Shown here piece after piece: positions 1-64,000 of a stretch of 64,000 nucleotides of DNA; the stretch's first letter is position 1; each line of letters begins with the position of its first letter. The DNA comes from Burkholderiaceae bacterium (GTDB lineage Bacteria; Pseudomonadota; Gammaproteobacteria; Burkholderiales; Burkholderiaceae), in NCBI GenBank assembly GCA_947447945.1, contig CANFLR010000003.1, positions 1 to 64,000 of the forward strand, read 5' to 3'. A program made the translations under genes and the position numbers. Below the pieces are notes generated by a model, which saw only the letters and a list, made by a program, of their open reading frames with translations, made no database searches and was not told the origin of the DNA.

Positions 1-161
1 GACTGGCTGATACCGCGATAGCGGTAGTCATTAACTACAGTAACGTTGGCAGTGATTGGGCTGGCTTCAGGAGCATCTTCTGCAAATGCTGCTACAGACC
101 CAAGGCCACTCAACAATGCAACTGCGGCTGCAGAGATTGCTGTCTTTTGTAATGCTTTCAT
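1..161 (-). CDS. TorF family putative porin (N-terminal fragment)
   Basis: Only the first 53 codons are inside the window; the gene continues past the left edge. The start is the ATG read leftward from 161, preceded by an AAGGAG ribosome site. Residues 1 to about 27 form a clear Sec signal peptide (basic MKALQK start, alanine/leucine core, AFA cleavage), and the mature part begins with acidic residues followed by NVTVVNDYRYRGISQ, the typical opening of the TIGR02001/TorF outer-membrane proteins. These are thought to be small porins, often beside glnK and amtB in betaproteobacteria. The neighbours are off-window, so that linkage is an inference, supported by the NtrC-like sites upstream. Confidence 0.8.
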   Translation of the reverse strand, partial: MKALQKTAISAAAVALLSGLGSVAAFAEDAPEASPITANVTVVNDYRYRGISQ

Positions 162-223
162 GTATGACTCCTTGCTGGTTGTAATCAAAAAATGTACGAA
201 TGCTTATTGCATGGTGTGATCAT

Positions 224-243
224 GAAGCTTTGGCAATACCTCC
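224..243 (-). promoter_or_regulatory. candidate sigma-54 promoter of the porin gene
   Basis: Read on the minus strand, AGGTATTGCCAAAGCT has the invariant GG and GC doublets exactly ten bases apart, with a GGTAT -24 element that fits GGYAY. The -12 element is AAGC rather than TTGC, so the match is partial. It lies about 65 bases ahead of the porin ATG and about 40 bases downstream of NtrC-like sites. The assignment is inferred from spacing and context. Confidence 0.4.
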
Positions 244-273
244 CCTCAAAACGATGCACTCTGTTAAGGCTTT

Positions 274-290
274 AGCACCAAATAGGTGCT
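274..290. promoter_or_regulatory. NtrC-like enhancer site
   Basis: AGCACCAAATAGGTGCT contains GCACC-N5-GGTGC, the core of the NtrC consensus TGCACC-N5-GGTGCA, as a perfect inverted repeat. A second TGCACC half site lies about 23 bases further along (297-302), about two helical turns away. NtrC binds such paired sites upstream of sigma-54 promoters for nitrogen-limitation genes. The repeat is followed by a T run, so in the plus direction it also resembles a rho-independent terminator, but no plus-strand gene precedes it. Confidence 0.55.
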
Positions 291-422
291 TTTTTATGCA
301 CCAAAATTGAGAAATTGCTCTTTTTTAGCTTTTTAAGAGGTTTTTGCAACAGAAATTACTTCCCAAATTAAAATGAAATTCGTGTCTTTTGTGCAACGCT
401 AACCCCACCAGAGAAACAAACC

Positions 423-689
423 ATGCAAAAACCAGGCGAAATCCTCGAACAAATCCAACGCATTGCCAGCGATATGCAAAATAAAGTGGGCGATGCCATT
501 CGGAATTCACCGGCCCAAGAGATTGAAAAGAATGTGCGCGCCATGATGAACCAAGGATTTCAGAAAATGGATTTGGTCACTCGCGAAGAATTCGAGTTGC
601 AATCCAAAGTTCTGGCAAAGACTCGAGAAAAACTAGAGGCGCTAGAAGAAAAAGTTGCAGCCCTTGAAAAATCTTCTACGGCACTTTAA
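423..689 (+). CDS. ubiK: UbiK family accessory factor (BMFP domain)
   Basis: An 88-residue protein, almost entirely helical and predicted to end in a coiled coil (heptads around REKLEALEEKVAALE). This matches the BMFP/YqiC family, now called UbiK, which helps the UbiJ-organised complex make ubiquinone under aerobic conditions and may touch membranes through its N-terminal amphipathic helix. The length is normal for the family. It stands alone on the plus strand, between the nitrogen-control region and the convergent lipoprotein gene. The start at 423 gives the usual N-terminus; only a weak purine-rich ribosome site is visible. Confidence 0.85.
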   Translation: MQKPGEILEQIQRIASDMQNKVGDAIRNSPAQEIEKNVRAMMNQGFQKMDLVTREEFELQSKVLAKTREKLEALEEKVAALEKSSTAL

Positions 690-725
690 TTTTCCAAAGA
701 TTGCGACGCTCTAACGATCGGGTGA

Positions 726-1325
726 TTAATCCGGATGAAACTCATCGAAAAAATTGGCGCGCTCTTCCGCAGAAAAAAATGTTTTGACGTCAGGCTGAAT
801 TGATCCTGCATGCAAAATAGATAATTGGTAAAGCCACATGCCGCCATTTGGAGAAGATCTGGTGAGCCAACGAACCCGCATTGCTTGCTGAGTAGTGCCA
901 ACGGATTTAAATTCTAGAAAATAATCTTTACTCGGTAAGCGCTGATGATTGGCTGCTTGATAAAAGCCTTCTGAACTCAGTGCCGTTAATTGATCCACGC
1001 CAGCATTATGAAAAAGATTGCCCTCTAACTGGGCCAATAATTTTGGCAAAAGCTCAGTTTGTTGGCTGCTGAAATAAATAGAGCTAACGGAGTAAATATC
1101 GTCATCGATCTTGACTGCCTCTAAGGCTTGAAGAAGCTCCTGCCCCTGAAAGGGAACTTTTCTCTGAATCTTTTCAGGCTTAGCTGGAAATAATGCGGTA
1201 TATCCCTCCAGAGGGGATTGAACTACGCGCCAATCGAACTTTGGGCTACAGGCGGAGAGCAATAAAACCGATGCTATCAATAAGTAACATCTCAAAAAAG
1301 CTTTTCTAAACAAGGCCCGCCCCAT
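726..1325 (-). CDS. small putative lipoprotein of unknown function
   Basis: The track ORF is over-long. The real start is most likely the ATG at 1325, which gives 199 residues beginning [16 protein letters not shown], a hydrophobic stretch and a lipobox LLSAC near residue 26. This points to Sec export and lipidation. The mature part ([26 protein letters not shown]) resembles uncharacterised lipoproteins with a substrate-independent beta-rich fold; I see no catalytic motif. The start lies inside the 3' end of lipA with a 20-base overlap, so it is probably co-transcribed with the lipoate genes. Function unknown. Confidence 0.7.
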
Positions 1326-2316
1326 GTGCCTGCTGGTCAGCATGGTAGCTTGATCGCACCATCGCGCCAACTGCGGCATGAGAGAAGCCCATTGCGTTAG
1401 CCTTTTCTTCAAACATCTTGAAAATATCAGGATGCACATAGCGGCGCACAGGCAGATGATGCCCTGATGGCGCAAGATACTGACCAATGGTGAGCATATC
1501 GATATTGTGCTCACGCATATCGCGCATTACCTCTAGAATTTCTTCATCAGTTTCACCAAGACCCACCATCAAACCACTCTTTGTTGGGATATGAGGGAAG
1601 CGTTCTTTAAAGTCCTTCAATAGCTTCAAAGAGTGCAGATAATCCGCGCCTGGTCTTGCTTCTTTATATAAACGTGGGACCGTTTCAAGGTTGTGGTTCA
1701 TTACATCCGGCAAGCCTTTTGGTGCGTGCTCAGAAAAAATATCCAATGCCTTATCTAAACGACCACGAAAATCTGGGACTAGCACTTCAATTCGGGTATT
1801 GGGTGATGCAGCCCTAGATTGAGAAATGCAATCCACATAATGCATCGCACCGCCATCGCGTAAATCATCACGGTCTACACTAGTAATCACGACGTAATTT
1901 AACTTCAGAGCAGCAATCGTACGGGCTAGGTTGGCAGGCTCATTTTGATCTAGCGGATCTGGTCTGCCATGGCCAACGTCACAAAATGGGCAACGACGTG
2001 TGCACTTATCGCCCATGATCATGAAGGTGGCCGTACCCTTACCGAAGCACTCACCAATATTGGGGCAACTTGCTTCCTCGCAGACTGTAACCAATTCGTT
2101 TTCACGCAAAATCTTTTTAATTTCTGAAAAGCGTGAATTTCCAGATGCAGCCTTAACCCGAATCCAATCGGGCTTTTTAAGTACCTGTTCAAGCGGCACA
2201 ATTTTGATCGGAATACGTCCCGTCTTCTCGCCAGACTTTTGCTTGCGAGTTGCGTCGTAATTGAGATCTTGTCGAGGCTCAATAATGGTCTTGGTATCAG
2301 TCTTATTTGTGGTCAT
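1306..2316 (-). CDS. lipA: lipoyl synthase
   Basis: Radical SAM enzyme that inserts two sulfurs into protein-bound octanoyl groups to make lipoyl cofactors. Both iron-sulfur cluster motifs are visible: the LipA-specific auxiliary cluster in [12 protein letters not shown] (Cys79, 84, 90) and the radical SAM cluster in CTRRCPFC (Cys105, 109, 112). The C-terminal RSSYHADQ carries the conserved RSSY element that ligates the auxiliary cluster. At 336 residues it is normal length, with a variable 50-residue N-terminus. It overlaps the 3' end of lipB by 14 bases, so translation is probably coupled to the preceding step of the pathway. Confidence 0.97.
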
Positions 2317-2956
2317 GTGACATCAGTTGCTTTTGTAAATGCTCCAAAAGCCTTTGGCTAATAGTGTCTATATTGTCCTTGATCCCAAGAGTTTGCATAT
2401 CCACCGTCTTTAAGCCCTGATATCCACAGGGGTGAATACGGCTAAAAGCCTCAAGATCGGTAGCCACATTGAGGGCTAAGCCATGATAGGAGCAACTTTT
2501 AGAGACCTTGAGGCCCAAGGCAGCGATCTTAGCCCCCATCCACTCTAAAGGCACGTTAGGCTGCTCTGAAACATATATTCCAGGGGCTCCTGCGTGTCTT
2601 TCGGTCTTTAAATTGTAGTCAGCGAGAGTATCAATGAGAGCTTGTTCGATATGAACGACTAGCTCTTTTACGAAGATACCTAAGCGCTTGAGATCCAGCA
2701 ATAGATAAACAACGGTCTGACCGGGACCGTGATAAGTAATCTCACCACCACGATCAACCTGTACCAAGGGTATTTGATTGCTAGGGGCATGCAAGTTACT
2801 TGGGTCTCCAGCCAACCCCAATGTAAAAACAGGGAGGTGCTCTAAGACCCAAATTTCATCTGGCGTATCAATCTTGCGTTGCTTTGTAAATTCCTGCATT
2901 GCTGTATAGGTAGATTGGTAATCTACCAATCCTAAGTGCTTGACTAAGATCGCCAT
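2303..2956 (-). CDS. lipB: octanoyltransferase LipB
   Basis: Transfers octanoate from acyl-carrier protein to lipoate-dependent enzymes, the step before LipA. Diagnostic motifs are the [12 protein letters not shown] substrate loop, the [10 protein letters not shown] segment with the catalytic lysine, and IHPCGYQG with the acyl-accepting cysteine. 217 residues is typical. It sits between ybeD and lipA, only 8 bases after ybeD, which indicates one operon. Confidence 0.97.
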
Positions 2957-2964
2957 CAGCTAAG

Positions 2965-3231
2965 CTAAAGAACAATGCTCACTAGTGGATGCGTGGATAG
3001 GGTTCTATACAACTCATCTAACTGCTCGCGACTCGTTGCATTAATGGGCAAGGTAATCCCCAGATAATTTCCATCCTTCGAGGGTCTTTGCTCAACTTTG
3101 CTTTCATCAAAGATCGGATCAAATTGTTTGGCAATATGCACCATTGCAGGAAAATATTCGGGGGTAGCTTTCCCCATGACCTTCACTGGAAAAAGAGAGG
3201 GATACTCAATGAGAGATTTTTCTGCAGACAT
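2965..3231 (-). CDS. ybeD: DUF493 / YbeD family protein
   Basis: The track ORF begins upstream inside the hydrolase gene; the ATG at 3231 gives an 88-residue protein (MSAEKSLIEYPSLFPVKVMG) that matches the DUF493 (YbeD) domain throughout. Family members have an ACT-like alpha/beta fold and are usually encoded directly before lipB, as here. A role in lipoate metabolism regulation is suspected from this conserved linkage only. It begins 7 bases after the upstream hydrolase ends. Confidence 0.85.
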   Translation of the reverse strand: MSAEKSLIEYPSLFPVKVMGKATPEYFPAMVHIAKQFDPIFDESKVEQRPSKDGNYLGITLPINATSREQLDELYRTLSTHPLVSIVL

Positions 3232-3238
3232 ATCTTGA

Positions 3239-3952
3239 TTAGCTCCGGTGATCGGGCATGCCAAGCCAGGCGCCAGTAATGATATTGCGAATGCAATGCA
3301 GTCTACGATGAAAGAAATGGTCTGCGCCAGGAACAACTTGTACCGTTAACTCTTGTGGGCGTGCCCAATCTAGGACCGCGCCCAATGTAATGGTTTCATC
3401 AAGCTCCCCATGAATCACAATAGTATCTGCAGGAACTGGTGCTAACTCCCAGCGACCAGCAGCGCTGCCAATCATCACAAGTCGTTCTGCAGGCCTACCC
3501 AAGTCAATCAGTTTCTGAACTAAGTGGCTACCAACAAAACTGCCAAATGAAAAACCAGAAACTACCAAAGGCAAAGTATTTACAGAGTTTATCCAGTTGT
3601 GTTGTTGAGCAAAATCAAGGGCATTCCAGCTTGAGGGCGTCCGCATCCAATCGGTAATATGGAGTAAATCATCCAACTCACCCACACCATCGTCATGCAC
3701 TCCCACACTTCCGCCTACCCCACGAAAATTTGGCCGAACACTAACATAGCCTAATTGGTTAAAAGTCCTTGCCATCGTCTGTGCAACCTTGTTATCCATC
3801 GTGCCGCCCATCAAGGGGTGAGGATGGGCAACTAAAGCCAGCCCACGTACTGCAAACTCTGGATGATTTTTTAACTCATCAGGCAAATCAATGGATACTT
3901 CGATAGGGCCAACGACCCCTTCAATCTGTATTACTTTTGTACGGCCATTCAT
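3239..3952 (-). CDS. alpha/beta-fold hydrolase
   Basis: A 237-residue serine hydrolase of the COG2945 type. Visible features are the oxyanion HPHPLMGGTMDNK segment, the nucleophile elbow GFSFG, an acid residue in HGELDETITL and the catalytic histidine in GADHFFHRRL, in the expected order. These soluble hydrolases have no firm physiological substrate. It is first in the tight run toward ybeD-lipB-lipA, but this may be simple co-transcription. The ATG at 3952 gives a normal N-terminus. Confidence 0.85.
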   Translation of the reverse strand: MNGRTKVIQIEGVVGPIEVSIDLPDELKNHPEFAVRGLALVAHPHPLMGGTMDNKVAQTMARTFNQLGYVSVRPNFRGVGGSVGVHDDGVGELDDLLHITDWMRTPSSWNALDFAQQHNWINSVNTLPLVVSGFSFGSFVGSHLVQKLIDLGRPAERLVMIGSAAGRWELAPVPADTIVIHGELDETITLGAVLDWARPQELTVQVVPGADHFFHRRLHCIRNIITGAWLGMPDHRS

Positions 3953-3974
3953 GTAACTATCTTTCTAAGATCAA

Positions 3975-4286
3975 CTAAGCTAACTGCAAACGCTCAACCG
4001 GCTGCCCCTGGATCAAGTGCGATTGAATAATCTCTTCAATATCCTCGATATCTACGAATGTATACCAAATCCCAGCAGGATAAACGACCATTACAGGCCC
4101 ATCCGCACAACGATCTAAACAACCAGCTTTGTTCACGCGAACTTTTCCAGGTCCTGCAAGACCGAGCTCTTTCACGCGGCTCTTTGCATACTCAAAAAGA
4201 GCAAATGCATTATGTTGGTCACAACAATCTTCGCCATTCTTGCGTTGATTTAAACAAAAAAACAGGTGGTGTTGAAAACTCATCAA
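3975..4286 (-). CDS. (2Fe-2S) thioredoxin-like ferredoxin
   Basis: A 103-residue protein of the thioredoxin-fold [2Fe-2S] ferredoxin family (COG3411). Cysteines suited to cluster binding lie at FFCLNQR, EDCCDQHN, NKAGCLDRCADGPV. The motif CLDRCADGP near the middle is characteristic. Such proteins are related to the NuoE-type domain and probably carry electrons or a cluster; the partner is unknown. It lies 22 bases upstream of the hydrolase gene and downstream of the VanZ-like gene, in a minus-strand run. Confidence 0.85.
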   Translation of the reverse strand: MMSFQHHLFFCLNQRKNGEDCCDQHNAFALFEYAKSRVKELGLAGPGKVRVNKAGCLDRCADGPVMVVYPAGIWYTFVDIEDIEEIIQSHLIQGQPVERLQLA

Positions 4287-4294
4287 TAAATGTC

Positions 4295-5389
4295 TCAGCG
4301 TTGAAGGTTAATTTGGAGCCGATGATGTATTGCCCAGAACATCGCTAATGGTAGCCATGCTACTGATACCCACTGCATGAGCTCATTAAAGTGCAATAAC
4401 CTACCTTGGTACCAGTGCCGTAAATTTAGAATGAAATAGGGATTATCCGGTAAAAAGTTAATTGCAACCGTCGCCGTGAGCAAGCAAAGTAAAGATGCCC
4501 AAAATTTGCTATTGCTAGATAGATTTAAGCTCCAACGCAATATCACGCTGGCAATAATCATCCCCCAAATCGCACCTGCGGTGAGCCATAACAAACTCAA
4601 TTCAAGACCAAACTGCAATGCTGTAAATAAGGTCTTAATAAGTACTGTTATACAAAGCAAGCCAATTAATATATGCCATTGTTGTGCTTTACTACGCATT
4701 CCCAAAGAAAGTAATAATGCGGCTCCTAGCCAACACAATGCAGTAATTAAGGTTTCTTGAACAACTTGATTAATGACGGTGGTACCCCAATCAATAGAGC
4801 CAAAAATCGCATGACCCCATACCCCGGTTCCCAACCATGAACTTTGGGGGTAGATTTGCGACCATGGAAATAACAAAAATAAGCCGCAAGCAAACCAGTT
4901 AGAGCCAAACCACCCATCAAAACGTTTGTGAAGCACGCTACCAGATAACCATTGGGGGCCCAGTGGAATTGCCAAAAGTCCACCCAGAATCCCACCGAGC
5001 ACATTGGCCCACCAATCCATTTGGCTGGGTATGCGGGTTGGTAACCAGGTCTGAAGCGTCTCAACGCTAAATGCTAAGGCGGCGCTAAAGACAAGGGCAA
5101 TCGCCAGCGCAATATAGTTACGCCAACGGGGGTAAGCGGCGAAAACTAATAAGAATCCCAATGGAATGTACGCCAAAATATTCACGGAAACATCAAATAG
5201 CGTAATAAACCGAGGCAAGGGGGCGCTTACCCAAGCCCAAGCACCAATTCCATTATTAAAGTCAAAATCAAAGGGGTTTAAGCTCACATAAATGATCAAT
5301 AAGGCATAACTGAGACTAGAAACTCTAGCCAAAGGCATGGCCTGAAGTGGCCAAATAAACTTTCGGGGGCGTTGATCTTTGGAATGCAT
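4295..5389 (-). CDS. VanZ family integral membrane protein
   Basis: 364 residues with about eight to ten hydrophobic helices and a VanZ-like N-terminal half: the FNILAYIPLGFLLVF-type helix, an acidic-aromatic Q(T)WLPTR turn and the DWWANVLGGILGG helix are the family landmarks. VanZ-like proteins are often linked to envelope or teicoplanin phenotypes in Gram-positives; the role here is unknown. It starts divergently from birA with 37 bases between, so the promoters of both must lie within or overlap each other. Confidence 0.75.
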   Translation of the reverse strand: MHSKDQRPRKFIWPLQAMPLARVSSLSYALLIIYVSLNPFDFDFNNGIGAWAWVSAPLPRFITLFDVSVNILAYIPLGFLLVFAAYPRWRNYIALAIALVFSAALAFSVETLQTWLPTRIPSQMDWWANVLGGILGGLLAIPLGPQWLSGSVLHKRFDGWFGSNWFACGLFLLFPWSQIYPQSSWLGTGVWGHAIFGSIDWGTTVINQVVQETLITALCWLGAALLLSLGMRSKAQQWHILIGLLCITVLIKTLFTALQFGLELSLLWLTAGAIWGMIIASVILRWSLNLSSNSKFWASLLCLLTATVAINFLPDNPYFILNLRHWYQGRLLHFNELMQWVSVAWLPLAMFWAIHHRLQINLQR

Positions 5390-5426
5390 TCCACAATTCT
5401 AGGTCAGACCTTTCTACAATGGCGAA

Positions 5427-6227
5427 ATGACTTGGAATTGCATCCTTGAGCGCGTAGCTGAAACAAAATCGACAAATGACGATCTTTTGGCGCGCTGGCG
5501 CGCTGGCGAACTGATTGACCCTGTTGCCCGAATTGCCCAAAAACAAACAGCTGGAAAGGGTCGCGCAGGGAGATCATGGCTTGCAAACCCAGAAGACTCT
5601 CTGTGTTTCTCTTTGGCCTATCCCTTTCGTAGAAACCCTGCTGAACTCTCGGGATTAAGCTTATTAGTCGGTTTAGCGGTGATTGCAGGCATTGCTGGCG
5701 CACTTGAGATCCCTCAATCCAATCTCCATCAACAAGGCTTACGCCTCAAGTGGCCCAATGATCTCTTATTAAACAATGCCAAATTGGGCGGAATCTTGAT
5801 TGAAGGTGGGCAAACAAAAGTGGGCGCCCCAACTTGGATGATTATTGGTGTAGGCATTAACTTACGCAATAGCGCAGCCATTCAAACACGGCTCAAAAAT
5901 AAAAATTCTCTTGGCGTTACCAGTTTAGACCAGCTACTCCCTAACGGGAAAACACTTCCAGAGACTGAATTGCTTTGGCTTAAACTCCTCGAATCTTTTG
6001 GCCAACATCTGCAAGAGTTTGACCAAAAAGGATTTGATGTGTATCGGCAGCAGTGGATGCACTGGGATGCATTTCAGGATACCGAGGTTTGTATCACTGG
6101 CTCGGGCAACAATCCTATTATTGGCATTGCAACAGGAGTAGATGCTAGCGGTGCACTCCTTCTGTTACAAGAAAATAAAACTATCACTATTCATGCTGGT
6201 GATGTTTCATTGCGAGCTAAATCATGA
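5427..6227 (+). CDS. birA: biotin--[acetyl-CoA-carboxylase] ligase
   Basis: Activates biotin to biotinyl-AMP and attaches it to the carboxyl-carrier protein of acetyl-CoA carboxylase. The biotinyl-AMP loop is present as GKGRAGRSW, followed by SLCFSLAYPF and the KWPNDL and KLGGILIEG motifs. A small C-terminal SH3-like domain follows. There is no N-terminal helix-turn-helix, so this is a mono-functional ligase and not a biotin repressor. The last four bases overlap coaX (ATGA), indicating coupled translation. Confidence 0.95.
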   Translation: MTWNCILERVAETKSTNDDLLARWRAGELIDPVARIAQKQTAGKGRAGRSWLANPEDSLCFSLAYPFRRNPAELSGLSLLVGLAVIAGIAGALEIPQSNLHQQGLRLKWPNDLLLNNAKLGGILIEGGQTKVGAPTWMIIGVGINLRNSAAIQTRLKNKNSLGVTSLDQLLPNGKTLPETELLWLKLLESFGQHLQEFDQKGFDVYRQQWMHWDAFQDTEVCITGSGNNPIIGIATGVDASGALLLLQENKTITIHAGDVSLRAKS

Positions 6228-7045
6228 GCCTGTATTTACTATTTGATGTCGGCAATACCAGGCTTAAATGGGCTGCGGTTGAGACCACACAAGCCCCCTC
6301 GGATCGTCATAAAAAATTATGGGCTTATTCAGGATCTATTAGCAGTAAATCATTGCAATCTCCTGAACATCGCTTAGAACTAGCTGATTACATCGCAAAA
6401 ACGATACCTAAACCAATTGCGATTGGATTTGCCTGCGTCGCTGGGGCTATTGCCATTGAAAATCTCAAATCACTATTTCCGCAATGGAGCGAGCTTGAAT
6501 GGCAGCAATTGAATGGTCATAGCCAATATGACGGTATTCGCACCTTATATGAAGATCCCTCTAAGCTTGGAGCGGATCGTTGGGCAGCCGTGATTGGAGC
6601 GCGGGCTTTATCAAATACAAATACCCTTATTATTAATGCTGGCACTGCTACCACTATTGATCTATTGGGAGGTAATGGCGTTCACTATGGCGGATGGATT
6701 CTTCCTGGCCTTACGCTGATGCATGAGAGCTTGCAGAGCAAGACTGCGCAACTGCCTCTAGCAACTCGCTCGGAAGATCAATTGGGATTTGGAATATCAA
6801 CCAACAATGCCATTACCAGTGGCTGTGATGCTGCTCAGATTGGCGCAATGATTTATGCAAGCCAATTAGCCAAGGAAATGCATCATCCTATTGAGCGTAT
6901 TTGGCTTGACGGCGGCCATGGTAAAGCATTGGCTGCTGAGATCAAAAAACGTCCTAATCTAAATCTACCGCCTTTAGAGACAATTGATGGCCTGGTGCTA
7001 CGAGGTATTTGGGCTTGGCTAAGGCAAACATCAAGGTCTAAATAA
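6224..7045 (+). CDS. coaX: type III pantothenate kinase
   Basis: Phosphorylates pantothenate in the first step of coenzyme A synthesis. The ASKHA-fold signatures are visible: DVGNTRLKWA near the N-terminus (phosphate 1), DPSKLGADRWAA, NAGTATTIDLL (phosphate 2) and GGWILPGL. 273 residues is normal for the proteobacterial form. It is translationally coupled to birA, a pairing common in betaproteobacteria. It converges on the hldE-C/rfaE2 gene with a gap of 6 bases, and no clear terminator is seen. Confidence 0.95.
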   Translation: MSLYLLFDVGNTRLKWAAVETTQAPSDRHKKLWAYSGSISSKSLQSPEHRLELADYIAKTIPKPIAIGFACVAGAIAIENLKSLFPQWSELEWQQLNGHSQYDGIRTLYEDPSKLGADRWAAVIGARALSNTNTLIINAGTATTIDLLGGNGVHYGGWILPGLTLMHESLQSKTAQLPLATRSEDQLGFGISTNNAITSGCDAAQIGAMIYASQLAKEMHHPIERIWLDGGHGKALAAEIKKRPNLNLPPLETIDGLVLRGIWAWLRQTSRSK

Positions 7046-7051
7046 CGGTCT

Positions 7052-7540
7052 CTAGGAGCGAATTTTTCCCAACAAAGTCGTGGTGGAGCGCTCATAGATA
7101 AAAGGAATGGCCACTGACTTTCCACCCCAAGTTTTAACAACGCGAGTCTCTTCTAAAGTGTCTATTTCATAATCTCCGCCTTTGACATAAATGTCTGGGC
7201 GAATCTGTGCAATCAAATTTACTGGCGTCTGTTCAGTAAAAAGCACAACCAAATCTACACTAGCTAAAGCAGCTAATAGCGCTTGACGATCCGCTTCTGA
7301 ATTAATCGGTCGGTCATCGCCCTTTCCTAGTGTCTTTACAGAGGCATCTGAGTTCACCCCCACTACTAAACTCGCTCCCAACTCGCGAGCTTGGGCTAAA
7401 TAGCTGGCATGCCCACGGTGAAGAATATCGAAGACACCATTGGTAAATACCAATGGCCTCGGCAGTTGGCTAATCCGATCCTGTAAATCTGAAGATGGGC
7501 AGACTTTGGACTCAAAAGATGGTAGTGGCAAAGAACTCAT
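7052..7540 (-). CDS. rfaE2: D-glycero-beta-D-manno-heptose 1-phosphate adenylyltransferase
   Basis: 162 residues containing only the nucleotidyltransferase half of HldE. The motif FTNGVFDILHRGHASYL holds the HxGH ATP-binding signature, and VKGGDYEIDTLEE is the second conserved block. It makes ADP-D-glycero-D-manno-heptose for the lipopolysaccharide inner core. In betaproteobacteria the kinase half is encoded separately, and it is not in this window. The N-terminus of about 25 residues is variable. Confidence 0.92.
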   Translation of the reverse strand: MSSLPLPSFESKVCPSSDLQDRISQLPRPLVFTNGVFDILHRGHASYLAQARELGASLVVGVNSDASVKTLGKGDDRPINSEADRQALLAALASVDLVVLFTEQTPVNLIAQIRPDIYVKGGDYEIDTLEETRVVKTWGGKSVAIPFIYERSTTTLLGKIRS

Positions 7541-7632
7541 AAGCTAATCTTAATGGCAATAGGCCATGACCAACAATATTGGCCAGAATGGCTTAGACTT
7601 GAAAGCTGACCACCCTTATTTGAAGACGCAAT

Positions 7633-8208
7633 ATGGCGAACCTGCTATCAACCTGGATTTTGGTCCTAATGCTATTCGTACCGAGCATTAGGCTGGCAGA
7701 AGCCGCACCAAGCAACTGTAGCCCATTGCTTTCTCATACTTTTCCCCGACTTCAAGATGAAGCACCCCAAAATCTTTGCCAATACCAAGGAAAGGTACTC
7801 CTGGTAGTCAACACTGCTAGTTTTTGTGGCTTTACTAGTCAATATGAAGGTCTTGAAAAGATTTACGCCCAATATAAAGACCAGGGTTTAGTCGTTCTAG
7901 GCTTTCCATCTAACGATTTTGGCCAACAAGAGCCTGGCAGCAACAAAGAGATTGCTGACTTTTGTGCCAACACTTATGACGTGAAATTTCCGATGCTTGC
8001 TAAGAGCTCTGTCAGTGGAAAGCAGGCTAACCCTCTTTTTAAAATGTTGATTGCCAAAACAGGCACGAGCCCTAAATGGAATTTCTATAAATACTTAATT
8101 GATCGTAATGGCAATGTGGTCGACTCGTTCGGCAGCATCACCAAGCCAACAAGCAGTAGCATTACCAGTGAAATCAATAAACTCTTGGCAGAAAAAATCC
8201 GTGAGTAA
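7633..8208 (+). CDS. exported glutathione peroxidase family protein
   Basis: 191 residues. A hydrophobic N-terminus ending in LAEA at about residue 25 looks like a Sec signal peptide, so the protein probably acts in the periplasm. The peroxidase active site is VNTASFCGFTSQY, with cysteine in place of selenocysteine, and the partner WNFYKYLIDRNG carries the conserved Trp-Asn-Phe. Such enzymes reduce peroxides, including lipid peroxides. The last 8 bases overlap the GTG start of the FAD oxidoreductase, making it the first gene of a five-gene operon whose other products act on lipids. Promoter elements upstream are not convincing. Confidence 0.88.
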   Translation: MANLLSTWILVLMLFVPSIRLAEAAPSNCSPLLSHTFPRLQDEAPQNLCQYQGKVLLVVNTASFCGFTSQYEGLEKIYAQYKDQGLVVLGFPSNDFGQQEPGSNKEIADFCANTYDVKFPMLAKSSVSGKQANPLFKMLIAKTGTSPKWNFYKYLIDRNGNVVDSFGSITKPTSSSITSEINKLLAEKIRE

Positions 8209-9589
8209 ACATAAAATCGCCATTATTGGCGCTGGTATTTCGGGCTTAGGCTGCGCGTACGCCCTAAGACAACATCCTGACTTAGAAATAACAATCTATG
8301 AGGGCGGGAGTCATATTGGCGGCCACAGCAATACTGTGGATTTCTCATTAGAAACGCCTCAAGGGCACATCACTCATGGTGTGGATACTGGTTTTTTGGT
8401 ATTCAACCGCAAAACCTACCCACGCTTACTTCGCCTCTTCGAAGAAATTGAAGTTCCAATCGCGCCGTCAGAGATGTCTTTTTCGGTCTCAATTGATACA
8501 ACAAATCAACTCAAGCAAGTTAAAAAAATTGAATGGGCTGGTAATGACATTAATTCGCTGTTTGGCCAAAGGGCAAATTTATTATCGCCATCCTTTTGGC
8601 GCATGGTCTATGACATATTACGATTTAACCGCTTAGCTACCCAACTTGCTAAGAGCCAAATTGAATCTGAGCATGAATTTTCAGAGCCTGATGAAAGCAT
8701 AGCGGATTTTCTGAAACGAAATCGCTTTAGCCAAAGCTTTAGAGAAAACTATTTTCTACCAATGATTGGCGCAATCTGGTCTTGCTCAGTTGATCAAATG
8801 CTAGAGTTTCCGATTCAGACGATGGTTCGCTTTTGTCATAACCATGGTCTTTTACAAATACAAAATAGGCCCCAATGGCTTACTGTTCAAGGCGGTTCAC
8901 GAGAATACGTGAAGCGCCTAGTCAGCGCCTTAGAAAAAAACCGCGTTCAATTCGTACGTGAGTCGGTGGAACGCGTTAATGCGCCGCCAAATGAATCATC
9001 CCAGGTTGAAGTGATGAGTGTTTCAGGCTCTTCCTGGTTTGATGAGGTCATCATGGCTTGTCATAGTGACCAAAGTTTAGGGCTAGTACAAGGCATTTCC
9101 ATAGAGGCTCGCAACATTCTGGCGGCGATTCCCTATCAAAATAATCGTGCCATCTTACACACCGACCGACGCTTTTTGCCTGAAACAAAACGGTGTTGGG
9201 CTGCATGGAACTACACGGCTCACTCGGGGGCTCTACCTTCCTCGAGGCAACATGTCAGTGTCAATTATCTGATTAATCGCCTACAACCCCTGCCCAAGGG
9301 ACTCGAACATACCCCTATCATTGTTAGCTTGAATCCAGCTACCGAACCCGATCCAAAGTTAGTTCATGCTGAAATTCATTATGCGCATCCAGTCTTTGAT
9401 ATGCGAGCCATTCAGGCGCAAAAAGAACTACCACTGATCCAGGGCTTATCTTCAATCTGGTATTGCGGTGCCTGGACGGGATTTGGTTTTCATGAAGATG
9501 GCCTGCGATCAGGAGAACTCGTTGCGGAAGATTTACTAGAACGGCTACGCCATCAAATCAAAACTCACCCCGTGCACGACAGTGAGTAA
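8201..9589 (+). CDS. FAD-dependent oxidoreductase (COG2907, amine-oxidase fold)
   Basis: The track start at 8099 lies inside the peroxidase gene. The GTG at 8201 gives 463 residues that begin directly with the Rossmann motif KIAIIGAGISGLGCAYAL. A second FAD-binding element is seen as IYEGGSHIGGHSNTV, and the C-terminus has WYCGAWTGFGFHEDGLRSG. COG2907 proteins travel with DUF1365 and cyclopropane-synthase-like genes. In Rhodobacter sphaeroides a homologous pair is tied to singlet-oxygen (RpoE-ChrR) responses and unusual fatty acids. A lipid desaturase or oxidase role is inferred from this context. Confidence 0.88.
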   Translation: MSKHKIAIIGAGISGLGCAYALRQHPDLEITIYEGGSHIGGHSNTVDFSLETPQGHITHGVDTGFLVFNRKTYPRLLRLFEEIEVPIAPSEMSFSVSIDTTNQLKQVKKIEWAGNDINSLFGQRANLLSPSFWRMVYDILRFNRLATQLAKSQIESEHEFSEPDESIADFLKRNRFSQSFRENYFLPMIGAIWSCSVDQMLEFPIQTMVRFCHNHGLLQIQNRPQWLTVQGGSREYVKRLVSALEKNRVQFVRESVERVNAPPNESSQVEVMSVSGSSWFDEVIMACHSDQSLGLVQGISIEARNILAAIPYQNNRAILHTDRRFLPETKRCWAAWNYTAHSGALPSSRQHVSVNYLINRLQPLPKGLEHTPIIVSLNPATEPDPKLVHAEIHYAHPVFDMRAIQAQKELPLIQGLSSIWYCGAWTGFGFHEDGLRSGELVAEDLLERLRHQIKTHPVHDSE

Positions 9590-10375
9590 ATGAAACAGCC
9601 AACAATCAACTTTGGAGTGGTCAAACATCGCCGCTTTCGCCCAGCCAAGAATGCCTTTGGCTACGGGGTATTCACGCTTTCTATCCCGATGCGCACTAGG
9701 GCGCAAGAGCCAGATCTTTTGCGTCAATATGGTTTAGGGGACAACTCAACTCGCTTATTTTCTTTTTACGATCAAGATCACGGCGCTGGAAATGGCAGTA
9801 GCCTTCAATGGATTGAGAGCATTCTTCATGAAAATCAGATCACCTCTGCCGATGGTGAAATTTGGTTACAGACCTTTCCTAGGGTTTTAGGTTACGTATT
9901 TAATCCAGTTAGCTTTTGGATCTGCACCCGGACAAATGGTCAGGTACAAGCAGTATTAGCCGAAGTGAACAATACTTTTGGAGAGCGGCATTGCTACTTG
10001 CTTCATAAAGAGTCTGGTGAACCCCTAAAATCTGGAGAAACTTTAAGCAGTAAAAAAGTATTTCATGTTTCTCCTTTTTGTGAAGTCCAGGGTGAATACC
10101 ATTTTCGTTTTTTGTTTACGCCCGATAGCGCATCAAAGCAACACTCGGTCTGCCGCATCGAATTACACGAAGAGGGCTCACCCCTGATTAACACTAGCAT
10201 TAGCGGACTGAGCCAAGCACTGACTAAATCTGCCCTATATCTTGCCTTTTTGCGCTACCCACTCATGAGCTTTGGAGTGATTTTTCGCATACACTGGCAA
10301 GCCTTAAAATTATGGGCAAAAGGTGTACCCTTTCATTCCAAACCCAAACCACCTGAATTTGAAGTGAGCAGATGA
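9590..10375 (+). CDS. DUF1365 domain-containing protein
   Basis: 261 residues matching DUF1365 over nearly the whole length: VVKHRRFRPAKNAFGYGVF at the start, FPRVLGYVFNPVSFW in the middle and EVNNTFGERHCYLL after it. No catalytic residues are established for the family. It starts directly after the stop of the FAD oxidoreductase and overlaps the next gene by 4 bases, so all three are translationally linked. Probable role: modification of membrane lipid acyl chains together with its neighbours (inference). Confidence 0.88.
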   Translation: MKQPTINFGVVKHRRFRPAKNAFGYGVFTLSIPMRTRAQEPDLLRQYGLGDNSTRLFSFYDQDHGAGNGSSLQWIESILHENQITSADGEIWLQTFPRVLGYVFNPVSFWICTRTNGQVQAVLAEVNNTFGERHCYLLHKESGEPLKSGETLSSKKVFHVSPFCEVQGEYHFRFLFTPDSASKQHSVCRIELHEEGSPLINTSISGLSQALTKSALYLAFLRYPLMSFGVIFRIHWQALKLWAKGVPFHSKPKPPEFEVSR

Positions 10376-11667
10376 ATCGTCCAGGCCAACCCCTACTCTC
10401 TAGGCTGAACTTCTTGCGGCCAGAAATGCAACGCAAGCAAATCCAGCAAGCTAGCCTCAGTAGCAAAACCTTAGTCAGGCTTTTAGTGCAACTACAAAGC
10501 GGCTTTCTGAGACTTACCCTCCCTGACGGGGAAGTAAAAGAATTCGGCAATCAACAAGACAGCCTGCATGCTGATATCCAAATTCTAGATTGGTCGGTAT
10601 TCAAACAAGTACTCTCTCGTGGTGATATTGGTTTTGCGGAAAGTTTTATTCGAGGGCAATGGAATACCTCTGATCTCAAAGCTATTCTTGAGCTGGCGGT
10701 TCGAAATCGGGTCATTCTAGAAAAGGCCATCTATGGAAAATGGTATGGCTCGCTGATTTACCGCTTTAAGCATTGGCTGAGAGATAACTCAAAATCTGGC
10801 AGTCGTAAAAATATCCATGCACACTATGACTTAGGCAATGCATTCTATGCTTTATGGCTAGACCCAAGCATGAGCTACTCAAGTGCTTACTTTTCTGAAG
10901 GTGACCGCCAAATACTTGCGGATGCACAAAAAGCAAAAATGGCCCGTATTTTGCAATCTATTGGCTGCCAGCCTGGTGATCGCCTACTAGAAATCGGTTG
11001 TGGGTGGGGCGGGTTCATGGAAGAGGCTTTGCGCTGCGGTCATAGCGTAACGGGTCTTACCCTATCAACTGAACAACAATCATTTGCACAAAATCGTCTG
11101 GAAAAAATTCAGCGAGAAAATGCCATAGTTAATGCTTTTGAAGTCCGACTTCAAGACTATCGAGATTGCCAAGAGCAATTTGATGGTATCGCCTCAATAG
11201 AAATGTTTGAAGCAGTTGGTGAAAAGCATTGGGCCGAATACTTTCAAATGATTGCAGCACGCTTAAAGCGTGGTGGTAAAGCCTGCATTCAAACTATTGT
11301 GATTGCGGAAGAGCTGTTTGAACGCTACCGCCATAACACCGACTTTATTCAGCAATATGTATTTCCAGGCGGCATGCTGCCATCGCGCGCTAGTTTCAAA
11401 GCATATGCCGCGTATGCCGGACTAAAAATTGAGTCTGAATTTGCATTTGGTCATGACTATGCAAAAACACTGGGTATTTGGCGAGATAGCTTCAATCAAA
11501 AGCTTCAAGATATTACCCGCCTCGGGTTTGATGAAGCCTTCATTCGCCTCTGGAATTTCTATTTAATGTACTGTGCCGCTGGATTTTCTGAGCGCAATAT
11601 TGATGTTGTGCAATTTACGCTCAGTCATCAAGCCATACCGGCATCTAATGATGCCCTGAGTTCATGA
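10372..11667 (+). CDS. cyclopropane-fatty-acyl-phospholipid synthase family methyltransferase
   Basis: 431 residues. The N-terminal SCP2-like lipid-binding region (about 40-130) is followed by a SAM-dependent methyltransferase domain: IHAHYDLGNAFYALWLDPSMSYS, the SAM motif LEIGCGWGGF, then SIEMFEAVGEKHW and QQYVFPGGMLPS. These are hallmark segments of the CFA synthase family, which adds a methylene or methyl group from SAM to double bonds of membrane lipids. Whether it makes cyclopropane or methyl-branched acyl chains cannot be told from sequence. It overlaps both neighbours by 4 bases. Confidence 0.9.
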   Translation: MNRPGQPLLSRLNFLRPEMQRKQIQQASLSSKTLVRLLVQLQSGFLRLTLPDGEVKEFGNQQDSLHADIQILDWSVFKQVLSRGDIGFAESFIRGQWNTSDLKAILELAVRNRVILEKAIYGKWYGSLIYRFKHWLRDNSKSGSRKNIHAHYDLGNAFYALWLDPSMSYSSAYFSEGDRQILADAQKAKMARILQSIGCQPGDRLLEIGCGWGGFMEEALRCGHSVTGLTLSTEQQSFAQNRLEKIQRENAIVNAFEVRLQDYRDCQEQFDGIASIEMFEAVGEKHWAEYFQMIAARLKRGGKACIQTIVIAEELFERYRHNTDFIQQYVFPGGMLPSRASFKAYAAYAGLKIESEFAFGHDYAKTLGIWRDSFNQKLQDITRLGFDEAFIRLWNFYLMYCAAGFSERNIDVVQFTLSHQAIPASNDALSS

Positions 11668-12440
11668 ACCAAAAAGGCATTGATACCTTTTCCGGAAAGC
11701 GGGTTTGGGTCATTGGCGCATCTAGTGGTATTGGGCATGCCTGTTCTTCAGCCTTGCTGACTGCCGGCGCCAAAGTGGCGATTTCTGGTCGACGTGTTGA
11801 GCAGCTCAATACCCTAGCAAGCAAAGTACCTCAAGACCAGGTATTAGTGTTACCCATTGATGTCACAAGTGAATCGCAAATTATCCAAGCGCATCAAAAG
11901 ATCTTGGAACATTGGGGCGGTCTAGATCTGCTCCTATTTGTATCTGGTATGTATGTGCCAATGCGAGCAGATGACTTTGACATTGCCCTGGCCGAAAAAA
12001 CCATCAATACTAATTTGCTTGGTCCAATGCGAGCCGTTGCAACAGTCTTGCCCGCAATGCTTAAAAAAGAAGCTGGTCATATTGCCATTGTGGGTAGCGT
12101 CGCTGGCTATAGTGGCTTGCCCAAAGCTTTGGCTTATGGGCCAAGTAAAGCAGCCATTATCAACTTCTGCGAAATCCTGTTTTACGACCTACTTCCTAAA
12201 GGGATTAGCGTCCACATGATTTCTCCAGGCTTTGTAGCCACCGAGGCAACGGCGCAAAATGATTTTGAGATGCCAGCCCTCATTTCAGCCGAAGTAGCTG
12301 CCACAGAAATTTTAGAGGGTATTCGGATAGGGGAATTTGATATTCACTTCCCCAAAAGATTCTCAAGCTTTCTGAAGTTTCTCAGGATCCTGCCTTATCC
12401 ACTCTACTTTTGGATCGTTCGCCACTTCGTCAAAATTTAA
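11664..12440 (+). CDS. SDR family NAD(P)-dependent oxidoreductase
   Basis: 258 residues of the classical short-chain dehydrogenase type: cofactor motif GASSGIGHACSSALL near residue 18, GRRVEQL that suggests NADP preference, and the active site YGPSKAA with the Tyr-x-x-x-Lys pair, preceded by VGSVAGYSG with the catalytic serine. The C-terminus (FLKFLRILPYPLYFWIVRHF) is hydrophobic and may dock on membranes. It resembles 3-ketodihydrosphingosine-reductase-like members of the family. Last gene of the lipid operon, overlapping the CFA-like gene by 4 bases. Confidence 0.85.
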   Translation: MNQKGIDTFSGKRVWVIGASSGIGHACSSALLTAGAKVAISGRRVEQLNTLASKVPQDQVLVLPIDVTSESQIIQAHQKILEHWGGLDLLLFVSGMYVPMRADDFDIALAEKTINTNLLGPMRAVATVLPAMLKKEAGHIAIVGSVAGYSGLPKALAYGPSKAAIINFCEILFYDLLPKGISVHMISPGFVATEATAQNDFEMPALISAEVAATEILEGIRIGEFDIHFPKRFSSFLKFLRILPYPLYFWIVRHFVKI

Positions 12441-12458
12441 GCGGCGCGTCCAAGTGAT

Positions 12459-13103
12459 TTACTTGTACTTATCCTTACGAATCTTCTCTTCCAAGAAATC
12501 CATCACAATCAGTGATTTACTCTTGGACCCAGCAATAGAAGGTGATGTTACATAACGGCCCTGCATCACAATCGTTGGCACTCCATCAATACGATAGTTC
12601 TCTGCCAACTGCTTCGCCGCACGCGCTTTAGAGACGATAGCAAAAGAGCGGTAAGTTGCCAAGAAGGTATTGCGATCAATGCCTTGAGAGGCAGCCCAAT
12701 CCGCAATCTCAGCTTCGGTTAACAGATGTTTATTTTCTTTATGAATGGCATACATCACCTTTTCGTTTAACGCATCACCCTTGCCGAGCGATTCAAGCGT
12801 ATAAAACAATTGGTTATGCGGCATAAAATCATCCCGAAATGCAACGGGTACCCTGCGGAATACCACATCCTTCGGTTGACGCTTTACCCAAGCGCTTAAC
12901 TCTGGCTCAAAGTCATAGCAATGCGGGCAACCATACCAAAAAAACTCGATCACCTCTACCTTACCCTTAGTCTCCACAGGCTGGGGCATGGCAAGAATGC
13001 GGTAATCAAGACCTTCTTCGATCTTAGGGCCTTGTGCACCCACTAGCCCACTAAGACAGAGTAATGCAAAAAAAGTGAAGAGTCTTTTATTAAATGAGAT
13101 CAT
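12459..13103 (-). CDS. dsbA: thiol:disulfide interchange protein DsbA
   Basis: 214 residues with a signal peptide (MISFNKRLFTFFALLCLSGLVGA). The redox motif CPHC sits at Cys59-Cys62 in FFWYGCPHCYDFEP, and the cis-proline loop is GVPTIVM. It introduces disulfide bonds into periplasmic proteins. The gene overlaps the 3' end of the SPOR protein gene by 4 bases, a pairing with argS and SPOR that is common in Burkholderiales. Confidence 0.95.
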   Translation of the reverse strand: MISFNKRLFTFFALLCLSGLVGAQGPKIEEGLDYRILAMPQPVETKGKVEVIEFFWYGCPHCYDFEPELSAWVKRQPKDVVFRRVPVAFRDDFMPHNQLFYTLESLGKGDALNEKVMYAIHKENKHLLTEAEIADWAASQGIDRNTFLATYRSFAIVSKARAAKQLAENYRIDGVPTIVMQGRYVTSPSIAGSKSKSLIVMDFLEEKIRKDKYK

Positions 13104-13699
13104 GATTTGCTAGATTTAATAGTGGTTGGTTTAACGCCCATATTACTTAATTTATCGCGCACTGGATTGCTTTCTTCAATACTATTGAAGGGGCCAACAC
13201 GGACACGCCAAACTGTGTTGCCATCACTACTTACCTCACTCAATTGAGATTGAATTCCTTGGATGGCTAAATTGGCTTTTTGCGCATCTGCGTCAGGACG
13301 CTTGGTAAAAACACCAACCTGCAGAAAATAAATGGCATCTGCTTTTGCTGCCGGGGCGGATAACTCAGCAGGCTTTTTACCATTCGCTAGATCTGCAATT
13401 GGATCTGGGGCTGAGGTTGCAGCAGCAGAACTCTTACCCTGCAGCGGCTTGTTTAAATCTAAAGGCGCAGCAGCCGGAGCGTCCTCACCTTCAGTTGGCG
13501 TGGCAGGCTTAATCGTTAACGGTAAATTAGGAGCTCTGAGGCCAGGTCTTTCTTGCGGGGTATTTTTAGAAAGATAAAAAGCAATCGCCAAAGCAATGAT
13601 TAAGCCTAGTCCAAGCCCGAAAATAAAACCCAAAATAGTACCGCCGTATTCGGCATCTTGCCGAGTGAAGCCAGTTTGTTGATTCGGTTTTCTCATCAT
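13100..13699 (-). CDS. SPOR domain-containing membrane protein
   Basis: 199 residues. A short cytoplasmic basic N-terminus, one membrane helix (about residues 20-44, GTILGFIFGLGLGLIIALAI), a proline/alanine-rich periplasmic linker and a C-terminal SPOR domain (YFLQVGVFTKRPDADAQ to VRVGPFNSIEES). SPOR domains bind denuded peptidoglycan at the division septum, as in FtsN. The topology is FtsN-like, but the family is broad. It lies between argS and dsbA on the same strand, 35 bases after argS. Confidence 0.88.
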   Translation of the reverse strand: MMRKPNQQTGFTRQDAEYGGTILGFIFGLGLGLIIALAIAFYLSKNTPQERPGLRAPNLPLTIKPATPTEGEDAPAAAPLDLNKPLQGKSSAAATSAPDPIADLANGKKPAELSAPAAKADAIYFLQVGVFTKRPDADAQKANLAIQGIQSQLSEVSSDGNTVWRVRVGPFNSIEESNPVRDKLSNMGVKPTTIKSSKS

Positions 13700-13734
13700 T
13701 TCCTCATCTTACATTGCACTTCATGAACAGCTTA

Positions 13735-15480
13735 TTACATCTTGGCTGGAGCCGATACCCCTAGTACTTTTAAGCCATTTTCCAAGACTTGGCGAGTAGC
13801 AGATAAGAGTGCGAGTCTAGCCAACTTCAAAGACTGATCATCTACCAGAACTCGATCTGCGTTGTAGAAGGTATGAAAATCTCCTGCTAAATCCCGCAAA
13901 TAGAAAGCCAGTGCATGTGGTGCCAATTCAGCTGCGGCATCACTTAATACTTCTGGGTACTCTGCCAAACGTCTCAATAGATGGTCTGAAGCCTTGCTTT
14001 GCAACAAGGATAAATCAGCAGATTTCAAATCAGAAGCTTGCCCACCCCACTGCTGCAAAATCGAGCAAATACGGGCATGCGCATATTGCACATAAAACAC
14101 GGGGTTTTCATCATTTTGCTGGAGCGCTAAATCAATATCAAAAACAAATTCAGTATCAGCCTTGCGAGAGATCAAGAAAAAACGTACTGCATCACGGCCG
14201 CGCTGCAATGCTAAATGCTTTTCTGCAAGAGTCATCTCTGCAGTGATACCGCCAGACCATTCCACCAAATCACGGACGGTGACGTAAGAGCCAGCGCGCT
14301 TTGAAATCTTCACCTCTTCACCGTTACGCATCACGGTTACCATCTTATGAAGTACATACTCTGGGTAAGTCTTGGGGATATCCCAACTGCGCTTTTGTGC
14401 AATCCCTTGCAAACCGGAGCGAACACGCGCAATGGTACCGTGATGATCACTGCCCTGCACATTAATGACCTTTGTAAAACCCCGTTGCCATTTACTGGTG
14501 TGATAAGCCACATCAGGCACAAAATAGGTATAGCTACCATCAGATTTTCGCATCACCCGATCTTTGTCATCGCCATCATCAGTGGTCCTTAACCAAAGCG
14601 CTCCTTCAGCTTCATAGGTCTTGCCGATGTCTTGTAAGTCCTGAACAATCTGCGCCACACTTCCATCGGTATACAAAGAAGATTCTAAGTAATAGCAGTC
14701 AAACTGAACGCCAAAAGTTTTTAAATCGATATCTTGCTCATTACGCAAATAGGCTACCGCAAACTGACGAATCGCCTCAATTTTTTCTGCTGCAGATAAG
14801 TCGGCGTGATTGGCTGAAGAGGCCTTAAAAGCGACTGCAATCTCCGCAATATATTCACCGTTATAAGCCTGCTCAGGCCAATTGACATCACCTGGCTTCA
14901 AGCCATTTAAGCGCGCCTCAACCGAAAGCGCCAAGTTAGCAATTTGCACACCAGCATCGTTGTAATAAAACTCGCGATGCACCTCAATACCCTGAGTTGC
15001 CAATAAGTTTGCAAGCGCATCACCCAAAGCTGCTTGACGACCATGGCCAACATGCAATGGCCCAGTAGGGTTAGCTGAAACAAACTCAATCATGGCTCTA
15101 GCTATGGGCTTAGAGCTTGGGGTTAATTCCCCAAACTTTGCAGCATTGCTGAGTACCTCTTGAACCACGGCGGTTTTAGCCTCATTACTAAGGCGAAAAT
15201 TAATAAATCCAGGGCCTGCAATTTCGCAAGAGGCAATCAATTCCCCAAAACCAGCTTGTTTTTGGAGTTGCTCTACCAAAGCTTGCGCTAGCTCCCGAGG
15301 ATTTAGCTTCCATGCCTTAGCAAGTTGCAGAGCGATATTGCATGCCACATCACCATGATCCACGGCTTTAGGGCGCTCTAAGCGAGGCTGCGGCGCCTCC
15401 TCTAATCCGCGCTCCTGAGCTAAGGCCTGCAAGGCAAGGCTTAGCATCTCAATTAAACGTTTTTTATTGATTAACAGCAT
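13735..15480 (-). CDS. argS: arginyl-tRNA synthetase
   Basis: 581 residues, class I synthetase charging tRNA-Arg. The N-terminal additional domain is followed by [20 protein letters not shown], which carries the HIGH-type motif, then [15 protein letters not shown] in the KMSKS position (a normal variant in ArgRS) and the DALR anticodon-binding domain at the C-terminus. The ATG at 15480 lacks a strong ribosome site; a second ATG 11 codons later is possible. It is divergent from the DUF1840 gene by 35 bases. Confidence 0.97.
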
Positions 15481-15515
15481 AGAAGAGTGAGTTTATCAGG
15501 TGGTAAGCTATACGA

Positions 15516-15824
15516 ATGATCTATCAATTTCGCTCAAAAGCCGGTCCAGACGTCATCATGCTGGCGGATTTGACCGAGCGGATTTTCACTGTTTTGGGTC
15601 AACCTTTAGAGTCCAGAGGAATTCTGAGGGTTGAGAAGCTGCCAGCCCTGATTACCTCCCTTGAAACAGCCATCCTAAAGGACCTAGAAGAGCGCTCAAA
15701 AACAGGGGATGCGGCTAGCGAAACGCCTAAACGCGCCGATCGGCTTGGTCAACGTGCTTACCCCTTCCTAGAGCTCATGAAACAAGCCAAAGATAAGAGT
15801 GAGCCTATTCTATGGGGCGTTTAA
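15516..15824 (+). CDS. DUF1840 domain-containing protein
   Basis: 102 residues matching DUF1840 from end to end: it begins [16 protein letters not shown] and ends with [15 protein letters not shown]. The family is small, mostly betaproteobacterial and of unknown function. It sits between divergent argS and convergent metH, with a 4-base tail overlap with metH. Confidence 0.8.
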
Positions 15825-18562
15825 TCCAAGGAACTGGCTAGCTGCCTACGAATATCCTCAAGCGATACGCCACGACGCTGTGCCAAATCTGCAACTTGAT
15901 CAGCAGATACTTTACCCACATTGAAGTAACGCGCATCAGGATGGGCCAAATAGAAGCCACTGACACTAGATGCAGGATTCATGGCCATAGACTCAGTCAA
16001 AGTCATACCAATATCTTGTGAACCCAAAATCCGCAATAAATCTTCTTTTACTTCATGTGCGGGACATGCGGGATAGCCTGGCGCAGGACGAATGCCGCGG
16101 TACTCTTCATTGATCATCTGATCGTTTGTCAGAATTTCATCGGTAGCATAAGCCCAAAGATCAGTTCGGACGCGGTGATGCATTAATTCTGCAAATGCTT
16201 CTGCTAAACGATCAGCTAAAGCCTTCAACATAATCGCGCTGTAGTCATCATGTTTTGCTTGAAACTCAGCGACCTTTTTCTCAACGCCATGCCCAGTGGT
16301 TACCGCAAAACAGCCCAGATAGTCGGCCACCTGAGAATCTTTTGGTGCAACATAATCGGCTAAACAACGGTTCGGCCTGCGCACACCATTTATTACGGGA
16401 CGCTCTGCTTGTTGCCGTAGGTTATGCCAAACAAATAATGGATGCTCACGCGCTTCATCGCTATACAAGACAATGTCATCACCAACAGCATTGGCTGGAT
16501 AAAACGCAACTACGGCATCAGCTTGCAACCACCGGCCATGAATTAATTTTTCGAGCAGCACTTTGGCATCTTCATAGACCTTACGCGCCTCAACACCAAC
16601 AACCTCATCGTCTAAGATCGCTGGAAACTTACCAGCTAAATCCCAAGTTTGGAAAAATGGCGTCCAATCAATGTATTGAGCAATCTCAGCTAATGCAAAA
16701 TTCTTAAAAACCCGACGTCCGATAAACTTCGGCTTCTCAGGAACATAGCCAGTCCAGTTAATGAGCTCACGATTTTGCCGTGCCGCCTCCAATGAAATTG
16801 TTGGCGCCACCTTTCGATTAGCGTGCTGCTCACGAATACGCACATAGTCATCCCGTAAATCTTGAATAAATTTCTGAGCACTTTCGTCCGATAAAAGGCT
16901 GGATGCCACAGAAACTGAGCGAGATGCATCTGGCACATACACTACAGGACCATCGTAATGGGGCGCAATCTTGACAGCAGTATGGACGCGGGAAGTAGTG
17001 GCGCCACCAATCATCAAGGGTACCTGACGCTCACGGAAATAATCATCTCGTTGCATCTCTTGTGCAACATAAGTCATCTCCTCTAAAGACGGAGTAATCA
17101 AGCCAGAGAGGCCTACGATGTCAGCTTTCTCATCTTTGGCTTTTTGCAAGATCTGAGCGCAAGGAATCATCACGCCCATATTAACGACTTCAAAGTTATT
17201 ACATTGCAGCACCACTGTCACAATATTTTTACCGATGTCGTGAACGTCGCCTTTAACAGTTGCCATGACAATTTTGCCCTTGGCTTTAGCTTCGCCACCA
17301 GCAGCAATATGTTGACGCTTCTCTTCTTCAATATACGGAATCAATAAAGCAACTGCTTGTTTCATGACACGTGCGCTCTTAACCACTTGAGGCAAAAACA
17401 TTTTTCCAGCCCCAAACAAATCACCGACTACATTCATGCCATCCATGAGCGGGCCTTCAATCACTTCAATTGGCCTACCGCCTGCACCCATAATTTGGGC
17501 GCGCAATTCTTCCGTATCCTCTTCGATAAAAATAGTGATGCCATGGACTAATGCGTGAGTTAAGCGTTCACGCACAGGAGCCTCACGCCATACCAAGTTT
17601 TCAACTTGCTTAGCACCGCCACCCTTAAATTGATCAGCAATATCGAGCAAGCGTTCAGTTGGCGTCTTGCCCTCTTTCTCCTTGAAGCGATTGAGCACAA
17701 CATCCTCAACCCGCTCACGTAACTCTGAATCCAAGTCAGCGTAAACGCCTAACTGACCAGCATTGACAATCCCCATATCCATGCCAGCTTGGACTGCGTG
17801 ATACAAGAAGACTGTATGAATGGCTTCGCGAACACGGTCATTGCCACGGAATGAAAAGCTTACATTTGAAACACCACCACTGACTTTTGCGCCAGGTAGA
17901 TTTTCTTTAATCCAACGGGTGGCATTAATAAAATCTACCGCATAATTATCATGCTCTTCAATGCCAGTAGCGATTGCAAAGATATTGGGATCAAAAATAA
18001 TGTCTTCCGCAGGAAAACCAATTTCATTTACCAGGATTTGATAACACCGTTTGCAAATTTCAGTCTTGCGCAGAAAAGTATCAGCCTGACCCAATTCATC
18101 AAAGGCCATCACCACACTAGCGGCACCATAACGACGAATTAAGCGCGCCTGATTTCTAAATGAATCTTCCCCTTCCTTGAGGGAGATTGAATTCACAATC
18201 GGCTTACCCTGAATACATTTCAAGCCTGCCTCAATCACACTCCACTTCGATGAATCAATCATGATGGGAACGCGTGCAATATCAGGCTCTGAGGCAATCA
18301 GATTCAAGAAGCGGACCATTGCTGCCTCCGAATCTAACATCGCCTCATCCATATTGATGTCAATGACTTGCGCACCGTTTTCAACTTGCTGCCTAGCTAC
18401 CGCAAGCGCTTCATCAAACTGATTATTTAAAATCATGCGAGAAAAAGCCTTGGAACCTGTCACATTAGTACGCTCACCAATATTGACAAAGCCGATATCA
18501 GCGGTCACATTAAATGGCTCTAAGCCTGATAACTTCATCGCGGGCATCACTGGTTTACTCAT
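15821..18562 (-). CDS. metH: methionine synthase, pterin/cobalamin/activation part
   Basis: 913 residues covering modules 2 to 4 of cobalamin-dependent methionine synthase: the pterin-binding domain ([14 protein letters not shown] near the start), the cap and cobalamin domains ([11 protein letters not shown] carries the DxHxxG cobalt-histidine motif; [10 protein letters not shown] follows) and the C-terminal SAM-binding reactivation domain ([12 protein letters not shown]). The homocysteine module is a separate gene just upstream, overlapping by 4 bases. The two products must associate to methylate homocysteine. This split is common in Burkholderiales rather than a local frameshift. Confidence 0.95.
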
Positions 18563-19623
18563 ACTGCAGCCCCAGCATCTTCACGATAAAAAGCCCTTGG
18601 TCTGCGCTTTGCAACTGCATTGGCAATCGCACGGATATGATCCGGGGTAGTTCCACAACAACCACCGACCAAATTTACCAAACCATCTTTTGCAAAACCA
18701 TCAACTAAGCTTGAAGTAATTTCAGGTGTCTCGTCAAAGCCCGTATCACTCATCGGATTAGGTAAACCCGCATTAGGGTAACAAGATACCGCTGCATCAC
18801 ATATTCGGGCAAGCTCCGCAATATAGGGCCGCATTAATGCAGCCCCCAAAGCACAATTCAAACCAAAAGTGAGTGGCTTAATGTGCCGTAAGCTATTCCA
18901 GAAGGCCTCAACCGTTTGTCCAGACAAAATTCGTCCAGATGCATCAGTCACCGTTCCTGAAATCATTACCGGCAAGAGCTCACCGGTCTCTTCAAAGAAT
19001 TCATCTAAAGCAAATAAAGCCGCTTTGGCATTAAGTGTATCGAAAATGGTTTCAACCAAAAATAAATCGACGCCACCTTCAAAAAGTCCTTCGATCTGCT
19101 CACGATAAGAAGCGCGTAAAGCATCAAAGGTAATGTTGCGCGCACCCGGGTCATTCACATCAGGAGAGATGCTCGCAGTCTTAGGGGTTGGCCCAATTGC
19201 ACCTGCGGCAAAACGGGGTTTATCTGGGGTGCTGTACTTGACACATGCTACCCGTGCTAATTGGGCCGAGACCACATTCATCTCACGTGCAAGACCGGCC
19301 AGCTTGTAATCCTCTTGAGCTACAGAGGTAGCGCCAAAGGTATTGGTTTCAATAATGTCAGCGCCTGCATCCAAGTACTGCTCATGAATTTTGCTAATAA
19401 TAGCGGGCTGGGTCAAAACCAATAATTCGTTATTGCCTTTGATATCACCGGGATGATCTGCAAATCGGGTATTACCTGGCAATCCACGGTAATCTCCTTC
19501 AGACAGTTTGTACTGCTGAATCATGGTACCCATTGCACCATCCAAAATGAGAATGCGCTGCTTTAAAAGCTCAGGGAGGGCCTGACCGCGTGTATAGGGC
19601 TGGGATAAACCATTAAATTGCAT
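18559..19623 (-). CDS. metH: methionine synthase, homocysteine S-methyltransferase part
   Basis: 354 residues equal to module 1 of MetH. It shows [15 protein letters not shown] at the start, [15 protein letters not shown], and the zinc cysteines in GLNCALGA and [12 protein letters not shown] near the C-terminus. Zinc activates homocysteine for methyl transfer. It overlaps the second metH gene by 4 bases and stays in a fixed order with it. The start is divergent from phaM, with 75 bases between; no riboswitch-like element is visible there. Confidence 0.94.
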
Positions 19624-19698
19624 TGCTTAACCGGGAATAATCTCTAGAATCCCTTATTCTATTGGTAAAGCAATCTTTTTATCTAACCTGGGATCTAT

Positions 19699-20151
19699 AT
19701 GTTCGGAGCAATGCCAGAATTCAATCAAAGCCTAGAAATGCTCAAAACCATGTGGGGGCAGACTGGAGTAGGCCAAATGCCTGGCCAATTCCCCTTTACT
19801 AGCGATAGCGCTAAAGCCGCTGGAGGCTTTGGGGCAGCTTTCCCGGGCATAGATATTGATGAGCTTGAAAAACGGATTAAAGACTTAAAGAGCGTCGAAA
19901 ACTGGCTTAATCTTAATCTCAATATTCTCAAATCCACTATTCAGGGCCTCGAAGTACAACATGCGACGATGATGGCCCTTAAATCTTTTGGGGATGCTGT
20001 ATCCGCATCTGCAGCTGCGGCAACCGGCAATAGTGAAGAGAGTAAGCCCAAGAAAACGGCTGCTAAACCACGCAAAACCGCAACACGCCGTCGTCGCAAA
20101 GCTGGCGACTCAACTTACCTCGACGAAGTAGGTAATTCAGATGAGCAATAG
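19699..20151 (+). CDS. phaM: PhaM family polyhydroxyalkanoate granule regulator
   Basis: 150 residues. The N-terminal region has the PhaM pattern (FGAMPEFNQSLEMLKTMWGQ and IDIDELEKRIKDLKSVENWLNLNLN), and the C-terminus is a lysine/alanine-rich tail (KKTAAKPRKTATRRRRKAG) like histone-type DNA-binding tails. In Ralstonia eutropha PhaM binds PHB synthase and DNA and segregates granules. The last 89 bases of the gene are antisense to the end of the MBL hydrolase gene. Confidence 0.85.
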   Translation: MFGAMPEFNQSLEMLKTMWGQTGVGQMPGQFPFTSDSAKAAGGFGAAFPGIDIDELEKRIKDLKSVENWLNLNLNILKSTIQGLEVQHATMMALKSFGDAVSASAAAATGNSEESKPKKTAAKPRKTATRRRRKAGDSTYLDEVGNSDEQ

Positions 20152-21148
20152 TCTCGCCCATCGCAAATGTCATTTGGTGAAGATCTAATTCACGCTTAAA
20201 TAAAACCGGCACGATCTCTCGAGCGTGCACGGGTTTCTGACATGCCCCTAAGGTCTCGGCTAAGCGGTCATCATGATGGGCCTTGAGCTGGGCGATCCGT
20301 GGCTTCATTCCAGTAAAAGGCTTGCCATGTGAGGGCAGGACCAGAGTGTCATTAGGCAGCGGCAAGTATTTATCTAATGAGCTTAAGTAGAGCCCCAAAG
20401 GGTCTGCATCAGGATCTGCGTCGTAAACGCTGACATTTGTTGAAATCCGCGGCAACAACATATCCCCCGAAATCATCACTCCAAGTGGCTTGCAAAATAA
20501 CGAAGCGTGCTCTGGTGCATGACCATAACCCATAATGACTTGCCACTCATGCCCACCAATCAAAATCATCTCACCCTCAATGATGCGACGATATTGGCGG
20601 GGAACTCCTGGAACCATACTGCTGTAATAGTTTGCGCGGGCCCGAATTTTTTCCAAGTCTTCCGGAGTGTTTAGACCGTGCTTTTGAAAATGGTCTGCGG
20701 CTCCACCTCCGCCAACTAGGGCCCCAACCGCAGCTCCCCCCTCCCGATGGCTCAACCATTGGGCAGTTAAATAGTCAGTCATGGAGATCCATAAAGGCGC
20801 CTTCCAGTGTTGACATAGCCACTGGGATAAACCGATGTGATCGGGATGCATATGGGTCACCAGAACTCGCAATACCGGCAAGCCCTGGAGCTGCGTTGCA
20901 AATATCTGCTCCCACGATGCCCGCGTCTCTTCATTGGAGATGCCGCAATCTACGATTGTCCAACCCTGAGCACCTTCAAACTCATCACGCAAAAGCCATA
21001 AGTTGATATGGTCCAAAGCAAAAGGTAGACGCATTCTGAGCCAATACACGCCTGGCGCCACCTCTATCGTGGCGCCATTTTCTGGCAAATCATCCCCCAA
21101 GGGATAATGGATAGCGTTTTCTAAACTAGATTGATTCTTAGTATTCAT
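20063..21148 (-). CDS. MBL-fold metallo-hydrolase
   Basis: 361 residues. The zinc-binding motif is THMHPDHIG (HxHxDH), with later metal ligands likely in GYGHAPEHAS, SGDMLLP and LPSHGKPF. A C-terminal winged-helix-like region (HQMTFAMGETIAHLNYLLRRGKL) is typical of COG0491 proteins such as LACTB2-like hydrolases. The substrate is unknown, probably a thioester or phosphodiester. It is convergent with phaM with an unusually long 89-base 3' overlap, and divergent from the DUF1289 mini-gene. Confidence 0.88.
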   Translation of the reverse strand: MNTKNQSSLENAIHYPLGDDLPENGATIEVAPGVYWLRMRLPFALDHINLWLLRDEFEGAQGWTIVDCGISNEETRASWEQIFATQLQGLPVLRVLVTHMHPDHIGLSQWLCQHWKAPLWISMTDYLTAQWLSHREGGAAVGALVGGGGAADHFQKHGLNTPEDLEKIRARANYYSSMVPGVPRQYRRIIEGEMILIGGHEWQVIMGYGHAPEHASLFCKPLGVMISGDMLLPRISTNVSVYDADPDADPLGLYLSSLDKYLPLPNDTLVLPSHGKPFTGMKPRIAQLKAHHDDRLAETLGACQKPVHAREIVPVLFKRELDLHQMTFAMGETIAHLNYLLRRGKLSRQLCDDGVLRFCVV

Positions 21149-21179
21149 TAATATTGATTCTTCTATTGATAGGCATGCT

Positions 21180-21356
21180 TTGACAACCGTTCCATCACCC
21201 TGTATTAATTGGTGCGATATGAATCCAGAAAATGGGTATTGTCGTGGCTGTTATCGCACCCTCACTGAAATTGCCAACTGGTCAGGGCTGACAGATTCCG
21301 AAAAGCGCTTGATTTGCGAACAACTTGCAGCACGCAAACCACAGCAAACTCAATAA
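21180..21356 (+). CDS. DUF1289 family mini-protein (TTG start)
   Basis: A 58-residue protein missing from the ORF track. It contains SPCINWCDMNPENGYCRGC followed by YRTLTEIANWS, the complete four-cysteine DUF1289 signature, so it probably binds a metal or cluster. An ATG at 21219 exists but would cut off the first two cysteines. The in-frame TTG at 21180, preceded weakly by AGG, includes the whole domain and is my choice. The function is unknown. Confidence 0.7.
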   Translation: MTTVPSPCINWCDMNPENGYCRGCYRTLTEIANWSGLTDSEKRLICEQLAARKPQQTQ

Positions 21357-21380
21357 GTTATCCGTATTTATCACCGAAGT

Positions 21381-22364
21381 TTATTGATTCACATCGACAA
21401 TCAGGCGCCCACGAACATTGCCAGCAATCAATTCAGCAGCATAGGGAATCGACTGCTCTAAACTAATCTCATGAGAAATCTCATCTAAGGTTTTGAGGTC
21501 CACCAATTGACTCAATTGCTCATAAGCAGCGATGCGTTTTGCACGTGGCACCGTTACGCTATTGACCCCATATAAAGTGACACCCCGCAAAATAAAGGGG
21601 GCAACAGTCGATGGAAAATCCATGCCTTGCGCCAAGCCACATGCCGCAACCGCACCATCACTCTTTGTTTGGGCGCAAGCATTCGCCAGGGTGTGGCTAC
21701 CAACACTATCGACTACCGCCGCCCAACGCTCTTTTGCTAAAGGCTTACCTGGCGAGGCTAGGATGGTACGATCAATAACTTCTGTTGCACCCAATGACTT
21801 GAGGTATTCCGCCTCGGACATGCGGCCGGTACTTGCCACTACCGTAAAGCCCAGCTTGCTTAATAAGGCAATGGCAAAGCTGCCAACCCCACCAGCAGCC
21901 CCTGTTACAAGGACCTCGCCATCACTAGGCTTCAAGCCGTGCCGCTGTAAAGCCATAACACATAGCATCGCTGTATAGCCTGCAGTACCAATTGCTAGAG
22001 CTTGTTTTGGGGTAAAGCCTTTTGGCAGAGGAATAAGCCAATCGGCCTTAACACGAGCCATTTGGGCTAATCCGCCCCAATGGCCTTCTCCCACGCCCCA
22101 GCCATTAAGGAGCACCTGATCGCCCACCCTAAAGTCTGGATTAGCGCTTTCCAGCACTTCCCCCGCGAAATCAATCCCTGGCACCATTGGGAAGGCGCGA
22201 ACAACCGGGCCCTTGCCCGTAATAGCCAAGCCATCCTTGTAATTAAGGGTGGAATAGAGGACCCTTACCGTAACGTCCCCAGCCGGCAGGTCGGCTTCAT
22301 TAATCTCCGTCAGCTGGGCACGGTATCCCTGATCGTCTTTATTGACCAAAATCGCTTTAAACAT
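21381..22364 (-). CDS. acuI: acrylyl-CoA reductase family MDR oxidoreductase (AcuI/YhdH)
   Basis: 327 residues of the medium-chain dehydrogenase superfamily without structural zinc. The dinucleotide motif is VTGAAGGVGSFAIALL, and the N-terminus FKAILVNKDDQGY together with LNYKDGLAITGKG is typical of the YhdH/AcuI group. The enzyme reduces acryloyl-CoA to propionyl-CoA with NADPH, linked to DMSP or detoxification pathways; the exact substrate is not proven by sequence. A good ribosome site (AGGAAGAG) precedes the ATG. Confidence 0.85.
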   Translation of the reverse strand: MFKAILVNKDDQGYRAQLTEINEADLPAGDVTVRVLYSTLNYKDGLAITGKGPVVRAFPMVPGIDFAGEVLESANPDFRVGDQVLLNGWGVGEGHWGGLAQMARVKADWLIPLPKGFTPKQALAIGTAGYTAMLCVMALQRHGLKPSDGEVLVTGAAGGVGSFAIALLSKLGFTVVASTGRMSEAEYLKSLGATEVIDRTILASPGKPLAKERWAAVVDSVGSHTLANACAQTKSDGAVAACGLAQGMDFPSTVAPFILRGVTLYGVNSVTVPRAKRIAAYEQLSQLVDLKTLDEISHEISLEQSIPYAAELIAGNVRGRLIVDVNQ

Positions 22365-22451
22365 ATCTCTTCCTTTTTAAGCAGAGCAATTCTCCACAAC
22401 AAATCTCTAAAGGGTTTATTCTTACGAGCATTATTGATTATGGAGGTTTCC

Positions 22452-22748
22452 ATGAAAAAAATTCTACTATTAACTGCACTTTCTGGCTCTTTACTGTCTG
22501 GCTGCTATTCGACCCAGATCAATATGTCTATGGGTAATATGCGTCTCATCACCTCGAGCGCTAACCCTCAAGAAGTGATGGATTTTGCAACAAAAGCTTG
22601 TCAGGGTGATTTTTATCAAGGCGCGAGCTTCCTCTCTAAGGCGGGTAAAGAATATCGTTTCAAATGCGTAAAAGCCCAAGAGAATGAAGTGTTGATTCCC
22701 ATTCCGGGAACAACACTTGGGCCCGATAAAAAAGATGACGCTAAATAA
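22452..22748 (+). CDS. small hypothetical lipoprotein
   Basis: 98 residues. The track ORF begins far upstream inside acuI; the ATG at 22452 is preceded by GGAG with good spacing and gives MKKILLLTALSGSLLSGC, a lipoprotein signal with lipobox LLSGC at residue 18. The mature part has no recognised domain; two cysteines (KACQG, KCVKA) could form a disulfide. It lies 11 bases before the flavin reductase gene and may be co-transcribed. Confidence 0.7.
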   Translation: MKKILLLTALSGSLLSGCYSTQINMSMGNMRLITSSANPQEVMDFATKACQGDFYQGASFLSKAGKEYRFKCVKAQENEVLIPIPGTTLGPDKKDDAK

Positions 22749-22759
22749 GCAAATTATTA

Positions 22760-23260
22760 ATGGCCCCATTTACCTCGCAAGAACTCCGCACTGGATTTGC
22801 ATCATTTGCAACTGGGGTCACAGTCATCACCTGCTTGGATGTTGATGGGCAAGCGCATGGCATCACTATCAGTTCATTTAATACCGTCTCTTTAGAGCCG
22901 CCACTCATTTTGTGGAGTTTAAATAAGCGCTCCCGGCTGATGCCCTATTTTGAAGTGGGCCATCCACAATTGATTCATGTGCTCGAGCGTTCTCAGGAAG
23001 ACTTGGCAATGCACTTTGCCAAAGTAAAAGAGAACCAATTTGATGGCGTATCACACCAAGCGATTGCTAGCGGTCTCGAGCAGATCAATGGTTGCGTTGC
23101 TTACTATGAATGTGAGACTGTTTCTGTGCATACAGGTGGTGATCACAATATCATTGTTGCCAAAGTCTTAAGTCTAAAAAATGATCCAGATCGTGAGCCT
23201 CTCATTTTTGCGCGTAGCAAATTTCTTGGGCTAGATTTGGCTGAAATCAAAACCATTTAA
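22760..23260 (+). CDS. flavin reductase family protein
   Basis: 166 residues that match the FMN-binding split-barrel flavin reductase domain: FASFATGVTVITCLDVDGQAHGITISSFNTVSLEPP is the diagnostic opening, with HVLERSQEDLAMHF and GGDHNIIVAKV later. Such proteins reduce FMN or FAD with NAD(P)H, commonly for a two-component monooxygenase. No monooxygenase is adjacent. The following GST gene is 17 bases away. Confidence 0.88.
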   Translation: MAPFTSQELRTGFASFATGVTVITCLDVDGQAHGITISSFNTVSLEPPLILWSLNKRSRLMPYFEVGHPQLIHVLERSQEDLAMHFAKVKENQFDGVSHQAIASGLEQINGCVAYYECETVSVHTGGDHNIIVAKVLSLKNDPDREPLIFARSKFLGLDLAEIKTI

Positions 23261-23277
23261 GTAAAGGAAATATTGTG

Positions 23278-23937
23278 ATGCGTTTATGGGGCAGGAAAAG
23301 TTCTATCAATGTACAAAAAGTTTTATGGTGCCTTGCCGAGTTGGGTCTTAAAGAAAGCAAAGACTTTGAGCGAATTGATGCAGGCCTTCACTTTGGCCTC
23401 AATCGAACGCCTGAGTTCTTAAAACTTAATCCAAACGGTCTAGTTCCAACCCTAGAAGATGGTGATATTACTCTTTGGGAGTCCAATACTATCCTGCGCT
23501 ACCTAGCTCGGCAGCATGATCAAAAAAACCGCTTTCCTACAGATATTGCCAGTCAGTATGGCTCTGAAAAGTGGCTTGATTGGCAACTAGGCACGATGTG
23601 GCCCTCATTGCGTACCCCTTTCTTGGGCCTGACCCGAACCCCTGAGGCCGAGCGTAATTACACCGCCATTCAAAAAGCCTATCAAGATACCAATAAGCTG
23701 TTAAGTCTGCTTGATCAGACTTTAGCAAACCAAAAATACTGCTCTGGTGATCGCTTTCATATTGGCGACATTCCATTGGCTCTATGCATAGGTCGCTGGA
23801 TTCTACTTCATCAATCTTTCCCTGAAAAAACAGGCCCTCGTGCAGAACTTAAAAATATTGACGCCTGGTTAAAGCGCTTAGAAACCGAAACTCAATATAG
23901 TGAAATTGCAGAAAAAGAACTCAATATCATCAAGTAA
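23278..23937 (+). CDS. glutathione S-transferase family protein
   Basis: 219 residues. Thioredoxin-like N-domain with NPNGLVPTLEDG (cis-proline) and WESNTILRYLA (glutathione gamma-glutamyl contact), followed by the all-helical C-domain with DIPLALCIGRWI. The start could be the GTG at 23275 or the ATG at 23278; both follow AAAGGAAA, and I prefer the ATG. A bidirectional hairpin terminator lies beyond the stop. Confidence 0.9.
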   Translation: MRLWGRKSSINVQKVLWCLAELGLKESKDFERIDAGLHFGLNRTPEFLKLNPNGLVPTLEDGDITLWESNTILRYLARQHDQKNRFPTDIASQYGSEKWLDWQLGTMWPSLRTPFLGLTRTPEAERNYTAIQKAYQDTNKLLSLLDQTLANQKYCSGDRFHIGDIPLALCIGRWILLHQSFPEKTGPRAELKNIDAWLKRLETETQYSEIAEKELNIIK

Positions 23938-23976
23938 TTCGTATAGCGTTCTGCTATAGCATTCGTGAGACGTAGA

Positions 23977-24012
23977 ATAAAAAAGGGTGAACATTGTTTT
24001 CACCCTTTTTGT
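23977..24012. terminator. bidirectional rho-independent terminator
   Basis: AAAAAGGGTGAA, a short loop, then TTCACCCTTTTT form a near-perfect 12-base inverted repeat with A and T runs on both sides. It lies between the convergent GST gene and RND permease gene, so it can stop transcription from either direction. Confidence 0.85.
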
Positions 24013-24033
24013 TTTTCATCAAAGTGAGTTCGT

Positions 24034-27000
24034 TTATTGTTGATTGAACTTTTTTTCGTGATGATCGGCACCCATAAACAGATACATAGCGGGCACAACA
24101 AACAAGGTAAACATAGTGCCAATTGAAAGGCCCGTGAAAATCACAATGCCCATCGATTGACGTCCTGCAGCACCCGCGCCAGAGGCAACTACCAGTGGCA
24201 CCACGCCCAATACCATTGCGGCGGTGGTCATCAAAATTGGTCTAAGACGCACACTACATGCTTCGATAATGGCTTCCAGTTTGCTAAGTCCCGTTGCCTG
24301 TAGTTCATTGGCAAACTCCACAATCAAAATACCGTGCTTACTAATCAGCCCCATTAACGTCACCAATCCTACCTGCGTATAGACGTTGAGCGTTGTAAAT
24401 CCAAGATTAATAAAGATTAATGCGCCGAACAAAGCCAGCGGCACAGAAACTAAAATCACAATAGGATCGCGGAAGCTTTCAAACTGTGCCGCCAAAACAA
24501 GGAACACGATCAAAATTGCAAAGAACATGGTGACCAAAAATCCGCCGGACTCTTGCATAAATTGACGGGAAGGGCCAGCATAGTCCATAGCGTAACCATT
24601 GGGGGCGACTTCTTTTAAGGTCTGACGCATGTACTCTAATAAATCTGCCTGAGAAATGAATGGCGTACTCACACCCGAGATGGTGGCGGAATTTAATTGC
24701 TGAAAGTGGTTGATGGACTCGGGAACAATTCGCTGCTTAATCGATGCAATAGTGCGCGCCTGAATCATTGCACCACTTGGGGTGCGAATGTAGTAATCCA
24801 AGACTTGATCAGGATTTAAGCGATCAATCTGTTTCACTTGGGGAATGACTTTATAGGAGCGCCCTGCAACTGAGAAGTAATTAACATAACCGCCACCAAG
24901 CGCAGCGGATAGGGCTGCGCCAACTTGTTGCTGGGTCATGCCTAGTGCGGCCACCTTTTCTCTATCAATGACCAATAGATCCTGAGGTTTATCAATTTTG
25001 AGATCGGTATCCACAAAGAAGAAATTTCCACTGCGACGCGCCTTATCAAGTACCGCTTGAGAGATCTCATTAAGCTGGTCATAGGGTTCAGTAGTCGTAA
25101 TCACAACCTGAACAGGAAGTCCTTGGGCTCCTGGCAAAGCAGGAAATTGAAATGCTGCAACTCGTGCGCCAGCAATTGAATTCCACTTATTTTGCATATC
25201 CGCTTGGAACTTAGTGGCTGAACGTTTCCGCTGATCCCAGTCCTTTAGTAGGATCCCGCCAAAACTCGAGTTTGGACTCGTGATCTGAAAAGCCTGCTCA
25301 TACTCGGGCTCAACACTGGCAATCTGGTAGATCTGATCGGCATAGGTCTGCATCTGGGCGACGGTACTATTCGCTGGGCCAGTAGCCTGCATCAAGACAA
25401 TACCTTGATCTTCTGTAGGCGCTAACTCTGCACGAGAAGTTGCATATAAGTAAGCGACTCCACCAAGCAAAATAGCGCCCATCACAATAATCACCTGCCA
25501 AGTTGACAGTAGACTGCGAAGAGCACTTTGATACCCATGATGTACTTTGTCAAAGATACGATCAATCTTTTGCACAAAAGAAGATGCCTCTTGCGCTTCG
25601 GTGAAGATGCGTGAACACATCATCGGCGAGAGTGTTAGCGCAATCAAACCTGATACCGCAACAGCGCTAGCCAAAGTAAAAGCAAACTCCGTAAAGAGCG
25701 CCCCTGTTAAGCCGCCTTGGAAACCGATTGGAATATAGACAGCAATCAGTACAACCGTCATTGCCAAAATAGGACTACCTAATTCACGGGCTGCGATTAA
25801 AGATGCCTCCAGTGGAGATTTACCCTCTTTCATATGGCGATCGACGTTCTCCACCACAATAATCGCATCATCTACCACCAAACCAATTGCCAAAACTAGT
25901 GCAAGCAAGGTCAACAGATTAATGGAGTAGCCTAAGATTTGCATCAAAAAGAAAGTGCCAATTAAGGAAAGTGGCATGGCAATTACAGGAATAAGAACAG
26001 CGCGATAGCTACCTAAGAATAGATAAATCACAACCGTCACAATGACGAGCGCCTCAAGCAGAGTCTTCACCACCTCACTAATGGAGGTCGTAATAAATTG
26101 AGTTGAATCGTAGACCACCTTACCCGTTAAGCCAACAGGTAACTGCTTCTGAACACCAGGCAAAACCGCCCTGACTCGCTGAGCAACATCCAGTAAGTTG
26201 GCCTGAGGTGCCACTTTAATACCAATAAATACAGATTGCTTTCCACTAAAAGCAACATTGGTGTTGTAATCCTCGGATCCGAGGGTAACAGTGGCTACTT
26301 GGTCTAAATAGACAATATTGACGCCATTACTCTTTACAACAAGCTTACGAAACCCCTCAAGTGAGTGTAGGTCTGTCCCAGCAACCAAGTCTACGGAGAC
26401 CATATCTCCTTTGGTGCTGCCAACCGCTGATAAATAATTATTGGCTGCCATTGCGTTATAAACATCATCCGCCCCAACGCCCAGACCAGCCATTCTTTCT
26501 CGATCAAGCCACGCCCTCAGTGCAAATTTTCGCCCGCCAATAATTTCTGCTGTTTGTACACCATCAATAGAATCAAATTTAGGCTTTACTACGCGCAGCA
26601 AATAATCTGTCGTTGCATTATTTTCAATCTCATCACTATAAAAACCCATGTACATAGCATCGGTTGTTTGGCCAATTTGTACGGTTAAAACAGGTTGCTG
26701 GGCTTGCGGAGGAAGCTGATTCTTGACTGCACTAATTTGTGTCTGAATCTGCGTTAACGCTGCATTCGAGTCATAGTTCAACTTTAAAGTAGCAATAATC
26801 GTCGACGTACCGCTAACGCTTGTGGATGAGAGGTAGTCAATTCCCTGCGCTTGGGCAATAGAGGCTTCCAATGGTTGCGTAATAAACCCAGCAATCGTAT
26901 CGGGATCTGCGCCATAGTAAGAGGTCGTAATGGTCACAATTGCATTTTGAGTTTGAGGGTATTGATTGACCGGCAAAGAGCCAATCGCCTTCAAACCAAA

Positions 27001-27069
27001 TACCAATACGAGCGCACTCACCACCAGCGATAACACCGGCTTACGAATAAAGGTATCAGTCCAATTCAT
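24034..27069 (-). CDS. multidrug efflux RND transporter permease (HAE-1 family)
   Basis: 1011 residues of the inner-membrane RND pump: a first helix after FIRKPVLSLVVSALVLV, two large periplasmic loops, and the proton-relay segment LLALVLAIGLVVDDAIIVVENV with the adjacent Asp-Asp pair. It closely follows the MexW/MexI-type pattern in the first 100 residues. The permease, adaptor and outer-membrane factor are all present here, so it is a complete tripartite pump. Substrates cannot be inferred. It lies 7 bases after the adaptor gene. Confidence 0.93.
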   Translation of the reverse strand: MNWTDTFIRKPVLSLVVSALVLVFGLKAIGSLPVNQYPQTQNAIVTITTSYYGADPDTIAGFITQPLEASIAQAQGIDYLSSTSVSGTSTIIATLKLNYDSNAALTQIQTQISAVKNQLPPQAQQPVLTVQIGQTTDAMYMGFYSDEIENNATTDYLLRVVKPKFDSIDGVQTAEIIGGRKFALRAWLDRERMAGLGVGADDVYNAMAANNYLSAVGSTKGDMVSVDLVAGTDLHSLEGFRKLVVKSNGVNIVYLDQVATVTLGSEDYNTNVAFSGKQSVFIGIKVAPQANLLDVAQRVRAVLPGVQKQLPVGLTGKVVYDSTQFITTSISEVVKTLLEALVIVTVVIYLFLGSYRAVLIPVIAMPLSLIGTFFLMQILGYSINLLTLLALVLAIGLVVDDAIIVVENVDRHMKEGKSPLEASLIAARELGSPILAMTVVLIAVYIPIGFQGGLTGALFTEFAFTLASAVAVSGLIALTLSPMMCSRIFTEAQEASSFVQKIDRIFDKVHHGYQSALRSLLSTWQVIIVMGAILLGGVAYLYATSRAELAPTEDQGIVLMQATGPANSTVAQMQTYADQIYQIASVEPEYEQAFQITSPNSSFGGILLKDWDQRKRSATKFQADMQNKWNSIAGARVAAFQFPALPGAQGLPVQVVITTTEPYDQLNEISQAVLDKARRSGNFFFVDTDLKIDKPQDLLVIDREKVAALGMTQQQVGAALSAALGGGYVNYFSVAGRSYKVIPQVKQIDRLNPDQVLDYYIRTPSGAMIQARTIASIKQRIVPESINHFQQLNSATISGVSTPFISQADLLEYMRQTLKEVAPNGYAMDYAGPSRQFMQESGGFLVTMFFAILIVFLVLAAQFESFRDPIVILVSVPLALFGALIFINLGFTTLNVYTQVGLVTLMGLISKHGILIVEFANELQATGLSKLEAIIEACSVRLRPILMTTAAMVLGVVPLVVASGAGAAGRQSMGIVIFTGLSIGTMFTLFVVPAMYLFMGADHHEKKFNQQ

Positions 27070-27076
27070 CTACTAC

Positions 27077-28393
27077 TCATTCCTGCGGCTTAGGATCGGG
27101 GAAATTGGCAGGCTGCACCTTATTATTAATAATGAGCGGCGTGCCATTCTTCAGCTTTAACTGGCCGCTAGTCACAACTACTGCACCTTCCTCAACCCCC
27201 TTGAGAATAGCCACCTGATCACCACGTGTTTGACCGGTCGTAATGAAGACTTGCTGCGCCTCTAGACCAGGCTTACCTTGCTTATCTAATTTACCCGTAG
27301 GCTTGGCAATAAATACTGTGGATCCATAAGGGTTATAGGTCACAGCCGTTTGAGGCAAAGTTAATAACTTCACCTCACTACCAATATTGATATTCACATT
27401 GGCAAACATGCCTGGCAAGACCTTCTTATCAGGATTGGCGATCTGGGCTTCGATCTGAATATTGCGGGTATTGCTATCGATCTTTGGACTAATAGCGGTA
27501 ATCTTGCCTTTAAAGCTAGCATCTTTAAATGCATCCGTAGTCACAGAAACTTCCTGACCGACCTGAACTTGTTCAGCATTACTTTGCGGTAAATTGAAAT
27601 CGACAAAGATGGGATCTAAAGTTTGCAAGGTCAGCAACTTGTCCCCTGGATTAACATACTGACCGGGGTTAATTGCCACAATACCCACACGCCCACTAAA
27701 TGGTGCCTTCAGATTCTTTTTCGCCACTAAAGCAATCTGTTGATCTACTTGAGCTTGCTTCGACTTAGCGTCCGCCTTGCTAGTATCAAAGACATTCTTA
27801 CTAATCGCTTGAATCGCCAATTGCTGTTTGTCCCGCTCATTTAATACCTTGGCCAGCTCTGCCAAGGCCTTCAATGAATTTAACTGAGCAACATCAGAGG
27901 CGTCATTCAGCTTAATAAGTAACTCGCCTTCCTTAACATCGCTACCCGATTTAATCGGTACAAGCTGAACTAAGCCGCCGATCTCTGTGCTTAGATCAAC
28001 ACCTCTAAAAGCACGCACATTGCCAACGCTAGATAGTTTGGGTTGCCACTGCTCTGCAGTAATCACCATGGTTGAAACCGTTGCAGGGGGTAAGCCCGCG
28101 CCCGCAATGAAATACTTAATCATGAAAGTTTTGAGTTGATTAAAGCCAAAAATCAACCCTAACAACAGAAATACGCTGCACAACATAATGACCATGCGAC
28201 GACGTAGGGGTGTCATTGCCTGTAGCTTGGCATACGCCTTAGTTTTCATGAAGCGTTCACGCGGACGCAATGCTTGCGCAATGCGAGCCCCTATGGCTTT
28301 TACTTTCTCCCAAAGGTTAATACCCTTGTCGCGCAGTTTCCACTGCGCAACTTTAGCCGCTATCTTGGTTTTAATTGTTTCCAGAAGTTTCAT
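27077..28393 (-). CDS. efflux RND periplasmic adaptor subunit
   Basis: 438 residues. The membrane-fusion core is clear: LSTEIGGLVQLVPIKSGSDVKEGELL (lipoyl domain), a hairpin region near 165-215, NLKAPFSGRVG and the beta-barrel/MP domains to the C-terminus. A membrane anchor is at about residues 70-88 (MVIMLCSVFLLLGLIFGFN). The cytoplasmic stretch before it is unusually long (about 65 residues, very basic); an internal start such as Met49 is possible but has no ribosome site. It overlaps the OMF gene by 23 bases. Confidence 0.88.
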   Translation of the reverse strand: MKLLETIKTKIAAKVAQWKLRDKGINLWEKVKAIGARIAQALRPRERFMKTKAYAKLQAMTPLRRRMVIMLCSVFLLLGLIFGFNQLKTFMIKYFIAGAGLPPATVSTMVITAEQWQPKLSSVGNVRAFRGVDLSTEIGGLVQLVPIKSGSDVKEGELLIKLNDASDVAQLNSLKALAELAKVLNERDKQQLAIQAISKNVFDTSKADAKSKQAQVDQQIALVAKKNLKAPFSGRVGIVAINPGQYVNPGDKLLTLQTLDPIFVDFNLPQSNAEQVQVGQEVSVTTDAFKDASFKGKITAISPKIDSNTRNIQIEAQIANPDKKVLPGMFANVNINIGSEVKLLTLPQTAVTYNPYGSTVFIAKPTGKLDKQGKPGLEAQQVFITTGQTRGDQVAILKGVEEGAVVVTSGQLKLKNGTPLIINNKVQPANFPDPKPQE

Positions 28394-29909
28394 TTTGATC
28401 TTTGTTCGCTATGTCTTTTGGTTGAAAGGCTGGGCCCGTGCGGTTCCACCAGCCCCCGCCTAATGCTGCAAATAAAGCCGCCGTATCTGCAAAGCGTGTA
28501 GCCTGGGCAGAAACAGATTTCACTTTTGCCTGCTGATACTGATTTTGGTAATACAAAACGGATAAATAACTCGCCGTTCCAAACTTGTACTGTTGCTCTA
28601 CTAAATTAAGGGTTTCATAAGCATAGCGTTCTGCATCAGAGGCGGACCTCAACACCTGAGCACCTATCTCTAAGGCACGCAGCGCATTAGCAACATCCTG
28701 AAAAGCCGTTAATACCGTTGCCTGATATTGATAAACAGCTTGCTCATAATTTGCAATGGCGCCTCGGCGTTGTGCCAGCAGTTGACCACCCTGGAATAAG
28801 GGCTGAAAAACCCCTCCGGCAACTGACCATAAGGCTGCGCCCGGTCCAAATAAAGCGCCTGTAGTTAAGGCTTCAGAGCCAACACTGCCCGTTAAATTAA
28901 TCTGTGGCAATAAATTAGCAGTTGCTACCCCAACCAATGCATTGGTAGATTTAAGTAAGGCCTCTGCAGCCCTCACATCGGGACGCTGACGAACCAAACT
29001 AGACGGCACAGAAAGTGGGAGCTTTTCAGGGAGATGTAATGTACTCAAATTAAAGTTTGCAATACTGGCATTGCTTGGTAATTCACCCGTGTATACCGCT
29101 AATTGATTGCGGGCAAAAGTCAGATTACGCTGGTAGTTAAATAGATCAACCTGTGAGCTAGAAACCAAAGACTGTTGAGAAGACACATCCACTTTAGATA
29201 CGGTACCAATAGCCAGTTGCTTCTCGGTCACATCAGCAAGATCGGTCTGTGCTTTTAATATTTCTGTTGTCGCCTGCACCTGCGCCCTAAGCGCAGCCTC
29301 CTGAATTGCAGTGGTCACAATATTAGTGGTCAAAGAAAGATATGCACCTTCAAGCTGGAATTGTTGATACTCAGCCTGTGCACGCGCACTCTCCACTGTT
29401 CTGCGTGCACCTCCAAATGCATCTAAGCGGTAATTGACATTAATGGAGGTGTTGTAGAGGTTGTAGATATTGCTCCCGCCGCCCGACTGACCGAAGGCTG
29501 CATTTGGCACCTGCTGTCGGCTAGCATTCCCCCCTAGACCAATCGAGGGAAAATATTGCCCACCAATTTGAGCGTTTACATTTTCTTGCGCTGAGCGCAG
29601 TGCAGCGTCAGCAGCACCTAAGTTGGGATTTCGCTCAAGCGCTTTCTTAATCAGCAAATCAAGCTCGGGGGACTTATACAGTTCCCACCAACCAGCCTGA
29701 ATATCGGCACCCTCTTCAAGCTCTTGTTCGGTGCCTCCAGGCACACCAGGAGCAGTAGCTAGTTTCTTGGATACTGAAGTTTCGGTGTAAGAAGAGACTT
29801 TAGGCGCTGGTGGTTGCTTAAAATCAGGGCCAACTGCACATGCAGAAAGACAGCTTGCAAAAACCAATGCAAGCCAACGAAATTGGTAAAGACTCTTGTA
29901 GATAAACAT
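28371..29909 (-). CDS. efflux outer-membrane factor (NodT/OprM family lipoprotein)
   Basis: About 512 residues from the ATG at 29909: a lipoprotein signal ending in LSAC, AVGPDFKQPPAP typical of OprM-type channels, and two repeated OEP (outer-membrane efflux protein) domains with LRSAQENVNAQIGGQYFP and LIRKALERNPNLGAADA-like helices. It forms the TolC-like exit duct of the pump. The track start is a TTG at 29954; another TTG at 29918 follows AGAGGA, so the exact start is uncertain. First gene of the efflux operon. Confidence 0.88.
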   Translation of the reverse strand: MFIYKSLYQFRWLALVFASCLSACAVGPDFKQPPAPKVSSYTETSVSKKLATAPGVPGGTEQELEEGADIQAGWWELYKSPELDLLIKKALERNPNLGAADAALRSAQENVNAQIGGQYFPSIGLGGNASRQQVPNAAFGQSGGGSNIYNLYNTSINVNYRLDAFGGARRTVESARAQAEYQQFQLEGAYLSLTTNIVTTAIQEAALRAQVQATTEILKAQTDLADVTEKQLAIGTVSKVDVSSQQSLVSSSQVDLFNYQRNLTFARNQLAVYTGELPSNASIANFNLSTLHLPEKLPLSVPSSLVRQRPDVRAAEALLKSTNALVGVATANLLPQINLTGSVGSEALTTGALFGPGAALWSVAGGVFQPLFQGGQLLAQRRGAIANYEQAVYQYQATVLTAFQDVANALRALEIGAQVLRSASDAERYAYETLNLVEQQYKFGTASYLSVLYYQNQYQQAKVKSVSAQATRFADTAALFAALGGGWWNRTGPAFQPKDIANKDQNETSGNN

Positions 29910-30037
29910 GAATTGCAACAAATATCCTCTTTTACAGGACTTATTTGAACACAAATTGGCAGAATGGTTGTGTAAAGCGCTGATTTAATTACTAAAATTT
30001 GTCCACAACTTGCATGGGAAGTCAACTTGAAAAAGAG

Positions 30038-31870
30038 CTACTCTACCGTAACACTCTTGGCTAAGTTGCGCGGCTTATCGACATCAGTACCGCGCGCGCA
30101 AGCAGTGTGATAAGCCAACAACTGCAGAGGCACCACATGCAAAATAGGTGACAGGTTGCCATAGTGCTCAGGCAAGCGAATCACGTGAATGCCTTCGCTG
30201 CTGACAATCTCTGTATCTTGATCAGCAAAAACGTAAAGCCTGCCGCCACGCGCTTTCACTTCCTGCATATTAGATTTGAGTTTTTCCAATAAAGCATCAT
30301 TTGGTGCAACGGTGACTACAGGCATCTTCTCCGTCACCAAAGCGAGTGGGCCATGTTTTAGCTCACCAGCTGGATAAGCTTCAGCATGAATATAGGAAAT
30401 CTCTTTCAGCTTGAGGGCGCCCTCTAAGGCGATTGGGTAATGTAAGCCTCGCCCTAAGAACAAAGCATTTTCACATTTAGCAAAAGCCTCGCTCCAAGCA
30501 ATAATCTGTGGCTCGAGCGCCAATACAGCGTGGATTGCTTTAGGCAAATGACGCAACTCGCGCAATAAGTCTTTTTCTTTTTCAGTCGAGATTTTGCCTG
30601 CGCGCTTAGCAATGGAAACTGCTAAGAGATACAGCGCTAGTAACTGCGTAGTGAAGGCCTTAGTTGAAGCAACGCCAATCTCAGCCCCCGCCTTCGTTAA
30701 AAAGTGCCAATCAGTTTCACGAACCATGGCGCTACTGGCAACATTGCAGATTGCCAATGTGAAGCAATGGCCCAAACTCTTGGCATGGCGTAAGGCGGCC
30801 AAGGTATCAGCAGTCTCGCCAGACTGAGAAACCACAACGATCAATGTGCTTGGATTTGAAATGGTATTGCGATAACGGTATTCGCTCGCAATCTCAACTT
30901 GAGTCGGAATACCGGCAATATCTTCAAGCCAATACTTAGCAACACATGCCGAGTAGTAACTGGTACCGCAAGCCAAAATTAAAATCTGATTAAATAGTTT
31001 CCAACTCTCAGGATTCGCTCCAAAGAGTTCGGGACCAAACTGCACGATATTGGCAAGCGTGTCGCCAATCGCTCTTGGTTGCTCAAAAATTTCTTTTTGC
31101 ATGTAATGCTGGTAAGGGCCCAGATCCACTGCCTCTGATTGAGCTGGCATAGGCTTACTATCCCGCTGCACAGTCTTACCGGCTTGATCCACAATATTGA
31201 CTGAATCAGCCCTCAGAATGGCGATATCGCCTTCTTCTAAATACATCATGGCATCTGCCCGACCAGCCAAAGCAAGGGCATCGGAAGCTAAGAAATTTTC
31301 ATGTTTACCTAGAGCGACAACCAAAGGCGAGCCAGCGCGTGCGCCAATCAATACCTCTGGTTGATCTTGCGCAATGACACCAATGGCATAGGCGCCATGT
31401 AGCCTAGGAAGTACCAGCCTAATAGAATCCGCCAAATCTTTTTTGCCACTACCTACATATTGCTGATGCACCAAATGTGCAATGACTTCAGTATCAGTCT
31501 CAGATGTAAAAACATATCCCGCTGACTTCAACCCTGCACGAAGAGATTCGTAATTCTCAATAATGCCGTTGTGAACCACCGCAATCAGGTTATTAGAAAT
31601 ATGGGGATGTGCATTTTGAGTATCGGGCTTGCCATGCGTAGCCCAGCGGGTATGGGCAATGCCAAGAGTTCCGGAGAAATCTTTGCCTTGCTCAGCTAAC
31701 TCCGCAACGCGTGCTGTCGTGCGGGCTCTTGCAATTGGATGATGCGCATCTGCACTATTAATAACAGCAAAACCACAAGAGTCATAACCACGGTACTCAA
31801 GTCGGCGCAAGCCCTCAACTAAGACATCAACAATATTGTGATGTGAAACTGCGCCAACGATTCCGCACAT
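30038..31870 (-). CDS. glmS: glutamine--fructose-6-phosphate aminotransferase
   Basis: 610 residues. The N-terminal class II glutamine amidotransferase domain starts with the catalytic cysteine (CGIVGAV) and has HTRWATHG; two SIS isomerase domains follow ([48 protein letters not shown]), and the C-terminus is the conserved KSVTVE. It makes glucosamine-6-phosphate for peptidoglycan and LPS. Its ATG overlaps the glmU stop by one base, the usual glmU-glmS coupling. Confidence 0.97.
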
Positions 31871-33330
31871 TATTGCTTACCCTTTGCGGACTTCTTAGTA
31901 ACCGTCTTTTTAATCGCTACTTTTTTCTCGGCCTTTACAGGACGCTGCCACTGCAAGGAAATTTGTTTCGTCCTGGAAACTGTCAACTGATTGGCAGGCG
32001 CATCCTTTGTCAAGGTAGTACCAGCACCCAAGGTTGCGCCACGCCCTACGCGAACTGGGGCAACTAACTGAGTATCGGAACCAATAAAGACATCGTCTTC
32101 AATGATGGTCTGATGTTTATTGACGCCATCATAATTACAAGTAATCGTTCCGGCGCCAATGTTCACACGGGATCCCACGATAGAGTCGCCAACATAAGAT
32201 AAATGATTGGCTTTGCTATTAGCCGCAATCTTGCTGTTCTTCACTTCAACAAAGTTGCCGATATGAACATCATTTGCTAAATCAGCGCCTGGGCGAAGAC
32301 GAGCGTAAGGACCAATCAGCGATTGCTTACCAACCTTTGCTCCATCAACATGACTGAAGGCATGAATAGTAACGTTTTGACCAATCACACTATTTCGAAT
32401 AAAGCAGTATGGGCCAAGTTTAGTACCGGAATCCAGGCTAACGCAACCTTCAAATACACAGCCCACATCAATAAAAACATCCGTACCGCACTCAAGCGTG
32501 CCACGCACATCAATCCTTATGGGGTCAGCCAAAGATACGCCATCATCCATGAGTTGCTTAGCAATCTGAAGTTGATGGACACGCTCGAGGCTAGCAAGTT
32601 GCTCACGACTGTTCACGCCGATAACTTCAAACTCATCATCTGCCTGAGTAGTACGAATGGGCACACCTTCTTTTACCGCCATCGCAATCACATCCGTTAG
32701 ATAATATTCGCCTTGGGCATTATTGGCACGCAAGGCTTTCAACCACTTCTTTAAAGCATTGGTAGGCAACACCATGATGCCGGTATTGATCTCGGGAATC
32801 CGCTTTTGAGCAGGAGTGGCGTCCTTTTCTTCCACAATCTCTCGTACTGAGCCATCAGCATCACGCACAATACGACCGTAACCCGTCGGGTTAGCAAAAT
32901 TTTGAGTCAACAAAGCCAATGCAGAATCTTGGCCATGGACGCCATCGGCTAACTTTGCTAGCTTAGCTAAAGTTTTCTTGCTAGTGAGAGGGACATCCCC
33001 ATAAAGAACTAGAGTGGGTGCTTGCACATCCAATTTAGGCAAAGCCTGCAAAAGAGCATGGCCAGTACCTTTTTGCTCTGCCTGGAGCGCAGTCAGCACC
33101 TTGTTATAACTTGGATCTTCTTTGCTAGCTAAAGCCAGAAACTCTTTGACATCGGCAGCACCATGCCCAACAACAACGATGGGGCCTGTTTTAACTTGCT
33201 TACCCTGTAAAGATAACGCCGTGCTCAAGACATGCTGTAGAAGGGGTTTCCCAGCCAAAGTTTGAAGCACTTTGGGCAAAGCGGACTTCATTCGCTTTCC
33301 TTGCCCCGCAGCCAAAATGACAATGTTCAT
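31870..33330 (-). CDS. glmU: bifunctional UDP-N-acetylglucosamine pyrophosphorylase/glucosamine-1-phosphate N-acetyltransferase
   Basis: 486 residues. The uridyltransferase half opens with [17 protein letters not shown] and carries LYGDVPLTS; the C-terminal left-handed beta-helix acetyltransferase half has many hexapeptide repeats (for example [25 protein letters not shown], then [13 protein letters not shown]). It produces UDP-GlcNAc. A lysine-rich tail of about 25 residues is variable. It overlaps ttcA by 4 bases, so the pathway genes are translationally chained to ttcA. Confidence 0.97.
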
Positions 33331-34235
33331 AATGATGGATTATAAATCTCTTGAATCACCGTTCCACAAGCCAATTCGTCCAAATCAGCCTCATCAATTA
33401 CCTTATCCCCAGAAGATCTAGCAGCGATCCCAGATAGCTCCGTAGCAATTTCTAAATGCTGGAAATCAAAGGCTTCGCCATCCATGAGGTGTGAGGGTAC
33501 GATATGGTGCATTGAGCGAAAGAGATTTTCTACTCGGCCTGGATGCTTCTTTTCCCATTCACGCAACATTTCTTTCATGGCACCCCTTTGCAAATTAGGC
33601 TGACTGCCACACAAGTCACAAGGAATGATGGGGAAATTCATATCGGCTGCATAACGTTCAAGCAACTTCTCAGGCACGTAAGCAAGGGGACGAATAACAA
33701 TATGCTTACCATCATCGGAGCGCAATTTAGGAGGCATACCTTTTAACTTGCCCGCATAAAACATATTCAAGAGCAGTGTTTCTAAAATGTCGTCACGGTG
33801 ATGACCTAAGGCAATTTTAGTTGCTCCCAATTCATCGGCTACTCTATACAAAATTCCACGCCGTAAACGAGAGCACAAGCCACAGGTCGTTTTACCCTCC
33901 GGAATAACCCGCTTCACAATGCTGTATGTATCTTGGTTCTCAATATGAAACTGAACTCCAAGAGCCTTCAAGTAGTTAGGCAAAATTTCTGCAGGAAAGT
34001 TAGGCTGCTTTTGATCCAAGTTCACGGCAATGATTTCAAAATGGATAGGGGCCCGCTCCCGCAACTTCAACAGAATATCGAGCATGGAATAACTATCTTT
34101 TCCGCCAGAAACACAGACCATGACTTTATCGCCATCTTCAATCATGCCAAAATCGCCAATCGCCTGACCAACCAAGCGGCATAACTTCTTCTCGAGCTTA
34201 TTTTCTTCGAAGATGGCTTTACGAATATCAGTCAT
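33327..34235 (-). CDS. ttcA: tRNA 2-thiocytidine(32) synthetase TtcA
   Basis: 302 residues. The PP-loop ATPase motif is SGGKDSYSM at about residue 45, and the cluster cysteines are in [12 protein letters not shown], with a further cysteine pair in [13 protein letters not shown]. TtcA uses an iron-sulfur cluster to thiolate cytidine 32 of certain tRNAs. The length is normal. It lies between folB (5 bases away) and glmU (4-base overlap). Confidence 0.95.
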
Positions 34236-34240
34236 TGCAA

Positions 34241-34636
34241 TTAAATTTTCTTCATCCTAAATACTTCGACTCCGACTGCCAAACAATCGGGGTATACATC
34301 TGGCTTAGCAGTGCTTACTCGTGCAGCCAATACTTTTGGGTGTGCCAACATGGCTGATACGATGTCGTCACAAAAGGTTTCTTGCAAATGAATATGCTCC
34401 TGCGAAGCCCGCTCCTTAATAGTTTCACGCATAAAGTCATAGTCAACCACTTCATTTAACTGATCTTGCTTTGGTGTATTCATTGCCAATGGAATATATA
34501 AATCAACATTTAAAATCACGCGTTGTTCTGCCTTCTTCTCAAAATCATGAACGCCAATATTGATATAAATCTCATAGTCACGCAAGAATAAGCGGCGACA
34601 GTCAACGAGAGCAGGATGAGAGAGAATGGCATGCAT
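34241..34636 (-). CDS. folB: dihydroneopterin aldolase
   Basis: 131 residues matching Fol[29 protein letters not shown] carries the conserved glutamate-containing N-terminal strand, and the C-terminus VRVSTAKPD-like segment is typical. It converts dihydroneopterin to 6-hydroxymethyl-dihydropterin and also has epimerase activity. It sits 11 bases after an SDR gene that looks like a pteridine reductase, which supports a pterin pathway role. Confidence 0.9.
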
Positions 34637-34647
34637 AAATATTTGCT

Positions 34648-35478
34648 TTATAAATTGGTTTTAAACATCACATCACGTGATGAAGGTAAAAGATGCTGCC
34701 CGCCATCGACATATAAAGTAGTGCCAGTAATTGCACTGGACTCCGCTAGAAATACGGCGGCCTTGGCAACATCTGCAGGGGTGGATGATTTACCCAATGG
34801 CGTCATCTGATGTGCTTTTGCAAAACCCTCTTCAGTTTGGTCACCCGATGGCAAAGAAATACCTGGCGCTAAGCCAAGCACCCTTAAGTACGGGGCAAAA
34901 TCCATTGCCAAGACTTCAACAGATGTCATTAATGCAGCCTTGGATAAGGTGTAAGACAAATAATCTGGATTTAGGTTAATCAATTTTTGATCAAGTAATT
35001 GAATCACTGCTGGCACGAATAAGTCTTCATCATCAGCTTCATGATTTTTTGTGCTCTTTTTTTGCTCTTCAAACATCCGCTGCGCCAACAAAATGGGTGC
35101 AAGTAAATTGACTTGCATATGCTCTTGCAAGCTTTTACCTGTCAGGGGCGTATTGGAGTGAGCGCGGTCATATTCAAAAAGAGATGCGCTATTCACTAAA
35201 CATTGCAGGCCCTGAAACTGGCTTAATACGGCAGAAAAGAGGGTATCGATTTCTGCTTCATTCGCCAAATTAGCCTGAAAAGCTTGAGCTTTTCGCCCCA
35301 GATCCTTAATCTTTGCAACAGTCTCTTGGGCCTCTATCTCAGATCGCCCATAATGAACAGCTACATCCCAGCCCTGATGGGCAAATTGCAAAGCAATTTC
35401 ACGACCTAGACGCTTGGCAGCGCCGGTCACTAGAACAGCTTTGTTGTGCAAGGATGGAGCGGTTGAACTAGGGTTCAA
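34648..35478 (-). CDS. SDR oxidoreductase, pteridine-reductase-like (FolM/PTR1 type)
   Basis: 276 residues. VTGAAKRLGREIALQFA is the glycine motif in the form typical of pteridine reductases and FolM, and the active site is YTLSKAALM with the Tyr-x-x-x-Lys pair. The C-terminal LAPGISLPSGDQT also resembles PTR1/FolM. Its position directly upstream of folB supports reduction of a dihydropterin or dihydrofolate, but the exact substrate is inferred. A family-wide SDR fallback annotation is safe. Confidence 0.8.
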   Translation of the reverse strand: MNPSSTAPSLHNKAVLVTGAAKRLGREIALQFAHQGWDVAVHYGRSEIEAQETVAKIKDLGRKAQAFQANLANEAEIDTLFSAVLSQFQGLQCLVNSASLFEYDRAHSNTPLTGKSLQEHMQVNLLAPILLAQRMFEEQKKSTKNHEADDEDLFVPAVIQLLDQKLINLNPDYLSYTLSKAALMTSVEVLAMDFAPYLRVLGLAPGISLPSGDQTEEGFAKAHQMTPLGKSSTPADVAKAAVFLAESSAITGTTLYVDGGQHLLPSSRDVMFKTNL

Positions 35479-35503
35479 TTAAATTCTCTTAGACTAGCGA
35501 GCT

Positions 35504-36673
35504 ATGGATATTACCTTGACCAGCCTTGAAACGGAGCATAGTGAACTCCTATGCAGCAAAATTGCCACTGAAATCGCCTCCCAGGGGGGCTGGATCCCCT
35601 TTTCCCGTTACATGGAAATGGCCCTATATCAACCCGGAATGGGCTATTACAGCGCTGGCGCCCATAAATTAGGGCGTGATGGTGATTTCACTACCGCCCC
35701 AGAAATAAGCCCCCTATTTGGGGCTGCCATCGTTTCCACCCTTTTGCCAGTGCTAGAGGGGCTCAAGTCTCAAGGTCTCCCAAGCAAAATTTTGGAATTT
35801 GGCGCTGGTACCGGTAAATTGGCTGAATCGATTCTAAATCGCCTCAATACACTCGGTTTCCAGTTGGATAGTTACGACATCATTGAGATCTCGCCTGAGC
35901 TTGCGCAAAGACAGCAAGAACGTCTCAATGCCCAAACAACACGCTGCTCCTGGCTAAGCTCCTTACCCCAACACTTCCAAGGCATCATTCTCGCCAATGA
36001 AGTCATTGACGCCATACCTTGTGAGGCGATCATTTATCACAATGGATTTTGGTATTGGCACGGTGTCAGTATGACTGATCATCAATTAACGTGGAAGCTA
36101 GGCAAGCCAGTAGAACAAGCCTTATTACCCGATGCACTGTTGACTGGCAATTTTTCAGAAGGCTACCTTACAGAATTGCCTATCCAAGCAAATGCGTGGA
36201 TTCGTCATATTGCCAAGAGCTTAGACTTGGGACTATTCCTCACTTTTGATTATGGCTTTCCGGAAAGCGAGTATTACCATCCACAAAGAAGCGAAGGCAC
36301 CTTGATGGCGCACCATCGTCATCATGCCATTCAAGATCCCTTTTATTTTCCAGGTTTATGTGACCTAACCTGTCACGTAGAGTGGACAAATATTGGGCGC
36401 AATGCTTTGGCGGAAAAGGTAGATGATGTGCATTTAAGCAATCAAGCTGCTTTTCTGCTGGATGCGGGGATCGGTGATATTGCCTTGGAGCTTGGTGACC
36501 CGAGCAACCCGCAGACTTTTTTACCGATCTCTCATTCCTTGCAGAAATTACTTTCTGAGGCCGAGATGGGAGAACTCTTTAAGGCTTTTGCTTTTTCAAA
36601 GAATCTCAATCGGCTTCTACCGGGGAGCTCCCTTGAAGATCTTCCGGGCCTCAGAAGTAGAAATCGGCTTTAA
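35504..36673 (+). CDS. class I SAM-dependent methyltransferase (MidA/NDUFAF7 family)
   Basis: 389 residues of COG1565. Visible are [27 protein letters not shown] (SAM motif I), [23 protein letters not shown] and [19 protein letters not shown]. The mitochondrial homologue NDUFAF7 dimethylates an arginine of complex I subunit NDUFS2; a related role in bacteria is plausible. Divergent from the SDR-folB operon by 25 bases, and its last 4 bases overlap the end of cca. The next minus-strand gene beyond cca is NDUFA9-like, another complex I-related family. Confidence 0.88.
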
Positions 36674-37797
36674 ATAAGCGCTGTAGTGATCGCGGTAAGT
36701 CTTGAGGCCTCAACCGCACTGCGAATTCTTTCGCCATTGGAACGATCTGCAGCAGGCACCCCCGCAATAATATCTGCCGGTTGAAGCGCCTGGGCTTGCT
36801 GCATCGCTTGAATCAAAACCGAAACCTGCAGACCAATGCGCCGTGCAAGATCCAGCAGGCTTTGAGCGCGATCCGGCTTACGCCATACATCGGCACGATT
36901 AAACCAAGAGAGTACATCGGTTGCCTGATATACCCCATCAATATTTTTGGCGACGAGTCTGTTGAGATCGCTAAAAATCTCGCTAAAGTCACGTACCTCA
37001 ATTGGCATACGGACATACTCCGACCAAGAACGAATTTCAGTGGCAGGCAGATCCATAAGCACAACAGCGCAACAACTCTCCAGTTGTCTAGGCGTAGCGT
37101 GTAAGTGCCTGCCTAACACATCCCGCCCAGAGTCTTGAGAAAGACTTGTAAGCAATGTTGCCGGAAGAATTGTTTTAGCAGCACCAGTGTCCAATAAAAC
37201 CTGAAACATTCGCAGAGGCTTATTCGCCACCAATCCTCTAGCCAACTCCTGCCAAATACGTTCTGGTGATAAAGCATTTAATTCGCCAGATGCCACAATG
37301 GCTCTTAATGCAGTCATAGTTTCATCAGCGACAGTAAATTCAGGGAAGCGCGCAGCAAAGCGCGCAATCCGAAGTAAACGTAGTGGGTCTTCAGAAAAAG
37401 CAACAGACACATGACGAAAGACTTTTTCGGCAAGATCTCTTTGACCGTTATAAGGATCGATCACAGGGCCGATCCATTCTCCGTTCTCTGATATTTCTTG
37501 AGCCATCGCATTAATTGTTAAGTCGCGACGCTCCAAGTCTTCCTCCAAGGTTACCGAAGGATCAGCATGAAACAAAAAGCCTTTATAACCTTTGCCGGTT
37601 TTTCGCTCTGTACGAGCCAAGGCATACTCAGCCTGAGTCTGCGGATGTAAAAACACCGGGAAGTCCTTACCCACTGGCCGAAAGCCCTTGCTAAGCATCT
37701 CCTCGACGCTAGAGCCAACCACAACATAGTCGACATCATTCATCGGCAAACCCATGAGGGTATCCCGAATCGCTCCACCGACAGCATAAATTTTCAT
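36670..37797 (-). CDS. cca: CCA tRNA nucleotidyltransferase, without recognisable HD domain
   Basis: 375 residues. The class II nucleotidyltransferase core is intact: [11 protein letters not shown], the DVDYVVVG metal-binding aspartates, and RDLTINAMA and [13 protein letters not shown]-type motifs (here [18 protein letters not shown]). After [14 protein letters not shown], where bacterial multifunctional Cca proteins have an HD phosphohydrolase domain, only a shorter stretch without the HD metal residues is present. It still adds CCA to tRNA 3' ends by inference; the 2',3'-phosphatase function is probably missing. Joined to the next gene by a 1-base overlap. Confidence 0.9.
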
Positions 37798-38705
37798 TAC
37801 CGCATGGCCTCTAGCGAACGACGGCTCATGCCAAAGACTTTTGGTAAAGCATCTACCGAGTTGAGAGGCAATATATTTGGAACTTGCATAGAAGCAATAT
37901 TGTCACGCGACATTAAAGTTGGTATCGGCAAATACTCAAATGCTAAGGCCTGCAAATATCCCACAAATGCTGGCATTGGAATAATGGCGCAGGTAGTTTT
38001 TGCCCTATGCGCTGAAAGAGTCACAATCTCTTTCATGGTGAACACCGTGGGCCCAACCAAATCATATGACTGGTGAATGGTTTGCGGCATCTCAAAAGAT
38101 TTGATAAATGCCTCAGCAACGTCCTGAACGCTGACCGGCTGAAACTTCGCCTGATCATTCGCTAGCGGTAAAACCGGAAACCAGGTAGTTAACTTAGAAA
38201 ACAAATTAATGAATTGGTCTTGTTCACCAAAAATCACTGAGGGTCTAAAAATAGTCCAATCCAAACCACTTTCTTTAACGGCGAGTTCGCCGTCCCCCTT
38301 GCTACGTTGATACATGGAAGAACCATTTACATCCGCCCCTAAAGCGCTCATATGCAAGTAGCGTCTTAAACCAGACATCTGCATTGCGGTAATGATATTT
38401 TTAGGCAAATCAACATGAGCCGCTTTAAAGACTTTGCCATATGGGCTAGCTGGCTTATCGTGCAAAACACCTACTAAATTGATCACCGCTCCATGCGACT
38501 TAACGCGGGAGCACAAATGTTGCAACTCATCAAAATCATGCACATCCGCATCTTCTAGATGTACTTTTGGCAAAATTCGTAGCTCACGAGCAGCAGCCAA
38601 ATGGCTCGTCGGTAGTAATACCGAATATCCCAATACCTGCAATTTCGCGGCAAGCACTCGACCTACAAATCCATTGCCTCCAATAAGAAGAATGTCATAT
38701 TTCAT
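37797..38705 (-). CDS. NAD(P)-binding protein, NDUFA9-like (complex I accessory family)
   Basis: 302 residues of the atypical SDR/NmrA-like type. The Rossmann motif is [15 protein letters not shown] near the start, followed by [11 protein letters not shown] and [15 protein letters not shown], a Y-x-x-x-K active-site arrangement typical of NDUFA9-like proteins. Eukaryotic homologues are accessory subunits of complex I; in bacteria the role is not established. Its stop overlaps the start of cca by one base. Confidence 0.85.
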
Positions 38706-38727
38706 AGTGTCCGATATTAAATGATGA

Positions 38728-40692
38728 TTAAGGTAATTCTGATTGGGATGCCACTTTGGGTGATATCACACCTAGGCGCTGCTTCAGGGACTGCACTTGT
38801 CCCTGTATTACCGATGAATAGTAGTTCGCATTGGATAAAACATTCTTCACATAAGTGCGAGTCTCATTAAATGGAATCGTCTCTGCATAAATTGCACCTT
38901 CAGTTGGGCTGGTTAATTTCTCGCGCCATTGCTTGGAACGCGATGGGCCGGCGTTATAGGCTGCAGATGCCAAAACCCAGGAACCATCCAAATCAATCAA
39001 AACCATATTAAGGTAGTTACTGCCCAAAGTGAGATTGGTATTGGTATTACTTAACTGATCATTGGTGTAATTGCTCATACCAATCTTTTTGGCGACATAC
39101 TTTGCAGTATTAGGCATGACTTGCATCAACCCAGAGGCACCAACAGAAGATGAGGCATTAATAATAAAACGAGATTCTTGGCGAATCAGTCCATACGCCC
39201 AAGCTAGATTTAAATCAATTTGACGGGCGATGGGTGCGAGCTCATCGCGATATGGCGTTGGATAACGTAAACTAAAATCATGCTCTTGTTTTGTACGATC
39301 AGCAGTATTCACGACGCGATCATATAGGCCGATCCGTTTGGCATACTCAGCAGCCGCCAATAATTGCTTATCTGTCATATTGCGTAATTCCCAGTTCCAC
39401 TCGCGATTGCCTTCAAAGCGTAAATTCATTGTGTAAAGACGATCGCCTCTAATAAAGCCAATGCGGCTTGCCATTGCATCAACATCCTGCTCGCTCACTT
39501 TGGTTCTGACTGGGGGATGGTTAGGTTTTCCCAACTCTTCACGAGCCAATTGGCCATAAAAGTTGTACTGATCGGCAATTAATTCATAGCTCTCGCGTGC
39601 TTTAGCATCTTGCCCCTCTGCTTTCAAAGCACGGCCATACCAATAAGTCCACGCAGGGTCGCGGCTTCGTACTGCTGGGTTCATGCCCTCTATAGCATTT
39701 TTGACAAGCGGCCAATCTTTAGCGCGCAAGCCTGCACGCACTTTCCATTCTTGAGTTTCGGTCGAAAGCAATTCGTTATAGCCTAGCTCTTGCTGGAGTC
39801 GATAAGCATCATCTGCATTGGGATCTAGTTTTTTGGCCAAGAATTGCCCGATTACCCCCCAAGCGACCGCTTGATTCTCTTTGCTATACCGTGAGGCATT
39901 TTGTGAAAAATCTTTAAACGTCCTTAGCGGTTCTGCTTTAGCCATTCTCACCACATCTGCAATAGGATCTTCACCACCAATGCGGCGCGACATCGTATCA
40001 AAACCCATTTCACTAGCCCCACGGCCTACCGCTTTGGCCTCACTCGGCGTCATTCCGCCAGCGGCAACCAAGGCAGGTACCAACTCTTGGCAAGCCGAAC
40101 CGAAATAGGCGGGATTAATTAATATCGCACGGGCATCAATGCTTAACTTAGTAGGATTTTCACCTTGCGCTAACTTTGACTGCAAGGCATAGCATTTCAC
40201 TTGAGTATCGTCATCCAAAACAAACTTGGCGTATTCAGTATCAAAGCTCGCCCAATCTTTGCGTTTTCCCAAAACCAACAGCCAATCATTGCGCATACGA
40301 TCTGCTAAAGCAGATCCTTCATATTGCCTTAGAAAGCTATATACCTGCGCATCAGCACTGGTATCAGCTCGGGCACCGCCAGCACTATCAAACAACTGGG
40401 GCTTAATCCGAAAATACGCCACATAGTCATCGTAAGGATAATTTGAGAGGTTTGCTGCCAATTGTTGAGTACGAAATACGTCGTTCTTTTTAGCTGCCTC
40501 GCGCAAATCAATGAAGATACGATCAGCATCGCTAATTTCAGCTGGCAGCGCTTTGCTTGCATAAGATTTTGGTAAATTTGGCTTCTTGATTTTTTCAGCA
40601 AAACCATTTGGCGCAAAGAAAATTAAACTGGCAAATAGCATGCCAGCAATCTCATTGCACTTCATTACTCGAATCCCAAGCTTCTTTTTCAC
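38728..40692 (-). CDS. soluble lytic transglycosylase (Slt70 family)
   Basis: 654 residues. The N-terminus carries a signal peptide ending near NGFA; the track start is a GTG at 40692, and an ATG 9 codons later would also give the signal. A long alpha-superhelical U-domain occupies residues about 60-470. The catalytic glutamate is Glu506 in YGLIRQESRFI, followed by GASGLMQVMP and AYNAGPSR, the SLT motifs. It cleaves peptidoglycan glycan strands in the periplasm, forming anhydromuropeptides. 56 bases separate it from the divergent cyclo-ligase gene. Confidence 0.92.
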   Translation of the reverse strand: MKKKLGIRVMKCNEIAGMLFASLIFFAPNGFAEKIKKPNLPKSYASKALPAEISDADRIFIDLREAAKKNDVFRTQQLAANLSNYPYDDYVAYFRIKPQLFDSAGGARADTSADAQVYSFLRQYEGSALADRMRNDWLLVLGKRKDWASFDTEYAKFVLDDDTQVKCYALQSKLAQGENPTKLSIDARAILINPAYFGSACQELVPALVAAGGMTPSEAKAVGRGASEMGFDTMSRRIGGEDPIADVVRMAKAEPLRTFKDFSQNASRYSKENQAVAWGVIGQFLAKKLDPNADDAYRLQQELGYNELLSTETQEWKVRAGLRAKDWPLVKNAIEGMNPAVRSRDPAWTYWYGRALKAEGQDAKARESYELIADQYNFYGQLAREELGKPNHPPVRTKVSEQDVDAMASRIGFIRGDRLYTMNLRFEGNREWNWELRNMTDKQLLAAAEYAKRIGLYDRVVNTADRTKQEHDFSLRYPTPYRDELAPIARQIDLNLAWAYGLIRQESRFIINASSSVGASGLMQVMPNTAKYVAKKIGMSNYTNDQLSNTNTNLTLGSNYLNMVLIDLDGSWVLASAAYNAGPSRSKQWREKLTSPTEGAIYAETIPFNETRTYVKNVLSNANYYSSVIQGQVQSLKQRLGVISPKVASQSELP

Positions 40693-40748
40693 TATCCAAC
40701 CTTATACATAATGAGTGATTTACTATATCTTCTAATTTTCGCCTGATA

Positions 40749-41363
40749 ATGCTTGGTATGCACGGTAATTCGCTAAAAACTTTACGCCAAGATCTGCTAA
40801 TGCAAAGAACGCGGTTTGCTGCGAGCGCAGGCTATCTGGAAAGCCTGAACACGCTCAATGCAGAACTAAATCTATTTTTGGCCCAGAAAAATCCGTCTCT
40901 CATTGCTCTGTACATTCCCATTCAAAATGAACCTGACCTGCGTCCAGGGCTCTTATCCTGGGTTTCTGAGAAGAGTGGGCGCCGACTAGCGCTCCCTTTT
41001 GCGCGCCCTGATAAACATCTGGATTTCTATGAGTGGGCCGAGGGTGATGTACTCATCGCAAGCAAATACGGAGTTCCTGAGCCCGATCCAAAAGGAAGTG
41101 AATTGATCGCTCCTGATTGCATCCTCCTGCCCTGCGTAGGCTGGACTGAATCAATAGCTGGAGAGAAACATCGCTATTGGCGACTAGGCTATGGGGGGGG
41201 ATACTTTGACCGTACTCTTGCCCAGCTCCGTATGACTAACCCTAATTTGCTTTGTATTGGTGTAGGGTTTGATTGGCAAAAACTAGACGGCACCCAATGG
41301 CAGGCTCAAGTACACGATGAGCCCTTAGATTTTATGCTGACAGAATCGGGTCTTAAAAAATAG
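40749..41363 (+). CDS. 5-formyltetrahydrofolate cyclo-ligase
   Basis: 204 residues with IALYIPIQNEPDLRP, LPFARPD and the C-terminal RLGYGGGYFDRTL, which binds ATP and folate in the ygfA/MTHFS family. It converts 5-formyl-THF to 5,10-methenyl-THF with ATP. In many gammaproteobacteria the 6S RNA gene precedes this gene; here only 56 bases separate it from the divergent transglycosylase, with no room for it. Convergent with metF, another one-carbon enzyme, with no space for a terminator. Confidence 0.92.
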   Translation: MLGMHGNSLKTLRQDLLMQRTRFAASAGYLESLNTLNAELNLFLAQKNPSLIALYIPIQNEPDLRPGLLSWVSEKSGRRLALPFARPDKHLDFYEWAEGDVLIASKYGVPEPDPKGSELIAPDCILLPCVGWTESIAGEKHRYWRLGYGGGYFDRTLAQLRMTNPNLLCIGVGFDWQKLDGTQWQAQVHDEPLDFMLTESGLKK

Positions 41364-41364
41364 A

Positions 41365-42195
41365 TTATTTAGCCAAACCTAGATTATCTGAAATAGCTAA
41401 TACAGCATCGGCATGATTCAAGGAATAGAAATGTAAACCTGGAGCTCCTGCTGTTAAGAGCTGGTCACATAAATCTGTAACAACCTCTTCTCCAAAAGCG
41501 CGGATCGAAGCAATGTCGTCTCCGTAAGACTGTAAGCGCAAACGAATCCAACGTGGAATCTCTGCACCACAGGCATCTGAGAAACGCAACAATTGGCTAC
41601 TGTTAGTAATCGGCATGATACCGGCAATGATGGGCTGGGTTACGCCCAAATCATAAGCCTCATCAACAAAGCGGAAATAAGCATCGCTGTTGTAAAAATA
41701 TTGAGTAACTGCAGAGTTAGCACCGGCTTTCATCTTTTGCACAAAAAAATCAATATCACTCGCAGGCGACTTGGCTTGTGGATGTGTTTCTGGATATGCA
41801 GCTACATCTATGTGGAACCAATCACCCGTCTCTGTGCGGATAAATTCCACTAACTCGTTAGCATGATGAAACTCGCCATACTGACCCATGCCTGATGGTA
41901 AATCGCCGCGCAAGGCTACGATACGCTTAACCCCCAAGGCCTGATATTGCTTAAGCATCTCACGCACACTTTCGCGCGAACTGCCAACACAAGACAAGTG
42001 CGGGGCCACAGCTGAGCCCGCAGCATGGATATCACTAACCACCTTCAATGTACCAGACTGCGTCGAACCACCGGCACCAAAAGTCACGGAAAAAAATGCG
42101 GGCTTGAGTGATTCACTCAAGCGCTCACGCACTAGCTGCAGCTTATTCTCACCTTCAGGTGTTTTGGGAGGAAAGAATTCGACGCTGAGTTCCAT
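41365..42195 (-). CDS. metF: methylenetetrahydrofolate reductase
   Basis: 276 residues with LSVEFFPPKTPEGENKL at the start, the FVTFGAGGST-like SVTFGAGGSTQSGT, LRGDLPSG, and the FAD-contacting AVTQYFYNSDAYFRF. It reduces 5,10-methylene-THF to 5-methyl-THF, the methyl donor used by MetH. It lies 33 bases after ahcY on the same strand, so the SAH-controlled transcript probably continues into it. Confidence 0.96.
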   Translation of the reverse strand: MELSVEFFPPKTPEGENKLQLVRERLSESLKPAFFSVTFGAGGSTQSGTLKVVSDIHAAGSAVAPHLSCVGSSRESVREMLKQYQALGVKRIVALRGDLPSGMGQYGEFHHANELVEFIRTETGDWFHIDVAAYPETHPQAKSPASDIDFFVQKMKAGANSAVTQYFYNSDAYFRFVDEAYDLGVTQPIIAGIMPITNSSQLLRFSDACGAEIPRWIRLRLQSYGDDIASIRAFGEEVVTDLCDQLLTAGAPGLHFYSLNHADAVLAISDNLGLAK

Positions 42196-42228
42196 GATTT
42201 TGGGCCTAGGTATCTTGAAGTAATTGGA

Positions 42229-43680
42229 TTAATAACGATAGTGGTCAGCCTTATAAGGGCCTTCCTTCGTTACGCCAATATATGCAGCTTGTTGATCAGA
42301 CAATACGGTTAACTCTGCATTGAGCGTTTTGAGCTGTAAACGAGCAACCTTCTCATCTAAATGTTTAGGCAAAGTGTATACACCAATTGGGTATTTGTTT
42401 GTGCCAACGGCATTCCACAACTCAATTTGCGCGATCACTTGGTTTGCAAAGGAGGAGCTCATCACATAGGATGGATGACCTGTACCGCAACCTAAATTCA
42501 CTAAACGTCCCTTAGCCAAAATGATGATGCGCTTTTCAGGATTACCATTCGCAGCTGGGAAAATCACATGGTCAACTTGAGGCTTAATTTCTTCCCACCG
42601 GTATTTTTCAATCCCTGCAACATCAATCTCATTGTCAAAGTGGCCGATATTACAAACGATCGCTTGATTTTTCATCTTCACCATATGGTCATGAGTGATC
42701 ACATGGTAGTTGCCTGTTGCTGAAACAAAGATATCAGCCTTATCAGCAGCGTAATCCATGGTGACAACACGATAACCTTCCATCGCAGCCTGTAAAGCAC
42801 AAATTGGATCTACCTCAGTAACCCAAACTTGAGCTGATAAAGCACGCAATGCTTGTGCAGAACCTTTACCCACATCGCCGTAACCACACACGACTGCAAC
42901 CTTACCAGCAACCATCACATCGGTAGCGCGCTTAATTGCGTCCACTAAAGATTCACGGCAACCATACAGGTTGTCAAACTTACTCTTAGTAACAGAATCA
43001 TTGACGTTAATCGCTGGGAACTTCAAGTCGCCCTTAGCAAACATTTGATACAAGCGGTGAACACCTGTAGTGGTTTCTTCAGTAACGCCTTTGACTTTTT
43101 CTAAACGAGTTGAGTACCACGTTGGATCTTGTGCTAATTTTTTCTTAATGGCAGAAAATAAAATTGTTTCTTCTTCGCTGGTCGGGTGATTTAAGCAAGC
43201 TTGATCTTTTTGGGCGCGTGCACCAAGGTGCAATAACAAAGTAGCATCTCCACCGTCATCCAAAATCATATTAGTAAAGCCGCCATCAGCCCACTCAAAA
43301 ATACGATGTGTAAAGTCCCAGTATTGCTCAAGAGTCTCACCCTTAATTGCGTATACAGGTGTGCCATTCGCAGCAATTGCAGCAGCAGCATGATCTTGAG
43401 TGGAGAAAATATTGCAAGAGGCCCATTGCACTTCTGCCCCAAGCGCTTCTAGTGTCTCAATCAACACCGCAGTTTGAATGGTCATATGCAAAGAACCAGT
43501 AATGCGTGCGCCTCGCAGTGGCTGCCCTGCAGCAAACTCATCACGAATGGCGATGAGACCTGGCATCTCGGTTTCGGCAATGGCAATTTCTTTGCGGCCA
43601 AAATCGGCCAAAGAAATGTCAGCAATCGCACAGTGGCTTGCTACAAAGTCTTGTAAGTTGAAATCAGAAACGGTATTCAT
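42229..43680 (-). CDS. ahcY: adenosylhomocysteinase
   Basis: 483 residues from the ATG at 43680; the track ORF begins upstream inside the leader. The chosen start follows GGAG by 5 bases. NAD-binding motif [15 protein letters not shown], substrate motifs [18 protein letters not shown] and the C-terminal KADHYRY are all present. The enzyme hydrolyses S-adenosylhomocysteine to adenosine and homocysteine, relieving product inhibition of methyltransferases. Length includes the insertion usual in proteobacterial SAHases. The leader contains an SAH riboswitch, which should raise expression when SAH accumulates. Confidence 0.97.
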
Positions 43681-43683
43681 GAA

Positions 43684-43716
43684 TGCTCCAGCTAAATACG
43701 ATCCAATGCTGGAGTA
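43684..43716 (-). promoter_or_regulatory. ribosome-site-sequestering hairpin of ahcY
   Basis: On the minus strand CTCCAGC and GCTGGAG form a perfect 7-base-pair stem with a 15-base loop. The GGAG of the second arm is the ahcY ribosome site, 5 bases before the ATG, so the hairpin would block initiation. It is the likely output part of the SAH riboswitch just upstream. Confidence 0.6.
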
Positions 43717-43743
43717 GATACTCGCTAGCCATTGAATCATGGG

Positions 43744-43848
43744 TTAGCGAGCGCAGTTGCAATTAGTAAACCCCGTTTAAGAGCTCGCTCCCTTCAAGCC
43801 TGGGGAAATACTGGTTCTCAGCATTCCTTGCAACGCTCCTTGAAGGTA
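43744..43848 (-). ncRNA. SAH riboswitch aptamer in the ahcY leader
   Basis: Read on the minus strand the leader has CCTTCAAG pairing with CTTGAAGG (43839-43846 and 43791-43798, a perfect 8-base-pair stem), the conserved GGAGCGTTGCAAGG, the CCAGGCTTG segment, and a distal TTGCAACTGCGCTC (43749-43762) that pairs with GAGCGTTGCAA through a two-base bulge, forming the pseudoknot helix. This layout and the GCG-TTGC/CAGGCT sequence agree with the SAH riboswitch family that precedes ahcY in betaproteobacteria. SAH binding turns expression on in studied members. Confidence 0.88.
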
Positions 43849-43855
43849 TGGGGAA

Positions 43856-43861
43856 ATTGTA
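43856..43861 (-). promoter_or_regulatory. candidate -10 element of the ahcY leader
   Basis: TACAAT on the minus strand matches TATAAT at five of six positions and would place the transcript start close to the first riboswitch stem. A -35 element is not clear: TTGAAG lies upstream but at a spacing of about 20 bases. The call rests mainly on position. Confidence 0.35.
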
Positions 43862-43914
43862 ATCAATTTCGCCATATTTCGCTTCAATACAACTACATTC
43901 TGCTTATTTACTGC

Positions 43915-45081
43915 TTACAGGCCTGCTGCCGCACGTAAAGCAGGCGCTTTATCACACTGTTCCCAGGTAAATTCTGGCTCTTCACGACCAAAGTGGCCAT
44001 AAGCCGCCGTCTTACGATAGATTGGGCGCAATAGGTTCAAGGTCTTAATGATGCCCTTTGGACGAAGATCAAAATGCTCAGAAACCAATTGGGAAATCTT
44101 TTCATCAGAAATCTTACCGGTTCCATAGGTGCTCACCATAACTGATGTTGGCTTGGCCACACCAATTGCATATGACACCTGGACCAAGCATTTCGTAGCC
44201 AAACCTGCGGCCACGACATTCTTGGCAACATAGCGCGCAGCATATGCAGCGGAGCGGTCAACTTTAGAGGGATCCTTACCCGAGAACGCACCGCCACCGT
44301 GAGGGGCAGAGCCGCCGTAGGTATCCACCACGATTTTCCGACCAGTTAAGCCGCAATCACCTTGTGGGCCGCCAATGACAAATCGACCGGTTGGGTTTAC
44401 TAAATAATTGATTGCGCCTTTAACCAAGTGCTTTGGCAACACTGGCTTAATAATTTCTTCAATTACTGCTTCACGCAATTTTTCGAGAGAAATATCTTCA
44501 TCATGTTGAGTGGATAGCACTACGGTATCAATCGCATCAGGCTTACCATCTACGTAACGCAGGGTAACTTGAGACTTGGCATCAGGGCGCAACCAGCTTA
44601 AACGGCCATCACGTCTAAGCTGAGACTGGCGCTCTACCAAGCGATGGGACAAGTGAATTGGCAATGGCATTAGTTCGGCCGTCTCATCACAAGCGTAACC
44701 AAACATTAGACCTTGGTCACCAGCACCCAGCTCTAATTCATCATCGTGCGCATGATTAACGCCTTGGGCAATATCGGGACTTTGCTTGTCATAGGCAACC
44801 AATACTGCACAGCCCTTGTAATCAATACCATAGGCAGTATTGTCGTAGCCAATTTCACGCAAAGTATTGCGGGCTACCTGAATGTAATCGACGTTTGCAT
44901 TTGTGGTGATCTCACCAGCCAATACCACCAAGCCGGTATTACACAAAGTTTCCGCGCCGACGCGTGCCGTTGGGTCTTGGGCCAAGATGGCATCCAAAAC
45001 TGCATCAGAGATCTGATCTGAAACTTTATCGGGGTGACCTTCAGAAACAGACTCTGAGGTAAAGAAGTAATCATTTGCCAT
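43915..45081 (-). CDS. metK: S-adenosylmethionine synthetase
   Basis: 388 residues. The diagnostic motifs are [16 protein letters not shown] at the start, [12 protein letters not shown] and [19 protein letters not shown]. It makes SAM from methionine and ATP. A good ribosome site (AAAGGAAT) precedes the ATG at 45081. The leader contains a SAM-II/SAM-V-like element and a sigma-70-like promoter (separate entries), suggesting feedback by the product. ahcY and metF follow on the same strand, though ahcY has its own leader 234 bases further on. Confidence 0.97.
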
Positions 45082-45148
45082 TGCATATTCCTTTAAAAAT
45101 TAACACGATCTGTGGGACAACTCGACGTGCCAGGAACTACAACGGCGA

Positions 45149-45200
45149 CGCTTTAGCAGAATTTTTGAATCGCCCTGCAAGTTGTCTTAACTCGGCGATA
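45149..45200 (-). ncRNA. candidate SAM-II/SAM-V-like riboswitch in the metK leader
   Basis: On the minus strand ATCGCC pairs with GGCGAT around a 19-base loop containing TTAA and CTTGCAG; then 11 bases later comes GCTAAAG, where CTGC can pair back to GCAG in the loop to form a pseudoknot. Stem and loop lengths, the TTAA, TTGCA and GCTAAA elements and the total of about 52 bases agree with SAM-II and the related SAM-V aptamers as I remember them. Upstream of metK, a SAM sensor makes sense. The family assignment needs a covariance search. Confidence 0.55.
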
Positions 45201-45205
45201 GATTG

Positions 45206-45235
45206 ATTTTATCTGAAAAAGTGCAAATTGATCAA
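45206..45235 (-). promoter_or_regulatory. candidate sigma-70 promoter of metK
   Basis: Minus-strand TTGATC (45230-45235) and TAAAAT (45206-45211) are 18 bases apart. Transcription would begin about 7 bases after TAAAAT, right at the first stem of the candidate riboswitch, which supports both calls. Confidence 0.5.
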
Positions 45236-45284
45236 GTCGCCACTTAAATTTGTCGCTACCGGCTGCATTGAATATCATTGAAGG

Positions 45285-46148
45285 GTGCAAAAACAACTAC
45301 TCCAGCTCAGCCTGAATGCGATTGCCATGCTCCCTCTTGCAGTGGTGCAATGCATTGGGGCTTTTTTAGGCCTATTGGCCTACCTTGGCTCGGTTCAATA
45401 TCGCACTTTATTTCGCAACCAATATCAGGCAGTTGTTATGAGCCAACAGCTCCCCTTTACTCCATGGGCTGCTGCTGCAGAGTCTGGAAAGCTTTTCTCG
45501 GATAGTCTGTGGATCTGGAAAAATCCTCAAAAAGCCCTCAAACTGGTTGAAGTGCGAGATTGGGATCTTGTTAAGGCAGCCATTGATGAAGGGCATGGCT
45601 TAGTCATGCTAACCCCCCACTTGGGTGGCTTTGAAATCATTCCGCGCGTATTGGCACAGCATTTTCCAGCAACGATTCTGTATCGCCCCTCTCGACAAGC
45701 ATGGCTAAACGAGCTTGTAGAAGCAGGAAGAGCCTATCCCAATATGCAGTTTGTACCAACCAATTTAAATGGTGTGCGCCAAATGACGCGCGCACTCACA
45801 CGTGGTGAGGCGATTGGCATTCTTCCAGATCAAGTGCCTAGTGGTGGCGAAGGCGTTTGGGTCCCCTTCTTTGGGCGGCCCGCATACACCACACCACTAC
45901 CTGCAAGATTAGCGAACCGCAATAACACTCCCGTTGTCATGTTTACCGCTAAACGAAAATCGCTCGGTCAGGGCTGGCTCATGCAGGCAACTCGACTTGA
46001 GCCACTTTCAGCGGATTCATTGCTTGCGGCCAGCGAGCTGAATCAGGCTCTAGAACAGGCTATTCTGAAAGCTCCCGAGCAGTTTATTTGGGCCTATAAC
46101 CGCTACAAGCATCCAACCGGTGCAGAACTGCCGCCAAGCAATACATAA
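45285..46148 (+). CDS. LpxL-family lipid A acyltransferase (first copy)
   Basis: 287 residues. A membrane helix near the N-terminus (LPLAVVQCIGAFLGLLAYL) precedes the acyltransferase block: LTPHLGGFEIIPRVL (an HxxxxE-type catalytic motif: His-Leu-Gly-Gly-Phe-Glu), LPDQVPSGGEGVWVPFFGR and IWAYNRYKHP. The family adds secondary acyl chains to lipid A on the cytoplasmic face of the inner membrane. An in-frame stop shortly upstream leaves GTG at 45285 as the only start that keeps the usual N-terminus. Its 3' end nearly touches a second family member. Confidence 0.9.
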   Translation: MQKQLLQLSLNAIAMLPLAVVQCIGAFLGLLAYLGSVQYRTLFRNQYQAVVMSQQLPFTPWAAAAESGKLFSDSLWIWKNPQKALKLVEVRDWDLVKAAIDEGHGLVMLTPHLGGFEIIPRVLAQHFPATILYRPSRQAWLNELVEAGRAYPNMQFVPTNLNGVRQMTRALTRGEAIGILPDQVPSGGEGVWVPFFGRPAYTTPLPARLANRNNTPVVMFTAKRKSLGQGWLMQATRLEPLSADSLLAASELNQALEQAILKAPEQFIWAYNRYKHPTGAELPPSNT

Positions 46149-46161
46149 GCGGTTTCTCAAG

Positions 46162-47058
46162 ATGACTTGGTTACAAAACCTCTTCAACTTTCTAGCGCTG
46201 AACCTGCTGCGCCTTTTTGCTTATCTACCTTATAAGCTAACAATTTACGTTGGCTATACCCTTGGATGGATTGCTGCGCACATTCCTAACGAACGCGCAA
46301 AAGTTGTTAAAACCAATTTACGTTTGTGTTTTCCAAATCTTTCCGAACGGCAATTAGATGCACTAGCACTTGAGCACTGGAAATTATTTGGGCGCAGCGT
46401 CATTGAAAGAAGTCGCATTTGGCTCGGCAGTGGCAAACAGATTACCGATATCGTGACCATTCAATCTGCCATTACTTTGGGAGATCGCAAACCACGCCTA
46501 TTAATCAATCCTCATTTTGTCGGGCTTGAAGGCGGCTTCATGGCGCTCTCTGTTCTGGCAAGCCAGCATCTCTGGCCCAGGGGTGCTGGACTTTACCAAA
46601 ACATGAAGAACCCCTTCTTTAATCAAAAAATGATTGAATGGAGAAATCGTTTTGGCGGAAAGTCCATTGAAAGACAAAGCCGTTTGCGTGACCTCATTCG
46701 AGAAATCCAAACGGGGAACTTTATTTTCATTGCTCCCGATATTGACCTTGGCCCAAGAGACTCTATTTTTGTGCCCTTCTTTGGTATCCAAACCAATACT
46801 ATTACTTCGGTCTCGCGCCTAGCAAGACTAAGTGGAGCAGAAGTCTGCTTCATGACTACCACCCTTAATCAAGATGGCAGAGGCTATACCTGCAAGATTG
46901 GCGAACCCTTGCCGAATTTTCCCAGTGATAATGTTGAGGCAGATACTGCCAAGCTAAACCAATACATCGAAGTACTTGTTCGCGAAAGACCGGCAGAGTA
47001 CTATTGGGTACACAAACGCTTTAAACATAGGCCGCCTGGCGAGCCAAGCTTATATTAA
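46162..47058 (+). CDS. LpxL-family lipid A acyltransferase (second copy)
   Basis: 298 residues from the ATG at 46162; the track ORF starts inside the first copy. A membrane segment (FNFLALNLLRLFAYLPYKLTIYVGYTLGW) is followed by INPHFVGLEGGFMALSV (HxxxxE), IAPDIDLGPRDSIFVPFFG and YYWVHKRFKHRPPG, all family motifs. This copy and the previous one share the fold but are clearly diverged, so each may add a different secondary chain to lipid A. They form an operon with dapF. Confidence 0.9.
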   Translation: MTWLQNLFNFLALNLLRLFAYLPYKLTIYVGYTLGWIAAHIPNERAKVVKTNLRLCFPNLSERQLDALALEHWKLFGRSVIERSRIWLGSGKQITDIVTIQSAITLGDRKPRLLINPHFVGLEGGFMALSVLASQHLWPRGAGLYQNMKNPFFNQKMIEWRNRFGGKSIERQSRLRDLIREIQTGNFIFIAPDIDLGPRDSIFVPFFGIQTNTITSVSRLARLSGAEVCFMTTTLNQDGRGYTCKIGEPLPNFPSDNVEADTAKLNQYIEVLVRERPAEYYWVHKRFKHRPPGEPSLY

Positions 47059-47089
47059 TTTGTAACATTCATTTCACATAGGAAAGCTT

Positions 47090-47983
47090 TTGAGCACATC
47101 AGTACGCAAACTTCGCTTTACTAAAATGCATGGTGCTGGCAATGACTTCATTGTGCTCAATGGCATTAATCAAGACCTGGGTGGTATTACTCGTGAGCAA
47201 TGGCAAAAGCTAGCTCATCGTCAATTTGGTATTGGCGCAGATCAAATTCTCTTAGTTGAAAAAGCAAGGCGTCCGGATGCCGATTTTCGGTACCGGATTT
47301 TTAATGCTGATGGTGGAGAAGTAGAGCAGTGTGGTAATGGTTCGCGCTGCTTTGTACGCTTTGTATTAGATCAAGGTCTCTCCACTAAGAATCCTTTACG
47401 TGTTGAAGTTGCCCATATGGTTCTGACATTGAGGTCCCATCCCGATGGGCAGATTGAGGTCGACATGGGTGCGCCTATTTTTGAGCACTCGCAAATCCCC
47501 TTCAAGGCAGATGGCTTAGCAAGCAAACAAGAATTTCATGAAATGCTCTATGCGTTACCGATTAGCAAAAATCCTGGCGCACATGACGATTGGATCGGGG
47601 TGCTATCGATGGGTAACCCACACGCAGTTCAAGTGGTGGGTGATTTGAGTAGCGCCCCAGTCACAACAGAAGGACCCCTCATTGAAAAGCATCCCGCCTT
47701 TCCAAAGGGCGTAAATGCAGGTTATATGCAAATCCTCAATCGACATGAAATCAAACTCCGGGTCTTTGAGCGTGGCGCTGGGGAAACCCTTGCATGCGGA
47801 ACTGGTGCTTGCGCTGCAGTTGTTTCAGGTATTCGTCGCGGCATGTTGGATACTCCCGTCAAAGTGCGTACACGCGGAGGGGAGTTACACATCGCCTGGG
47901 GTGGCATCGTCAATGATGTCGCTCAATCCGTCATCATGACCGGACCAGCCACTACCGTGTTTGAAGGTGAAACAGAGATCTAA
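47090..47983 (+). CDS. dapF: diaminopimelate epimerase
   Basis: 297 residues. Both active-site cysteines are present: [10 protein letters not shown] and [11 protein letters not shown]. The N-terminus [15 protein letters not shown] is diagnostic. It interconverts LL- and meso-diaminopimelate for peptidoglycan and lysine synthesis. The start is a TTG at 47090 preceded by AGGAAAG with good spacing; no closer ATG keeps the conserved beginning. Convergent with pyrE. Confidence 0.96.
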
Positions 47984-47993
47984 GGCGCCTAGC

Positions 47994-48662
47994 CTAGATC
48001 CCGTATTTTTCGCGGTAGGCTTTTACTGCTGGCAAATAATGCGTTAGCTCGGTAGCGCTAGATGCCGTTAAAAAAGCCATTAGGTCAGCCAGATTTGCAA
48101 TCGCGATCACCGGTAAACCAAACTCTTTTTCAACTGCTTGCACTGCTGATTGATCGCCAATCTCAACCGCGGTGCCCGACCTCTCCATGCGATCCAAGGC
48201 AATCAACACCGCAGCCGGCTCTGCTCCAGCTTTGCGAATGAGCTCAACCGACTCCCGCACTGACGTTCCAGCAGAAATCACGTCATCGATGATCACCACC
48301 CTACCTTTGACCGGAGCACCAACCAGTGTGCCACCCTCACCGTGATCTTTGGCTTCTTTACGGTTGTAGGCATAAGGCACATTACGACCTCCATCAGCCA
48401 AAGCAATTGCTGTAGCAGCAGCCAAAGTAATGCCCTTATAGGCCGGGCCATACAGCATGTCAAACCCAATTTTCGACTCTTGCAAGGCTTTGGCGTAATA
48501 ACGACCCAAGGCGCTTAAGCGTGCCCCATCATTAAAACCACCCGCATTGAAAAAATAAGGGGAAAGTCTGCCTGCTTTGGTTTTAAACTCCCCGAACGAC
48601 AAAACCTTTGCCTCAAGGGCAAAACGAATAAAGTTAACTTGATTAGAATTTTCAGAGCTCAT
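47994..48662 (-). CDS. pyrE: orotate phosphoribosyltransferase
   Basis: 222 residues. The PRPP-binding motif is VVIIDDVISAGTSVRE, and SPYFFNAGGFNDGARL is the PyrE-specific opening. It makes orotidine monophosphate from orotate and PRPP. Divergent from the exonuclease gene by 8 bases, so the two starts share a very short intergenic region; promoters must lie inside the coding regions or be weak. Confidence 0.96.
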   Translation of the reverse strand: MSSENSNQVNFIRFALEAKVLSFGEFKTKAGRLSPYFFNAGGFNDGARLSALGRYYAKALQESKIGFDMLYGPAYKGITLAAATAIALADGGRNVPYAYNRKEAKDHGEGGTLVGAPVKGRVVIIDDVISAGTSVRESVELIRKAGAEPAAVLIALDRMERSGTAVEIGDQSAVQAVEKEFGLPVIAIANLADLMAFLTASSATELTHYLPAVKAYREKYGI

Positions 48663-48670
48663 AGGACTAC

Positions 48671-49453
48671 ATGTTACGCATCATTTCAGCCAATCTCAAC
48701 GGTATCCGTTCCGCAGTCAAAAAAGGCTTTCTGCCATGGGCTGTCAGTCAAAAAGCTGACTTTATTTGCATGCAAGAGCTCAAGGCCCAGCGCGATGACT
48801 TAGAGGATGAGATTCTTAATCCAGATGGCCTACATGGTTACTTTCATCATGCTGAGAAAAAAGGCTACAGTGGCTGCGGTATCTATACACCCCACAAGCC
48901 AGATAATGTGCTCTATGGCTATGGCAATGAAGAGTTTGATGCTGAGGGTCGATATGTAGAGGTTCGCTTCAAACAGCTCTCTGTAATCTCAGTCTATATG
49001 CCCTCTGGGTCTAGCTCCCCAGAACGGCAAGAAGCCAAGTACCGCTATCTCGATAGTTTCTTACCCCATCTTATTGCACTCAAAAAATCCGGTGGAGAAA
49101 TCGTTCTTTGCGGCGACGTCAATATTGCTCACCATGAGATCGATCTCAAAAACTGGAAAGGCAATGTCAAGAACTCCGGATTTTTACCCGAAGAGCGCGC
49201 TTGGCTCACGCAACTCTTTAATGAAATCGGGTATGTAGACGTCTACAGGTCAATTGAGCCTGAGGCTGGAGAGGGCTGCTATACCTGGTGGAGCAATCGT
49301 GGCCAAGCCTATGCCAAGAATGTGGGTTGGCGTATTGACTATCAGATCGCCACCCCCGGAATTGCCGCTAGCGCCAAGAAGACCTCTGTTTATAAAGATG
49401 AACGCTTTTCAGACCACGCGCCCTTAATCATCGACTATGACTGGTCTACTTAA
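48671..49453 (+). CDS. xth: exodeoxyribonuclease III
   Basis: 260 residues of the AP endonuclease/ExoIII family: SANLNGIRSAVKKGF, CMQELKAQ (metal glutamate), CGDVNIAHHEIDL (Asp-Asn) and SDHAPLIIDY (catalytic Asp-His). It repairs abasic sites and trims 3' ends. The gene's last 8 bases overlap the end of the AmpG-like gene on the other strand. Confidence 0.95.
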   Translation: MLRIISANLNGIRSAVKKGFLPWAVSQKADFICMQELKAQRDDLEDEILNPDGLHGYFHHAEKKGYSGCGIYTPHKPDNVLYGYGNEEFDAEGRYVEVRFKQLSVISVYMPSGSSSPERQEAKYRYLDSFLPHLIALKKSGGEIVLCGDVNIAHHEIDLKNWKGNVKNSGFLPEERAWLTQLFNEIGYVDVYRSIEPEAGEGCYTWWSNRGQAYAKNVGWRIDYQIATPGIAASAKKTSVYKDERFSDHAPLIIDYDWST

Positions 49454-50714
49454 GTTCACTGGAGATATCAGTCTCTGCAGTTTCATTCCAAGGCGCAATT
49501 TTCATCAATAAGAGCATGCCTGGAATAGCGAGGACAAAACACAGTATGAAGAAATCAAACCAGCCGAGCGCCTCAACGATATAACCCGTTATGGCATTAA
49601 TAAATGTACGAGGCACTGCAGCAAGACTCGTGAATAAGGCAAATTGGGTTGCTGTGTACCGAGGATCTGTTGTCTGAGCAATATAGGCGGTGAAAGCTGC
49701 GGTGCCCAAACCAACTGCAAAGGCTTCAAAACCAATCACCCATGCCAATACCCAAGGACTCAGTCCAACCTTAGCCAAGATAGCAAAACCTAAAATTGCT
49801 ACCGCTTGCAATACCCCAAAAATCCACAGTCCACGCGCAATAGTCATCTTCTGTAGCCAATAAGCACCCAGTAAGCCCCCGCCTAAGCTTGCCCACAAGC
49901 CTGCATTCTTAGCAACTAAGCCAATCTGAGTACGAGTAAAGCCAAGATCCATATAAAAAGGCGTAGCTAAAGCAGTTGCCATCGAGTCCCCGAGCTTATA
50001 TAGAAATATAAAAGCCAAAATAAGCAGCGCAAATTTCCAGCCACGCCGATGAATAAATTCCTTGAATGGCTCAATCACTGCAGCACGCAATGTTTGCGGT
50101 GGCGTGCCGCGCAAAGAAGGCTCGGGAAGCAGGAGTGTTGTCAAAATGCCAACCGAAATAAATGCGCCCGTGATCATAAAAACTGTTGACCATGGCATAA
50201 AGTCTGACAGGATGAGTGAAAGTGATCCTGGTACCAATGTCGACAACTTATAGGCATTTACAAACACTGCGGTACCAGAACCTAATTGTGAATCTGCAAG
50301 CCACTCTCGGCGATAGGCATCAATCACAATATCTTGGCTTGCTGAGAAAAAAGCAATGATGGCTGCAAGCCATACGACAATCCAAATATCCGTTACGGGA
50401 TTAAAACAACCCATCACCATGACTGCTGCCATCGTGATCACTTGTGTAATGAGCATCCAGCCACGACGTCTTCCCAAGAGTGGAATCGGATAACGATCCA
50501 AAAAAGGTGACCATAAAAATTTCCAGGTATAGGGAAAACCTACCAAAGCGAATAAACCAATCGCCTTTAAATCAACGCCTTCTGATCTCAACCATGCCGA
50601 TAGTAAGTTGTATAGAATGAATAAAGGAAGCCCGCTAGTAAAGCCCAAGAAGGCGCAAGCTACTAAAGCCTTGGTATTGCTCGGGGTTTTAGGTGTTGAA
50701 GTGTTGTCGCTCAT
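49446..50714 (-). CDS. AmpG-like MFS transporter
   Basis: 422 residues with about 12 membrane helices in MFS pattern. GFTSGLPLFILYNLLSAWLRSEGVDLKAIGLF near the N-terminus is typical of AmpG permeases, and PFLDRYPIPLLGRRRGWM is the loop 2-3 signature. AmpG imports anhydromuropeptides released by lytic transglycosylases for peptidoglycan recycling. It is the last gene of the argB-slmA-metX-metW run, as in other Burkholderiales. Confidence 0.85.
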   Translation of the reverse strand: MSDNTSTPKTPSNTKALVACAFLGFTSGLPLFILYNLLSAWLRSEGVDLKAIGLFALVGFPYTWKFLWSPFLDRYPIPLLGRRRGWMLITQVITMAAVMVMGCFNPVTDIWIVVWLAAIIAFFSASQDIVIDAYRREWLADSQLGSGTAVFVNAYKLSTLVPGSLSLILSDFMPWSTVFMITGAFISVGILTTLLLPEPSLRGTPPQTLRAAVIEPFKEFIHRRGWKFALLILAFIFLYKLGDSMATALATPFYMDLGFTRTQIGLVAKNAGLWASLGGGLLGAYWLQKMTIARGLWIFGVLQAVAILGFAILAKVGLSPWVLAWVIGFEAFAVGLGTAAFTAYIAQTTDPRYTATQFALFTSLAAVPRTFINAITGYIVEALGWFDFFILCFVLAIPGMLLLMKIAPWNETAETDISSELK

Positions 50715-50725
50715 GCCCAGTAGGC

Positions 50726-51307
50726 TTATGCACGACGAACGCGGAATAAAGCAAGGCTACCAAATAGATTTGGCAATAAAGTAACCTCGCGACCTTCGTG
50801 CAAGATGCAACGATCAACGATCTTTAATCCCAGACTGGAAGCCAGCCTTTCAAAATCAGCCACTGTCAGTACGCGCACATTCGGCGTGTTGTACCACTGA
50901 TAGGGAAGACTCTTAGACACCGGCATATGACCAAATCCCACTGCCAAGCGATGTGACCAATGACCAAAGTTTGGAAAAGAGACCACTGATTCCTTGCCAA
51001 CCCGAACCACCTCACGCAAAATCTTTTCAGTTTGATGAATGGTTTGCAAGGTTTGAGACAAAACAACCGTGTCAAAACTATTGTTCTCAAATAAGGCTAG
51101 GCCTCCCTCGAGATTTTGCTGAATCACATTTAAACTTTTTTGAACGCAGGACAGCACGCGCGCATCATCAATTTCAACACCATAGGCATGCACCGGTTTT
51201 TGTTTTTGCAAAAACTCTAAAAAGCTACCATCCCCACAACCCAGATCCAAGACCTGGCTATTAGGCTCTATCCATTTAGAGATGGCTACAAAGTCTGCGC
51301 GCTTCAT
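50726..51307 (-). CDS. metW: methionine biosynthesis protein MetW
   Basis: 193 residues. The SAM-type methyltransferase fold is seen in [16 protein letters not shown], followed by [23 protein letters not shown], a MetW landmark. MetW works with MetX in homoserine acylation in beta- and gammaproteobacteria and may activate it rather than methylate anything. It overlaps metX by 4 bases, consistent with joint action. Confidence 0.94.
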
Positions 51308-52443
51308 TTAAGGGCCTCACGCATTGTTCCAAAGTAAGCACGAATGAGGTTGTGATAACGCGGGTCATCTAACAAAAAAGCATCGTGTCCATGGGGAGCA
51401 TCAATCTCCGCGTAACTGACTTCACTCTTATTACTCAGTAAAGACTCCACAATTTCGCGACTACGATTTGGCGGGAAGCGCCAATCGGTTGAAAAACTGA
51501 CGACCAAAAACTTAGCCTGCACTTCTGCTAGCGCCCGATTCAAGCTACCTTCATAACGACGTGAAGGATCAAAGTAATCTAAAGCACGAGTAATCAACAG
51601 ATAGGTGTTGGCGTCAAAATAAGTGGAAAACTTATCACCCTGATGGCGTAAGTAACTTTCCACTTCAAACTCGACGTCAAAGCTAAAACGATAATCGTTT
51701 GACTCACCATTGGGTCGTTGTAATTCACGGCCAAATTTTTCAGCCATGTCATCATCCGACAAATAGGTGATATGACCGACCATACGCGCCAATCTCAATC
51801 CGCGCTTAGGCACTACATCAAACTCATAGTAGTTCCCCCCATGAAAATCAGGGTCGGACAGGATGGCATTACGAGCAACTTCGTTAAACGCAATATTCTG
51901 GGCACTCAATTTGGGGGTCGAAGCAATTACCACACAGTGATCTAGGCGCTTAGGAAACTGAATTGACCAGGCCATCGCCTGCATACCACCAAGGCTACCC
52001 CCCATCACCGCAGCAAACTTTCGAATACCCAGCTTATCAGCTAGGCGTGCTTGGGTGTTCACCCAATCTTCCACGGTCACTACGGGAAAATCTGCGCCGT
52101 AAGGCTTGCTAGTTGCTGGATTGATACTCATCGGCCCAGTAGACCCAAAACAAGAACCTAAATTATTCACACCAATCACGAAAAAATGGTCGGTATCAAC
52201 TGGCTTGCCAGGGCCAATCATACTATCCCACCAGCCAATGTCTTCAGCATCTTCTGGGGCAGGTCCCGCAACATGATGAGAAGCATTTAAGGCATGACAA
52301 ATCAGAACGGCATTACTTTTATCAGCGTTTAACTTGCCGTAAGTTTCAATGACTAAGTCATAGCCCGATAACATGGCGCCACTCTGCAAAGGCAAGGGCT
52401 CGGCAAAGTGGATAGTATTTCTAGAGAGGTGTAGCTCGCTCAT
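51304..52443 (-). CDS. metX: homoserine O-acyltransferase MetX
   Basis: 379 residues of the alpha/beta hydrolase fold. The nucleophile motif is [13 protein letters not shown], with the catalytic Asp in [10 protein letters not shown] and the His in [13 protein letters not shown]. MetX acylates homoserine with acetyl- or succinyl-CoA for direct methionine synthesis; the acyl donor cannot be told here, and MetW-linked MetX proteins are often succinyltransferases. It overlaps slmA by 4 bases and metW by 4 bases, making a compact operon. Confidence 0.94.
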
Positions 52444-53096
52444 TCGGAGAGAAGAATGCGAAGGCTAATATCAGATGCATCCGTGGGTAACTTCTTAAAA
52501 CCACTGCGTGCAAAACGATGCCAGCGACCCAAAACAAAACTCATCAACATCGCCGCCCGAATGCTAACTTCCTCTTGCCCTATCTGTGCCCATGTACCGC
52601 CTTGAGTTTGGGCAATCCGCAAAGCCTGCTTTAAAGAAGCCTCGACACGATCTAAGACTTGAGTAATTCGCTCCTGCAAGCGATCATCTTCTTGCAATAA
52701 CGCATCGCCCAACAATACGCGGGTCATACCAGGATTTTTTTCTGCGAAGAAAAGTAGCATCTGCAAAATACCGCGTGCTTGTGCAAGCCCAGACTCTTCT
52801 TTTTGATTGATCTGGTTTATCAAACCAAAAACGGTTTGCTCAATAAAGGCAATCAAGCCCTCAAACATTTGCGCTTTGCTGGCAAAGTGACGGTATAGAG
52901 CAGCTTCAGAAACTTGAATTTGGGCAGCTAATGCCGCAGTGGTAACGCGCTCACCCTTAGGGTGTTGCAACATCTCAGCAAGCACTTGCAAAATCTGTAA
53001 ACGACGCTCACCGGGGCGGGGACGCTTGCGTACCTTGCCAGCCTCTCCATTAATGGTTTCGATCTCTGACGGCTCTAAAGAATCACGCATGATCAT
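52440..53096 (-). CDS. slmA: nucleoid occlusion factor SlmA
   Basis: 218 residues of the TetR fold. The helix-turn-helix [22 protein letters not shown] is nearly that of known SlmA proteins, and the N-terminus has the basic [20 protein letters not shown] segment. SlmA binds DNA around the nucleoid and blocks FtsZ assembly there. It lies 16 bases downstream of argB and overlaps metX by 4 bases. Confidence 0.88.
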
Positions 53097-53112
53097 ATCT
53101 CTTGTCTATAGC

Positions 53113-54521
<1,409 letters not shown>

Positions 54522-54623
54522 TTCATTCTTTCCGAGGATTTGAAGCATTATTGCCTCATTCTGCCAAAGTTTTACGACCTTTTATCAATATTGACCGTGG
54601 CGGCAGATTGTATCCGAACCTGC

Positions 54624-55661
54624 CTAAGCTAAACACCCCTCGAGCCCAGCCATTAGGGTGTCCTTGGGTAAATCAATGCCGATAAATACCATCCGGGTCT
54701 GCTTGGGCTCAACCCCCCATAAACCAGCCAAATCACTACCCATCATCTGGTGAACCCCCTGCAATACCACTTTTCGGTTACTTCCCTTCACATAGAGGAC
54801 ACCCTTATAGCGCAGCATCTTCTCCCCAAATACCTCCAAAATGCCCCCCAAGAAGTCTTCCAATTTTTGATGATCAAAGGGTTTATCACTACGAAAAACA
54901 AAGGATTGGATCCGGTCTGTGTGTCCTGCATGGTCATGATGATGGTCATGGCCGTGGTGATCGTGGCTATGGTCATGACCGCAATTGCTGTGATCATGGT
55001 CATCTTGCCCCAAGAAATGGGGGTCAATATCCAACTTAGCATTCAAATTAAAGCCCTTGAGGTCCAAAACCGCCTCCAATGGCACTACCCCTTTAGAAAT
55101 CCCGGTAATGGGCGCTCTGGGGTTCATATGCATCAGGCGGGCACGCAATGCCTCCACGTCGGCAGGGCTTACTAGGTCAGTCTTGGTAATAAAAATTTGA
55201 TCTGCAAAACCGACTTGACGCTGGGCTTCTTCATGTTCGGTAAGCTGATGCTGGCCATGCTTAGCGTCTACGAGAGTCACCACAGCATCCAAAACATAGT
55301 GATCAGCTACATCGTCATCCATAAAAAAGGTTTGGGCTACAGGGCCTGGATTAGCAACCCCAGTGGTCTCAATGACCACCCGATCAAAGCTAATCTTCTT
55401 TTCTTTACGCTGCTCCCAAAGCGCGTTCAGGGCATCGACTAGGTCCCCACGAATCGTGCAGCAAATACAACCATTACTCATCTGCACAATATTCTCTTCA
55501 CTGTCCTGAACCAAAATATCGTTATCGATATTCTCTTCGCCAAACTCATTTTCGATCACGGCAATTTTCTTGCCATGCTGCTCAGTCAGGATGTGTTTCA
55601 ACAGAGTCGTTTTACCGCTCCCCAAAAAACCTGTGAGAATCGTTACTGGTATTAATGCCAT
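54624..55661 (-). CDS. CobW/P47K-type GTPase, putative metal chaperone
   Basis: 345 residues from the second of two adjacent ATGs (better spacing from GGAG). The P-loop [33 protein letters not shown] with the CxCC metal-binding motif, and TKTDLVS are the COG0523 core. Between the GTPase and C-terminal CobW_C domain lies a striking histidine/aspartate-rich linker (about residues 205-238) with more than a dozen histidines, suited to bind zinc or another transition metal. Likely a zinc or cobalt insertase; the target is unknown. Promoter elements are not evident. Confidence 0.9.
54928..55010 (-). repeat. His/Asp-rich low-complexity stretch inside the CobW gene
   Basis: The DNA is a degenerate run of ATGGTCATG-like units that encodes alternating His-Asp residues. 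It is a coding low-complexity region and not a separate repeat element; its length may vary between strains. Confidence 0.6.
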
Positions 55662-55729
55662 CATGGCTCCATTTAAATTCTAGGAATAGATCATCCCCAA
55701 CGGGGAAACCTTGTATCTTACCGAGTTAT

Positions 55730-56743
55730 TCAACCTTTACCAGCCTTTGCTCGCGGATGCGCTTTGTCATAGGCCTGCGCTAGGTGCTGAAAATCCAGAG
55801 AAGTGTAAATTTGGGTGCTGGCGATGCTGGCATGCCCCAACATCTCCTGCACGGCACGTAGGTCCTGGGAAGATTGCAATACGTGACTTGCAAAACTGTG
55901 GCGCATCATATGGGGATGAACATGGGTTGGCAGGCCGGCACGCATGGCTAGGGTACGTAAACGCGCCTGAACCGTTCTAGGTGACAAGCGTGCACCGGTC
56001 GCAGAGATAAATAATGCAGGGGATTGCTGGGCATACTCGGCGCTATCACGCAATTCTCGCCAGGTCTGCAAAGCCTGCATGGCTGGGACGCCCACCGGCA
56101 CAGAGCGACGCTTACCCCCTTTACCCAAAACCGTCACCTCAGCGGCATCCCAATCAAGCCATCCCGCGGACTCGTATTGGCGGTCTTTGCTTTGCATGAC
56201 ATCAATCCCTAAGAGCTCTGAAAGACGCAATCCGGAGGAGTAGAGCAAATCCACAATGGCCGCATCACGAATCGACTCGAGATCTCGCTTTTCTTGTGCC
56301 TCGCGTAATACCTGATGAACAAGTGCTAAAGCCTGCTCGACTGAGAGGGCTTTAGGTAAAGATTTCAATCGTTTAGGGGCTTTGACATCATCTACTGGAT
56401 TGGCGCTCAATGTAGTCCTCACGCTGCCAGACAAAGCATCTCGACGCGCGCCTTTTTCAGTAATCCAGTCATACCAGCCACGCCAAGCGGACAATCCTCT
56501 TGCAATCGTTCTGGAGGACTTGCCCTTTGCATGCCATCTTCCAGCCCAGCGACGCACATGACTATTGCTGACCTTTAATAACTCAACGGAATCGGCAGTA
56601 GCAAAATTTTGTAACTCGGTTAAATCCATACGATACGCTTTGAGCGTATGCGCAGATAGTTGACGCAACACATGTAGCTCATGCAGGTATTCCTGCACAA
56701 GGGGATGCAGTTCAGTCGACTGCGGCTTCATAGGCTTGGACAC
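55730..56743 (-). CDS. xerC: tyrosine recombinase XerC
   Basis: 337 residues. The N-terminal SAM-like core-binding domain (residues about 14-110) precedes the catalytic domain with Arg in SSGLRLSELLG, HMMRHSFASHVLQ and GHASIASTQIYTSLDF (the tyrosine nucleophile). XerC with XerD resolves chromosome dimers at dif. It starts with a GTG at 56743, though an in-frame ATG at 56731 is equally possible, and it overlaps the DUF484 gene by 32 bases. This DUF484-xerC pairing is typical of proteobacteria. Confidence 0.93.
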   Translation of the reverse strand: MSKPMKPQSTELHPLVQEYLHELHVLRQLSAHTLKAYRMDLTELQNFATADSVELLKVSNSHVRRWAGRWHAKGKSSRTIARGLSAWRGWYDWITEKGARRDALSGSVRTTLSANPVDDVKAPKRLKSLPKALSVEQALALVHQVLREAQEKRDLESIRDAAIVDLLYSSGLRLSELLGIDVMQSKDRQYESAGWLDWDAAEVTVLGKGGKRRSVPVGVPAMQALQTWRELRDSAEYAQQSPALFISATGARLSPRTVQARLRTLAMRAGLPTHVHPHMMRHSFASHVLQSSQDLRAVQEMLGHASIASTQIYTSLDFQHLAQAYDKAHPRAKAGKG

Positions 56744-57392
56744 GATCCAAAGCTGCAGCAGTTAATTCAGCAATTTGGCGCAAATAGAATGCACCCATAT
56801 CAGCAGTAAAACGAGACTCATCCTTGCTTGCCAACAACAACACGGCTGGAGCTTGTTTGGCAGCTTTACCGCTTTTTCCTAAGGGTAGACCAACTGCCAC
56901 CATACTTTGCCATTCTGTATCGATCTTGATTGCCGTTGCCAATAGATCAACGCTAGCCGCTGCTAACTCTCTCGCAGATCCACAGAGAGGAGTGTCAATC
57001 CAAGGGCCGAAAGCATTGTTTGGGGGCAAAATATGTGCGGCATCTACCTCAAACACTTCTGCTAAACCCGTAGTAACGGCAGCTTCTACATCCGCTTTCG
57101 TGTTGGCACTCATCAAACGTAATAACCATGCAACCAAACCTTGCTGTGTTTTATCGTTACGACTACCAAAATGAAGCATCTCATTCAAGCGACGATTGAG
57201 CTCTTGATTTTGTGAGCGCAAAATAGTCATTTGACGCTCTTGGAGTGAGATCGCACGATCCTCGTGTGGATGCTTCAAGCGAATCTCATTTAAAAGACTG
57301 GCGTAACGCTCAAAAAAGCCCGGGGTTGCGCGCAACCACTCGGCCACTAACTCTTCTTGCTCTTCCTGTTTTGGATCAATTGCGCTCATCAA
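56712..57392 (-). CDS. DUF484 family protein
   Basis: 226 residues: EEQEELVAEWLRATPGFFERYASLL and ISLQERQMTILRSQNQEL (predicted coiled coil near 45-75), then a GAF-like domain ending ELTAAALDRVQAYEAA. The family is always beside xerC or dapF; function unknown. Overlaps xerC by 32 bases, so the two proteins are likely co-produced. Confidence 0.85.
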   Translation of the reverse strand: MMSAIDPKQEEQEELVAEWLRATPGFFERYASLLNEIRLKHPHEDRAISLQERQMTILRSQNQELNRRLNEMLHFGSRNDKTQQGLVAWLLRLMSANTKADVEAAVTTGLAEVFEVDAAHILPPNNAFGPWIDTPLCGSARELAAASVDLLATAIKIDTEWQSMVAVGLPLGKSGKAAKQAPAVLLLASKDESRFTADMGAFYLRQIAELTAAALDRVQAYEAAVD

Positions 57393-57426
57393 TTTCTTTC
57401 TTTGTCATTCGTTTGCATTGGTTGAT

Positions 57427-58896
57427 TTAGCCAAGTTTTTTGCGGAGCAATTCATTCACTTGACCAGGATTCGCTTTGCCTTGTGAGGCCTTCATAATTT
57501 GACCAACCAACGCGTTAAAGGCTTTTTCTTTGCCAGAGCGGAACTCTTCAACAGACTTTTCATTGGCCGCCAACACCTGATCAATCATAGCCTCTAACTC
57601 CCCGCTATCGCTAATCTGCTTTAGTCCTTTGGCATCAATGATGTGATCAACGGTGCTAATGGTCTTTCCTGACAGAGCTTCTTCCCACAGCATGGCAAAA
57701 ATATCTTTAGCAATTTTGTTGGAGATCGTGCCATCTGCAGTCCGGGTTAATAATGGCGCCAAATGCTCGGCTTTTAAGGGGGCGTCGGCTACGGCCATTC
57801 CTACTCGATTGACTGCTGAAGCAAATTCTCCTGCGATCAAGTTGGCAGCAGCCTTTGCCAAGGGCTTACCCACAAGCGTCAACAAGTCTTCAAAGACTTT
57901 GGCAGTATCGCGATCTTGCGTTAGTAACTGGGCGTCGTAAGCACTCAGACCAAAGTCATCTTGCCACTGCTTTCGCAATTGCGCTGGCAAGGTGGGCATC
58001 TTGCTGCGTACCTGAGCTATCCATGCGTCATCAATAATCACAGGTAGCAAATCTGGATCTGGAAAATAACGGTAGTCGTTGGCGTCTTCTTTACTGCGCA
58101 TGCTACGCGTTTCTTGGCGGTCCGGATCATACAGACGCGTTTCCTGCACAACGGTACCGCCATCTTCAATCAACTCAATTTGGCGACGCACTTCATACTG
58201 AATTGCCTCTTCCAAAAAACGGAATGAGTTCAAATTTTTAATCTCACAACGCGTGCCAAATTCAGCCTGACCTTTGGGGCGCACAGAAACGTTGGCATCA
58301 CAACGGAAAGATCCTTCTTGCATATTGCCGTCGCAAACACCCAACCAAACGACTAGTCCATGCAATGCTTTTGCATAAGCCACAGCCTCCGCCGCACTAC
58401 GCATAACAGGCTCGGTAACGATTTCCAGCAATGGCGTACCAGCACGATTTAAATCAATACCACTCGATACTTCTCCATGAGGGCCAATAAAACCTTCCTC
58501 ATGAACCGACTTGCCAGCATCTTCTTCCATGTGCGCGCGAGTTAACTCAACTACTTTGACCTCATCGCCGACCAGAATTTCAAGATGACCGCCAATCACA
58601 ACTGGGATCTCAAACTGACTAATCTGGTAACCCTTAGGTAGGTCTGGATAAAAATAATTCTTACGCGCAAAAATGCTCGCTGGCGAAATCTTTGCCCCAA
58701 CCGCTAAGCCAAAACGAATCGCATGCTCTACCGCCTGACGATTCAGTACTGGCAAGACTCCAGGCAAAGCCAAATCCACTGGGCAAGCTTGTGTATTGGG
58801 CTCGGCGCCAAAACGGGTGCTGGCACCACTAAAAATCTTCGATTGCGTTTGCAATTGCGCATGGGTTTCTAAACCAATAACCACTTCCCATTGCAT
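57427..58896 (-). CDS. gatB: Asp-tRNA(Asn)/Glu-tRNA(Gln) amidotransferase subunit B
   Basis: 489 residues counted from the second of two adjacent ATGs. [20 protein letters not shown] is the opening, with the tRNA-binding cradle motif [19 protein letters not shown], and the YqeY-like tail domain is complete ([14 protein letters not shown]). GatCAB converts misacylated Glu-tRNA-Gln or Asp-tRNA-Asn to the correct amide form. gatC, gatA and gatB follow each other with 1-4-base overlaps in a single operon. Confidence 0.96.
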
Positions 58897-60413
58897 CATG
58901 CCACCTCGCTAGCTTGTCGCAAATGCCAATCACTGGCTTGCTGATATTGATGTGCCACTTGTAATAAGCGCGCCTCAGAAAAGTAATTGCCGATCAATTG
59001 CATGCCAATTGGAAGATTGTTTATATTAAATCCGCATGGCACGCTCATAGCAGGTAAGCCTGCTAAGTTAGTAGAAAGCGTATAAATATCTTCTAAATAC
59101 ATTTGTACAGGGTCTTTTGATTTCTCACCCAAACGCCAAGCAACATCAGGAGCCACGGGCCCGAGTATCACATCACACTGCTTAAACGCAGCCTGAAAAT
59201 CAGCGGCAATGATGCGACGAATCTTCTGCGCCTGTAAATAGTAGGCATCGTAGTAGCCATGACAAAGTACATAAGTGCCAATCAAAATACGGCGCCTTAC
59301 TTCAGCACCAAAACCCTCAGTACGTGACTTCTGGTACATATCACCTAGATCGCGATATTCATTGGCACGATGGCCGTAACGTACGCCATCAAAGCGACTC
59401 AAATTACTAGACGCCTCTGCTGGCGCTAAAACGTAATACACCGGAATAGAAAGTTTGGTTTTAGGCAAACTCACATCAACTAGACTGGCGCCTAAATTTT
59501 CCAAGGCCTTGGCTGCAGCATTGACTGACTTGGCAACATCTTCTGCCAAACCTTCAGCAAAAAACTCTTTGGGCAAACCAACCCGCAAACCTTGCAAAGG
59601 TTTCGCAGGATTAGCCTTGCCTTCGCCCCAGGATTGATGGAGATAGCGGCCATAATCCTCTCCAGAATCAGCCAAAGAAGTAGAGTCGCGCGGATCATGT
59701 GAAGACATCGCCGTTAGTAATAAAGCACAATCTTCAGCCGTCTTACCCATAGGGCCGGCCTGATCCAAGGAAGAGGCGTAAGCGATCATTCCGTAGCGTG
59801 AGACACGGCCGTAACTAGGTTTAATCCCAGTCAAGCCACAAAAGGCGGATGGCTGACGGATTGACCCGCCGGTATCTGTTCCCGTTGCGATTGGGGCCAA
59901 GCCAGCTGCTACAGCTGCAGCAGAGCCACCAGAGGATCCACCTGCAACATACTCAGAATTCCAAGGGTTTAAAACGGGTCCATAGGCTGAATTCTCGCTA
60001 GATGAGCCCATTGCAAATTCATCCATATTGGTCTTGCCCAAGCAAACCATGCCAGCTCCATTGGGGTTGTCTGCGCTCGGCATTCCTAGGTTAGCAACTA
60101 CCGTTGCATCAAAGGGACTGAGATAGCCCTCAAGCATTTTGGATGCTGCCGTTGACTTCCAGCCCCTCGTTACAAACACATCTTTATGGGCAATCGGGAT
60201 ACCAGTCAACTTACCAGCCTTACCAGAGGAAATTAAGGAGTCTGCTTTAGATGCTTGCTCTAAACTTAAGTGAGTATTCACATCTAAATAAGCATTCCAG
60301 TGTTTTCCAGCCTCGATGCGGGCCAAAAAGTACTGTGTTAGCTCAGTGCTAGAGACCTCTTTTGCGGCTAAGGCTTTCGCCATTAAAGTGATCGGGGTTT
60401 TGTGCCAACTCAT
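58896..60413 (-). CDS. gatA: Asp-tRNA(Asn)/Glu-tRNA(Gln) amidotransferase subunit A
   Basis: 505 residues of the amidase-signature family. The catalytic Ser-cisSer-Lys triad lies in IPIAHKDVF (Lys) and [14 protein letters not shown] (serines); [15 protein letters not shown] follows. It releases ammonia from glutamine for use by GatB. Overlaps gatC by 4 bases. Confidence 0.96.
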
Positions 60414-60703
60414 TCAATCACCCTTGGGACTAAAAAGTAACCATCCTGTAAAGCTGGTGCCGACTGCATATTTTCCGAGCGGTGATCAGCCTCAGTCACT
60501 TGGTCAACCCTTAAAGGTTGCGCTAGCTCGCGCAAAAAGAGGATCGGGTGAGCTAGAGGCTCAAGGCCGCTTGTATCAACAGCCTGCATCTCTTCCACCA
60601 AAGAAAAAACTGCCTGCAATTGAGGCAATACTGCCTCGGCTTCTGCCTGGCTTAACTCAAGCCTGGATAGGTGCGCAATGCGCTGAACATCATCAAGTTT
60701 CAT
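60410..60703 (-). CDS. gatC: Asp-tRNA(Asn)/Glu-tRNA(Gln) amidotransferase subunit C
   Basis: 97 residues: [21 protein letters not shown] and [12 protein letters not shown] are the GatC landmarks. It wraps around GatA and stabilises the complex. First gene of the gatCAB operon; it is divergent from mreB with 61 bases between the starts, an AT-rich gap that must carry both promoters. Confidence 0.94.
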
Positions 60704-60740
60704 GGGGCGCTAGAGTATCATTCCTATATAAATTTATTAA

Positions 60741-61808
<1,068 letters not shown>

Positions 61809-61832
61809 TCGACCTACACGTCGACCAGGGCA

Positions 61833-62765
61833 TTGCAACATAGCGCTCCTCCTCTTTTCAGACAAGGCGTTCCTGCTTTAGTCAAACTGATTGTCTGTCT
61901 ATCGATCAGCATCGCATTGATGTTGATCGATTTTCGCTTCAAGACTCTCAACCCCATCCGCGACAATGTCAACTGGCTTTTGCGACCGCTTGAATATGTC
62001 ATGCTGATGCCTCGTAACGCATTCGAAGCTACAACAGAATATTTCACGACGCGCGGAACTCTTGATATCGAAAATCAGGCAATGAGGGCTCGTCAAGCAG
62101 AACTCTCCTTGCTGGCCAATCAAACAGAATTTCTCTTGGTAGAGAATCAAAATCTGCGGCAACTGATGGATTTACAAAAACAAATTCCATTTAAAACTCT
62201 GCCAGTAGAAATTCTTTTTAACCCACCTAATCCCATCTCACAACGCATTGTCATCAACCGCGGCAGTCATGATGGTCTTAAGCAAGGAAATCCGATTGCT
62301 AATGATGCCGGCATCTTAGGACAGGTTGTGCGCCTTTATGAACGCTCTGCAGAAGTGTCGTTACTTGAAGATCGCGACTTTGCAGTACCTGTTCAGGTGG
62401 CTCGTAATGGTCTGCGCGCAGCAGTATTCGGGGCAGGGCGCGGCAACCCCCTAGAGTTACGATACCTGCCTGTTGCCAGCGATCTTGAGGTTGGCGATGT
62501 CCTGATCACTTCTGGCATTGACGGAGTCTATCCTCCCGGTTTTGCCGTGGCTGTTATCAGCCGTATTGAGCGCAATGTTGATAAGAATTCATCAAATGTT
62601 TTTTGCGTCCCTGCTGCAGCCGTTAACCGCTATCGCCAAGCATTGGCGATACTGTACGACCCTCAGTTTGACGCCAAGCCCAGTGCCGTCACTAAATCTG
62701 GCTCTGCTGGTCCTGGAGCAATGGCACCAGGTCGTCGTCAAACTCGTGCAAGGGGCATGCAATGA
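61833..62765 (+). CDS. mreC: rod shape-determining protein MreC
   Basis: 310 residues. One membrane helix near residues 15-30 (VKLIVCLSISIALMLIDF), then a coiled coil (QAMRARQAELSLLANQTEFLLVENQNLRQL) and the MreC beta-barrel domains (INRGSHDGLKQGNPI; LGQVVRLYERSAEVSLLED). The start is a TTG at 61833; the 5' end MQHSAPPLFRQG matches the conserved MreC opening of relatives, and no ATG upstream exists in frame after the mreB stop. It overlaps mreD by 4 bases. Confidence 0.92.
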   Translation: MQHSAPPLFRQGVPALVKLIVCLSISIALMLIDFRFKTLNPIRDNVNWLLRPLEYVMLMPRNAFEATTEYFTTRGTLDIENQAMRARQAELSLLANQTEFLLVENQNLRQLMDLQKQIPFKTLPVEILFNPPNPISQRIVINRGSHDGLKQGNPIANDAGILGQVVRLYERSAEVSLLEDRDFAVPVQVARNGLRAAVFGAGRGNPLELRYLPVASDLEVGDVLITSGIDGVYPPGFAVAVISRIERNVDKNSSNVFCVPAAAVNRYRQALAILYDPQFDAKPSAVTKSGSAGPGAMAPGRRQTRARGMQ

Positions 62766-63286
62766 TTGACTTCCAAAGTGGCTATATTCTGCGGCCGGTT
62801 AATCGCCTCTTTATTTACTTCAGCTTGCTAGCTGCATTGCTACTCAATCTTTTGCCGATTGGTAACTTCGGCTGGGTGCCTGACTGGCTCATCATCTGTA
62901 TCGTTTTCTGGAATATTCATCAACATCGCTATGTCGGCGTGATGATCGCCTTCGCCTTTGGCTTGGTAATGGATGTGCATAACTCTGATCTACTGGGATT
63001 GCACGCTTTTAGTTACTCGCTTGTTGCCTACCTTGCGATTTCTTGGCATAGACGCATCATCGCCTTGAACGTATTTACTCAAGCCCTGCACCTTCTACCC
63101 ATCTTTTTGCTCGTCTCTCTATTCCCATTTTTAACGCATTGGATGCTTAGCGGGCAAATCTACTGGTGGGCTTTAACGGGCTCGGTTCAGGCTGTCATAG
63201 AGGCAATACTATGGCCGGTGGCTACCCGCATTTTGCTGGCGCCTCAACGTCGACCGATTGACGTTGACCATAATCGACCCATCTAA
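62762..63286 (+). CDS. mreD: rod shape-determining protein MreD
   Basis: 174 residues with about five membrane helices, including LLALLLNLLPIGNFGWVPDWLIICIVFWNIHQHRYVGVMIAFAFGLVMDV, the MreD signature. It bridges MreC and the elongasome. The start overlaps mreC by 4 bases. Confidence 0.92.
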   Translation: MIDFQSGYILRPVNRLFIYFSLLAALLLNLLPIGNFGWVPDWLIICIVFWNIHQHRYVGVMIAFAFGLVMDVHNSDLLGLHAFSYSLVAYLAISWHRRIIALNVFTQALHLLPIFLLVSLFPFLTHWMLSGQIYWWALTGSVQAVIEAILWPVATRILLAPQRRPIDVDHNRPI

Positions 63287-63294
63287 GCGGTTGT

Positions 63295-64000
63295 ATGGTT
63301 TCTTTTAAAAAACCCGACCTAAACTCTTTTCAAGAGCGCATTCATATTGCGACCATCTTCGTTACTATTTGTTTTTTAATTCTGGTTACCCGCCTACTTT
63401 GGTTGCAAATTATTAGCCATGGTAAATATTCATTGCTTGCGGAAAGCAACCGCATTGCACTCGTACCGGCCCCAGCAAACCGCGGCCTCATAATTGATCG
63501 AAACGGCGTTGTCATAGGCAGAAACTATTCGGCCTTGACACTCGACATCAATGCGGAAGAGGTCAAGGGCAATGTTGATGATCTAATCAGTGATTTATCC
63601 CAAATTGTGCTGATTTCGCCTCGAGATCGTCGAAATTTCAAGCGATCCCTAGAGGATTCCCGAAAAATGGGCACTTTTCCGCTTCGCTCAATGCTGACAG
63701 AGGCAGAAACAGCTCGCTTTATGGCGAATCGCTACCGCTTTCCCGGGGTGGAAATCCGGGCCCGCAGCTTTCGCGAGTACCCCTATAACGAACTAGCCTC
63801 GCATTTAATTGGCTATATCGGGCGCGTTTCTCAGAAAGATAAAGAGCGCATGCAAGCTGAAATTGAGAGCGCAAAAGCAGATGATCCTGAGGCATTACAA
63901 ACGTCTTTTTTGCCAGGCATTCAGTACGTCGGGAAAATTGGTTTAGAACAAAAATATGAATCCGTCTTACGGGGTGTTCCAGGATACGATCAAGTAGAAA
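63295..64000 (+). CDS. mrdA: penicillin-binding protein 2 (N-terminal fragment)
   Basis: A frame open from the ATG at 63295 to the window edge (235 codons); absent from the track because it is cut off. It has a cytoplasmic stretch, a membrane helix (IATIFVTICFLILVTRLLWLQ), NRGLIIDRNGVVIGRN, the PBP dimerisation domain with FREYPYNELASHLIGYIGRV, and QYVGKIGLEQKYESVLRG near the cut. PBP2 is the elongation transpeptidase; the catalytic domain lies off-window. It starts 8 bases after mreD, as expected for the mre operon. Confidence 0.92.
   Translation, partial: MVSFKKPDLNSFQERIHIATIFVTICFLILVTRLLWLQIISHGKYSLLAESNRIALVPAPANRGLIIDRNGVVIGRNYSALTLDINAEEVKGNVDDLISDLSQIVLISPRDRRNFKRSLEDSRKMGTFPLRSMLTEAETARFMANRYRFPGVEIRARSFREYPYNELASHLIGYIGRVSQKDKERMQAEIESAKADDPEALQTSFLPGIQYVGKIGLEQKYESVLRGVPGYDQVE

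Follow-up and report, generated by a model that had tools for sequence, protein, structure and literature searches.

A SAM-II variant riboswitch candidate in the metK leader of Burkholderiales

The window analyzed here is a 64,000-nucleotide stretch of DNA from a Burkholderiaceae bacterium. Its minus strand carries metK, the product of which is 93-94% identical in protein comparison to MetK of Polynucleobacter, the nearest named relatives. The metK leader is about 118 nt long and contains a compact pseudoknot element, the features of which are collected in Table 1. A sigma-70-like promoter (TTGATC-N18-TAAAAT) precedes the element, and the predicted transcript begins at the foot of the stem. 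A GATARAAT-like box 5-7 nt upstream of P1 recurs in the leaders of the genus that were inspected. The spacer between the 3' strand of P1 and the core is 11 nt, with GCUAAAG at 45157-45151, and the stretch downstream of the stem that pairs back into the loop is GCUAAAGCGUC. An earlier note on this DNA had predicted the promoter, stem, loop, spacer, GCUAAAG and the back-pairing of CUGC, and all of them were located on the minus strand as described there. By analogy with the published pocket (PMC6061858), U45155 and A45152 are presumed to be the SAM contacts.

An SAH riboswitch (RF01057, 49.8 bits) is located directly upstream of ahcY (43742-43847, minus strand). Two adjoining methyl-cycle genes in the window each have their own riboswitch, the probable one of metK and the SAH riboswitch of ahcY. 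A second metK, 68% identical, was found in one genome of the genus (G008:C7:7674-8825).

Table 1. Features of the metK locus in the window.
Feature	Position	Strand	Basis or remark
metK, SAM synthetase gene, 388 aa	43915..45081	(-)	ORF and protein comparison
Whole element: 6-bp stem, 19-nt loop, pseudoknot	45199-45147	(-)	
-35-like hexamer TTGATC	45230..45235	(-)	sequence; 18 nt to -10
-10 hexamer TAAAAT	45206..45211	(-)	sequence; predicted RNA start at P1
P1 5' strand AUCGCC	45194..45199	(-)	6/6 P1 pairs change on both sides, 66 sequences
19-nt loop GAGUUAAGACAACUUGCAG closed by P1	45193-45175	(-)	sequence
L1 third strand GAGUUAA (SAM-II: GAUUUGA)	45187..45193	(-)	alignments, including the R2 alignment
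G in place of SAM-II U10; remaining triplex uridines	G45191; U45190/U45189	(-)	alignments; triplex roles from PMC6061858
P2 5' strand (pseudoknot) GACAACUUGCAG	45175..45186	(-)	near-invariant; inner and outermost pairs covary
P1 3' strand GGCGAU	45169..45174	(-)	covariation, 66 sequences
L3 linker UCAAAAAUU, A-rich like SAM-II	45160..45168	(-)	alignment
P2 3' strand CUGCUAAAGCGUC	45147..45159	(-)	covariation
Loop GCAG pairing with CUGC 45159-45156	G45178-C45156, C45177-G45157, A45176-U45158, G45175-C45159	(-)	
Further P2 pairs	U45179-A45154, U45180-A45153, C45181-G45151	(-)	
Distal P2 helix GAC/GUC	C45184-G45149, A45185-U45148, G45186-C45147	(-)	
Anti-SD/anti-start strand GCCGUUGUAGUUCCU	45132..45146	(-)	minimum-energy fold; own-versus-cross lineage test
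GGCACG, 3' arm of competing hairpin P3; partner CGUCGCC 45150-45144	45126..45131	(-)	CGUCGCC..GGC[AG]CG in 34/34 genus leaders
AGUUGUC, able to pair with loop GACAACU (anti-aptamer)	45116..45122	(-)	GUUGUC in 34/34 genus leaders
Shine-Dalgarno AAAGGA of metK	45089..45094	(-)	masked stretch 45092-45077, start codon included

Covariance models were used to assess the family membership of the element. In the Rfam search that the earlier note had proposed, the SAM-II model (SAM_alpha, RF00521) aligned over its full length with the window leader at 18.3 bits (E 0.19 in 1 kb), which is under the gathering score of 36 bits; this score is a database threshold and not a feature of the biological class. 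SAM_alpha had no match above the cut-off in any of 186 genomes of the genus. In the metK loci of 12 named relatives it had none at the gathering score, and the SAH riboswitch near ahcY is the sole Rfam annotation. As a genome-wide detector, SAM_alpha was set aside, since its best matches among genomes of the genus, with up to 27 bits, fall inside coding genes. The low Rfam score says little by itself, because similar or higher scores arise by chance in coding genes. None of the other Rfam families matched the metK element in the leader, SAM_V (RF01826) at E<=10 and SAM/SAH (RF01727) included. The SAM-V likeness suggested in the earlier note is retained in predicted function (translational control, short distal helix), whereas SAM-V identity was ruled out by the lack of a SAM_V match in the window leader at E<=10.

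Model R1 was built from metK-type elements only. Model R2 was built from metZ/metX/metH-type SAM-II elements only and contains no metK leader. R2 matched the window with an E value of 1.7e-11, and against the whole genome this was the sole significant match (47.8 bits, E 5.4e-10). All 23 Rfam-certified alphaproteobacterial SAM-II riboswitches were recovered by R2, and 12 of the 23 by R1, weakly but at the correct place. The selection of R2 was not fully independent, as most of its members were first found via R1; circularity is guarded against because alphaproteobacterial SAM-II, which is in neither model, is recovered. R1 matches were found in 121 of 200 Burkholderiales genomes, and some of these matches belong to the classical subtype described below. 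Four classical-type loci of Burkholderiales score above the Rfam SAM-II cut-off.

The structure of the element is supported by covariation. Of 200 Burkholderiaceae genomes, 171 contain a two-block pattern of the element, almost always as a single match, and the reversed control pattern gave 1 match in 200 genomes. In a MAFFT alignment built without structure, 97.7% of the cells pair. The larger alignment, with 66 rows (3 of classical type), was fitted to P1 and not to the pseudoknot; 96% of its cells are paired, and 10 of its 16 pairs show compensatory change. Such changes, which the earlier note had proposed to seek by aligning leaders of relatives, affect both sides of all 6 P1 pairs and of 4 pseudoknot pairs (3 in the inner helix, 1 in the distal helix). 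None of 500 shuffles was as high, and slid controls pair at 34-46%.

P1 and the pseudoknot P2 with its CUUGC/GCUAAAG core, a SAM-II feature, are both present, and the element lies upstream of a SAM/methionine gene, here metK, another feature of the class. In the pocket of SAM-II and SAM-V, the O4 atoms of two uridines are directed toward the SAM sulfonium, and an A binds the aminoacyl part (PMC6061858). Both sulfonium-facing uridines and the aminoacyl-binding A are invariant. Of the three L1 triplex uridines, the second and third do not vary, and at the first most metK members have G and some have U. This first position, U10 in SAM-II and U8 in SAM-V, lies opposite the U with which the adenine of SAM pairs (PMC6061858). 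Position 10 is G in at least 34 of the 47 metK elements and U (GAUUUAA) in 3 of the 47; every classical metZ or metX element has U there, as does the aligned alphaproteobacterial set. The metK element is filed as a SAM-II variant on these structural, model and gene-context features rather than on the Rfam threshold, and the evidence from sequence comparison for SAM-II membership is judged decisive. The R2 match, the covariation and the metK linkage bear out the view of the earlier note that a SAM-II-type pseudoknot aptamer lies at the start of the metK transcript. One Polynucleobacter leader (L012 2726-2793, minus strand) carries a tandem duplication in the aptamer loop (GAGTTAAGACAAGTTAAGACAACTTGC), which would double the third strand.

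Two subtypes were distinguished. The metK type (GAGUUAA..GACAACUUGC..GCUAAAGCGUCGC) is found on metK, and elsewhere mostly as the second element of tandem arrays. The classical type (GAUUUGA..CAGCUUGC..GCUAAAGCG) is found on metZ, metX and metH. Upstream of metK, 47 metK-type and 0 classical-type elements were counted; upstream of metZ, metH or metX, the numbers were 0 and 34. All 34 metK leaders examined in the genus contain the element, and it was also found in other families. By hand tally, the metK type occurs on metK in at least 13 Burkholderiales families, about once per genome. The named carriers are Polynucleobacter, Cupriavidus, Paraburkholderia, Caballeronia, Burkholderia, Pandoraea, Achromobacter, Bordetella, Oxalobacter, Herbaspirillum and Accumulibacter; in Burkholderia and others, the L3 linker holds an inserted hairpin. 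No match was obtained in Gallionella, Nitrosomonas, a Methylophilaceae record or the gammaproteobacteria searched, bar one weak Marinomonas match (17 bits). The metX leaders of the genus contain no SAM-II element, and metX adjoins an upstream gene there.

The metK element shares with SAM-II (RF00521) the P1 stem, the GA-UU third strand of L1, the C-RR-CUUGC loop strand, GCUAAAG, the A-rich L3 and the H-type pseudoknot. It differs from SAM-II in the G at U10 in most members, the long L3 inserts, the metK context, the RBS-masking platform and the sub-cut-off Rfam score. In addition, its distal P2 helix has 3 bp (GAC/GUC), whereas that of alphaproteobacterial SAM-II is longer and GC-rich, and UUGC is often followed by 2 contiguous pairs instead of 1 and a bulge. 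SAM-V (RF01826) has a near-identical SAM-II-like core (PMC6061858), translational control and a short distal helix like that of the metK element. In Pelagibacter it sits at the RBS, like the second element of the Burkholderiales tandem arrays, but it belongs to a different lineage. SAM/SAH (RF01727) is also a small H-type pseudoknot on metK; however, it is reported from Rhodobacterales only (PMC2864571) and has another sequence. Leyn et al. 2014 (PMC4239095) described a metXZ element that precedes metX/metZ in the same order, and the elements found there are SAM-II-like. Matched by gene context, pseudoknot and terminator, the metXZ element is probably SAM-II. Compared with the metK element, the elements of metX/metZ leaders represent the other subtype (GAUUUGA, CAGCUUGC), with other genes and a terminator platform. 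The SAM-II-like elements in metX/metZ leaders (L090, L093 and others) score below or near the Rfam threshold, some above the cut-off.

An expression platform, absent from the earlier note, was also found. The strand directly 3' of GCUAAAGCGUCGCC is complementary to the ribosome-binding site of metK. In the minimum-energy fold of the window, GCCGUUGUAGUUCCU pairs with AGGAAUAUGCAAUGGC, spanning the Shine-Dalgarno sequence and AUG. Equivalents are present in other lineages, and the anti-SD helix has at least 12 pairs in Caballeronia/Paraburkholderia-type leaders. The strand differs by lineage and tracks the RBS of its own lineage: the pairing energy is -14.6 kcal/mol with the own SD versus -10.6 kcal/mol with the SD of other lineages (0 of 20000 permutations). 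The z value of this own-versus-cross test is -8.7 for 34 leaders and -4.9 in the strict version with 16 dissimilar leaders.

Equilibrium folding predicts the RBS to be masked with or without the aptamer, and it was dropped as proof of switching. Switching must therefore be kinetic, and only the availability of strands in the nascent RNA is informative. When P1 and P2 were imposed on the nascent RNA, the freed fraction of the anti-SD strand rose from 0.41 to 0.64, compared with 0.43 when a random segment was blocked (p 2.7e-6), and in the window it rose from 0.43 to 0.92. This rise is in agreement with masking that depends on SAM. Hairpin P3 is predicted for only some lineages (mean probability 0.34), and its probability in the window is low (0.07). 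P3 (CGUCGCC..GGCACG) and the pairing GACAACU:AGUUGUC are conserved in all 34 genus leaders, yet neither is favoured by equilibrium folding; the ON state, as modelled, is less certain. The downstream alternative fold of the earlier note is partly upheld, in that AGUUGUC (45122-45116) can pair with the loop, with conservation within the genus only. As an order-wide anti-aptamer AGUUGUC was rejected, being missing from most other families. Downstream GUUGU was likewise rejected as the distal helix of the pseudoknot, because its pairing partner is the region of the start codon and, across the order, GAC/GUC forms the distal pairing. The P1 3' strand with GUCGCC was discarded as a universal alternative, as by eye it is not conserved where P1 differs (L041, L042).

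The element is very probably a metK-specific riboswitch of the SAM-II superfamily that turns off metK translation at high SAM. Family membership, covariation, metK linkage and anti-SD/RBS covariation were established by computation; we infer SAM as the ligand, the OFF direction and the co-transcriptional decision. Upon SAM binding, the P1 stem and the P2 pseudoknot, GAC/GUC included, would lock up GCUAAAGCGUC. The downstream strand would then be released from its rival upstream folds, either P3 or pairing with GCUAAAGCG, and would pair with the Shine-Dalgarno sequence and start codon of metK. Without SAM, the competing folds would occupy the anti-SD strand during ribosome loading, and in Polynucleobacter the loop pairing GACAACU:AGUUGUC would also be among them.

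The same aptamer might act mainly on transcription, through intrinsic termination or through Rho, as is the case for most SAM-II riboswitches. Terminators follow the classical SAM-II of the same order, both in metX leaders and after the first element of tandem arrays, and they are typical of alpha- and betaproteobacterial SAM-II (PMC2258182). However, visual inspection of metK leaders revealed no G+C-rich hairpin with a U run, as expected for an intrinsic terminator, downstream of the element, and the covariation of the anti-SD strand with the RBS argues for translation, so that mainly transcriptional control is quite unlikely. The exchange at position 10, opposite the adenine-pairing U (PMC6061858) and differing between the alphaproteobacterial set and most metK elements, could indicate a shifted specificity for SAH or another adenosyl compound. 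Such a ligand is very unlikely: the sulfonium-facing uridines and the aminoacyl-binding A are invariant, some metK elements retain U10, the metK product makes SAM, and the neighbouring ahcY has its own SAH riboswitch.

It is extremely unlikely that the leader, although strongly structured, only resembles SAM-II and is read by a protein or small RNA or serves as an RNA thermometer, as all SAM-II core positions bar U10 are kept and an independent SAM-II model recovers the element. A bolder proposal goes beyond a SAM-II variant: the metK subtype would form a separate ligand-binding class in the SAM-II/SAM-V superfamily, in which U10-to-G and the short distal helix alter affinity or specificity, suiting feedback on SAM synthetase, and which arose in Burkholderiales as the translational counterpart of SAM-V. 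We regard this proposal as unlikely.

SAM-II in betaproteobacteria had already been reported (PMC2258182), and Bordetella was included in the 2005 SAM-II alignment (PMC1273637), so the range of SAM-II is not widened, which the earlier note had offered as one of two outcomes. Its other suggestion, a new variant of SAM-II, stands, and the novelty is the order-wide metK subtype. Leyn et al. 2014 described betaproteobacterial metK as lacking a known regulator after an unsuccessful search (PMC4239095), and a riboswitch listing for B. cenocepacia gives SAH and sucA (PMC4603805). No description of a SAM-II element on betaproteobacterial metK was found in the open-access papers searched, and an earlier listing in a supplement is possible. 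The element is a candidate for the regulation of SAM synthetase in a large bacterial order, and the so far unexplained metXZ element is probably tied to SAM-II. The two subtypes offer a natural experiment on one ligand-pocket position, U10 versus G10. With an updated covariance model, the annotation of many genomes would change.

Tandem SAM-II arrays that combine terminator and RBS platforms were already known (PMC9481103). In the arrays found here (L118, L129, L131, L135, L150, L152, L161, L166, L167, L175, L178), a classical element with a terminator is followed by a metK-type element near the RBS. These arrays precede a small ORF of no assigned function that starts with MYDC or MFDC. The next gene encodes a MATE-family transporter (Pfam MatE) in L129, L131, L152 and L167; judging from this gene order, the MATE exporter is apparently under SAM control. 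Other metK-type elements lie upstream of a MoxR-like AAA ATPase gene (L124, L125, L224 and L228; L228 is a tandem, and L124 matches Pfam AAA_5).

Two records, L242 and L249, titled Mycobacteriaceae and Bordetella parapertussis (metagenome-assembled), carry a metK 81% identical to that of the window, and for those contigs the labels look doubtful. Rfam RF02424, the predicted Burkholderia sRNA Bp2_287, gives sub-cut-off matches on the strand opposite to SAM-II elements at L129 1587-1723 (+), L131 1311-1446 (-), L127, L132, L164 and L116. RF02424 might be a riboswitch whose strand was misassigned.
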